In this document: piece by piece, positions 1 through 43,632 of the stretch
Layout: every line of letters starts with the position of its first letter
How positions within the stretch are numbered: the first letter of the stretch is position 1
NCBI GenBank assembly: GCA_024277895.1
Contig: JAJRUH010000122.1
Location: 1-43,632 of the forward strand
Source of the DNA: Bacteroidota bacterium
GTDB taxonomy: Bacteria; Bacteroidota; Bacteroidia; Bacteroidales; JAADGE01
Direction: 5' to 3'
Length of the DNA: 43,632 nucleotides
Position numbers and translations under genes: made by a program
Notes under the pieces: model-generated
Seen by the model: the letters and a program-made list of their open reading frames with translations, nothing else
Database searches by the model: none
Told to the model about the DNA's origin: nothing

Positions 1-62
1 CTGTTAGGTTTAAACCTGTTTTACTTAAATTGAAATAGTGATACGATGACTATCAACAGAAG

Positions 63-198
63 AAAGATGATATGGCTGTGGGCAGCTAAAATATTTTACA
101 CAAGTGCAGGGAAATTGTGTGAAATGAATTAAAAACCTTGCACTTGTATATGCAAATAATCTTATAAGTAACTGAAACACAGATATATTAGCGTTTTT
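63..198 (+). repeat. Truncated copy of the GGGCTTGC inverted-repeat element
   Basis: This stretch matches the middle and right part of the intact element at 1189-1465: the GTGGGCAGCTAAAATATTTT block, the CAAGTGCA/TGCACTTG arms, and the TAACTGAAACACAGATATAT-type tail ending in TTAGCGTTTTT. The left end and the terminal GCAAGCCC are absent, so it looks like a decayed remnant in the same orientation as the 1189 copy. The remaining bases of 1-364 are AT-rich with no gene seen. A nine-codon ORF at 343-372 overlaps the methyltransferase start but is probably chance. Confidence 0.75.
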
Positions 199-364
199 TA
201 TATTGTTTAACTTGTCAAAATATTAATAATTAAAAACGACTTATTTTGATTTGTTTTAACATCTTCTTCCTGAAATAAAGTGTGAATTACTAAATAAGTT
301 CTTATTTTTTTATTACTTTGTAAAAAAGTGAGTATAAATTCTATGAATAATTACAAAAAAATCT

Positions 365-1171
365 ATGAATAAAATTGTTGAAAAATATGCGGAATTACCA
401 AAACCAATCAGAAGACCTTTATGGAGATTGTGGCATAATATGATTTCTTCTTTCGATAAAGGACAATCAGCTGTTTTTATGAACTACGGTTATGCAAGTG
501 AAAACGGAGAATTTGAGAATCTTAACTTAAAACCGGAAGATGAAGCTGACAGATACAGCATACAATTATATGATCATGTTGCCGGAAGTGATGAACTTAA
601 AGATAAAGATGTTCTTGAAGTAGGATGCGGCAGAGGAGGAGGTGCATCATTTTTGGCAAGATATTATTTGCCGAAATCATACATTGGTCTTGATATTTCA
701 AAAAAAACAACTGATTTTTGCAACAATTACTATAAAGCAAAAGGGCTGAAATTTATTAAAGGTCATGCAGAACTGCTTCCTTTTGAAGATTCAAGTATTG
801 ATACTGTTGTAAATGTTGAATCTGCCCGGGTTTACGGTAATATACCGAAATTTTTTAAAGAAGTTTACAGAGTTTTGAAACCTGAAGGAAAATTCCATTT
901 TGCTGATATGATTAAACCCAAAGATATTGATACTATAAATGAACAATTGGCAGAAGCCGGATTTAAATTGGTTAAAAAGAAAAATATCAGAGAAAATGTT
1001 GTATGTGCATTAAAATTGGATACTAACTACAGAAAAGAACGCATTCAAGAGGGTGTGCCAAAATTCCTGCATAAATCCTTTTATCAATTTGCCGGTGTTG
1101 AGGGCTCCGAAAGATATGATGCTTTTGATAAAAGCAGAATTGATTACTGGAGTTATAAGTTTACCAAATAA
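365..1171 (+). CDS. Class I SAM-dependent methyltransferase (phthiotriol-methyltransferase-like)
   Basis: This 268-residue protein has a Rossmann-type methyltransferase fold. Motif I is VLEVGCGRGGG at about residues 83-93, followed by an acidic strand end (YIGLDIS). The motif IV region is IDTVVNVESARVYGN and the post-motif is EVYRVLKPEGKFHFADM. The N-terminal half, including the phrase VFMNYGYA, and the GGGASFLAR stretch resemble mycobacterial phthiotriol/phenolphthiotriol dimycocerosate O-methyltransferases from memory. The substrate here is unknown, perhaps a lipid or isoprenoid hydroxyl. It stands alone, flanked on both sides by copies of a small inverted-repeat element. The ATG is preceded by an AT-rich sequence without a Shine-Dalgarno, normal for this phylum. 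Family assignment is secure; the reaction is inferred. Confidence 0.85.
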   Translation: MNKIVEKYAELPKPIRRPLWRLWHNMISSFDKGQSAVFMNYGYASENGEFENLNLKPEDEADRYSIQLYDHVAGSDELKDKDVLEVGCGRGGGASFLARYYLPKSYIGLDISKKTTDFCNNYYKAKGLKFIKGHAELLPFEDSSIDTVVNVESARVYGNIPKFFKEVYRVLKPEGKFHFADMIKPKDIDTINEQLAEAGFKLVKKKNIRENVVCALKLDTNYRKERIQEGVPKFLHKSFYQFAGVEGSERYDAFDKSRIDYWSYKFTK

Positions 1172-1188
1172 AAGATAATTTTAAAATA

Positions 1189-1465
1189 GGGCTTGCTGAA
1201 AAGTTCACAGGTGCATTAGATTTCAAGTTTCTCGTTTGAAGTCGTATATAAATACTGTGAAATAAGAGAAATTTGAAAGATGATGTGCCTGTGGGCAGCT
1301 AAAATATTTTACACAAGTGCAAGGAAATAGTGTGAAATGGATTAAAAACCTTGCACTTGCATATGTAAATAATCTTGTAAGTAACTGAAATACAGGTATG
1401 TTAGCGTTTTTCGGCAAGCCCTAAGTAACTGAAACGCAAATACATTAGCGTTTTTCAGCAAGCCC
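1189..1465 (+). mobile_element. MITE-like inverted-repeat element, copy with tandemly duplicated right end
   Basis: The element starts GGGCTTGCTGAAAA and ends TTTTCAGCAAGCCC, so its ends are inverted repeats. It is flanked by TA on both sides, and the longer 7-base sequence TAAAATA occurs directly before (1182-1188) and after (1466-1472). It encodes no transposase. An internal inverted repeat (1314-1324 with 1349-1359, CAAGTGCAAGG/CCTTGCACTTG) could form a hairpin. The last 44 bases occur twice in tandem (1380-1423 and 1424-1467), giving two right ends. It sits between the convergent methyltransferase and comEC genes. A near-identical copy in the opposite orientation is at 23271-23507. Confidence 0.8.
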
Positions 1466-1467
1466 TA
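1380..1467 (+). repeat. 44-bp tandem duplication of the element's right end
   Basis: Two 44-base units lie head to tail. Each begins AGTAACTGAAA and ends in GCGTTTTTC(G/A)GCAAGCCCTA. They differ at a handful of positions, so the duplication is not brand new. The other full copy of the element in this window has only one such unit. Confidence 0.85.
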
Positions 1468-1494
1468 AAATAAATTATGTGTATTTTTAATTGA

Positions 1495-3612
1495 TTATAA
1501 ATCAGTTGAAAATGCACCTTTTTCAGTTACCGAATAATAGTTTTGTTTTAACTTTTTACATTCTTCTTTTCGATGTTTTAATTTGTAAAAATCATTTGAA
1601 GAATCCAAAATAAGCATTTTAAAAATAATATTTTCTTTTATCTTTCTGATACTGATATTTGTATTGCCGGACAGAATGACATAATCAATTTTAATCTTTT
1701 TATTAACATTCGGAATTTCAGTAAATTTTTTATTTAACAGAAGAAATGTTTTGTTTCCGATAACTGCCAGAGCACCTTTTTTAATAAAAATATCATATTT
1801 ATATTCAGCAGTATCAACAGGAATAAACCTAAAATTTGTTTTGTTCAAAAACTGTCGATTAGGCTGAATTCCGTATATAATGTTTTTTGTTTTAAAAATA
1901 CTTTTATCCGAAAGAAAATAGTTCTCTTTTCCGCTAATATCAACGGCGGTTTGATTTTTAATGTTATAAACTGTAAGCCGGTTGTGTGAATTTGTTGTGA
2001 TTTTGTGAAAAGTTCCGAAACTTATCCAAATTATTAATAAAAATATTGCTGTTTGAAGAGCACGAACTTTTTTTAATAAAATAAAAACTGTTCCGGACAT
2101 AATAAATAAAAAAGCTAAAATTAGATCTTCGATGTGAAATGAGATGTTTTTAATTGTAGAAAACGTAATTTTTTCAATATATGAAACCGAAATATTCAGA
2201 ATTCTTAAAATATCTTTTAATACAAAAGCAATAATATTGGGGATATAAGGCAAAGAAGAGGTAATCAGTAAAAAAAATGCTCCGATTAATATTGCAATTG
2301 CTGAAGGAATTACAATAATATTTGAAACGAAAAATAAGGTCGGAAAAATGTGAAAATAATAGAGTGTAATCGGAAAAGTGCTTATTTGTGCCGCAATTGA
2401 AACTGCTGTTAATGACCATAAATAATAAAGAATTTTATTTTTTATATTAATAAGAGCCGCAATTTTAGGCTGAAAAAAAATAATTCCGGATACTGCTGCA
2501 TACGAAAGCTGAAAACCGACTTCTGTAATTTGATACGGATTAATAATTAATAAAATAAAAGCCGATGCAGATATTGAATTATATATATTTATATGCCTGT
2601 TAAGTGCCTTTCCTATAATAATAAACGTAAACATAACGGCTGCCCTTCTTATTGAAGGCGATAATCCGGATAAAATTGCAAAACTCCAAATAATCAAAAT
2701 GAGCATTAGAGCTTTTATTTGTTTGCCGATTGATATATTTTTGATTTTTAGCTTGTTAAGAAAACTTAATAAGAAATTAAACAGCCAATAAATAATTCCT
2801 ACATGTAAACCCGAAACAGCTAAAATATGCATTGCTCCCGAAGCAACATAAGATTGTTTTATTTCATCGTTAATATCACTTCGGTCTCCCAGAGTTAATG
2901 CTTGCAACACCGATAATTCGTTACCGGAAAAGCCGTATTTTTTATAAATATTTTCAAGTTTATTCCTGGCAGTAAAAGCAAAATCAAAAATCGGATTTGC
3001 CCGATGATGCTCAACGAATTTCCAATGGTTCGGTATCAAATATATTTGTCCGTTTATTCCTTTTCGGTGAAGATATTTTTTATAGTTAAATTCATGAGGA
3101 TTTCCCGGATTTTTTATTTCGGAAATTCGTCCTTTAAAGATAATTTTATCCCCGTATTTTAGCTTTTTTACACTGTTATCTTTTGCAAAATAAACAATTA
3201 TATTTGAATTTCCTGAAATTACCGTATCATTTATTTCATATATAACTGACTGTAGTATAGTCTTATAGGAGTTTTTGTTTTCAGTAAGAGGTTCCGACAT
3301 AACAGCTTCGCCTGTTACAGTTCTGTTATAAACGCTGATTTTTTCAGCTTCATTAACTTTCAGTAAAATTGCTCCGCCGAAAGTTAAAATAAAAGTGACT
3401 AATAATCCCGGAAACCATCTGTTTTTAAAATGCTTAACCTGATAAATAACTCTTACTGAAAAAAATAGGACAATAAGAATGATACCGAAAATAATGGTAT
3501 AAAGTTTTAAATCAATTGAGAAATTCAGAGCAATTAAAATGCCTGCAATCAGCGGAAGAATTAATCTGCTGAAAGGAAGTTGTTTCAGAAACCGGATAAA
3601 ATAAAATTGCAC
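1495..3612 (-). CDS. comEC: ComEC/Rec2-family DNA uptake channel
   Basis: This 705-residue polytopic membrane protein would move single-stranded DNA across the inner membrane during natural transformation. The N-terminus has two to three membrane segments, then a soluble DUF4131/OB-like part (about residues 85-200). The Competence domain follows, with the characteristic SGAMHILAVSGLHVG motif near residue 260 and many membrane helices up to about residue 540. The C-terminus (about 560-705) shows no HxHxDH metallo-beta-lactamase signature, as is usual in Bacteroidota ComEC. It is a stand-alone gene convergent with the methyltransferase, separated by the mobile element. Length and start fit the family. 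Whether this organism is competent cannot be told from here. Confidence 0.9.
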   Translation of the reverse strand: MQFYFIRFLKQLPFSRLILPLIAGILIALNFSIDLKLYTIIFGIILIVLFFSVRVIYQVKHFKNRWFPGLLVTFILTFGGAILLKVNEAEKISVYNRTVTGEAVMSEPLTENKNSYKTILQSVIYEINDTVISGNSNIIVYFAKDNSVKKLKYGDKIIFKGRISEIKNPGNPHEFNYKKYLHRKGINGQIYLIPNHWKFVEHHRANPIFDFAFTARNKLENIYKKYGFSGNELSVLQALTLGDRSDINDEIKQSYVASGAMHILAVSGLHVGIIYWLFNFLLSFLNKLKIKNISIGKQIKALMLILIIWSFAILSGLSPSIRRAAVMFTFIIIGKALNRHINIYNSISASAFILLIINPYQITEVGFQLSYAAVSGIIFFQPKIAALINIKNKILYYLWSLTAVSIAAQISTFPITLYYFHIFPTLFFVSNIIVIPSAIAILIGAFFLLITSSLPYIPNIIAFVLKDILRILNISVSYIEKITFSTIKNISFHIEDLILAFLFIMSGTVFILLKKVRALQTAIFLLIIWISFGTFHKITTNSHNRLTVYNIKNQTAVDISGKENYFLSDKSIFKTKNIIYGIQPNRQFLNKTNFRFIPVDTAEYKYDIFIKKGALAVIGNKTFLLLNKKFTEIPNVNKKIKIDYVILSGNTNISIRKIKENIIFKMLILDSSNDFYKLKHRKEECKKLKQNYYSVTEKGAFSTDL

Positions 3613-3708
3613 GGCATTAAGGTAATAATTATTTTTTAGAAAATTAAAACATATAAATATTATTTTTCCTTAAAATGAATATCTCTTATATTTGAAGAAA
3701 ATATTAGA

Positions 3709-4224
3709 ATGATGACAAAAAAATCAATAATTGACGAGGCAAAAGAACTTTTTTCTTCCTGGAAAAGTGAAATTGAAGAACGCGATGGTGATATTCTTGA
3801 ACGCAAACGTAAACGCGACGAAGAAAACGAGCAACTTAACAAAGATTTAAAAGTGCATTTTAATGAGGTTGCAAATGATATTAATGAAAAAGGCAAAAGG
3901 GCATTGGAGGTTTTCAATAAAGAATTTAACGAATTTTCGCAAGCCGTAAAAGACGGAACGGCAGATATATACAAAAAAGCCGAAATAGAAAAACATGCCG
4001 AGCAATTGATGAGCTTTTTGGATAAAATAAAATCTAAAGGTGCCGAAAAATTTAAAGAAACCGTCGATAATTTAAAAAGTAAACTTTCTGAACAAGAAGA
4101 AGAATTAATTTCGGAAATTGAAGAAACCGATAAACCGAAAAAAGAAGATGAGGATATTGAACCTTTGATAAAGCAAGCACAAGAAGAATACGGAAAAAAT
4201 AAAGAGTCCGATTTAAAAAATTAA
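3709..4224 (+). CDS. Charged helical coiled-coil protein, unknown function
   Basis: This 171-residue protein is almost entirely Lys, Glu, Asp and other helix formers, with no signal peptide, membrane segment or cysteine. Heptad-like spacing is visible throughout (for example in ERDGDILERKRKRDEENEQL), and the C-terminus is strongly acidic. A long cytoplasmic coiled coil is likely; I do not recognise the family. Two adjacent ATG codons (3709 and 3712) could both start it. A TATATTTG at 3687-3694 resembles a Bacteroidota -7 box, but no well-spaced TTG was found. The reverse ORF over this region is a composition shadow. It is divergent from comEC and 141 bases before pyruvate kinase. Confidence 0.7.
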   Translation: MMTKKSIIDEAKELFSSWKSEIEERDGDILERKRKRDEENEQLNKDLKVHFNEVANDINEKGKRALEVFNKEFNEFSQAVKDGTADIYKKAEIEKHAEQLMSFLDKIKSKGAEKFKETVDNLKSKLSEQEEELISEIEETDKPKKEDEDIEPLIKQAQEEYGKNKESDLKN

Positions 4225-4300
4225 AATATAAATTAGATTTTTGCATATACAAGTTTGACAGGGGTTTTTATACCGCTCTCAATAAAGACTAAATATTTTT

Positions 4301-4353
4301 CAACTTTCAACTTTACACTTTACAAACTTTCAACTTTATAAACTTTACACTTT
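4301..4353 (+). repeat. Short degenerate ACTTT repeat array upstream of pyk
   Basis: Units of the form CAACTTT, ACACTTT and AAACTTT follow one another over about 53 bases, mostly with a 7-base step and two 9-base steps. The array lies directly before the pyruvate kinase start, in what should be its 5' leader. The reverse-complement motif occurs at 27269-27303. Such arrays are, as I recall, frequent between Bacteroidota genes; no function is established here. Confidence 0.7.
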
Positions 4354-4365
4354 TAACTAAAAAAA

Positions 4366-5796
4366 ATGACATTAGATCAATCAAAAACAAAAATAATTGC
4401 GACTCTCGGTCCTGCATCTTCAGATAAGAAAATTTTGAAAAAAATGTTTGAAGCCGGTTTGGATGTATGCCGAATTAATTTTTCGCACAGCAGCCATGAT
4501 GCTGCAGCCGAAATTATTAAAACAATAAGAGAAATTAACGAAGAAACAGGTGCTGATGTGGCAATAATGGCAGATTTGCAAGGACCCAAATTAAGAGTGG
4601 GTGAGATGAAAGACGGGCAGGTATTTCTGGAAAAAGGAAGTATTTTAGAATTTGTAAACGAAAAAATTATCGGCGATGAAAAACAGGTGTATATGAGTTA
4701 TGATGAATTTGCCGAAGATGTTGAAAAAGGTGATATTATACTGATTGATGACGGGAAGTTGAAATTAGAAGTTGTAGAAACAAATAAGAAAAATTCTGTA
4801 AAAGCAAAAGTGATTTACAGCGGGATTTTATCTTCAAAAAAAGGTGTAAATCTGCCAAATACAGAAATTTCACTTCCTAGTTTAACCGAAAAGGATATTG
4901 CCGATGCCGAATTTGCATTAAGTCAAAATGTTGATTGGCTTGCTTTGTCTTTTGTGCGACAAGTCAGTGATATTATTGAATTAAAGCAAATGATAAAACG
5001 AAAACGAAAAAGTACTTATGTCGTTTCTAAAATTGAAAAACCTCAGGCAATAAAAAATTTGGATGCCATAATTGCCGAAACTGATGCAATTATGGTTGCC
5101 AGAGGCGATTTGGGTGTTGAAATGCCGTTTGATATTGTTCCTTTGCTTCAAAAAGAAATTGTTGAAAAATGTATTGATGCTTCAACACCGGTTATTGTTG
5201 CAACTCAAATGATGGAAAGTATGATTACAAATTTTCGTCCCACGCGTGCTGAGGCTAATGATGTTGCAAATGCTGTAATTGACGGTGTCGATACGGTAAT
5301 GCTGAGCGGTGAAACTTCTGTAGGGAAATATCCGGTTGAAACCATTGAAAATATGCACAGAATTATTCAAAATACCGAGAAATATCGCTATCATTATAAT
5401 CGAGGTTTACCGCCCAAACCGAATTCATCAAGATTTATCCGTGATAATGTGTGTTACAGTGCATCAATAATGGCTGAACGAGTCGGGGCAAAAGCAATTA
5501 TTACCTTTACGGAAAAAGGAAGTACAGCTTCAACAATTTCCGGTTACAGACCGAAAGCAGATATATTTGCTTTTACTCTTCATAAAGAATTGCTGAGTGC
5601 TTTATCATTACTTTGGGGTGTCAGATCTGTATTTTTTGAAGAGGTTGACAATGTTGATGATGCTATTGAGCTGTCAATCAGAATATTGAAAGGAAAAGGA
5701 TTGCTTAAATCCGGCGATTATGTTATTCACGTGGCAAGTACACCTATGCACATTTCTCATAAAACTAATATGCTTAAAGTTACGAAAGTTATTTAA
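4366..5796 (+). CDS. pyk: Pyruvate kinase
   Basis: Pyruvate kinase converts phosphoenolpyruvate and ADP to pyruvate and ATP in the last step of glycolysis. The 476-residue length is standard. Seen in order: KIIATLGPASS at the N-terminus, INFSHSSHD, MADLQGPKLRVG, the B domain (about 75-170), the catalytic block SKIEKPQAI with the active-site lysine, MVARGDLGVEMP binding metal and substrate, and ATQMMESM...PTRAEANDVANAVIDG with DTVMLSGETSVGKYP. The C-terminal allosteric domain is complete (about 350-476). The GT87-like gene follows after 27 bases and may be co-transcribed. Confidence 0.97.
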   Translation: MTLDQSKTKIIATLGPASSDKKILKKMFEAGLDVCRINFSHSSHDAAAEIIKTIREINEETGADVAIMADLQGPKLRVGEMKDGQVFLEKGSILEFVNEKIIGDEKQVYMSYDEFAEDVEKGDIILIDDGKLKLEVVETNKKNSVKAKVIYSGILSSKKGVNLPNTEISLPSLTEKDIADAEFALSQNVDWLALSFVRQVSDIIELKQMIKRKRKSTYVVSKIEKPQAIKNLDAIIAETDAIMVARGDLGVEMPFDIVPLLQKEIVEKCIDASTPVIVATQMMESMITNFRPTRAEANDVANAVIDGVDTVMLSGETSVGKYPVETIENMHRIIQNTEKYRYHYNRGLPPKPNSSRFIRDNVCYSASIMAERVGAKAIITFTEKGSTASTISGYRPKADIFAFTLHKELLSALSLLWGVRSVFFEEVDNVDDAIELSIRILKGKGLLKSGDYVIHVASTPMHISHKTNMLKVTKVI

Positions 5797-5823
5797 ATTG
5801 TGAACATCTAAGTTATTATTATT

Positions 5824-7086
5824 GTGAATTTTCTCAAATTAAATATTAAAAATGTTGTTTTCGGTTTCTTATTATCTGTAGCATTGATATATGTTATTTT
5901 TAAAGCATATTCAATGGGCAACGATATTAATATTTATTTAAAAGCATCTCACAAAATTCTTAATCACAGTAATTTATATCCGGATTATATTTACAGCCCG
6001 CTTTTTGCATTAATTCTTTCACCGTTATCGTTTTTAAACATCCATATCGCACGAATAATTTGGGCAATAATTAATTTTGTTGTAGTTTTAAGATTGTTGC
6101 AGCTTTTGAATCGTGTGATTGGTAAAGATTTATTCTTTAAAGAAACACTTAAAAGGAAGATATTGTTAGCAGTAATTTTTGTTTCGGGAGGGTTCTTAAA
6201 TCATAATTTAATTCTGGGTCAAATTACAATAATAATATTATGGCTTACAGCAGAAGGTTTATATCAAATTTTTAATACTAAAGAAATTAAAGGCTCTGCA
6301 TTAATTGCTCTTGGTATAAATATAAAAATTTTGCCTTTGTTAATCCTTTTTTATTTAGTATTTAAAAAGAAATATAAATCAGTTTTATTAATACTTATTT
6401 TTGTATTTGTCAGTCTTTTTTTACCTGCGTTATTTGTTGGTTTTAACTATAATAATAATTTATTGAAAAATTGGGCAAACAGGATCAATCCGTCAGGTGA
6501 GAAGTATATTTTAGAAAATAATAATGAGAGTAGTTCCGCAGATGCAATTTTATCTGCATACCTGTACAAATTTAATTCTTCTGATGATACGCAATTGTAT
6601 AATTTTAAACGTAAAATTGCTTTTGTGTCAGGCAATATATTAATAATTGTAATTCAGGCAGTTAAATTGCTTTTGATACTGTCAGTTTTATTGTTGATTT
6701 TTTATAAATACAAACAACGACAAAGTACTGTACTGTATCTCTATTGGGAATTTGCTTGGCTAATGTTAATTTCACTTTTAGTTTTTCCGCATCAAATGGC
6801 TTATGCACTATTATATCTTGTTCCTGCCGAAATTTATATGCTTATCTTTATTTTTTCAGTATTACAACAGAAAAAGAAATTGAGTATTAAATACAAATTA
6901 ATATCTTTTTCGGCATCGGTTTTAATGTTTGTATCGGCAGTTTCCGGCAGAGATATTATCGGCAGCAAGATTGTTGATATTTTTAATTTTTATCATATGC
7001 AGGGAATTGTAATTATTAGTTTTCTGCTGTTTTTATTTTTAATAAAACCGGATGATCTGTTGAAATTTTATCCTCTTAAAAAATAA
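5824..7086 (+). CDS. GT87-type (DUF2029) membrane mannosyltransferase-like protein
   Basis: This 420-residue protein with about ten membrane helices is typical of GT-C glycosyltransferases that use polyprenyl-phosphate sugars on the outer face of the inner membrane. Family features are the early extracytoplasmic loop with YIYSPLFALILSPL, the GQITIIILWL segment, the LGINIKILPLLILFYLVFKKK motif, and FPHQMAYALL near the end. The catalytic acidic residue cannot be assigned with certainty. The start is GTG: an in-frame TAA lies a few codons upstream, and the next ATG (codon 31) would remove the first membrane helix. It ends only 4 bases from the stop of the convergent alkD-like gene, with no obvious terminator between them. 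Acceptor and sugar are unknown. Confidence 0.8.
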   Translation: MNFLKLNIKNVVFGFLLSVALIYVIFKAYSMGNDINIYLKASHKILNHSNLYPDYIYSPLFALILSPLSFLNIHIARIIWAIINFVVVLRLLQLLNRVIGKDLFFKETLKRKILLAVIFVSGGFLNHNLILGQITIIILWLTAEGLYQIFNTKEIKGSALIALGINIKILPLLILFYLVFKKKYKSVLLILIFVFVSLFLPALFVGFNYNNNLLKNWANRINPSGEKYILENNNESSSADAILSAYLYKFNSSDDTQLYNFKRKIAFVSGNILIIVIQAVKLLLILSVLLLIFYKYKQRQSTVLYLYWEFAWLMLISLLVFPHQMAYALLYLVPAEIYMLIFIFSVLQQKKKLSIKYKLISFSASVLMFVSAVSGRDIIGSKIVDIFNFYHMQGIVIISFLLFLFLIKPDDLLKFYPLKK

Positions 7087-7090
7087 TCAA

Positions 7091-7762
7091 TCACTTCAAA
7101 ATTATTCTTAATGCTTCTTTTTTGCTTAAAGCGGAAAGTTGAGTTTTTTTCGTAAAATCAATAACCCAATCAGGATTTATTTTTCCGTATTCTCTTAAAA
7201 TCCAACCTATTGCCTTATTAATAAAAAACTCCTCGGAACCGGTAAGTTTGTTAATAATGTGCGATAAAAGTTCGGTGTCGGTATTTTCTTTGTATTTAAG
7301 TTGAAAAAGCAAACAAGACCTTTGCAGCCAAATATTTCCGGAAGCGAGCCAATTTTCCGTTACATTTTTTATTTCCGAAGGAAATAATTTAAAATATTCG
7401 CCGGTTATTTTTGCGGCAATAAAATCAACGGTGTCCCACCACGATTTGTTTAAAATCATATATTCAAACAATGCAATATCTTTCTTTTCAAATTGTTTCT
7501 TGTATTTAAAAGCAAGTTCTTGTGCAAAATATTGAAATTCTCTTTGCGGTTTTTCCCAAAGTGTTTTTATTGTTTTTTTAAGATATTTTTTGTCGGGCAG
7601 AAATTCTTTTTGCAAAAAAGGTTTTGAGATTTCTCTTCTTAAAGGTGTTTTTATTCCGAAAAATTCAAAACGGTTTTTCATATATGCTTTTTGTCCGGCA
7701 GCAATTTTCGGGTTTGAATTTCTTTCAAATTCACTTTCCGAAGTTTTGATGTAATCGTTCAT
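7091..7762 (-). CDS. AlkD-like DNA alkylation repair protein
   Basis: This 223-residue, all-helical protein belongs to the HEAT-like alkylpurine DNA glycosylase family, which releases bulky or positively charged alkylated bases. It has the conserved SWWDTVDFIAAKI motif with the tryptophans and aspartate expected in the DNA-binding cleft, and the later AIGWILREYGK helix. Length matches the family (about 210-235). It is probably the last gene of a pair with the upstream DUF2339 gene (15-base gap). The first about 21 codons are copied almost exactly at 13968-14031. Function from family knowledge; substrate range not tested. Confidence 0.85.
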   Translation of the reverse strand: MNDYIKTSESEFERNSNPKIAAGQKAYMKNRFEFFGIKTPLRREISKPFLQKEFLPDKKYLKKTIKTLWEKPQREFQYFAQELAFKYKKQFEKKDIALFEYMILNKSWWDTVDFIAAKITGEYFKLFPSEIKNVTENWLASGNIWLQRSCLLFQLKYKENTDTELLSHIINKLTGSEEFFINKAIGWILREYGKINPDWVIDFTKKTQLSALSKKEALRIILK

Positions 7763-7777
7763 TTCTTGTATGAAATT

Positions 7778-9421
7778 TCAATTTTTATCCGATGATTTTT
7801 TTACATAATACACAGAAATTCCGATAGAAATGAAAGCCAAAACCAAAAAAGCTGCAATTCTGTATATAACATTAATATTTTCCAAGTCAACAAAAAATAA
7901 ATATACTGAGGCTGTACCTAAGGTGCCGATTGCCATATATCGATATTTCACGTTTTTTAAGATTATACTTAAAACAAAATATATTAGAGCAGCTATTGAC
8001 CAAGAAATTGTAACATAAGCTGTTAATCCTTTGTATAAGGCATATAAAAAAGAAAAGAATAAAACAAATAAATAAATATTTCGAATAAATTGAGTTTCCA
8101 GAGTAAGTCTTTCTTTATACCGGTTAATAATACGAGCCGAAATTCCTGCTACTATAGGGAATGAAAAATTAATAACAGAAATATGCTCATTGTATCCGAA
8201 ATATGCAATGCATAAAATAAGAAATAATACCGTGTTTAATACTACAATAATTCTTGATTTGAACCATAAAGACATTGACAAAACAAGTAAACTTTGAATT
8301 GTAAGTGTAAGAAAAACCATCGGAATTTTAAAAATACCGTAAAAAGAAACACTCATAGCCACAAAACCATATACTGCATATAAAGCAGACGAATAATGCC
8401 ATTGCGAATATTTTTTCAAAATTATTGAATATAAAATACAAAAAACAGAAATTGAGGCAAATATTATTTGAAAATTATCTTTAAAAAACAATAATGACCA
8501 TAAAATAATCAAAACTGAAAACCCAAAGCCGTTAAGAATTAGTGATGAAAGGATAACATTCTTTTTTAATAATTTTTTTTGTTTTGCAAAAAATACTAAC
8601 GAAAAAATTCCGGCTGTTGCTGACAAATAAAATTCAGAAAACTGATTTTTTATTACTCCTGCAGCCGGATGATTCATTATCGGATTACCCGCAGCCCACA
8701 GAATAAACCCGGAATAACTGAGAATTATTGAATAGATTAATATTTTTGTCCAACCGAAACGAAATAAAAAATAGATACTGCCTGCTGCCGTCAAAGTCAA
8801 TAACGGTAATAAAATATGCGTTTTATTACTCAATACGCCAATTATTATTATATAAAATAAACCTAATAATGCGTTTTCTTCAGATTCCTTTTTAACAGAT
8901 TTATATATCTGATAAATAACAAATAATGACAATAAAAACAGACTGAAATATTTGTTTGCAATAAAGGGATTATTCGTAAAAAAATGTAATTCAACTGTTA
9001 CATAAAATAAAAACAGCTTCGCAAATAATGTGAATATTTTTGACAAATAAATCAGATTTTTTTGAATCTTCTTGGCTAAAAATATCATTGTTAAAGCAAA
9101 AATAGATCCTACACAAGCTGCTAGTAGCGATTGTCCTTTAGATTGTATAAACAAATGAAGGAAAATTCCTGCGAATAATAATACAATATTGCCGAACCAA
9201 GCCAAACCATACATACCGATATTGGCTTCAAGAGCAGGTTTTTTTAAAGAATCAGGTAAAGAAAAGTCAACTTTTTCCGGGTTCTTTGTTAGTGATTTTT
9301 CGGTTAAAAGCGGAATTTTATTTTTTTCAAGTCTTTTTTCAATCGCTGAAATTCTATTCTCCAGAAAAGAAATTTTTTCAGTTAAGAGTAAAATTTCCGA
9401 TTGATATTTTTTTTCAGGCAT
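7778..9421 (-). CDS. DUF2339-type polytopic membrane protein
   Basis: This 547-residue protein has an N-terminal coiled coil (about residues 5-35, ISFLENRISAIEKRLEKNK), a short linker, and then about fourteen to sixteen hydrophobic helices to the C-terminus. The combination matches DUF2339 predicted membrane proteins, whose function is unknown. No catalytic motif is visible. A TACATTTG on the minus strand (9463-9470) is a possible -7 promoter box 40-50 bases upstream of the start, but no TTG sits at the usual distance. It precedes the alkD-like gene by 15 bases, so both may be on one transcript. Confidence 0.7.
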   Translation of the reverse strand: MPEKKYQSEILLLTEKISFLENRISAIEKRLEKNKIPLLTEKSLTKNPEKVDFSLPDSLKKPALEANIGMYGLAWFGNIVLLFAGIFLHLFIQSKGQSLLAACVGSIFALTMIFLAKKIQKNLIYLSKIFTLFAKLFLFYVTVELHFFTNNPFIANKYFSLFLLSLFVIYQIYKSVKKESEENALLGLFYIIIIGVLSNKTHILLPLLTLTAAGSIYFLFRFGWTKILIYSIILSYSGFILWAAGNPIMNHPAAGVIKNQFSEFYLSATAGIFSLVFFAKQKKLLKKNVILSSLILNGFGFSVLIILWSLLFFKDNFQIIFASISVFCILYSIILKKYSQWHYSSALYAVYGFVAMSVSFYGIFKIPMVFLTLTIQSLLVLSMSLWFKSRIIVVLNTVLFLILCIAYFGYNEHISVINFSFPIVAGISARIINRYKERLTLETQFIRNIYLFVLFFSFLYALYKGLTAYVTISWSIAALIYFVLSIILKNVKYRYMAIGTLGTASVYLFFVDLENINVIYRIAAFLVLAFISIGISVYYVKKSSDKN

Positions 9422-9590
9422 AATTATAGATAAATGTTAAACAACATTAATATACAACAATTCAAATGTATGAAAAATAATAACCAAAAAAAATAATTAT
9501 TGTTAGAAATATCAAATATCTGTTACTTATTAGATGAGACATGTTAATGAATTGCTGCTGTATAATAAGAAAAATAAATCCGATCTTATT

Positions 9591-9620
9591 TTGTATAGTA
9601 ATATTAAAATATTAACTTTG
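9591..9620 (+). promoter_or_regulatory. Bacteroidota-type promoter for the cytochrome/ferredoxin/NrfD operon
   Basis: TTG at 9591-9593, then 19 bases, then TAACTTTG at 9613-9620. This fits the known Bacteroidota housekeeping consensus (-33 TTG and -7 TAnnTTTG). Transcription would begin near 9627, about 60 bases before the cytochrome ATG. The rest of the 264-base gap 9422-9685 holds no recognisable gene. Confidence 0.6.
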
Positions 9621-9685
9621 TTAAAAAGTATGTTATAAAACAATGTTAGAAAACAACACGATATTTATAAATAAAACCTCATAAC

Positions 9686-10138
9686 ATGCCTCAGCAGATA
9701 AAAAAATTATTAATTGTATTTACAATTGTTTTCGGAATTTTTTTCATAATTAAATATGCGCTAAAACCAAAATCATTTGGCGAATTTGGTCATTACAGAG
9801 GTCTTGCGATTATCGAAAATGAAAACAAACAAGTAAAATATGTCGGAATTGAAGCCTGTAATGAATGTCATGATGATATTGTAAGTTATAAAAAAGAGGG
9901 TCCTCATGTAAATCTCCAATGTGAAGTTTGTCACGGTCCCGGTTATTTACACATTCAGGATCCTGAGACCAACAAACTGATAATTCCTTCAAAAAGAGAA
10001 AATTGCGGAATTTGTCATCAAAAAAATGCTGCCAGATCGGAGAATAATATTACACAAGTAGATTTAAAAGAGCATAATGTAGAAAATAAATGTATTGATT
10101 GTCATAAATCCCACAATCCTTATGAATTTAAAGACTGA
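9686..10138 (+). CDS. Membrane-anchored tetrahaem c-type cytochrome
   Basis: This 150-residue protein has one N-terminal membrane segment (about residues 8-25) and no lipobox, so it is anchored with the haem domain outside the inner membrane. Four CxxCH haem sites are seen at residues 58-62 (CNECH), 79-83 (CEVCH), 107-111 (CGICH) and 136-140 (CIDCH). Other histidines (36, 74, 89, 130, 145) could be distal ligands. Size and arrangement recall the small cytochromes of Nrf/Dsr-type electron-transfer modules (NrfB, DsrJ). Its 3' end overlaps the next gene by 17 bases, indicating coupled translation with the ferredoxin. Probable role: electron carrier between the ferredoxin/NrfD pair and an unknown periplasmic partner. 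Confidence 0.88.
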   Translation: MPQQIKKLLIVFTIVFGIFFIIKYALKPKSFGEFGHYRGLAIIENENKQVKYVGIEACNECHDDIVSYKKEGPHVNLQCEVCHGPGYLHIQDPETNKLIIPSKRENCGICHQKNAARSENNITQVDLKEHNVENKCIDCHKSHNPYEFKD

Positions 10139-10889
10139 AAAATCAAGCAGAAGAAAATTCCTGAACACTGTTGCATTATTAACGGGAGGGCTTCTTGTAT
10201 CATCTGTTACGAAGCCTTTTAACGGTTTATTGGCAGCATCAAATAAACCCGAAGGCAACGGACCTTGGTACGGTATAGGAATAGATATTGAAAAGTGTAT
10301 TGGTTGCGGAAGATGTGCCAATGCCTGTAAAGAAGAGAATGATGTGCCTCGCGTTCCTTTTTATTTTCGTTCTTGGGTAGAACAATATACAATTAAAAAC
10401 GACGGAGAAATAATTGTTGAATCCCCAAACGGCGGTATTGACGGGTTTACACAAAGTGTGCCTGATGAGGATATTTTTAAATCCTTTTTTGTGCCGAAAA
10501 TGTGTAATCATTGTTCAAAACCTCCCTGTGTTCAAGTCTGCCCTGTAGGTGCAACATTTGAGACAAAAGAGGGAGTTGTTTTAGTTGACAGTAATTATTG
10601 TATTGGTTGCGGGTACTGTGTTCAGGCATGTCCGTACGGATGCAGGTACATTCATCCCGAAAAAAAGACAGCAGACAAATGTTCTTTATGTTATCACAGA
10701 ATTTCAAAAGGAATTGCTCCTGCTTGTATGGAAATATGCCCGAATGATGCACGAATATTCGGTAATCTGAGAGATAAAGAAGGGGAACTGGTAAAATTCC
10801 TGAAAGAACATACATGCCATGTGTTAAAACCTGAAATGAATACAGGAAGTAAATTATTCTATAATGCACTTAATCAAGAGGTAAAATAA
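10122..10889 (+). CDS. Tat-exported ferredoxin subunit with four [4Fe-4S] sites (NrfC/PsrB/DsrO-like)
   Basis: The start chosen is the ATG at 10122 (255 residues) because it gives a proper twin-arginine leader, SSRRKFLNTVALLTGG; a TTG at 10095 in the same frame would only add nine residues. Four cysteine clusters are seen: CIGCGRCANACK from residue 59, CNHCSKPPCVQVCP, CIGCGYCVQACP and CSLCYHR...CMEICP. This is the pattern of the electron-transfer subunit of NrfD/PsrC-type complexes, which passes electrons between quinone and periplasmic partners. The stop TAA shares a base with the ATG of the following NrfD gene (TAATG), so translation is coupled. Family secure; partner unknown. Confidence 0.92.
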   Translation: MNLKTEKSSRRKFLNTVALLTGGLLVSSVTKPFNGLLAASNKPEGNGPWYGIGIDIEKCIGCGRCANACKEENDVPRVPFYFRSWVEQYTIKNDGEIIVESPNGGIDGFTQSVPDEDIFKSFFVPKMCNHCSKPPCVQVCPVGATFETKEGVVLVDSNYCIGCGYCVQACPYGCRYIHPEKKTADKCSLCYHRISKGIAPACMEICPNDARIFGNLRDKEGELVKFLKEHTCHVLKPEMNTGSKLFYNALNQEVK

Positions 10890-12079
10890 TGGATCCGAGA
10901 TATGAAGCTTTATATGAAGCACTAAAAAATGTTCACGGTTATATCTATCCGAATGAAATTAGTTTAACCTGGTCAATTTTAATTGTAGAATACCCCTATA
11001 TTACGGGTTTAGTTGCCGGAGCCTTTATTTTGGCTTCACTCAACCGAGTTTTTAAAATTAAAGCTTTAGAGCCTACCTATATTATTTCATTGCTAACCGC
11101 TTTTGCTTTTCTGCTTGTTGCTACAATGCCTTTAATCAGCCATTTGGGTAAGCCGCTAAGATTCTGGGAAATAATGATTACCCCGCACTCGACTTCAGCA
11201 ATGGCAATATTCGGATTTGTATATTTATGGTATCTGATGATTGTTTTGTTGCTCGAAATTTGGTTTGACTACAGGTATGATTTTGTTATTTGGTCAAGAG
11301 AGAAAAAAGGCGTGATGAAATACGTGTATAAAATTCTTACATTAGGAGCCATGGGAACATCGGAAAAAGATTTGAAATGGGATAAAAAGATTGGTTATTT
11401 TATTACTGTTGTCGGAATTCCGTCAGCATTTCTTCTGCACGGTTATGTCGGTTTTATTTTCGGGTCGGTAAAAGCAAATCCTTGGTGGTCTTCAGTTATG
11501 ATGCCTGTTATTTTCTTATTTTCAGCTATGGTTTCAGGTATTGCTCTTGTACTTTTTGTATATATGGGAATAAACTTTATAAGAAAAAAAGTTCAAAATA
11601 TGCCTACTCTTGATTCAATAGGCAAATATCTCTTTTATATCCTAATTATTGATTTTACTCTTGAATCACTTGACCAGATACATCGAATATATGAAGCAAA
11701 CGAATCATTTGAAATAATATCAATGCTTGTTTCGGGAAAATTATTTTTTACATTGGGAATAATGCAAGTTACTGTAGGAACACTTATTCCGTTATTAATT
11801 TTAGGACTTTTTCAATTCTTTAAACCGGCTGATAAAATAAGGAAAATTGCTTATTTCATAATTTCAATTTTTGTTCTTACAGGTGTATTCTTTATGAGGT
11901 GGAATGTTGTTATAGGCGGTCAGCTTTTTTCAAAAAGTTTACATGGTTTTACAACTTACAATCTCGGATTCGGAGGTCAGGAAGGATTTTTAATGGCTCT
12001 TTTTTGGATGATTATTCCGTTTGGAATATTAGCATTTTTACTTTGGCTTTTACCGCCGTGGAAAAAAACTGTACATTAA
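10889..12079 (+). CDS. NrfD/PsrC-type quinone-interacting membrane subunit
   Basis: This 396-residue integral membrane protein has about nine to ten helices, in the size range of NrfD/PsrC/DsrP proteins. It normally oxidises or reduces quinol in the membrane and exchanges electrons with an FeS subunit such as the one just upstream. Typical features are the N-terminal stretch ISLTWSILIVEYPYITGLVA, conserved HLGKPLRFWE after the third helix, and FLLHGYVGFIFGS with TPHSTSAM nearby. It is translationally coupled to the ferredoxin gene through TAATG. No molybdopterin or other catalytic subunit gene is adjacent: the next gene on this strand is an SDR protein after 387 bases. Confidence 0.9.
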   Translation: MDPRYEALYEALKNVHGYIYPNEISLTWSILIVEYPYITGLVAGAFILASLNRVFKIKALEPTYIISLLTAFAFLLVATMPLISHLGKPLRFWEIMITPHSTSAMAIFGFVYLWYLMIVLLLEIWFDYRYDFVIWSREKKGVMKYVYKILTLGAMGTSEKDLKWDKKIGYFITVVGIPSAFLLHGYVGFIFGSVKANPWWSSVMMPVIFLFSAMVSGIALVLFVYMGINFIRKKVQNMPTLDSIGKYLFYILIIDFTLESLDQIHRIYEANESFEIISMLVSGKLFFTLGIMQVTVGTLIPLLILGLFQFFKPADKIRKIAYFIISIFVLTGVFFMRWNVVIGGQLFSKSLHGFTTYNLGFGGQEGFLMALFWMIIPFGILAFLLWLLPPWKKTVH

Positions 12080-12329
12080 TAAAATATATAATGACTTCAA
12101 ATTTTTCGAAAGAATTATTTTACTACAGTAATATTAATTTTTCGTTATTAAGTCTGATAAATATTTTTAAAAACAGAATAAAATATTCATTTATTCGGAA
12201 ATAACACATTATTAACTTCAGTACTGTTTTCTCAATTTGAAAATTTATACACTAACATAGATTTTTGTTATATTTAAATACATTTTGAAACCGAGTTATT
12301 TGTAAATAAGATAATGCGCATTCAGCTGA

Positions 12330-12405
12330 CTAAATAATATAAACTCACAGAGTTTCACAGATATTTCTGTGTGAATCTGTGTTATCTGTGTGAAATTTAA
12401 TATAG
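12330..12405. repeat. CACAGA/TCTGTG-rich intergenic sequence
   Basis: Repeated CACAG and CTGTG words form several short inverted repeats, for example CACAGA-TATT-TCTGTG, followed by GAATCTGTGTTATCTGTGTG. It lies in the 387-base gap 12080-12466 before the SDR gene. I recall similar text as a dispersed intergenic repeat in other genomes. Nothing else is recognisable in the gap apart from a 37-codon ORF at 12091-12204 that cannot be supported. Confidence 0.5.
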
Positions 12406-12466
12406 AAACCGGTATTGATAAAAATGTTAGTATTAGTTAAGTGTCTAATTCAATAATATTATAACA

Positions 12467-13885
12467 ATGAGAATACTTTTGACAGGAGCTAACGGATACA
12501 TAGGAAAAAGATTATTACCGAATCTTGTTCAGGAAGGTCATACGGTTATATGCTGTGTACGAGATAAAAACAGGTTTAACCCTCCCGAATCATTAATACA
12601 AAACATAGAAATAACAGAAATTGATTTTCTTGATAAGAATTCAATTACAAAAATTCCGCAAAATATTGACGGAGCTTATTATCTTATGCACTCAATGACT
12701 TCATCTTCAGCTTATGAAAAGAAAGAACTGATTTGTGCTTCAAATTTTAAAGAAGCCGTTAACAAAACCAAAATCAGGCATGTCGTTTATTTATCCGGAA
12801 TAATAAATGAGACATCTCTCTCCAGACATTTATTGTCACGAAAAGCCGTTGAAGATGAACTGGCAAAAGGGAATTATAATTTTACAACTTTAAGGGCAGG
12901 TATAATAATAGGTTCAGGAAGTGCATCTTTTGAAATTATCAGAGATTTGACAGAAAAAATTCCTTTATTACTGACACCGATTTGGGTTAGAACAAAATGT
13001 CAGCCCATAGGAGTGAGAGATGTTAAAAACATACTTACTAAAACAATGTTTAATGTCGAAACTTATAATAAAAATTTTGATATCGGCGGTCCGGATATTC
13101 TTACTTACAAAGAAATGCTGCTCGGATATGCAAAAGTCAGAGGACTTAAAAGGAAACTTCTGATTTTCCCTTTGATTACTCCTAAAATTTCCTCATATTG
13201 GTTATATTTTTTGACCTCAACTTCCTATAAACTCGCAACTGCACTGGTACAAAGTATGAATGTAGAAGTTGTATGCCGAAATTGTGATATAAATAAAATC
13301 TTAGATATTACACCAATCGGTTATGAGCAAGCTTTAAAAAGGACTCTTTTACGAATAGAAGAACATCAAATTGTTTCGAGTTGGAAAGACTCGTTGGTGA
13401 GCGGCCGAATAAAAGTAGATTTATCTGAATTTATGAAAGTCCCGACTTTCGGATGCAATATATATCATCTCGAAAGGAAAGCAATTAATCGTGAGCGATC
13501 TATTGATAAAATCTGGAGTATCGGCGGTAATACCGGTTGGTACAGGGCTGATTGGTTATGGGGAATAAGAGGTTTTCTCGATAAAGTCTTCGGCGGAGTG
13601 GGGTTGAGAAGAGGCCGAACAGATGATTTTGAAATTCATACCGGAGATGCTGTTGACTTTTGGCGTGTTTTATATGCAAACAAAGAAGAAGGACGATTAC
13701 TGCTTTATGCTGAAATGAGACTTCCCGGAGAAGCTTGGTTAGAATTCAGATTTACTAAAAATAATATCTTACATCAAACAGCAACATACAGACCAAAGGG
13801 ACTTTTAGGACGTTTATATTGGATTTCTGTTTACCCTTTCCACGGTTATATTTTTAAAGGAATGATAAATAAAATAACCGAGTAA
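12467..13885 (+). CDS. NAD(P)-binding SDR/epimerase-like protein with C-terminal DUF2867
   Basis: This 472-residue two-domain protein starts with an atypical short-chain dehydrogenase Rossmann domain carrying GANGYIGKRL (GxxGxxG) at about residues 7-16, with the strand ending CVRD and the DGAYYLMHSM and HVVYLSGI segments. The classical YxxxK is not evident, which fits NmrA/YbjT-like members. From about residue 320 comes DUF2867, marked by NTGWYRADWLWGIRGFLDK, VGLRRGR and PGEAWLEFRF. The fusion is well known in Bacteria but has no firm biochemical role. It is a single gene. The reverse-strand neighbour downstream is only an alkD fragment. Confidence 0.85.
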   Translation: MRILLTGANGYIGKRLLPNLVQEGHTVICCVRDKNRFNPPESLIQNIEITEIDFLDKNSITKIPQNIDGAYYLMHSMTSSSAYEKKELICASNFKEAVNKTKIRHVVYLSGIINETSLSRHLLSRKAVEDELAKGNYNFTTLRAGIIIGSGSASFEIIRDLTEKIPLLLTPIWVRTKCQPIGVRDVKNILTKTMFNVETYNKNFDIGGPDILTYKEMLLGYAKVRGLKRKLLIFPLITPKISSYWLYFLTSTSYKLATALVQSMNVEVVCRNCDINKILDITPIGYEQALKRTLLRIEEHQIVSSWKDSLVSGRIKVDLSEFMKVPTFGCNIYHLERKAINRERSIDKIWSIGGNTGWYRADWLWGIRGFLDKVFGGVGLRRGRTDDFEIHTGDAVDFWRVLYANKEEGRLLLYAEMRLPGEAWLEFRFTKNNILHQTATYRPKGLLGRLYWISVYPFHGYIFKGMINKITE

Positions 13886-13948
13886 GTTGAATTTAATTTC
13901 GGTAATTAATAATAACTCCGGGTGTATTATTATTTGTTTTAATATTGT

Positions 13949-14029
13949 TTACAAAGCAGAAAAAACCGCAATTTTCGGGTTTGAATTTTTTTCAAATTCA
14001 CTTTCCGAAGTTTTGATGTAATCGTTCAT
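13949..14029 (-). pseudogene. Duplicated 5' fragment of the alkD-like gene
   Basis: Bases 13968-14031 match 7701-7764 with a single difference, covering the start codon and about the first 21 codons of the alkD-like gene at 7091-7762. The fragment reads MNDYIKTSESEFEKNSNPKI, with Lys in place of one Arg, then diverges (AVFSAL) and stops, giving a 26-codon ORF. No later part of alkD is present. The surrounding gap 13886-14191 (306 bases) otherwise holds the stem-loop at 14121-14172 and no gene. Confidence 0.85.
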
Positions 14030-14120
14030 TTTTTCGTTATAAAATTTGAAAAATTATAAGACTCGATGCGTTTAAAAAATCGTCGGGTCGGATAAACCGT
14101 TAAAAGATACGGATAAAGAA

Positions 14121-14172
14121 ATCAAGGTGTGAATTATTATTCACATTTAATTAACAATTCACACCTTGATTA
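14121..14172 (-). terminator. Stem-loop after the alpha-2-macroglobulin gene
   Basis: AATCAAGGTGTGAATT (14121-14136) pairs perfectly with AATTCACACCTTGATT (14157-14172) around a 20-base loop. It lies 20 bases beyond the stop of the minus-strand macroglobulin gene. On that strand the stem is followed by TTCTTTATCC, a weak T-rich tail, so it may act as a terminator or as an mRNA 3' stabiliser. Confidence 0.55.
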
Positions 14173-14191
14173 TCAGTTAATTACAAAATTT

Positions 14192-17100
14192 TTATTCAAC
14201 CGTAACATATTTTCCGCCTTTTTGCGAGTATATGCTTTCGTCGTACATAGCACTGCAACTGACGGGCGGCATCCAAAATTTTCCTTTATAGCTTGCATTA
14301 AGCAGAACTCTGAAAGTTTTGCTTTTACCTCTGTTTAAATCAAAATATGTGTAAACTCTGTCGTCTCTGAAATCAACATTTTCGGCATTGTTTGAAGAAA
14401 AGTATGCACTGTTATAAAGTCGCGTATTGATAATTTCCCATCCGGAAGGGAATATTTGTGAAAGTGCCATATTGCGGTAATCTTTCAAAATTCCGGGATG
14501 AGTAACGGTAACATTTGCGACAAAATCGGTTCCCTGTTCAATTTTTAAGGGCGAAACAGGTGTTCCGTCGGGCAAAGTGTATGTAACTTTCATTCTTAAA
14601 TCTTTTTCTTTATTCAGAGAACTTCCTATTTCCGGTATTCCGCTTAAAATTATGCGAACGTAAATCATTTCCGAACCGGTATTTTTTATGTTCAATTTTC
14701 CGCTTTTTGTTCCTTTTATGTTCATATTAATTTGCGAAACAGCTTTTTCGGAACTTATGTTTTGTGCTTTGCCGGAGTTTAAACTGTATTGATATTTCAT
14801 TGTTTTACTTTTATTTACGGAAGCATACATTGAAACCGCAATAAGCGAATATGCCGTTGTTTGCGTGCTCATATATTTGTTTGTCGATAATTCTTCCGAA
14901 ATTTCTTTCAGAAGTTTAAAAGCAAGGGGTTTGTTTCCGGTTAATATTAAAGTTTCCAAAATCATTGCCTTGTCTCTTGTTGCCGTTCCGAAAGTGTATG
15001 AGAGTTCGATATAATTTTTTATGTCGGTGCCTAATCCGGCAATCATATTTCTTGCCGTTGTTTTTTTGCCGGAAAGCCAATATGCCGCCGCCAAGCGCCA
15101 TTTTGCCGCAAGCGACAGATTTTTGATATTTTTCATTCGGTTCATAGCACTTTTTACGGGATAGCCGGCAAGTGCAAGGGTATAAAGCCGATATGCTTGT
15201 TCTAATTGGGACGACGGTCCGTCGTTAGTCCAATTTTCAGCTTTATTTTTCTGATATTTTTTCCAATTTTGAATTATGTTTGAAGGAACTGCATAGCCCT
15301 TTTTCTTGGCTTCAATCAAAAAATGTCCGGCATAATTTGTTCCCCAAGTACTTACGTTTCTGCCGTTTTGCCAATATGCAAAACCGCCGTTTGAAAGTTG
15401 GAAATTGCTTAATCGTTTTATCCCTTCTTTTATGTTTATTTCAATTTTGTTTTTTTGTTTTTTATTTAGTTCCGTTAAATTTGAAATATACAATTGCGGA
15501 AATACCGATGAGGTTGTTTGTTCAACGCATCCGTAGGGATATTTTATCAGATATTTTAAGCGTTTTTCGAGATTTACGGGCGGAATTGACGATATTTCAA
15601 CTGTTCCGGTGTTTGTTCCGTTTATGCCGACGGGTGTGTATTCCGTATTCCAAGTTTCGCCTGCGGTAAGAACTTTTTCGATTATATCGGTTGTTGAATT
15701 ATTGGGATTTCTTACGTCTATTTCAATTTTATATTCCGATTTGAAATTTCCGGAACTTGCCGTTAAAATAACGGTTCCTTTTCCGATTTTTTTATTTACG
15801 ATAAGCTCAAAATCGGTATTTTCTTCACCTTGTTTATTGAATTTAATTGTTTTTGAAGAAGAGCCGTTTACGGTAAATAAATCGTTGGTTTTGACTTTCA
15901 AAGTAACATTTTTGATATTATTTTTCATAGCAAAAATGCTTGCCGGAAGTTTTACCGTTTCGCCGGGGCTTAAAATTCGCGGCAGGGTTCCGATTACCAT
16001 AAGCGGCTTTATTACCGGAACAGCTTTTTCGGCAGAGCCGTATGCTTCGTTGTTTCCTGCAATAACCATTGTTCTTACGGAACCTATGTAGTTGTCGATT
16101 TTTAAAGTATGCGTTTTTTTGTCGCCTTTTCCGAGCGTAAAAGGTCCGAGATATTTTACAACGGGTTTGAAACGGTTTGCTTTCGTGTTTTTCTGAACGG
16201 ATTCGTCGGCACCTCCTCCTATAGCCATAAGTCGTTCAATTTCACCTGCATACGCACCTATAACTTCGTTATACATATCCCAAGTTTTAACTCCGAGAGC
16301 TTCTTTTGCAAAGAATTTATCCCAAGGATTCGGTGTTTTGAAGCGTGTAATGTCCAACAGACCTTCATCGACAACGGCAAGTGTGTATGTCATCGCTTTT
16401 CTGTTTTTTTCGGAAACGGTGATTTTAAAAGATTTACCGCTTTCAATTTCATCGGGCATTTTAATTTGCGGTTCGAGATGTGTTTCGGGGTCTTCAACCA
16501 TAATAGGAATTGTTCCGTACATTCTTATAGGCAAATCGTTTGCGGTTTGTGCGTGAGGTTGCAACAGGGTAACGTTTACATATATGCCGGGTGTCATTTT
16601 TTTTGTTAATTTGAATTCAAATTTTGTTTCACCTTCTGTTGTAGGTACCCAATATGTTTCTAAAACTTTAGTTCCGTTTTCGATGCTTATTAATGCTCTG
16701 CCGTCTTTTCCCGAAGGGATGGTAATTTTTGCCGTTTCTCCTGTATTGTATTTATCTTTATCGGAAATAAACGTGAGCATACTTGCACCTTCCGAGTCGC
16801 CTTTTTGAGCTCTTCCTGCCCAGCCGGGCCAATCTATGTAAACTATTTTTCCGGTTGAATGTCCTGTTTGTGTATCTTCGGCAATTACGAGATAGCGACC
16901 CCATTCGGGATATTTTACTTCTATTTCCCAGTTTGCTTTTCCTGCGGAAGTAGTAACGTTTCCGGATTTTAAAAGGGTTGCCGAATTTCTGAAATTATAG
17001 CTCGAAACACTGTTGCTTGAAGCGTCGAACCACCATCGCCAGCTTAATTTATAAAATTTCATTTTAATTTTATGGTTTTCTTTCAGAAGTCTGCCTTCGG

Positions 17101-19747
17101 GAGTAACCGTAATAATTTCTACTTTGTGTTTTTTGTCGGTAAGCAGCATACCTCTTATTTTATCGCCTTTAGGCAGCTTAATGCCTGTGTATGAGGTGTA
17201 TGGCGAATACGGTAAAGAGTATTGATCAACGCTGAAGTTTCCGCCTTTTTCAAATGCTTTGGTAAAGAAAACGGCTTTCATCATTCCGGGAGCTTTGTCT
17301 TCGGTATAAAATTCGGCATTTAACAAAACGTTACCGCTTTCGTCTGTTTTTTCGTTTAAAATTTCATCGGATTCGGTGTAATATTTTTTTGTAGGGTCGT
17401 CGAATGAAAAATCGGAATATTTAGGAAAAGCGGTTGTTACGGGATAAAGCGATGCATCTACTTTAACTTTTAAATTTTTTCCGACGGCACCGTGCAGCCA
17501 TTTTACGTTTATTGCAGCTTTATTGTTTTCGCCTTCTTGCAGCATTTTTTTATTGAAATTGAAAGCGATTTTAAGTCGGTTTGGTTTTATGGTTTCAACT
17601 TTAATTGTTTTGTTAAAACTTACCGAACCTATTGAGACATTCAAATTATAATTTCCGGTAACGGCATTTTCGTTTGTTTTTGCAATAAAGGGATAAAAAT
17701 TTGTGCTGTTTTTTGTGAAAACTTCTTTTTTTATGAGTTTTCCTTGCGGGTTTTTGAGTTTGAAAACAATAGGATGACCGGCAGGGATGCTTTTCCTGTC
17801 GTCTTTTAATATAAATGTTGCAAATATTGTGTCTCCGGGACGCCAAACTCCTCGTTCTCCGTATATAAAACCTTTAATTCCTTTTTTAACTTTTTCTCCG
17901 GAAACGTCAAACCGGCTTAATGATAATGAATTTCCGTCGTTTAATTTGAGGTAGGCGCGTTGAGTTCCGAGTTTTGCAATTACAAAATACGGATTTTTAA
18001 TATTTTCCAAAGTTAATTTACCGTCATTATCGGTTTCTCCGTCTGCAAGCAGTTGTTGTTGAAAATCGTAAATTTCGACAGCAACGCCGGATTTGGGCTT
18101 TGTTGTTAATAAATCTGTCGTAAATACTTTAATTTCATTGTTTTCGGATTGTTTGGCAATTAAACCTAAATCGGATGCGATGATGTTTTTTGCAACTTTT
18201 CTGTTAATTCCGTAGTATGCTTTTTTGCAGGGATTATCTCTGTCTTCCCAATAATCGTAATAATAGTAGTCGTCATATTGGTATTCACTTTCGTAATTGT
18301 CCCAATTTGTTGTTTCTTGTTCTTCTCCCCAATCGTTGTCTTCGTCTTCGTCTTCGGACGAATTTGCGGTATTGTCTTCTTCATCACATTGATAAAGAGA
18401 ATATTTTTTCTTGAAATTTAGTTCTATTCTGTAAATTGCTCCGGGTTCAGTATTTATAATTTTATTCAAGTCGAGAGAAAAACGGTTCCAAGTTCCGAAA
18501 TCGGTAACGGTGAATTGTGTAAGGTCAACTTTTTTTCTGATAATCGGTTTTCCTACTTGTCTTAAATTATATTTTCCGTCAAATTCATTATCTTGAAGAA
18601 ATTGCAGGATATTATTTTCGTAAATTTTGATGACGGTTACGTCAACGGCTTTAAGATTAACGGCTTCAAACGGTAATATCAAACCTTTTTTGCCGGAAGG
18701 CAGAATTGTTCCTTTCCCGACCATTCTGACAGCCGGTTTAATTGCTTCAAAAGCTAATTCAAAATTTTGATCTCCTATAAGTTTATAACCGAGAATGTTT
18801 TTAATTCCTTCATATACAGATATTTTGCGGGTTCTGTTAATTCGTTCGTCGGCATAAACTTTTATAATATTATCGCTTATTACAAAGCGTAAGCCGGATA
18901 CTCCTTCAATTGAAATTAATCCGTTTAAATTTTGAGTTTCATCCAAAGGGTCGGTAAATTGAAGTTGTAAAAATTGTTCGGGATATTGGACAACTTTTGA
19001 AGACATAAGTTTGAAATCTCCTATTGCGGGTATTTCAATTTCTTTTTCTTCTTTTTTGTCGGCACCGATTGCTTTTCCGTTCCATTGTAATTTTATCTTG
19101 TTTGCTTTGTCAAATCTTTCTATGCTGTCTATCACAAATTTATGTTGTTTTTTGTCTATGTCGGAAGTCCATTTTACCTGAAGTTTTTTTCCGTTTTCGA
19201 TAACTGTAAGAATGTTTTTTACGTCTTCGGTGTCTGCTGCATCGGCAGTATTTACTTGTCCCGTAATTTGTTGATATTTAAGAGTTTTTTTGTCCGTTGT
19301 TTTTTGTTCTTCGATTGTGTAGTCGAATGCTTGTTTTATTGTTTTGAATTTAAAACTGAAAGTTTGCAATTCGCTGTTAACTTTTATAAGTTTTCCGAGA
19401 TTAAATTCAACAAAATACTCTTTTCCGGATTTTAAACTTTCTTCAGGAGTAAATTCTATCGTGTTATTTATCAGGATGTATTTCCCGTTTACGGAGGGTT
19501 TTATGTCGAAAAGGTTGTCGGGCAGGTTTTCTTTGTCTGTTATTTTATCGGTAACGTAGCTTGTAAGTTTTATTTGAACCGGGTCGTTTTTTGAGATTAC
19601 TCCGGAGTTGTATGCCGTAATGTATTTTGCAAATTCGGGATTATTTGCGTTTACGGTTCTTTTTTTGAAGTTTAAAGTAATTAATACGATTGCCGTAATT
19701 ATTATTGCCAAACCTGCGATGTAGAGGAAAATTTTTTTGTTTTTCAT
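14192..19747 (-). CDS. Bacterial alpha-2-macroglobulin with thioester motif
   Basis: This 1851-residue protein belongs to the bacterial alpha-2-macroglobulins, large envelope proteins thought to trap proteases. An N-terminal hydrophobic helix (about 6-26) anchors it; there is no lipobox cysteine, unlike the E. coli YfhM-type lipoprotein. A string of macroglobulin beta-domains follows, with the MG2-type region RGVWRPGDTIFATFILKD near residue 630. The thioester sequence YPYGCVEQTT puts Cys1407 and Gln1410 in the CxEQ pattern, so covalent trapping is plausible. A helical thioester domain and C-terminal beta domains complete it. An acidic, Tyr-rich segment bounded by Cys454 and Cys507 is unusual. 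Many plus-strand ORFs here are shadows. The M1 aminopeptidase lies 127 bases upstream; no pbpC neighbour is seen. Confidence 0.92.
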   Translation of the reverse strand: MKNKKIFLYIAGLAIIITAIVLITLNFKKRTVNANNPEFAKYITAYNSGVISKNDPVQIKLTSYVTDKITDKENLPDNLFDIKPSVNGKYILINNTIEFTPEESLKSGKEYFVEFNLGKLIKVNSELQTFSFKFKTIKQAFDYTIEEQKTTDKKTLKYQQITGQVNTADAADTEDVKNILTVIENGKKLQVKWTSDIDKKQHKFVIDSIERFDKANKIKLQWNGKAIGADKKEEKEIEIPAIGDFKLMSSKVVQYPEQFLQLQFTDPLDETQNLNGLISIEGVSGLRFVISDNIIKVYADERINRTRKISVYEGIKNILGYKLIGDQNFELAFEAIKPAVRMVGKGTILPSGKKGLILPFEAVNLKAVDVTVIKIYENNILQFLQDNEFDGKYNLRQVGKPIIRKKVDLTQFTVTDFGTWNRFSLDLNKIINTEPGAIYRIELNFKKKYSLYQCDEEDNTANSSEDEDEDNDWGEEQETTNWDNYESEYQYDDYYYYDYWEDRDNPCKKAYYGINRKVAKNIIASDLGLIAKQSENNEIKVFTTDLLTTKPKSGVAVEIYDFQQQLLADGETDNDGKLTLENIKNPYFVIAKLGTQRAYLKLNDGNSLSLSRFDVSGEKVKKGIKGFIYGERGVWRPGDTIFATFILKDDRKSIPAGHPIVFKLKNPQGKLIKKEVFTKNSTNFYPFIAKTNENAVTGNYNLNVSIGSVSFNKTIKVETIKPNRLKIAFNFNKKMLQEGENNKAAINVKWLHGAVGKNLKVKVDASLYPVTTAFPKYSDFSFDDPTKKYYTESDEILNEKTDESGNVLLNAEFYTEDKAPGMMKAVFFTKAFEKGGNFSVDQYSLPYSPYTSYTGIKLPKGDKIRGMLLTDKKHKVEIITVTPEGRLLKENHKIKMKFYKLSWRWWFDASSNSVSSYNFRNSATLLKSGNVTTSAGKANWEIEVKYPEWGRYLVIAEDTQTGHSTGKIVYIDWPGWAGRAQKGDSEGASMLTFISDKDKYNTGETAKITIPSGKDGRALISIENGTKVLETYWVPTTEGETKFEFKLTKKMTPGIYVNVTLLQPHAQTANDLPIRMYGTIPIMVEDPETHLEPQIKMPDEIESGKSFKITVSEKNRKAMTYTLAVVDEGLLDITRFKTPNPWDKFFAKEALGVKTWDMYNEVIGAYAGEIERLMAIGGGADESVQKNTKANRFKPVVKYLGPFTLGKGDKKTHTLKIDNYIGSVRTMVIAGNNEAYGSAEKAVPVIKPLMVIGTLPRILSPGETVKLPASIFAMKNNIKNVTLKVKTNDLFTVNGSSSKTIKFNKQGEENTDFELIVNKKIGKGTVILTASSGNFKSEYKIEIDVRNPNNSTTDIIEKVLTAGETWNTEYTPVGINGTNTGTVEISSIPPVNLEKRLKYLIKYPYGCVEQTTSSVFPQLYISNLTELNKKQKNKIEINIKEGIKRLSNFQLSNGGFAYWQNGRNVSTWGTNYAGHFLIEAKKKGYAVPSNIIQNWKKYQKNKAENWTNDGPSSQLEQAYRLYTLALAGYPVKSAMNRMKNIKNLSLAAKWRLAAAYWLSGKKTTARNMIAGLGTDIKNYIELSYTFGTATRDKAMILETLILTGNKPLAFKLLKEISEELSTNKYMSTQTTAYSLIAVSMYASVNKSKTMKYQYSLNSGKAQNISSEKAVSQINMNIKGTKSGKLNIKNTGSEMIYVRIILSGIPEIGSSLNKEKDLRMKVTYTLPDGTPVSPLKIEQGTDFVANVTVTHPGILKDYRNMALSQIFPSGWEIINTRLYNSAYFSSNNAENVDFRDDRVYTYFDLNRGKSKTFRVLLNASYKGKFWMPPVSCSAMYDESIYSQKGGKYVTVE

Positions 19748-19874
19748 AGTGCTTCAGTATAAAGTTTAGAATTTATTTTTTAAAAATCAGAAAATGAGTT
19801 TCTAAATATAAGGAATTATTTTTATTTAATAAATGATATTTGACGGAATGTTTTTATTGATTATTGAATATTGA

Positions 19875-21938
19875 TTATTGTAAATCTTTTAATTTTCTTT
19901 CTGCTGAATTTCGAACTGCCGAATTTTTATCGTTTTTGTTTATTTTTTTTAATAAATCAATAAATTTATTTGTAAGGACATTGTCTTTTTCAATATCCGG
20001 ACAGAAACCGGCAATTGCTTTGTAGCGAAATTTCCAAAAAGGGTGTTGTGCAAGTTTGTAATAAATCTCGTTTTGCCGGTGTGATTTATTGTGTTTCAAC
20101 ATATTGAATGCTTCAATTTTATCTTCATACAAAGGTGCTTTTTCCAGAATGTCAAAATATTCGGCAATGGTATAGTTTTCTTCTTTTTTGCAAAGAATTG
20201 CATTATCGGGGTCAAAATTCATAAAAAGAGGTTTGTTTTCCGATTTAAAATTAAAGATTTGAGTTTGTTTTGTAATCGTAATTTTTTTGTTTATAACCGT
20301 ATCGGGATAATAAATATCGACGGAAGTTTTGATTTTATATAAAGGTGCTTTGTCAAAATTTTGAGTTTGTTCAATTTTTACGCTTGCCGTTTTTGTATTT
20401 TCGGAATAATCGTAGGTAATTTTTAGCTCGGGGATGCCTTTGTTTAAAAACCATTCGTTGAAAAACCAATTTAAATCTTCGCCTGTTACTTCTTCAAATG
20501 CCAAACGTAAATCGTGAATTTCAACACTTTTGTATTCGTTTTTTTTCAGATACAGATTAAGTGCTTTCCGGAAAGCATCGTCGCCTACGGTGTAACGAAG
20601 CATATGCAAAATCATTCCGCCTTTTTGGTATGAATGGGCATCGAACATATCGTCGCGATGTTTGTAATAGAAACGAATTAAATCTTTATTTTTAAAAAAC
20701 AGTTCAAATTTGTAGTTCAAAAAATCGTCTTCGAGGTGGTCGTCAGCTTCAAATCTTCCGTATTCGTGTTCTATCCAAAGATATTCGAAATATGTTGCAA
20801 AAGATTCGTTGAGCGGAAGGTTTGCCCAAGATTCGCAGGTTACGAGGTCGCCGAACCAGTGGTGTGAAAGTTCGTGTGCAACAACGGCTTCATTTTCAAT
20901 ACGTTGATGTTCGTTTTTGAAATTGAGGACATAAGTTCCGAAAACAACGGCTCCTGTATTTTCCATAGCTCCGGAAACAAACCTTTTTACCACAATTTGC
21001 GAATATTTGTCCCAAGGGAAATCATAATTAAGATAACGAGAGTAAAATTCAATCATTTTAGTCGTTTTTCCGAAAATTTTTTCGGCATTGTTTATTTGAT
21101 TTTTTTGCGCGTAAACGGTAAGCGGAATATCTCGCCAATGGTCTTTTATTTCGGAAAATTTTCCGACTGCAATCATTGCAAGATAAGGTGCGTGGGGTTT
21201 TGTTTGTTTCCAGTAGTCTGTATGAGTTCCGTCGGCATTTGGTATTGAACTGATTAATTTTCCGTTGGAAAGCGTAACGAATTTGTTTTTTACGGTAATA
21301 TAAAAATCTTGTGTCATTTTTTGATTCGGAGAGTCGATTGTAGGAAACCAACAAGAATTTGACTGTGTTTCCCCTTGTGTCCAAATTTGCGGATTATCGG
21401 TGTCGGCATCAATAAAATATAATCCTTTATTGTTTTGAATAGCAAGGGAACCGCCTGATTTTACTTTTTCGGGATTGGCAGTATAGTTAATTGATATAAC
21501 AAAAGTATCGTTTCGAGTATAAGTTTTATTTAATTTTATTCTTAATTTATTATTGTTATAGGTATATTTCAGAGGAGTTAAGTTATGTTCTGTTTTTAAA
21601 TTTACATTTTCTAAGTTAAATTCCCGGGCATCTAAAGTGAGAGAATCAGTAGGATAAAAATGCGGGTTTAAAGTAATGTTTACCAGTCCGATTGCTTTTT
21701 TTTCAGAATAATTAAAACTGATATGCAGCTCGGTATTAATCAAATCATTTATTTTTGTGTTACTGCTTTTATAATTTTGTATTAATGCCTCTTCTTTAAG
21801 AATTATTTTTTGATTCGGAACAGAAGGATTATTTATTGAGTGATTATAATTTTCCGAATTTTCAAGTGATATTTTATTGGTGTTGCAGGATATGAAAAAC
21901 AGAATAAGAAAAAGAGGAAATAAATTTTTAAACTTCAT
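19875..21938 (-). CDS. M1-family aminopeptidase lipoprotein
   Basis: This 687-residue zinc metalloprotease of the aminopeptidase N/leukotriene A4 hydrolase type removes N-terminal residues from peptides. The signal peptide ends FLILFFISC, so Cys19 would be lipidated and the enzyme sits on the envelope. The N-terminal beta domain (about 65-260) is followed by the GAMENTGAV exopeptidase motif at residue 323. The zinc site is HELSH at 355-359 with Glu378 in LPLNESFATYFEY. A catalytic tyrosine is expected near YQKGGMILHML. The C-terminus (about 600-687) is helical. It lies upstream of the alpha-2-macroglobulin on the same strand and may share its transcript. Complete and of normal length. Confidence 0.93.
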   Translation of the reverse strand: MKFKNLFPLFLILFFISCNTNKISLENSENYNHSINNPSVPNQKIILKEEALIQNYKSSNTKINDLINTELHISFNYSEKKAIGLVNITLNPHFYPTDSLTLDAREFNLENVNLKTEHNLTPLKYTYNNNKLRIKLNKTYTRNDTFVISINYTANPEKVKSGGSLAIQNNKGLYFIDADTDNPQIWTQGETQSNSCWFPTIDSPNQKMTQDFYITVKNKFVTLSNGKLISSIPNADGTHTDYWKQTKPHAPYLAMIAVGKFSEIKDHWRDIPLTVYAQKNQINNAEKIFGKTTKMIEFYSRYLNYDFPWDKYSQIVVKRFVSGAMENTGAVVFGTYVLNFKNEHQRIENEAVVAHELSHHWFGDLVTCESWANLPLNESFATYFEYLWIEHEYGRFEADDHLEDDFLNYKFELFFKNKDLIRFYYKHRDDMFDAHSYQKGGMILHMLRYTVGDDAFRKALNLYLKKNEYKSVEIHDLRLAFEEVTGEDLNWFFNEWFLNKGIPELKITYDYSENTKTASVKIEQTQNFDKAPLYKIKTSVDIYYPDTVINKKITITKQTQIFNFKSENKPLFMNFDPDNAILCKKEENYTIAEYFDILEKAPLYEDKIEAFNMLKHNKSHRQNEIYYKLAQHPFWKFRYKAIAGFCPDIEKDNVLTNKFIDLLKKINKNDKNSAVRNSAERKLKDLQ

Positions 21939-22137
21939 TGCAGTGCATTTTATAAAATAATTTAAACAACAAATGTAATATTTTGGTTTCGTATTAAAAA
22001 AAATGTTTAATTTATAAGCTCAATTTATTTATGTTATTGCAGCTTGTCGGTTATTCCGGCAAATTATTTGCTTTATATAATGATGTATTTTATAAGCATA
22101 CTTTTTATTAAAAGAATACTAACTTAAAATTATTAAA

Positions 22138-23151
22138 ATGCTCAGATTTATATTTTCCGTAATATTTATATTCAGTATATTTATCGGACATTCTCAAACG
22201 AATAAATATTTCGATGATATTAAAAAAACGTTTGATGATAAAACGCAAAATGAATTGATTAAAATTTCAAAAGAACTTACTAAAGCACAAAAAGATTTTG
22301 AAACCGGTAAGAAATTTTCTGCCGACAATATTTCGAAAGCTATATCAAGTTCAAAAAAAGCATCTGCCGTATTTGCCGAAAATTACAGGAAATTATTTAT
22401 GATTTATGAGAATAAATTAACCGCTTTAATTAAAGATACTGACGGGAAACAAAAGATTTATTTTGAGAAAAAAATGCAAGATGCCAAAAACGGTTTAAGT
22501 TCGGCAATATATAATCGTTTAGTTGCAAAAAAAGAAAAAGACGATAAAAAAGCATATGCACTTTTGCATCGGTCGCATCAAGACGAAATTTCAGCAATTG
22601 ATGATTTAAGTGAAATTTTTGCATTGATTAACGGTTGGGAAACTTCGAATTATGTTGTAGAGAAAGAAAATTACAATACGGAAGAAACATATAAAAATAA
22701 CAATACAGCAGGTTTTAAAGCAAGGAATTTTGTTGTTAATGATCCGAATTTAGAAAACAATTATAAATTTAATCACAAACAGTTCATCGGAAATGAAAAG
22801 AATAATATTTCCAATTTTGCAAATTCAAATTCTTCAACAAATTATAATACAAACAAAAACAATAATTATTATTCTTCGACTGATTCCGGCAGCGGAAAAG
22901 TTCATGAATTTAAGATACAAATAGGAACGTCAATATTACCTGCAAGTCAGGCTCAAATAAAACGATTAAACAAAACTGATTTACCTGTAAATACCTATAA
23001 GTCAAGTGTTTACTACAAATATACTGTCGGAAATTTTTCCGATTTTCAGGAAGCTAAAAATTTTAAAAATGCTTATGGTTTAACAAATGTTTATATTGTA
23101 GAATACAGAAAAGGTAAAGAAGTAAAATTTTATATGAAAGATTATCAATAG
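22138..23151 (+). CDS. Secreted protein with Asn-rich linker and C-terminal SPOR-like domain
   Basis: This 337-residue protein has a signal peptide (IFIFSIFIGHSQ). Residues about 22-170 are a helical, lysine-rich region, perhaps coiled coil. Residues about 190-250 are a low-complexity Asn/Ser/Tyr linker. The C-terminal about 80 residues contain HEFKIQIGTS, YKYTVGNFSDFQEAKNFK and NVYIVEYRKGKEV, a pattern like the SPOR domains that bind denuded peptidoglycan at division sites. A periplasmic cell-wall role is therefore inferred. The gene is convergent with dnaJ; the gap between them holds the nested mobile elements. Confidence 0.75.
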   Translation: MLRFIFSVIFIFSIFIGHSQTNKYFDDIKKTFDDKTQNELIKISKELTKAQKDFETGKKFSADNISKAISSSKKASAVFAENYRKLFMIYENKLTALIKDTDGKQKIYFEKKMQDAKNGLSSAIYNRLVAKKEKDDKKAYALLHRSHQDEISAIDDLSEIFALINGWETSNYVVEKENYNTEETYKNNNTAGFKARNFVVNDPNLENNYKFNHKQFIGNEKNNISNFANSNSSTNYNTNKNNNYYSSTDSGSGKVHEFKIQIGTSILPASQAQIKRLNKTDLPVNTYKSSVYYKYTVGNFSDFQEAKNFKNAYGLTNVYIVEYRKGKEVKFYMKDYQ

Positions 23152-23179
23152 CGTTTTCTTGTAATTAATATTAAAAAAG

Positions 23180-23565
23180 CTGTCTAAAAAGTATATTATA
23201 GCGTCATTTTGAACCCTGAAAGGCTATGCAGCAAATTTATTTCAGAATCTTATTATGTTGATTTTAAATAGGGCTTGCTGAAAAACGCTAATATATTTGT
23301 GTTTCAGTTACTTACTTATAAGGATATTTACATATACAAGTGCAAGGTTTTTAATTCATTTCACCCTATTTCCTTGCACTTGTGTAAAATATTTTAGCTG
23401 CCCACAGGCACATCATCTTTCAAATTTCTTTTATTTCGCAGTATTTATATACGACTTCAAACGAGAAACTTGAAATCTAATGCACCTGTGAGTTTTTCAG
23501 CAAGCCCTAATTGTTTATATAGATACTGAAACGAGTTCAGTATGACAAACAGACTTTTTAGACAG
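23180..23565. mobile_element. Older MITE-like element with TGTCTAAAAAGT ends, interrupted
   Basis: CTGTCTAAAAAGT (23180-23192) and ACTTTTTAGACAG (23553-23565) are perfect 13-base inverted repeats. Between them, outside the inner element, are GCGTCATTTTGAACCCTGAA, CAAATTTATTTCAGAATCTT and a hairpin ATACTGAA-ACGAG-TTCAGTAT. Similar text is, as I recall, a common intergenic repeat in Bacteroidota. Without the 237-base insertion the element would be roughly 150 bases. It encodes no protein and sits between the convergent SPOR-like gene and dnaJ. Confidence 0.65.
23271..23507 (-). mobile_element. Intact GGGCTTGC inverted-repeat element nested in another element
   Basis: This 237-base copy has perfect 16-base ends (GGGCTTGCTGAAAAAC and its complement), flanked by TA on each side. 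Its reverse complement matches the 1189-1465 copy nearly throughout, including the ACAGGTGCATTAGATTTCAA and GTGCCTGTGGGCAGCTAAAA blocks, and has only one right-end unit. It carries no transposase, so movement would need an enzyme supplied from elsewhere. It interrupts the element at 23180-23565. Confidence 0.82.
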
Positions 23566-23579
23566 TCTCTTTTATTTTA

Positions 23580-24722
23580 TTAAAACATATCTTTTACCTT
23601 GTCGAAGAAACTTTTTTCGTCGGCTTCCGGTTTTGGTGTAAAATTAGGAGAGGCAGATAATTTTTCGAGTATTCTTTTTTCATCTTTGTCAAGATTTTTA
23701 GGAACCCATACGTTAACTTTGACTAAAATATCTCCTTTTCCGTAACTGCCGTATGAAGGCAAGCCTTTTCCTCTTAATCTCAATATTTTACCGGATTGAA
23801 TACCGGGTTGAATTTTAATTTTGACATTGCTTTCAATTGTAGGTACTTCTACTGATGTTCCGAGTGCGGCTTCCGGAAAGCTGATAAATAAATTATAAAG
23901 TAAATCATTTTCATCACGGATTAATTCAGGATGTTCTTCTTCTTCAAAAATAACAATTAAATCGCCGTTAACACCGCCTCTGCGTGCAGCATTTCCTTTT
24001 CCTGCAATTTTCATTTGCATACCTTCCGCTACTCCTGAAGGAACATTTACTTTAACAATTTCTTCACCCTGAATTACTCCTTCTCCGTGACAATAAGAAC
24101 ATTTCTTTTTAATTACGGTTCCCTGTCCGTGGCAAGAGGGGCAAGTTGAACTTGTTTGCATCTGTCCGAGGAATGTATTTTGAACACGAATAACTTGCCC
24201 GCTTCCATGACAAGTTTGGCAAGTGTCAACTTCTGAATTTTCGGCACCCGTTCCTCCGCAATGAGAACAAGCAAGATATTTTTTAACTTTAATTTTTTTT
24301 GTTGTTCCGTTAAGGATATCTTTAAGTGATAATTTTACTTTTATACGTAAATTTGTACCTTTATTTACTCGCTGTCTTCTTCCGGCAGATGAGCTTCCTC
24401 CGAAACCTCCGAAACCGAAACCTCCGAAAATATCTCCGAAATGTGAGAAAATATCGTCCATAGACATTCCTCCTCCGTCTCCGAAACCGCTTGCTCCGTC
24501 GAATGCAGAATGACCGAAGCGATCATATTTTGCACGTTTATCATCATTACTTAATACTTCATATGCTTCGGCTGCTTCTTTAAATTTTTCTTCGGCTTCT
24601 TTATCTCCCGGATTTTTGTCCGGATGGTATTTAACGGCTATTTTTCGATAAGCTTTTTTAATTTCCGCTTTGTCAGAATTCTTCGAAACACCCAATATTT
24701 CGTAATAATCTCGTTTGCTCAT
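23580..24722 (-). CDS. dnaJ: Chaperone protein DnaJ
   Basis: This 380-residue type I J-protein stimulates the ATPase of DnaK and delivers unfolded substrates. Seen in order: the J domain with HPD at residues 33-35; the Gly/Phe-rich region (about 75-110, [19 protein letters not shown] and repeats); four zinc-binding CxxCxGxG motifs ([32 protein letters not shown]) at about 145-220; and the two C-terminal substrate-binding domains. It follows grpE with a 59-base gap, forming a grpE-dnaJ pair; dnaK is not in the window. No HrcA (CIRCE) operator was found upstream of grpE. Confidence 0.97.
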
Positions 24723-24781
24723 AATATCCTGTTTGTCGGCAAAATTAATTAATAATTTAACCGAATTAAATTTTTATTTAT

Positions 24782-25399
24782 TTATTCTCCGACAACAACT
24801 TTTGCATATCGTAATACCTTATCTTTCATTTTATAACCTTTTTCAATAATATCAATAACTTTCCCTTTTAAATCTTCTTCCGGAGCAGGTATCTTTGTAA
24901 GAGCTTCATGTAAGTCCGTATCAAAGGGTTCGCCCACGGCTTTAATTTCTTTAATACCCCTTTCTGTTAAAAAATCAAAAATATGTTTATAAATTAAGTT
25001 AATGCCCTCTTTAATTGCTTCAATATCCTTGGCATCATCAACAGATTTTTTTGCTCTGTCAATATTATCCATAATCGGCAGAAAATTTATAAGTGTTTCT
25101 TCGCCGGCTGTTTGAATTAATTCCATTCGCTCTTTTAAAGTGCGCTTTCTGTAATTATCATATTCGGCAACTAATCTTAAATATTTATCATCTAATTCGT
25201 TGTATTTATTTTTAGCTTCTTTTAATTTTTCATCGCAAGTATGTTTTGTTTTAGAAACATTTTTTTTTGATTTTGTTTTTTTTGCAGTTTTGGAAGAAGT
25301 TGATTTTTTATCTGATGTTTCTTGTTTTTTAAGCTCTTCCTGTGTTTGTTTTATTTCTTCGTTTTTATTTTTTTCTTTGTGAGAATCTTTATTTGTCAT
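24782..25399 (-). CDS. grpE: Nucleotide exchange factor GrpE
   Basis: This 205-residue cochaperone releases ADP from DnaK. The first about 55 residues are an unstructured Lys/Glu/Thr/Ser-rich extension, followed by the long coiled coil (about 60-110, with EYDNYRKRTLKER). The C-terminal beta domain includes MDNIDRAKKS, GEPFDTDLHEAL and EKGYKMKDKVLRYAKVVV, the family's signature stretch. It is the first gene of the grpE-dnaJ pair. The 291 bases upstream (25400-25690) are AT-rich, with no gene or clear operator seen. Confidence 0.96.
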   Translation of the reverse strand: MTNKDSHKEKNKNEEIKQTQEELKKQETSDKKSTSSKTAKKTKSKKNVSKTKHTCDEKLKEAKNKYNELDDKYLRLVAEYDNYRKRTLKERMELIQTAGEETLINFLPIMDNIDRAKKSVDDAKDIEAIKEGINLIYKHIFDFLTERGIKEIKAVGEPFDTDLHEALTKIPAPEEDLKGKVIDIIEKGYKMKDKVLRYAKVVVGE

Positions 25400-25690
25400 A
25401 TCTTTTATTTTTTCAGTTTTACAGAATTAACCTACGTGCAGAATATCAAATTATTTGCCGGTATTATTCGGCAGTCAAAATGTCATTAAATATTAATTAA
25501 ATTCTGATGTTACGTCAGGTGTTTATGTCAATAACGGTATAATTTTTGTCAAATTAATGTTATAACTTAAAACAAAAAAAACGCATCTTATCAAAAATAA
25601 TCAATAAATTTTAATATTTTTCGTTATTTTGAATGATATTCTTATTTTTGAAAAACAAAAAAAGAAATTTAATCTATTAAACCGGTTAAC

Positions 25691-27268
25691 ATGAAAAAAT
25701 TTATTTATTTAATATTGTTGTTTGCAGTGTTTTCGTCTTGTAAATTTGATGAAAATCCGTATTCAATTATACGAGAATTTGACAGCGGAACCTATATTAC
25801 ACCCGACGGAATAGTAAAATATATAAGCGGGACTCCGGACAGTTTGATTTCGGTGAGTGATAATTATGCCGTTATTCAGGAAAATATCGCATATGTTAAA
25901 AAATATAAAAGCGGTATGTTGGCAGACAGTATTTTAATTTACGGACATGTCTATTCAAAGCAACCTCACCCTGTAGTTTGCGGTTATGATTCGGTTTATA
26001 AAATTGATTTAATGGCACGTTTAGCTCAAAATTCCAATATATACTTTAACGGAAGTTCTAAACCCGAAAGTTTTATTACTTCAGATGATTTGGACAGAGG
26101 CGTTACTTTTAAAAGCGGTTTCGGGCTACAATATGAAACACCCTATTATGTCAGGTCGTTTGTTGTAACCGGGAAATTTGTCGGCGGAAAACCGGAGTAT
26201 CACGATATTGCATACAACCAAAAAGAATTACAATTTACTACCGACAAACCTGTTGATTTATGGGTTGGAGGAACAATGCCGGAAGCACCGGCAGACTTTA
26301 TCGGAGGAGGAGTGCGCGGAGCTACTTTATTTACTTATGACGGCTATTTATTTGTAGCACAGGGACATAACGAGGCGGGTCTTCAGGAATCTATTATTAT
26401 TTACAGATATGATCCTGTAGGAAACAGTTGGGAACAAGCGTATTTAACAAAATATCTTTCTCAGGCAGAAAATTTTACTGATGCTGTGTCTTTTGTTATT
26501 GAAGGAATTAAGGAGCAAGACGAAAAATTACACGATTATTTATATATTGGTCTTGGCTATAAACAAGAATCTGCTGCTATGAATACTAAATTTTTTCGTT
26601 TAGATTTAACTGACAATATAAGTGGTGATATCACTAATTGGGGATCTTGGAAAGATATGGGTGAGTTTGACGGATTAGCAGTAAAAGATGCTGTTGCATT
26701 TACTATTAAAAAAATAGGATATGTAGGTCTCGGAACTTTAGAAAACGGAACAGCAGTTGAGTATATGTATAAATTTGATCCGACAGACAGAGATCCTGTA
26801 CTTCATCCCTACGGAAATTGGTTGAAGATAGGTAATTTTCCGGGAGGAAACAGAACAAAAGCTGTTTGTTTTAAAATCGGAGAAAATGTTTATGTATCCT
26901 GCGGTATGGATGAGACCGGTATTTATAAAAATGATTTATGGAGGTGTAATCAAATAACCGGAGATTATTTAAATTGGGTAAAACGTGCATCTTTTCCCGG
27001 AACACCGAGAATTGATGCCGTAGGTCTTGCTTTGGGAGAAAACGGATATATCGGAACCGGTTTAGATGCAGATTCTGTGCGTTCAGATTTCTGGCGTTAC
27101 AATCCGTTTATTAATAAATGGGATCAAAGAGCTTTTTACAGCGGAGAACCGAGATATGAAGCCGTAGGTGTAGGTATTAAGATTAATGATAACGATTACA
27201 GAGGTTTTATAGGAACCGGTTGGAACGGAGTAACTTATTTTAGTGATTTCTGGCATTACAGACCGTAG
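25691..27268 (+). CDS. Kelch-repeat outer-surface lipoprotein
   Basis: This 525-residue protein has a lipoprotein signal (LILLFAVFSSC, lipidated Cys about residue 17). An N-terminal beta domain (about 20-185) precedes several Kelch-type repeats (about 190-525). The repeats show GYLFVAQGHN, GYVGLGTLENGT, VYVSCGMDETGIYKNDLWRC, GYIGTGLDADSVRSDFWRYN and GFIGTGWNGVTYFSDFWHYR. Each places an aromatic-rich F/W-Y pair at the blade end, predicting a beta-propeller. Such lipoproteins are common on Bacteroidota surfaces; the ligand is unknown. A TATTTTTG at 25643-25650 could be a -7 box. The barrel-like gene follows after 59 bases and is likely its partner. Confidence 0.8.
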   Translation: MKKFIYLILLFAVFSSCKFDENPYSIIREFDSGTYITPDGIVKYISGTPDSLISVSDNYAVIQENIAYVKKYKSGMLADSILIYGHVYSKQPHPVVCGYDSVYKIDLMARLAQNSNIYFNGSSKPESFITSDDLDRGVTFKSGFGLQYETPYYVRSFVVTGKFVGGKPEYHDIAYNQKELQFTTDKPVDLWVGGTMPEAPADFIGGGVRGATLFTYDGYLFVAQGHNEAGLQESIIIYRYDPVGNSWEQAYLTKYLSQAENFTDAVSFVIEGIKEQDEKLHDYLYIGLGYKQESAAMNTKFFRLDLTDNISGDITNWGSWKDMGEFDGLAVKDAVAFTIKKIGYVGLGTLENGTAVEYMYKFDPTDRDPVLHPYGNWLKIGNFPGGNRTKAVCFKIGENVYVSCGMDETGIYKNDLWRCNQITGDYLNWVKRASFPGTPRIDAVGLALGENGYIGTGLDADSVRSDFWRYNPFINKWDQRAFYSGEPRYEAVGVGIKINDNDYRGFIGTGWNGVTYFSDFWHYRP

Positions 27269-27303
27269 TTAGTTGAAAGTTGAAAGTGAAAAGTAAAAAG
27301 TTT
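27269..27303 (+). repeat. Short AAAGTTG-type repeat between Kelch and barrel genes
   Basis: Words of the form AGTTGAAAGTTGAAAGTGAA with AAAAGT steps run over about 35 bases directly after the Kelch stop codon. They are the reverse complement of the CAACTTT array upstream of pyk at 4301-4353. Confidence 0.6.
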
Positions 27304-27327
27304 AAAAAATAAGAAAATACAAAATAA

Positions 27328-28125
27328 ATGAAAAAGTCAATTTTAATAATATCATTTTTAATAGTGTCTTCCGGTGCTTTATTTGCTCAGTGGGACAGTG
27401 AGTATGATTATTTCTCGCTCAAATTCGGTGCAACAAATACTTTGTTTACCGGACAACCTGATCCGTTGGCAAATAAAATTCTGATTGCAAAAAACGGTTA
27501 TGATCAGTACCAACTTTTTCCGGATACAAGTTTCAATATCAATTATGTTCCCGGATATTACGGTTCGTTTATCTATAATCATGATTTAAAAAATAATAAT
27601 GTCGGGGTATCAATCGGTATTGATTACAGAATGTACGGAACAGCATCGAATTATTATACCAAAACTTTACCGGATAAATATACCTATCGTGAAGTCTATA
27701 AAGTTTCGCAAATTTCGGTTCCTGCATATATTCGTTACGGGAAAAAATTTTATGAAACACAAAAATATATTTACGGCGGATTTTCTTTTAATTATAATTT
27801 ATTGCTTTCTAAAAATGAACAAGTCAGTTATACCGAAACCGGGCAAACAATAAAATTGGATAAAGATATGTTGAGAAAAAGCAATGTTTCTGCTATTGTC
27901 GGATTTAATTTTATGTTCTTTAATTTTGAAGCAGATTATGTTTTCGGCAGTTTCTTAAGTAAAGATTATACTATGGATTTAGCTGACGGAAATATTATAA
28001 AACCTTATGAAGGACAGCCTAATCATGCATTTTTTATTAAAGCGGGTATTACTTTACCGTTGAACAGTTGGACTCCGAGAAAAGTTTATGCAATAGAAAT
28101 GTGGTTTAGGAGATTACTGAGATAG
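27328..28125 (+). CDS. Outer-membrane beta-barrel-like protein
   Basis: This 265-residue secreted protein has the signal peptide ILIISFLIVSSGALFAQ. The mature part alternates polar and aromatic residues in strands (YDYFSLKFGATNTLF, YYGSFIYNHDLKNNNVGVSI, IYGGFSFNYNLLLS, FMFFNFEADYVFGSFL, AFFIKAGITLPL), as in eight- to ten-stranded outer-membrane barrels of the PorT/OmpX style. It ends in a basic aromatic tail (MWFRRLLR) rather than a T9SS signal. It follows the Kelch lipoprotein closely, suggesting that the two act together at the outer membrane. Exact function unknown. Confidence 0.7.
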   Translation: MKKSILIISFLIVSSGALFAQWDSEYDYFSLKFGATNTLFTGQPDPLANKILIAKNGYDQYQLFPDTSFNINYVPGYYGSFIYNHDLKNNNVGVSIGIDYRMYGTASNYYTKTLPDKYTYREVYKVSQISVPAYIRYGKKFYETQKYIYGGFSFNYNLLLSKNEQVSYTETGQTIKLDKDMLRKSNVSAIVGFNFMFFNFEADYVFGSFLSKDYTMDLADGNIIKPYEGQPNHAFFIKAGITLPLNSWTPRKVYAIEMWFRRLLR

Positions 28126-28145
28126 ATAATATTATTATATAGTTT

Positions 28146-28180
28146 AAAAATCCCGAAATCGTAAAATTTCGGGATTTTTT
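28146..28180. terminator. Bidirectional intrinsic terminator
   Basis: AAAATCCCGAAAT, loop CGTAAA, ATTTCGGGATTTT, then a T-run on the plus strand and, in reverse, an A-flanked copy serving the minus strand. It lies between the convergent barrel gene and clpS and can end both transcripts. Confidence 0.9.
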
Positions 28181-28190
28181 TATTTTTACT

Positions 28191-28472
28191 TTATTCAATA
28201 GCTGCTTTTAAATCTCTTTTGCGAAGTTGTGTCATCATTGGTTTAAGAAAACCGTAGCTGCCTTTTTTTACATCGGCTTTTCCTTTGTAATGGACTAAAT
28301 AAGTGCACTGAACTGCTTGTTCTTCCTGATGTTTGCAAATATCAATTAAGGCATCTATCACATAATCAAAAGTATGGTAATCATCATTATAAAGAATCAG
28401 AAACTTATTTTTTGAATTTAATACATCGGTAGTTTCGTTTTCTTTATTTTGTATTTTTTCTTTTTTACTCAT
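28191..28472 (-). CDS. clpS: ATP-dependent Clp protease adaptor ClpS
   Basis: This 93-residue adaptor hands N-degron proteins to ClpA/ClpC. The core is complete: LILYNDDYHTFDYVIDALI, where the NDD pocket residues bind the destabilising N-terminal residue, then VHYKGKADVKKGSYGFLKPM with the conserved Lys-Gly. The first about 22 residues are a flexible charged tail. The length is normal. A well-matched promoter lies directly upstream (28498-28528), so clpS is probably transcribed separately from the MBOAT gene, whose stop is 67 bases upstream. Confidence 0.93.
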   Translation of the reverse strand: MSKKEKIQNKENETTDVLNSKNKFLILYNDDYHTFDYVIDALIDICKHQEEQAVQCTYLVHYKGKADVKKGSYGFLKPMMTQLRKRDLKAAIE

Positions 28473-28497
28473 TTGCTTTTTGAAATATTTTCAGCAG

Positions 28498-28528
28498 CAA
28501 AGTTATAAAAAAATATTTTCAGGGTCAA
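28498..28528 (-). promoter_or_regulatory. Bacteroidota-type promoter for clpS
   Basis: On the minus strand: TTG (28528-28526), 20 bases, TAACTTTG (28505-28498). This matches the -33/-7 consensus, and the -7 box is identical to that of the cytochrome operon at 9613-9620. Transcription would start near 28491, about 19 bases before the clpS ATG. Confidence 0.6.
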
Positions 28529-28539
28529 TTTTGATTTTT

Positions 28540-30057
28540 TTAAAACTGAAAATAAATAAAAGGTTGTAAATCGGAAGTTCGTGCCTGCCATATTATAAAA
28601 ACCGAAACAGCAACAGTTGCTAACTTTGCCCATTGCGGAAAGTTTATAAATGCTTGTTTGTAAGCGTCTTTTATTTTTACCGGCAGCCAGTGTATTATCA
28701 TCGCCAAAAGCATTAATGCAAAAATATTTTTATAAGCAATAATAATTTCTCCGGTTTTAGAAAAATCAAAAGCACTCGTTATTTGGTGCATAATGCCGTT
28801 TGCAGCTTCCATACTTTCGCTGCGAAACCAAATTCTGGTTGCCGTAATAAAATTAAAAGTAAGAAAAATTGCATAAAAACGCACGGCCCAATGTTTGCTG
28901 TCTTTAAAAGGACTTATTTTGCGCCAGTATTTATAAATAACCAAACCGATTCCGTTTAATCCTCCCCAAATAACAAATTGCCAACTTGCTCCATGCCAAA
29001 GCCCTCCGAGCAGCATTGTAAGCATAAGATTTATGTTGGTTCGGGTTTTGCCTTTTCTGTTTCCGCCGAGCGGAATATACAAATAATCTTTCAGCCAAGA
29101 AGAAAGCGAAATATGCCAGCGTTTCCAAAATTCGCCGGTATGCAGGGCTTTATACGGCGAATTGAAATTTACGGGTAATCGGAAACCCATTAAAAGTGCA
29201 ACTCCTATGGCAACATCAGTGTAGCCGGAAAAATCGGAATATACTTGTATCGAATATCCGTACAGAGCCATTAAATTCTCAAAACCGCCGTATGTTGTAG
29301 GATTGCTGAATACACGATCGACAAAATTAACGGCAATGTAATCTGCTATTACGAGTTTTTTTATTAATCCGTTTAGTATCATAAAAACCGCAAAACCAAA
29401 TTCTGCTTGTGTTATATTAAATTTTTTATAAAGTTGCGGAATAAATTCGGAAGCCCTGACAATGGGACCCGCCACCAGTTGCGGAAAAAATGACACAAAA
29501 AATCCGAAGTCGATTATGTTTTTTACGGGTTCAACTTTTTTTCTGTAAATATCAATGGTGTAGCTTATGGTTTGAAAGGTAAAAAACGAAATTCCTACGG
29601 GAAGAATAATTTTATCTATGGTAAAATGTGTTCCGGCAAATTGATTTGTCCATTTTGCAAGTAAATCGACCGGTTGGAGATGAATTCCGAAAAGGTAATT
29701 AAAACTTTCGGTAAAGAAAACAGAATATTTGTAATAAACCAGAACAGATAGATTTATTGTAATACTCAATGCGACAAACAGTTTGCGTTTTAAATTATTT
29801 TCCGATTTATAAATTATTTTTCCGGTAAGGTAACCCACAGTAATCGAAAATAAAAGAAGCAAGAAAAAAATTCCGCTTGTTTTATAATAAAAGAAAACGC
29901 TTATAAGAAAAAGATATGCGTTTCTCGGTTTTTCTTTTTTGTAAATTATCGTATAAAGAGCATAAATTACTGCAAAAAACAACCAAAACCACAATCGTGT
30001 AAAAATAAGCGGGTGTCCTTTATCGAATAAAAATATATTTTTAATAAAGTCTTGCAT
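28540..30057 (-). CDS. MBOAT-family membrane O-acyltransferase (AlgI/PatA/DltB-like)
   Basis: This 505-residue protein with about eleven to thirteen membrane segments moves acyl groups, usually acetyl, across the inner membrane to extracytoplasmic polysaccharide. The family signature is clear: HTGEFWKRWHISLSSWLKDY (His315 in WH), LYIPLGGNRKG, then GGLWHGASWQFVIWGG with the conserved His355. PQLVAGPIVRASEFIPQL in the first half is also typical. It is the last gene of a run containing two SGNH hydrolases and a lytic transglycosylase, the usual partners of O-acetylation systems. Target could be peptidoglycan or an exopolysaccharide. Confidence 0.93.
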   Translation of the reverse strand: MQDFIKNIFLFDKGHPLIFTRLWFWLFFAVIYALYTIIYKKEKPRNAYLFLISVFFYYKTSGIFFLLLLFSITVGYLTGKIIYKSENNLKRKLFVALSITINLSVLVYYKYSVFFTESFNYLFGIHLQPVDLLAKWTNQFAGTHFTIDKIILPVGISFFTFQTISYTIDIYRKKVEPVKNIIDFGFFVSFFPQLVAGPIVRASEFIPQLYKKFNITQAEFGFAVFMILNGLIKKLVIADYIAVNFVDRVFSNPTTYGGFENLMALYGYSIQVYSDFSGYTDVAIGVALLMGFRLPVNFNSPYKALHTGEFWKRWHISLSSWLKDYLYIPLGGNRKGKTRTNINLMLTMLLGGLWHGASWQFVIWGGLNGIGLVIYKYWRKISPFKDSKHWAVRFYAIFLTFNFITATRIWFRSESMEAANGIMHQITSAFDFSKTGEIIIAYKNIFALMLLAMIIHWLPVKIKDAYKQAFINFPQWAKLATVAVSVFIIWQARTSDLQPFIYFQF

Positions 30058-30094
30058 AAAATCTGTCAGCGAAAATAAAAATAGTTGGTTAAAT

Positions 30095-31333
30095 TCAAAA
30101 GTTTAAAGTATTTTCGGTTAAATGATTGTCATAAATTTTAATAAGTGCATTAAAAAATAAGTTCCCTTTTATAATGTATCCTTTTTTTGTGAAATGAATA
30201 AGGTCGTTTTGCATAAGTTTGTCTTTGTGCCACAGATAAGATGAATTATAACCGCCCATAACGGCATAAAAATCCCAAATTCCGCAATTATACTCCTTTG
30301 CGAGTTCGAATATTACTTTTTCGGCATCGGCGGTAAACGGAAGCGGGTCTCTTCTTCGGTAATAGCAATCGTTAGGAACGGTTAAAATAATTGCTGCATC
30401 GGGAACAGCATTTTTTATTTTATTCAGAAAATCAACATAATGCCTTTTGTATCTTTCGGGATAAAATATTTTTCCGTAAGTATCGTTTGTACCGAGCGAT
30501 ATAATTACCAAATCGGGTTTTACGACGGAAAGTTGTTTTTCGAGCAAATCGCATTTTAAAAACGAGGGGATACTTGCTCCGGAAATTCCGGCATCGGTAT
30601 AAATAATTCCTGCAAAAGAATTTTCCAAACCTATGCCGTAGAGTGTAAATTTGTTTTGTGCGGTATCGGTTTTTTGCAGTTTTAATTTTATTTCGGAAAT
30701 AAAATCTTCGGTTTTTATAAGCGTGTATCCTTTTTCGGGAAATTCGGTAACTTTATATGTCGAACTGTCGGCGGAAAGTCTTATTTTATATGAATTTTTT
30801 CCTGTTTCGTGAAATATTTTGATAATATCGGTTTCGTATTTTTGATATTTCGGATTTAAAGTTACAGAAATTGTTGCGGTGCTGTCGTGTGTTGTTGCTG
30901 CAATTCCGAGCATTCCGAGAGAACAGTCTTTATGCTCGACGTTCCGGCAGGTTTCCCATTTTCCCGTCCATTTTATTCGGTAATTTTTCGTAGTGTAGGT
31001 TTTTGACATTCCGTAAGGAAAAATAAAACCTCTGCCTCCGTTAAGTCCGGGATAAAAATTTTGCAGTTTTTTTCTTGTAACTCCGGAATAAATTCCTGCC
31101 TGAATATGCGAGCCGCCGAAATGAATAATGTTAATTTTTCCTTCTCCTTTCAGAATTAAATTATCAAGTTTTTTGTTGAATTTTTCAAAATCGGAACTGT
31201 CGCCGGGAAAAATAATTTTGTTTTTATCGTATCTGATATATCTGTAATCGGAATATTCGGTATAGGGATAGTCTTGAGCAGACAGGTTTCGGGAGAATAT
31301 TATCAGAATTATAAATGTTAAAAGTTTTTGCAT
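30095..31333 (-). CDS. SGNH/GDSL hydrolase-like secreted protein
   Basis: This 412-residue protein has a signal peptide (LLTFIILIIFSRNLSAQ) and the blocks of an SGNH esterase/acyltransferase. Block I is IIHFGGSHIQAGIYSG, where the usual GDS is GGS (Asp to Gly, Ser kept). Block III is VIISLGTNDTYG, and block V is NDLIHFTKKGY with the catalytic Asp-x-x-His. Between blocks I and III is a beta-rich insertion of about 170 residues. With the MBOAT gene 37 bases downstream it likely completes an O-acyl transfer or removal step in the periplasm. A paralogue with an intact GDS lies at 32813-34345. Confidence 0.85.
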   Translation of the reverse strand: MQKLLTFIILIIFSRNLSAQDYPYTEYSDYRYIRYDKNKIIFPGDSSDFEKFNKKLDNLILKGEGKINIIHFGGSHIQAGIYSGVTRKKLQNFYPGLNGGRGFIFPYGMSKTYTTKNYRIKWTGKWETCRNVEHKDCSLGMLGIAATTHDSTATISVTLNPKYQKYETDIIKIFHETGKNSYKIRLSADSSTYKVTEFPEKGYTLIKTEDFISEIKLKLQKTDTAQNKFTLYGIGLENSFAGIIYTDAGISGASIPSFLKCDLLEKQLSVVKPDLVIISLGTNDTYGKIFYPERYKRHYVDFLNKIKNAVPDAAIILTVPNDCYYRRRDPLPFTADAEKVIFELAKEYNCGIWDFYAVMGGYNSSYLWHKDKLMQNDLIHFTKKGYIIKGNLFFNALIKIYDNHLTENTLNF

Positions 31334-31434
31334 AAGTTAAATCATTGTTTATTATTTTTACACAAGCAACAAATTAGTTCTGAAAATTGTTGAAGATATT
31401 GTTTTTTATAAACACTATTGGATTTTATGTTAAG

Positions 31435-32790
31435 TTATTGTGAAACTTTCATTGCAGATGGTACCCTCCCTGTTTCATTGTTAAAATTTTTAACTAATTG
31501 ACCTAAAAAGTCAGATGTGTTTTTTGTTTTGTCGTAATATATTTTAATATCTGTTTGATCTATTAATTTTAATATAATTTGTTTTTTATTTTGGCTATGT
31601 TTAATATCTATAATTTCAAAAAATATAATTGCAATATATAGAGTCCTATATTTAATTTTAATATTTATATTTATTCCTCTGATATATATATCAATAGAAA
31701 TTTTTATGCTTTTACTTTTTAAAAAGTTATCAATTTGGTTAATGCCCTCAATATTTTTTAAGTAGGGTTTTTTAAAATCATTATAATTAAAATATGTTTT
31801 TACTATATTCAATTTTTTAGTAGCTTCTGTTTTAGATAAAATATATTTGCCTATATATGTTTGGTATATATCTAACTTTATTTTAATTTTATCGAATAAA
31901 TTTCTGTAATAATATTTTGAAAGGTTATAAAATGCTTTTTCCCAGTATATAATAGCTTTTTCTCTATTAAATTTTTTAATTTCTATATTACCTAAATAAT
32001 AATTAGCTTCAGCAGAATATTTTTTTGAAGTTTTTATATTCATTAAATCATTTTCTGCTAAGTCGTATTTCTCTATATTATAAAAGGAAATACCTCTATA
32101 TTTATATATTATACTACTCTCTTTGTTATATGTTCTACTAATTAAATTGCAGATATCAATACATTCCGTATATCTTTTATTTATAAATATATCATTTATT
32201 TTTTTCAGTAACTTTTCATGTTTTTCTAAAGGCAAATTTTTATTAATAGCGATTTTTAATTTTAGTTTTCTTAAAAAACCTATAATAATAAGAGATAAAG
32301 CAGGAAAAAAGAAAGCAAAAAATCCCCAAGCAGTTTCATTTCTATTTTGTCTTTTTGCAGATTTTGTTATTTCTGTTGCTACAAATATTCTTATAAGAAT
32401 GTTTATTAATGCAAATATACCTTGTGCAATTTGAAGATATTCAATAGTGCTTATATTAGAAATTATTAACCAATTGTAAATAATTGGGATAAGAAAAATA
32501 AAAATACCAAGTACTATTTTATCACTTTCTTTTTTGTACGATAAAACGTATTTTGTGCTTTCTTTTTTAATTTGAACTTTATTTTCTATAACTTTATTAT
32601 TGCTTATCGGTAAAGGGGGCGGTTCGCTTATTAAAAAACCTTTTAATTCTTCTAAAGCATTTGCTTGTTCCCAATTATTCATACCTTCAGTCCAAATCAA
32701 AACAGATTTTTTTAAACGTTTACTTTTTATTTCTTCTAATGTGAATGGACCGTATTGTTGGTCATTTTCTGCGTAATAGTATAGTTTCAT
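31435..32790 (-). CDS. GYF_2-domain membrane protein with TPR-like repeats
   Basis: This 451-residue protein begins with a GYF_2 (DUF4339) domain, LYYYAENDQQYGPFTLEEIK then VLIWTEGMNNWEQA (about 1-52), often found at the start of bacterial membrane proteins and thought to bind peptides. Two to four hydrophobic helices follow (about 90-185). Then comes a TPR-like helical region (about 200-310, YRGISFYNIEKYDLAENDL and YYLGNIEIKKFNREKAIIYW). The remainder is Ile/Lys-rich and unassigned. Its DNA is poorer in CCG/CGG words and richer in ATA Ile codons than its neighbours, suggesting later acquisition. It separates two SGNH genes. Function unknown. Confidence 0.75.
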   Translation of the reverse strand: MKLYYYAENDQQYGPFTLEEIKSKRLKKSVLIWTEGMNNWEQANALEELKGFLISEPPPLPISNNKVIENKVQIKKESTKYVLSYKKESDKIVLGIFIFLIPIIYNWLIISNISTIEYLQIAQGIFALINILIRIFVATEITKSAKRQNRNETAWGFFAFFFPALSLIIIGFLRKLKLKIAINKNLPLEKHEKLLKKINDIFINKRYTECIDICNLISRTYNKESSIIYKYRGISFYNIEKYDLAENDLMNIKTSKKYSAEANYYLGNIEIKKFNREKAIIYWEKAFYNLSKYYYRNLFDKIKIKLDIYQTYIGKYILSKTEATKKLNIVKTYFNYNDFKKPYLKNIEGINQIDNFLKSKSIKISIDIYIRGININIKIKYRTLYIAIIFFEIIDIKHSQNKKQIILKLIDQTDIKIYYDKTKNTSDFLGQLVKNFNNETGRVPSAMKVSQ

Positions 32791-32812
32791 AATGAGAAAT
32801 TTTATTGTTTTT

Positions 32813-34345
32813 TTACTTTTTCTTTCTCAAATACCGGTTATATTCATACATAAAAGCATTGTAAAACATTTTTGCAATATATCGCGCACCTTGCGGTGTG
32901 AAATGCGTAAAATCTTTTTCTCCCAAAGGCGGGTCGTAAAAAACCCAACTCGGCATAGAGTTTTCTCCGCCCATTGCTTCATACATATCCCAATAGGCAC
33001 AGTTGTTCTCAAAACTTGCTTGTTTAAGGGCATCTCTTATCAAAGGAACATTCGGATATGTTATATAAGTGTCGCCATCTTTTTTTGACATATCAGCCAA
33101 TCCGATAACCATTATCGTAAGATTGGGGGCAATTCTTTTAAGTGTGCGAAGTTGTCTCGAAAAAGCTTTTCTGTAATAATCGTAACTTTTACGAACGTTA
33201 GGAACAATATTTCCTCCGAATTGCAGAATCAGAAGTTTGGTATTTAATTGTCGGTACATTCGACTCAGCATATTTAAGTCCATTTTTGTGAAAAATAAAC
33301 CGCCGCTGCCTCGCATTGCTATGTTATCAACATTAATTCCGGAATATCCTTCGAGAGAAAAGCCGTAAATATCCGGACTGTCTTCGGCTTCAAATTCAAA
33401 TCTTATATTTTGCGGTGTGGTTTCAAAATTCCAGGTTTTTGTTTTATAATCGTTTGAAGGGGGCAGGATGCTTTCATCAATCAGTTGTTCGTCGGCAAAA
33501 GTTTTTATTTTAACTTCAGTTTTATTGTAACCGTAAAACATTTTGCATCTTTTAAAATGTTTGGTAGGTCGGAAAGAGTAGGGCGACTGTGATATGGAAA
33601 TACTTGCATAACTCATTAGTTTATGAGGCATTAATTCTTCCTGATTAAAAACTTTTATGGAATCCGGAAGTGTGTCGTTAATAATAGGTGTAAATCTTGC
33701 AAAATTACCCAACATACCATAGTGATTGTGTTTTACAATTGTGTCGCGTCTGCCGTAAACAGTGTAACGCTTCCAGTCTCCGGAAACGGATTGTATCATA
33801 GGCGATTTAAAATCGAATGCTTTTACGGCGGGGACAATTCCGGGACCGACACCGCCGAATCGGGATTGTAATTTGTAACGAAAATAATCTGTAATCCTGT
33901 CTGTTTCTATCTGGGAATCACCATAATGCATTATTCGTACAATTCTTTTTTGATTTTTAATATTTGAAAGAATTGCAAAAAATTTATCTAAACTTGAATG
34001 TGATTTATCGGGAAATTCAATATGTCTTACAACAGAATCAATTTTAACCGGTATCGGTTTGTAGTAAACATATTGAGAATCAATCATTACGGAATCAAGA
34101 TTTTTTTTCTTGTTTTCTTTTATAAATACAATCGTATCTGTTTCATCTTGAATGTCGGTTCCGTTTATAATATTTGAAATATCCGGTTCTGCTTGTTTAG
34201 GCGGATTTATTATGTCTTCTATAGTTATAAATTTTAAGGTAAATTTATTTGTTATTTTAATTCCTTCAGAAGGAAAAACTACAGATAATAATAACAGAAT
34301 AAAAAGACCGGAAAATATAAAAATCAGAACTTTTTTCGGAGTCAT
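32813..34345 (-). CDS. SGNH/GDSL hydrolase-like protein, membrane anchored
   Basis: This 510-residue protein has an N-terminal membrane helix (VLIFIFSGLFILLLLSVVF) and a linker, then the SGNH fold. Block I is RIMHYGDSQIETDRI with an intact GDS. Block III is reduced to LILQFGGN, and block V is EKDFTHFTPQGARYI with the Asp-x-x-His pair. The central insertion is beta-rich, as in its neighbour. Family knowledge points to periplasmic carbohydrate esterase or acyltransferase activity, in the role AlgJ/AlgX or PatB play beside an MBOAT. It begins 18 bases after the end of the LysM segment of mltD, so it is read from the same transcript. Confidence 0.85.
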   Translation of the reverse strand: MTPKKVLIFIFSGLFILLLLSVVFPSEGIKITNKFTLKFITIEDIINPPKQAEPDISNIINGTDIQDETDTIVFIKENKKKNLDSVMIDSQYVYYKPIPVKIDSVVRHIEFPDKSHSSLDKFFAILSNIKNQKRIVRIMHYGDSQIETDRITDYFRYKLQSRFGGVGPGIVPAVKAFDFKSPMIQSVSGDWKRYTVYGRRDTIVKHNHYGMLGNFARFTPIINDTLPDSIKVFNQEELMPHKLMSYASISISQSPYSFRPTKHFKRCKMFYGYNKTEVKIKTFADEQLIDESILPPSNDYKTKTWNFETTPQNIRFEFEAEDSPDIYGFSLEGYSGINVDNIAMRGSGGLFFTKMDLNMLSRMYRQLNTKLLILQFGGNIVPNVRKSYDYYRKAFSRQLRTLKRIAPNLTIMVIGLADMSKKDGDTYITYPNVPLIRDALKQASFENNCAYWDMYEAMGGENSMPSWVFYDPPLGEKDFTHFTPQGARYIAKMFYNAFMYEYNRYLRKKK

Positions 34346-34363
34346 AGCAGTAAAATATACCTG

Positions 34364-34600
34364 TTATTTTTTCTTTACAATAATTTCCTGACCTATTTTT
34401 AAGTCTCTTACATCTTCATCTGAAAAACCGTTGATTTTTTGAATGTCATTTGCTGAAATTCCGTCAAATTTTTTGGCAACTGTCCATAGGTTATCTCCGG
34501 ATTTGATTTTGTAAATAACATATTTATTCTTGTCAGGTTTTACAACGGGTTTATTATGTATTGTCGGAATATTGGTTTTTATTTTTTGCTCAGTTGTCAT
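34364..34600 (-). CDS. C-terminal LysM fragment of MltD, cut off by a premature stop
   Basis: This 78-residue ORF holds one LysM domain, VIYKIKSGDNLWTVAKKFDG through LKIGQEIIVKKK, which binds peptidoglycan glycan. It is in the same frame as the mltD ORF at 34730-35923. The bases between code without further interruption (WYDCSVNDLKYWNKTRSTRL, then the end of the first LysM and a linker), so a single TAA at 34730-34732 divides one 519-codon gene. The ATG used here is just an internal Met of that gene. Alone, the fragment lacks a signal peptide and is unlikely to be exported. Confidence 0.8.
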   Translation of the reverse strand: MTTEQKIKTNIPTIHNKPVVKPDKNKYVIYKIKSGDNLWTVAKKFDGISANDIQKINGFSDEDVRDLKIGQEIIVKKK

Positions 34601-34729
34601 TTTGTTGATTTTTTGGTAGTGAGCATATTTTTTTGCAGGAATCCAAACGGCAATTTTTTGACCTATTTGTAATCGAGTGCTGCGAGTTTTGTTCCAATAT
34701 TTTAAATCATTAACGGAGCAATCGTACCA

Positions 34730-35923
34730 TTAGGCAATATTACTGTATGTATCATCTGATTTTACGGTATAGTATAATTTTTTTCTGTGTTTTGTACTCG
34801 GCGGCGAATAGTTATAATTGTTATATGGTCGGTCGCTTTTTGCCGGAGAAATTAATGTAACTTGTTCGTTTAAATAAACACTGTCTTTGTATTTATAAAT
34901 TTCATTTTCCGAATTTAAAAAATCACTGACTTTATCAAAAGGTAATCTTAAAGGATAGGGTTTTACGTTTCCGGGAATAATATAACGTTTGTATTGAGGA
35001 TTTAATGTTGCAAGTTTATCAAAATCTATTTTTAAATACTCGGATACTTGTTTCAGATTTAATTTCTTTTTAATCATTACCGTATCGGTAAGCATGTCCA
35101 TATCAATTTTTTTCGGAATTATGTTATGCTCTTTATAATAATTCATAGAATATAAAGCCGCAATGTATGCCGGAATATAACCTCTTGTTTCACGAGGAAG
35201 ATAGGGATAAATATCCCAGAAATTTGTTTTTCCGCCGGAACGTTTAATTGCTTTCTTCACATTTCCGGCACCGCTGTTATAGGCAGCAATAGATAAGGTC
35301 CAATTACCGAAAATTTTATACATATCACGCAGATATTTTGCTGCAGCTTCGGTAGATTTTAAAACATCCATTCGTTCATCAACATAGGAATTAATTTCCA
35401 ACCCGTACATTTTTCCGGTCGGATACATAAACTGCCACAGACCTACTGCCCCGGAACGTGAACGTGCACGAGGATTGAGTGCGGATTCGATAATCGGCAG
35501 ATAACCGAGTTCTAAAGGTAAATTATATTTGTCTAAAATTTGTTCAATCATCGGCATATAATATTGTGAAATTCCGAGTAAATATCTTCTTGAGGCTGTA
35601 TTTTTAGTGTAAAATTGAATCCATTGTTTTACTATTTTATTATAGGTCATCGGAACAACAGTCGGCAGTTTATATAATCGTTCAATATAAACGGAATCAG
35701 GTATTATTTTCGGAGTTTTATCCGTAAAAGTATTTACGCTTGTATTATCATCATTCTCGGTTAAGCTTTGTTTAACGTACCAGTTATTAACCAGTTCATC
35801 TAAATATTGATTTTGTTGTGTTAAGGCATCAAGATTTTTATTGGTTGTATCTTGTGTCTTTTGAGCTTGTCCGATAAAAACGGCTGCAAATAAAAATATA
35901 ATCGTAAAAAGGGAATTTTTCAT
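34730..35923 (-). CDS. mltD: Membrane-bound lytic murein transglycosylase D-like, truncated by an in-frame stop
   Basis: This 397-residue fragment is a family 23-type lytic transglycosylase that cleaves peptidoglycan to 1,6-anhydro ends. A signal peptide (FTIIFLFAAVFIGQAQ) precedes the catalytic domain: GYLPIIESALNPRARSRSGA with Glu146, VGLWQFMYPTGKMYGL, and SIAAYNSGAGNVKKAI. An MltD-type middle region ends in KLYYTVKSDDTYSNIA, the start of a LysM domain, where TAA interrupts it. The coding frame continues to 34364 with the rest of that LysM and a second one. The catalytic part is complete and may be active, but with little wall-binding capacity. It lies 1 base after the DUF5683 gene. Confidence 0.88.
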   Translation of the reverse strand: MKNSLFTIIFLFAAVFIGQAQKTQDTTNKNLDALTQQNQYLDELVNNWYVKQSLTENDDNTSVNTFTDKTPKIIPDSVYIERLYKLPTVVPMTYNKIVKQWIQFYTKNTASRRYLLGISQYYMPMIEQILDKYNLPLELGYLPIIESALNPRARSRSGAVGLWQFMYPTGKMYGLEINSYVDERMDVLKSTEAAAKYLRDMYKIFGNWTLSIAAYNSGAGNVKKAIKRSGGKTNFWDIYPYLPRETRGYIPAYIAALYSMNYYKEHNIIPKKIDMDMLTDTVMIKKKLNLKQVSEYLKIDFDKLATLNPQYKRYIIPGNVKPYPLRLPFDKVSDFLNSENEIYKYKDSVYLNEQVTLISPAKSDRPYNNYNYSPPSTKHRKKLYYTVKSDDTYSNIA

Positions 35924-35924
35924 A

Positions 35925-36521
35925 TTATTTAAAATTGAAACAAAAAGTAAGACCTAATGTGTTTTTTTTCATTTTCCCGTATAGCGGGATTATTTCGGGT
36001 GATATTTTTAATGATAAATCGTCACTGACATCAAAATCAGAAAGTTCTGCATCTACAACGGCATCAATAATATTTAAACCGTAAACAGCTAATATAATAA
36101 CCGCCGATAAATCTCGGTTTCTTCTTGTTGAGTTTTTATATTGAAGTAAAACATCGGTACCGATATCTTCGCTGAAAATTGTTTCCTTGAGAGTGGTATC
36201 AATTCTTTGTTGGTAACCTGTAAGGAATTTTTTATAAAGTTTATTATTGTATTGAAAAAAGAATGCGGCAGATCCTAATGCAGAATATACAATCGGAACT
36301 TTCCAGTATTTCCCGTTATAAACTTGTCCTGCTCCGGGTAAAATAGCTGAAAATAATGCGGCTCTTCCGGATTTCTTCTTTTTTATCGACGAATTTATTT
36401 CAACTTCTTTTACACCTTTTATTATTAGGGTATCTTTATTTTTATTAAGTGAGTCGTTTTGACTGTATCCCGTACCGTTAAAGGAAATAATAATAATACT
36501 TATGAAAACAAATTGTTTCAT
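35925..36521 (-). CDS. DUF5683-type secreted/membrane protein
   Basis: This 198-residue protein has a signal peptide (FISIIIISFNGTGYSQ). The DUF5683 core is KKKSGRAALFSAILPGAGQVYNGKYWKVPIVYSALGSAAFFFQY, with two further hydrophobic helices around it and RRNRDLSAVIILAVYGLNIIDAVVDA. The family is of unknown function and, as I recall, commonly lies between parB and mltD in Bacteroidota, as here. The gaps are 25 bases from parB and 1 base to mltD. Confidence 0.82.
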   Translation of the reverse strand: MKQFVFISIIIISFNGTGYSQNDSLNKNKDTLIIKGVKEVEINSSIKKKKSGRAALFSAILPGAGQVYNGKYWKVPIVYSALGSAAFFFQYNNKLYKKFLTGYQQRIDTTLKETIFSEDIGTDVLLQYKNSTRRNRDLSAVIILAVYGLNIIDAVVDAELSDFDVSDDLSLKISPEIIPLYGKMKKNTLGLTFCFNFK

Positions 36522-36546
36522 CTTTAATTTTATTTGAGCAAAAATG

Positions 36547-37440
36547 CTATTTCTCTTTAATACGAGAGAGAAGTTTTTTTATTTTATTAAATTCTTCATC
36601 TGATGTAAAAGAAATGGAAATACTTCCTCTTCCTGCATTATTTCTCTTGATGTTTACATTGCTGTTAAAAACTTCGGATAAATCTTTTTTAAACGTAAGG
36701 TAAGTTTCGGGTAAATTATTTTTTGCCGTTTTTTTTAAGTCTTTTTTAACGGGAAAATTGATTTCTCGTATGATATTTTCTGTTTCTCTTACCGATAATT
36801 TTTCGGAAATAATTTTTTCATAAACGGAAACCTGTTTTTTTGCGTCTTCAATAGTTATTAATGCTTTTGCATGTCCTTGTGTGATTAATTTATTTTGAAT
36901 ACCGGATTGTATCTCAGCCGGAAGTTTTAAGAGTCGCAAATAATTGGTTACTGTTGTTCTGTTTTTTGATACTTTAGTTGCTAATTGGTCTTGTGTGAGA
37001 TTGCATTCGTCAATAAGTCGTTGATATGAAACAGCAATTTCAACGGCATTTAAATCTTCGCGTTGGATATTCTCAATTAATGCCATTTCGAGCATAGCAG
37101 TGTCATCGGCTTTTCTTACAAAGGCAATAATTTTTTTTAATCCTGCATCTTTTGAAGATCTTAATCGTCGTTCGCCGGAAATTAACTGAAACTTACCGTT
37201 TTTTAATTTTCTGACTGTAATCGGCTGAATAATACCGTGTTGTTTTATAGATTCCGTAAGTTCTTTTAAAGATTCTTCATTGAAATCTTCACGCGGTTGA
37301 AACGGATTGAGTTCTATATCTTTAATATTAATTTCAGCAACAGCTCCTGTAGATATTGCTTCTTCAACGGGTTTTGTTTCAAATTTTGAATTGTCAATTA
37401 AGGCTCCTAAACCTTTTCCTAAAGGGCTTTTTTTTGCCAT
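36547..37440 (-). CDS. parB: Chromosome partitioning protein ParB
   Basis: This 297-residue ParB/Spo0J protein loads at parS and spreads as a CTP-dependent clamp. The N-terminus carries the ParA-interacting stretch (SPLGKGLGALI). The CTP/arginine motif ISGERRLRSSKDAGL lies near residue 80, then ENIQREDLNAVE. The helix-turn-helix follows, LTQDQLATKVSKNRTTVTNYLR, and GHAKALI. The C-terminal dimerisation segment is at about 255-297. It follows parA with a 6-base gap. No exact parS (TGTTTCACGTGAAACA) was noticed in the window, so the origin cannot be placed from this. Confidence 0.96.
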   Translation of the reverse strand: MAKKSPLGKGLGALIDNSKFETKPVEEAISTGAVAEINIKDIELNPFQPREDFNEESLKELTESIKQHGIIQPITVRKLKNGKFQLISGERRLRSSKDAGLKKIIAFVRKADDTAMLEMALIENIQREDLNAVEIAVSYQRLIDECNLTQDQLATKVSKNRTTVTNYLRLLKLPAEIQSGIQNKLITQGHAKALITIEDAKKQVSVYEKIISEKLSVRETENIIREINFPVKKDLKKTAKNNLPETYLTFKKDLSEVFNSNVNIKRNNAGRGSISISFTSDEEFNKIKKLLSRIKEK

Positions 37441-37446
37441 ATTATT

Positions 37447-38214
37447 CTAATTTTTATTTCTTTCTATAAGTTCTCTTGCTAAATTTAAATAGTTAATGCT
37501 GCCTTTCGAATTCGCATCATAAATTATTGCAGGCATTCCGTAACTCGGAGCTTCGCTCAGTTTAATGTTTCGTTGTATAATGGTGTCAAAAACCATACTT
37601 TCAAAATGTTTTCTTACTTCGGCAGCTACGTGGTTTGATAAACGAACACGGGAATCATACATTGTTAAAAGAAAACCTTCAATTTCAAGTTCTTTGTTAA
37701 TATTTTTTTGAATCATTTGAATGGTATTCAGTAATTTTCCCAGACCTTCTAATGCAAAATATTCACATTGAACAGGAATGATAACGGAATCGGCTGCAGC
37801 TAATGCATTTAAGGTTAGAAGTCCTAATGAAGGCGAACAATCAATTAAAACATAATCATACTTGTCTTTTACTTTTTTTACGACGGTATCTAAAATATAT
37901 TCTCTGTTTTCTTCTTCCAGCATTTCAATTTCGGCACCGACCAAATCAATATGCGAAGGGATTATTTCCATCCCGGGAGTTTCTGTTTCTAAAATGACGT
38001 CTTCAGGCTTAATTCCGTTTATGAAACAATCGTATATGCTGTGTTCAATATCTTTTAAATCAAATCCTATTCCTGAAGTTGCATTTGCTTGCGGATCAAA
38101 ATCTACAATTAAAACCTTTTTTTCAAGAACAGCAAGACTGGCTGCTAAATTTATAGCTGTGGTGGTTTTTCCTACGCCGCCTTTTTGATTTGCTATTGCA
38201 ATGACTTTTGACAT
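37447..38214 (-). CDS. parA: Chromosome partitioning ATPase ParA (Soj-like)
   Basis: This 255-residue deviant-Walker ATPase segregates ParB-parS complexes over the nucleoid. The deviant Walker A is KGGVGKTT at residues 11-18 with signature Lys11. Walker A' is VLIVDFDPQANATSG, and Walker B is YDYVLIDCSPSLG. VIPVQCEYFALEGL is also diagnostic. It has chromosomal length, without the N-terminal DNA-binding extension of plasmid ParA. It heads the co-directional run parA-parB-DUF5683-mltD. A TATTTTTG on the minus strand at 38252-38259 is a possible -7 box. Confidence 0.96.
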   Translation of the reverse strand: MSKVIAIANQKGGVGKTTTAINLAASLAVLEKKVLIVDFDPQANATSGIGFDLKDIEHSIYDCFINGIKPEDVILETETPGMEIIPSHIDLVGAEIEMLEEENREYILDTVVKKVKDKYDYVLIDCSPSLGLLTLNALAAADSVIIPVQCEYFALEGLGKLLNTIQMIQKNINKELEIEGFLLTMYDSRVRLSNHVAAEVRKHFESMVFDTIIQRNIKLSEAPSYGMPAIIYDANSKGSINYLNLARELIERNKN

Positions 38215-38332
38215 TGTGATGAAATTTAAAAAGTTAAAATAGATATTGATGCAAAAATATAACTTTTATTGATATAATTCTTTCTTTGTTAATATCTTTT
38301 TTGCGGATTATTATGTACGACAGAGTATAAAA

Positions 38333-38959
38333 TTAATTCCGATGATATACTCCTGCACTTTGTATATATCGGTTTTGCCAATCTCTGTTTGTTACGTCTT
38401 TTAAAAAATCAAAAAGATGTTCTCCTATAAAAAAATTGCTGAAATTTTCAATTCCGTATGGTTTTAAAAGTTGAAGTTGACTGTCGGAAGGCATCCAAGT
38501 AACTTTATCATCAGGATTTTTTGCCCATCCTTTCTCTTGGTTTAAAGCAGGATTATAAAAAGGGTATTCAGAATATTTTATTTTCCATAAATTATTTATT
38601 ATTACTTTTAGTTTCTCTGTTGTATAATCTTTCATTAATGTGCTTTGAACATTTCCGGTAATTTCAAATACATTATATTTTTTAATAAGATTTTCTTTGT
38701 CGGGATTTGCTTTTGATATTTCCAACCCGACAATTTCTCTTAACCATTGATTAATAGGTATATATAATACTTCATTTTGGCTTTCACCATTTTCTTTTAC
38801 AATTGCTGTTTGTACTAATCCGCCGTTTAAATTCGGTATTAAACGAAGTGCAAAAAACCAATCTTTTTTTACTTCGGTAGTATTGCCGAAAGTATTTATT
38901 TGAGCATAATTGTAAATAAATAAAAATGATAACAAAAATATAAGCAATGTTTTTTTCAA
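38333..38959 (-). CDS. Secreted protein of unknown function
   Basis: This 208-residue protein has a signal peptide (LLIFLLSFLFIYNYAQ). The mature part has alternating hydrophobic and aromatic stretches and conserved-looking segments (NQWLREIVGLEI, WKIKYSEYPFYNP, WMPSDSQLQLLKPYGI), but I recognise no domain. It is expected in the periplasm or outside. It lies 118 bases before parA on the same strand and diverges from pepA. The base composition is like its neighbours. Confident as a gene, not as a function. Confidence 0.7.
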   Translation of the reverse strand: MKKTLLIFLLSFLFIYNYAQINTFGNTTEVKKDWFFALRLIPNLNGGLVQTAIVKENGESQNEVLYIPINQWLREIVGLEISKANPDKENLIKKYNVFEITGNVQSTLMKDYTTEKLKVIINNLWKIKYSEYPFYNPALNQEKGWAKNPDDKVTWMPSDSQLQLLKPYGIENFSNFFIGEHLFDFLKDVTNRDWQNRYIQSAGVYHRN

Positions 38960-39064
38960 TCTGTTTTATTTTATTTATTAAGAACTGCAAAATGCGTGCT
39001 AATATTATTATTTTATCCTTGAAATTTTTATCTATTTTTGTATTTCAAATTTAACTGAAACATT

Positions 39065-40495
39065 ATGACTGTAAAATTATATAATAAAAAGACGAATATA
39101 CCTGAAGGAGTAACCGTTTTTATAGGAGATAAAACTGATTATATTAAGTTCCTTTCCGATGAAAAACAGATTAATTATCTGAATAATCAATTTGAAAAAG
39201 AAAAAAACATCGTTGAAATTAATTTGTATGATTCTCAAATGTATTTTATTCAGTTTAAGAATGATAAAATATCAAATAAGAATGAAAAAATACGTGCTGC
39301 AGGAAGTAAAATTACAGATTTGTTAAATTCGGAAAAAATACAAAAAGCAAATTTAATTGATGCTGGAAATAATGCAGAAACTGTTAAATATTTTATCGAA
39401 GGTATGTATTTGGCAAATTACTATTTTACAAAGTATTATAAAGAAGAAGATAAAAAGAAACCGACTCTTGAGAATATTAATATTTTTTCGAATTCTGTAA
39501 AAAATAAAGAATTGACGGAACTTATTAATGTTGCTGAAGCTGTTTATTTTTCCAGAAATTTAGCCAATGAACCTTTATCCGGTTTAAATGCTCTTCAGTT
39601 ATCTGAAAAACTGAAAAAAGCAGGAAAAGAGAAAAGAATAGAAGTTACCGTTTTATCGAAATCGGAAATTGAAGAAAAGGGAATGGGCGGTTTACTTGCC
39701 GTAAATAAAGGAAGCAGTTTGCCCCCGACTTTTAATATCCTTGAATGGAAACCGAAAAATCCTGTCAATAAAAAACCATATATACTTGTAGGAAAGGGAA
39801 TTGTATTTGATTCGGGCGGATACAGTATAAAACCTACAAAAAATTCGATGGATATAATGAAATTTGATATGGCGGGTGCTGCTGTTGTTGCCGGAGCAAT
39901 GTCGGCAATTGCTGATAATAATCTCCCGATTCATATTATCGCATTAATTCCGGCTACCGATAATGCCGTTGATGCAAAATCTTATGTGCCCGGAGATATT
40001 ATAAAAATGCACAATGGTTTGTTTGTAGAAGTTTTAAATACTGATGCCGAAGGACGTTTAATCCTTGCCGATGCTTTGAGCTATGCTCAGAAATATGATC
40101 CCGAATTAGTCTTAGATTTGGCAACTTTAACCGGTGCTGCCGCATATTGTATCGGCATTCACGCTTCTGTAATTATGGGAACTGCAAATGATAAGATATT
40201 CAAAAAATTGGAAAAAAGCGGTGAAAATGTTTACGAAAGAGTTGTCAAATTTCCTTTTTGGAATGAATATAACGAGATGTTAAAATCAAGCATAGCAGAC
40301 TTAAAAAATATCGGAGGCAGTGAAGCCGGAGCAATTACGGCAGGTAAATTTTTAGAACGTTTTACGGATTATCCGTGGATCCATATTGATATTGCAGGAC
40401 CGTCCGTTTTAAGTAAAAAAAGTGCATACAGAACGGAAGGCGGCAGTGCATACGGTGTCAGATTACTATATGAATTTTTCAAAAATATGATTTAG
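39065..40495 (+). CDS. pepA: M17 leucyl aminopeptidase
   Basis: This 476-residue two-metal aminopeptidase acts in the cytoplasm on N-terminal residues of peptides. The N-terminal domain (about 1-165) is divergent. The C-terminal catalytic domain is unmistakable: LVGKGIVFDSGGYSIKPT with metal-binding Lys and Asp, MDIMKFDMAGAAVVAGAM, and the signature NTDAEGRLILADALSYA with metal-binding Asp/Glu and catalytic Arg. A TATTTTTG at 39033-39040 fits a -7 box, but its nearest TTG is too close (11 bases). It probably heads the transcript with pdxA, 7 bases downstream. Confidence 0.94.
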   Translation: MTVKLYNKKTNIPEGVTVFIGDKTDYIKFLSDEKQINYLNNQFEKEKNIVEINLYDSQMYFIQFKNDKISNKNEKIRAAGSKITDLLNSEKIQKANLIDAGNNAETVKYFIEGMYLANYYFTKYYKEEDKKKPTLENINIFSNSVKNKELTELINVAEAVYFSRNLANEPLSGLNALQLSEKLKKAGKEKRIEVTVLSKSEIEEKGMGGLLAVNKGSSLPPTFNILEWKPKNPVNKKPYILVGKGIVFDSGGYSIKPTKNSMDIMKFDMAGAAVVAGAMSAIADNNLPIHIIALIPATDNAVDAKSYVPGDIIKMHNGLFVEVLNTDAEGRLILADALSYAQKYDPELVLDLATLTGAAAYCIGIHASVIMGTANDKIFKKLEKSGENVYERVVKFPFWNEYNEMLKSSIADLKNIGGSEAGAITAGKFLERFTDYPWIHIDIAGPSVLSKKSAYRTEGGSAYGVRLLYEFFKNMI

Positions 40496-40502
40496 AAAAA
40501 AT

Positions 40503-41540
40503 ATGGAAAATACAGGAAAAAAAATAAAAGTAGGAATTACACAGGGTGATATTAACGGTATCGGTTATGAAATAATTATTAAAACTTTAATTGATAAAAG
40601 AATAACTGATTTATGTATTCCGATTGTGTACGGTTCGCCGAAATTATCGGCATATCATCGAAAATCTCTGAATATTGAGAATTTTAGTTTGAATATTATC
40701 AAAAGTCCCGAAAATGCAAATCCGAAAAGACCCAATGTAATAAATTGTGTATCTGAAAATACACGTATAGAATTAGGAAAAGTTTCAAAAGAATCCGGTG
40801 CTGCAGCTTTTGCTTCTTTAGAAGCGGCAACGAATGATTTACTTGCCGGAAAAATAGATGTTTTGCTTACTGCACCGATAAATAAAAGCAGTATTCAATC
40901 TGAAGAATTTCAATTTCCCGGACATACAGAATATTTACAGAATAAAACCAATTCGGAAAGTGTATTAATGTTGATGCTTGGTGAGCATATGAAACTCGGT
41001 GTTGTAACAGGGCATGTTCCGATTAAAGATGTTGCAGATTTAATTACCGAAGAACGTATTTTACAGAAATTACGTATTTTACACGATACACTTATGAAAG
41101 ATTTTACTCTCAGAAATCCGAAAATAGCTGTTCTGGGGTTAAATCCTCATGCCGGAGATAACGGAGTTATAGGAAAAGAGGAAGAAGAAATAATTATTCC
41201 CGCCTTAAATAAAGCCAGAGAAGAAGGAATAATGGCAATAGGTCCGTATGCTGCAGACGGATTTTTCGGTTCGCAGGCATACTTGAAATTTGATGCTGTT
41301 ATGGCTATGTATCACGATCAAGGTTTGGCACCATTCAAAACCTCGGAATTTGAAACATCTGTTAATTTTACTGCCGGATTACCGATTATCAGAACTTCTC
41401 CCGGACACGGAACAGCCTTTGAAATTGCCGGTAAAGGTAAAGCATCACCCGATTCTTTCAGACAAGCACTTTTTACGGCATTGGAAATTTGCAGAAATCG
41501 AAAACATTATAAAGAAATTTCAGAAAACCCCCTTAATTAA
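40503..41540 (+). CDS. pdxA: 4-hydroxythreonine-4-phosphate dehydrogenase
   Basis: PdxA oxidises 4-phosphohydroxy-L-threonine in the DXP-independent branch of pyridoxal 5'-phosphate synthesis. Its length of 345 residues is usual. Visible motifs are GITQGDINGIGYEIIIKTL, the metal site FPGHTEYL, LGLNPHAGDNGVIGKEE, YHDQGLAPFKT and IRTSPGHGTAFEIAGKG, covering the three metal-binding His/Asp positions. It lies between pepA (7 bases) and a GT2 gene (14 bases). No pdxJ is present in the window. A well-conserved, complete enzyme. Confidence 0.96.
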   Translation: MENTGKKIKVGITQGDINGIGYEIIIKTLIDKRITDLCIPIVYGSPKLSAYHRKSLNIENFSLNIIKSPENANPKRPNVINCVSENTRIELGKVSKESGAAAFASLEAATNDLLAGKIDVLLTAPINKSSIQSEEFQFPGHTEYLQNKTNSESVLMLMLGEHMKLGVVTGHVPIKDVADLITEERILQKLRILHDTLMKDFTLRNPKIAVLGLNPHAGDNGVIGKEEEEIIIPALNKAREEGIMAIGPYAADGFFGSQAYLKFDAVMAMYHDQGLAPFKTSEFETSVNFTAGLPIIRTSPGHGTAFEIAGKGKASPDSFRQALFTALEICRNRKHYKEISENPLN

Positions 41541-41554
41541 TACAGATTAATTTA

Positions 41555-42655
41555 TTGGAACAAGCAGTAACATATTTATTCTTAATATCATTTATTATTC
41601 AACTGTTATTTTACTTTTTAATATACAAAAAAGTGTTAAAAAAGCATAAAGTAAAAGAAAATACAGGATTATTGCCGCCCTTGACAGTAATAATAAGTGC
41701 AAAGAACGAAGCTGAAAATTTACGAAACTTTTTACCTTTAATTTTAAACCAAAGCTATCCTGAATTTGAGCTTATTGTTGTAAATGACGTTTCAACTGAC
41801 GGAGCAAAAAATATTCTTTCAGAACTTCAATCATCTTATAATAATTTGCAAGTTCTTGAAATTGAAGGAGAACATTCAAAAGGAAAAAAAAATGCCGTAA
41901 CAAAAGCTGTGTCAGCAGCAAAATATGAATATCTTGTTTTTACGGATGCCGATTGTTATCCGATTTCAGAAAATTGGCTGAAAAAAATTGCTTCGGCATA
42001 TTCCGAAAATACCGAAATAATTATAGGATACGGAGCTTACCAAAAACAAAAAGGCTTATTAAACAAACTTATCCGTTTTGAAACCCTGTTTAATGCAATG
42101 CAATATATGTCGTTTGCAATTTTCGGATTTCCGTATATGGGTGTGGGACGCAACTTGTCGTATAATAAATCTGTCTGGATTAAGAACGGAGGATTTTTGA
42201 AACATAAAAATATTTTATCCGGTGATGATGATTTGTTTGTGAACGCTGCGGCAACTAAAAAAAATATTAAAATTTTGACGGATTCAGAAAGTAAAACAGT
42301 TTCGATACCGAAAAATAAATTCAGAGATTATTTAAAACAGAAAAAAAGACATCTTTCAACAGGTAAATATTACAAACAAATTCATAAATCATTATTAGGA
42401 ACCGAAGTATTTTCAAGATTTGTATTCTATGTCGGATTGATCTTCCTAATAAGTATTAAAAAGCTCGTATTAACGGTAATGTTGCTGTATTTAGCGAGAA
42501 TTATGATAATTTTTATTTTTATGAAAAAATTTTCTGACAAGATAAATGATAAGCAAAATTTATTTTTTATTCCTATATTTGACATTTTAATACCCTTGCT
42601 TAATTTCTTTATTTTTGTAAGAACAATGATTAATAAAAGAATTGTATGGAAATAA
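41555..42655 (+). CDS. Membrane-associated family 2 glycosyltransferase
   Basis: This 366-residue GT-A enzyme has one N-terminal membrane helix and two to three C-terminal ones. The catalytic domain shows LTVIISAKNEAENL, LIVVNDVSTDGA, YLVFTDADCYP (the DxD), the acceptor-side ILSGDDDLF and a QKKRHLS segment replacing QxxRW, all in the order seen in processive or N-acetylglucosaminyltransferase-like members. The start is TTG at 41555: no ATG precedes the conserved core in this frame. It overlaps the sigma-factor gene by 10 bases. Sugar and acceptor are unknown. Confidence 0.85.
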   Translation: MEQAVTYLFLISFIIQLLFYFLIYKKVLKKHKVKENTGLLPPLTVIISAKNEAENLRNFLPLILNQSYPEFELIVVNDVSTDGAKNILSELQSSYNNLQVLEIEGEHSKGKKNAVTKAVSAAKYEYLVFTDADCYPISENWLKKIASAYSENTEIIIGYGAYQKQKGLLNKLIRFETLFNAMQYMSFAIFGFPYMGVGRNLSYNKSVWIKNGGFLKHKNILSGDDDLFVNAAATKKNIKILTDSESKTVSIPKNKFRDYLKQKKRHLSTGKYYKQIHKSLLGTEVFSRFVFYVGLIFLISIKKLVLTVMLLYLARIMIIFIFMKKFSDKINDKQNLFFIPIFDILIPLLNFFIFVRTMINKRIVWK

Positions 42656-43266
42656 ACCGAAATTTTTCGGATAAAGCTGTCAGAGATTATTACCTTATTA
42701 AAAAAGCAAAAAAAGGTGATGAACATGCTTTTGCCGAGTTATTAGGTTATTACAGAGATGCACTTTTCCGTTTACTATTAAAAATGGTTAAATCAAAAGA
42801 AGATGCCGAAGATTTAATGATTGAAACGTTTGAGAAAGCATTCAGAAAAATCGGTTCATATAAATCAGATTATGCCTTTAGTACATGGTTGTTCAGAATA
42901 GCAACAAATCACGGGATTGACTATATCAGAACGGCTCAAAATAAATACGATAATGTATATATTGATAAAGTATTCGACTATGATAATGATTTTCAAAAAT
43001 CTTATATAATAAAAGAAGAATCATTAAATCCTGAGGAATCAATAGTAAGTACGCAAGAGAAAAAGATAATAAAAGATGTGGTACAGAAATTACCGCCGGA
43101 TTATCGCCGAATTGTTATTTTACGATATTTCGAAGATTATTCGTATAATGAAATTGCCGAAAAATTAAATTTACCGATTGGTACAGTAAAAGCACGTCTT
43201 TTTCGGTCAAGGGAGTTATTGCAAAGTATTTTGGCAAAACATAATATAAAATATGGAAAAAGCTGA
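42646..43266 (+). CDS. ECF-type RNA polymerase sigma factor (RpoE-like)
   Basis: This 206-residue sigma-70 family member has regions 2 and 4 only. Region 2 is FAELLGYYRDALFRLLLKMV through EDAEDLMIETFEKAFRKIGS and FSTWLFRIATNHGIDYIR, covering core binding and -10 recognition. Region 4 is VQKLPPDYRRIVILRYFED and YNEIAEKLNLPIGTVKARLF, the -35-binding helix-turn-helix. The linker (about 105-140) is acidic. It overlaps the GT2 gene by 10 bases and rsmG by 14, so it is part of this operon. No anti-sigma gene is seen beside it. The regulon is unknown. Confidence 0.93.
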   Translation: MEINRNFSDKAVRDYYLIKKAKKGDEHAFAELLGYYRDALFRLLLKMVKSKEDAEDLMIETFEKAFRKIGSYKSDYAFSTWLFRIATNHGIDYIRTAQNKYDNVYIDKVFDYDNDFQKSYIIKEESLNPEESIVSTQEKKIIKDVVQKLPPDYRRIVILRYFEDYSYNEIAEKLNLPIGTVKARLFRSRELLQSILAKHNIKYGKS

Positions 43267-43632
43267 TATTCTTCAGTTAAAAAAATATTTTCCGACTATT
43301 TCGGAAAAACAAATTGATTTATTTATCGAAATTTCAAATCTATATGAATTTTGGAATAAAAAAATAAATGTTATCTCTCAAAAAGATATTGATAATCTCT
43401 ATATTCGTCATATACTTCATTCATTATCAATAATTAAAATACTCAAATTCAAAAAATCCGATTCAATAATTGATATAGGAACAGGAGGCGGCTTTCCCGG
43501 AATCCCGCTTGCCGTTATGTTTCCCGAAACTCAATTTACTTTAATAGATTCAACAGGAAAAAAAATAAAAGTAGTAAACGAAATTATTAATACGGAGAAC
43601 TTGAAAAATGTAACTGCAATACAAAAACGAAG
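43253..43632 (+). CDS. rsmG: 16S rRNA (guanine-N7) methyltransferase RsmG, partial at window end
   Basis: The first 126 codons of an RsmG (GidB) methyltransferase, which modifies guanine 527 of 16S rRNA, are present; the gene runs off the end of the window. Seen are the helical N-terminus with YEFWNKKINVIS and the SDI-type stretch YIRHILHSLSI, then the SAM motif SIIDIGTGGGFPGIPLAV and FTLIDSTGKKIKVVNEI. The ATG at 43253 overlaps the sigma-factor stop by 14 bases. Confidence 0.93.
   Translation, partial: MEKADILQLKKYFPTISEKQIDLFIEISNLYEFWNKKINVISQKDIDNLYIRHILHSLSIIKILKFKKSDSIIDIGTGGGFPGIPLAVMFPETQFTLIDSTGKKIKVVNEIINTENLKNVTAIQKR

Follow-up and report, generated by a model that had tools for sequence, protein, structure and literature searches.

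Recent nonsense alleles and pseudogenes are a familiar category in bacterial draft genomes. The membrane-bound murein transglycosylases of the MltD type combine an SLT lytic transglycosylase domain with C-terminal, peptidoglycan-binding LysM repeats. In E. coli, deletion of mltD by itself is tolerated, and MltD deprived of its LysM part functioned poorly (PMC10931528). The stretch of DNA analyzed here (43,632 nucleotides; the window) is contig C102 of a Bacteroidota draft bin of 3.19 Mb in 183 contigs (95.73% complete, 1.37% contamination). It carries an mltD-like gene with one in-frame TAA inside the first LysM domain. This interruption is an ordinary one and not a new kind of system. Its probable origin is a nonsense substitution of one base that arose recently in the sequenced strain; the resulting allele would be weak or null, and tolerated by the cell.

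Translation of the minus strand from 35923 to 34364 gives 520 codons: 397 residues, a TAA at 34732-34730, 121 residues and a final TAA at 34366-34364. The frame has stops at those two places only and contains no frameshift. With the first stop masked as X, it aligns with the intact relative L004 across 519 positions (95% identity). The truncated gene (397 codons; 34733-35923, minus strand) encodes an N-terminus that we read as signal-like, a complete SLT domain at residues 129-232 (PF01464; E-value: 6.2e-28), the region that follows it and the N-terminal 13 residues of LysM domain 1. The same-frame remainder (34364-34729, minus strand) encodes the rest of LysM 1, a linker and a complete LysM 2, and ends with the second TAA. 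Pfam identifies one complete LysM in this part (E-value: 1.1e-17), and a LysM profile searched against the whole bin places LysM 1 at 34646-34771 on C102 (minus strand), with one TAA inside the match, and LysM 2 at 34373-34513. Because the domains are split across the TAA in one frame, the two predicted ORFs represent a single mltD cut inside LysM 1. The downstream ORF (34364-34600; 78 residues), putatively without a signal peptide by our reading, begins merely at the first start codon past the TAA. The earlier note had described a single in-frame TAA dividing an otherwise intact mltD within its first LysM domain, with both ORFs in one frame and no further stop or frameshift; translation and both domain searches bear this out, and the alignment of the 121 post-stop codons to orthologues is beyond chance and so confirms the interrupted frame.

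The bin was compared with 39 relatives; some match was found in all 40 genomes, and 29 new loci were returned. The closest relative among the genomes compared is G012. An mltD orthologue is present in 12 of 13 same-genus genomes (63-95% identity), none of them with an internal stop; for the thirteenth, G009 (77% complete), the sole match is a weak one to a paralogue. The alignment of relatives, which omits matches without a returned locus, consists of 30 sequences: the 29 loci and a second copy from contig C85 of the same bin (L002), with the distant paralogue L003 left out. In one aligned relative (L021) the contig ends short of the TAA site; none of the 29 that have the position carries a stop there. 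The codon at the site is GAA (Glu) in all 12 congeneric orthologues, each of which reads past it, and in the C85 copy. Outside the genus, 16 relatives have other sense codons, Ser in nine of these. The earlier expectation of Glu or Gln in relatives was thus right for Glu, while Gln occurs in none of the 29. A single base change as the origin of the TAA is supported by the 12 stop-free congeners with GAA.

A scan of the genome contigs found 318 relatives, of which the best 80 were analyzed with a LysM model built from the aligned relatives. Two complete LysM domains were counted in 71 of these 80, one in eight and none in one (L065), whose frame reaches the end of the available sequence with a partial LysM. 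A separate count of tail length took in 67 of the 80, omitting 11 without the motif pattern used and two without a stop in the available sequence. A stop inside the only or first LysM was seen in none of the best 80 of 318 homologues. MltD as a protein that naturally ends at this site, a case the earlier note had raised against an interruption, was rejected, since none of these homologues is seen to stop inside LysM 1. The number of LysM domains does vary in relatives: the single-LysM homologues (L047, L049, L050, L051, L053, L067, L069 and L077) are more distant relatives, 45-53% identical.

The best NCBIfam match of the truncated protein is NF008050, murein transglycosylase D (E-value: 2.4e-44, 151 bits), as it is for intact L004 (E-value: 1.7e-60, 205 bits). 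Both miss the curated equivalog cut-off of 508 bits, so the protein is described as MltD-like, a name given by domain order and best match. Of the two parts expected of MltD, the SLT domain is present in the truncated protein, and the C-terminal LysM repeats are absent from the protein as translated, the complete LysM coming after the stop; intact L004 has two LysM stretches. The truncated protein retains the stretches ESALNP, GLWQFM and AAYN, which we take to be active-site motifs of MltD's family. Two further proteins with SLT are encoded in the bin, one on C141 and one on C85. By analogy with E. coli, the most plausible view of the LysM-less MltD is that its allele is weak or null and would be bearable for the cell.

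Over the whole gene, the window mltD and L004, the copy in the closest relative, differ with a dS of 0.172, a dN of 0.020 and a dN/dS of 0.119. By region, dN/dS is 0.249 for residues 1-100, 0.195 for residues 281-397 and 0.030 for the SLT part. The 121 codons after the stop (14 silent and five amino-acid differences) give 0.074, which is lower than in the first two of these regions and higher than in the SLT part. Changes were assigned to branches using four congeners as the outgroup. The window branch received four amino-acid and five silent changes besides the stop, and the L004 branch seven and two, with 55 ambiguous. After the stop, the window branch has one amino-acid and two silent changes and the L004 branch two and one, with 13 ambiguous. 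By our calculation, about 30 amino-acid changes would have gathered in the tail had it evolved free of constraint on the window branch from the split onwards, and at most three are possible there. The stop must therefore be much younger than the split between the window and L004, or not real; likewise, the frame past the stop still looks constrained, which points to a recent change or an error.

The genes upstream of mltD, all on the minus strand, are intact relative to G012: a neighbour at 35925-36521, a parB-type gene at 36547-37440 and a parA-type gene at 37447-38214. Downstream of mltD (28540-34345, minus strand), an MBOAT acyltransferase gene lies near two GDSL-lipase-like genes, one of which (32813-34345) scores slightly below the Pfam cut-off; these genes are possibly a cell-surface O-acylation cluster. 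The ORF at 31435-32790 (minus strand; 451 residues) bears a GYF_2 domain (PF14237) at its N-terminus. No counterpart of it was found in the stretches of G012 that were compared, where the genes on either side of it are both syntenic.

The second mltD of the bin lies at 1774-3477 of C85, a contig of 3,616 bases (locus L036, G000:C85:1-3616) that by our reading also bears the end of a parB gene and a gene placed like the window gene at 35925-36521. This copy is 51% identical to the window mltD and also holds an in-frame TAA, located after its intact SLT domain and before its LysM domains. Among the loci fetched by then, its best match was L045 from a Labilibaculum sp. MAG (57% identity). No second mltD at this level of identity was found in the congeners, where the other matches listed, in 13 drafts, are 33-42% identical. 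C85 is most likely a mis-binned contig of another Bacteroidota. Its mltD was rejected as a compensating duplicate, being foreign-looking and itself interrupted.

Of the three explanations offered in the earlier note, recent mutation and sequencing error both remain, and read-through lost ground because no relative has the stop. Under an error, the organism's mltD would be intact, and the stop would come from a miscalled base or from the assembler's choice of a minority allele. We regard this as a serious possibility, though the less likely one. A lone substitution within an otherwise constrained frame is what an error would look like, the TAA is found in one draft genome only, and the interrupted copy on C85 belongs to the same bin; that two mltD copies of the bin are cut by a TAA may be a sign of low base quality in places. 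The comparison with G012 speaks for a real base. Reciprocal comparisons were made between window ORFs of 100 codons or more and two sources in G012, contig C92 and loci from contig C71. Of 41 such ORFs, 38 have a G012 partner; eight of these are shadow ORFs by our reading, and 30 genes were kept. A stop within the aligned gene occurs in mltD alone; the 29 other partnered, non-shadow genes contain neither a stop nor a frameshift. In three other G012-to-window comparisons the stops precede the start of the window gene, and the rest are in shadow ORFs. Among above-cut-off domain matches in the bin, none carries an in-domain stop (PF00005, 0/33; PF07715, 0/20; PF00072, 0/30; total, 0/83), although this check is blind outside the domain: the SLT domain of the broken C85 mltD also scored as stop-free. 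One of 38 PF00005 matches in the bin has a TAA, but it scores below the cut-off and is taken as spurious. These checks argue for a decent base quality of the bin, with which one wrong base remains compatible. We lean towards a real mutation because mltD is the sole broken gene of 30 and because the changes assigned in mltD show no excess on the window branch. A literature search on premature stops in MAGs found no paper combining all the terms sought.

A real TAA could also be decoded at times, giving some full-length MltD beside the LysM-less form. The conserved frame downstream of the TAA would suit such read-through, but that conservation is equally expected of a stop that originated recently, as its absence from all 29 relatives with the position implies; the same absence makes programmed read-through unlikely. 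TAA is moreover a common terminator here, as had been claimed from the window alone: it ends 19 of the 30 partnered window genes (18 of 29 without the mltD stop in question), so the code looks standard. Scoring 150 of 266 candidates in the bin with RF00005 yielded 37 tRNA matches. ARAGORN typed 36 of these; the last (L156), for which it gave no type, is truncated where its contig ends, and by our inspection its anticodon is TCT. None of the 37 has the UUA anticodon of a UAA-reading tRNA, in a set that is incomplete, as seen from its lack of a typed tRNA-Ile. Reassignment of UAA was rejected on the terminator counts, with which this incomplete tRNA set agrees, and on the same grounds we consider read-through very unlikely. 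Even more remote is a selected loss of the LysM tail, in which each of two Bacteroidota lineages, binned together, would have shed the wall-binding part of its MltD through a stop codon. The C85 mltD, with its TAA after an intact SLT domain, is the observation behind this idea. That contig is only 3.6 kb long and probably from another lineage, its stop is placed differently, between the SLT and LysM domains, the cases number just two, and at least one complete LysM is present in 79 of the best 80 of 318 homologues. It is accordingly hard to credit that a shared habitat pressure favouring LysM-less MltD led to independent tail loss in the two lineages; were it true, a wall-active agent or a phage might be the source of such pressure.

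The proposed model for the interrupted gene, as a recent nonsense allele, is as follows. If the TAA base is real, the ribosome would halt there and release a protein of 397 residues, consisting of the N-terminus and the whole SLT domain with no complete LysM. This truncated MltD would presumably be made and secreted but work poorly. The cell could tolerate a weak or null MltD because mltD alone is dispensable, as in E. coli. A real base would provide a natural MltD that keeps its catalytic domain and has no complete LysM, a form that reportedly performed poorly in E. coli (PMC10931528). The main consequence is for annotation, in which the two ORFs should be treated as a single interrupted gene and the genome flagged with a "probable truncated mltD".

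The locus resembles the recent nonsense alleles and pseudogenes of bacterial drafts in having one stop, a frame that is otherwise constrained and close relatives that are intact. No difference from that category was seen, and on sequence alone it is not separable from a consensus error. As in MltD, the continued reading frame has an SLT domain and two LysM domains; unlike in MltD, a stop here falls inside LysM 1.
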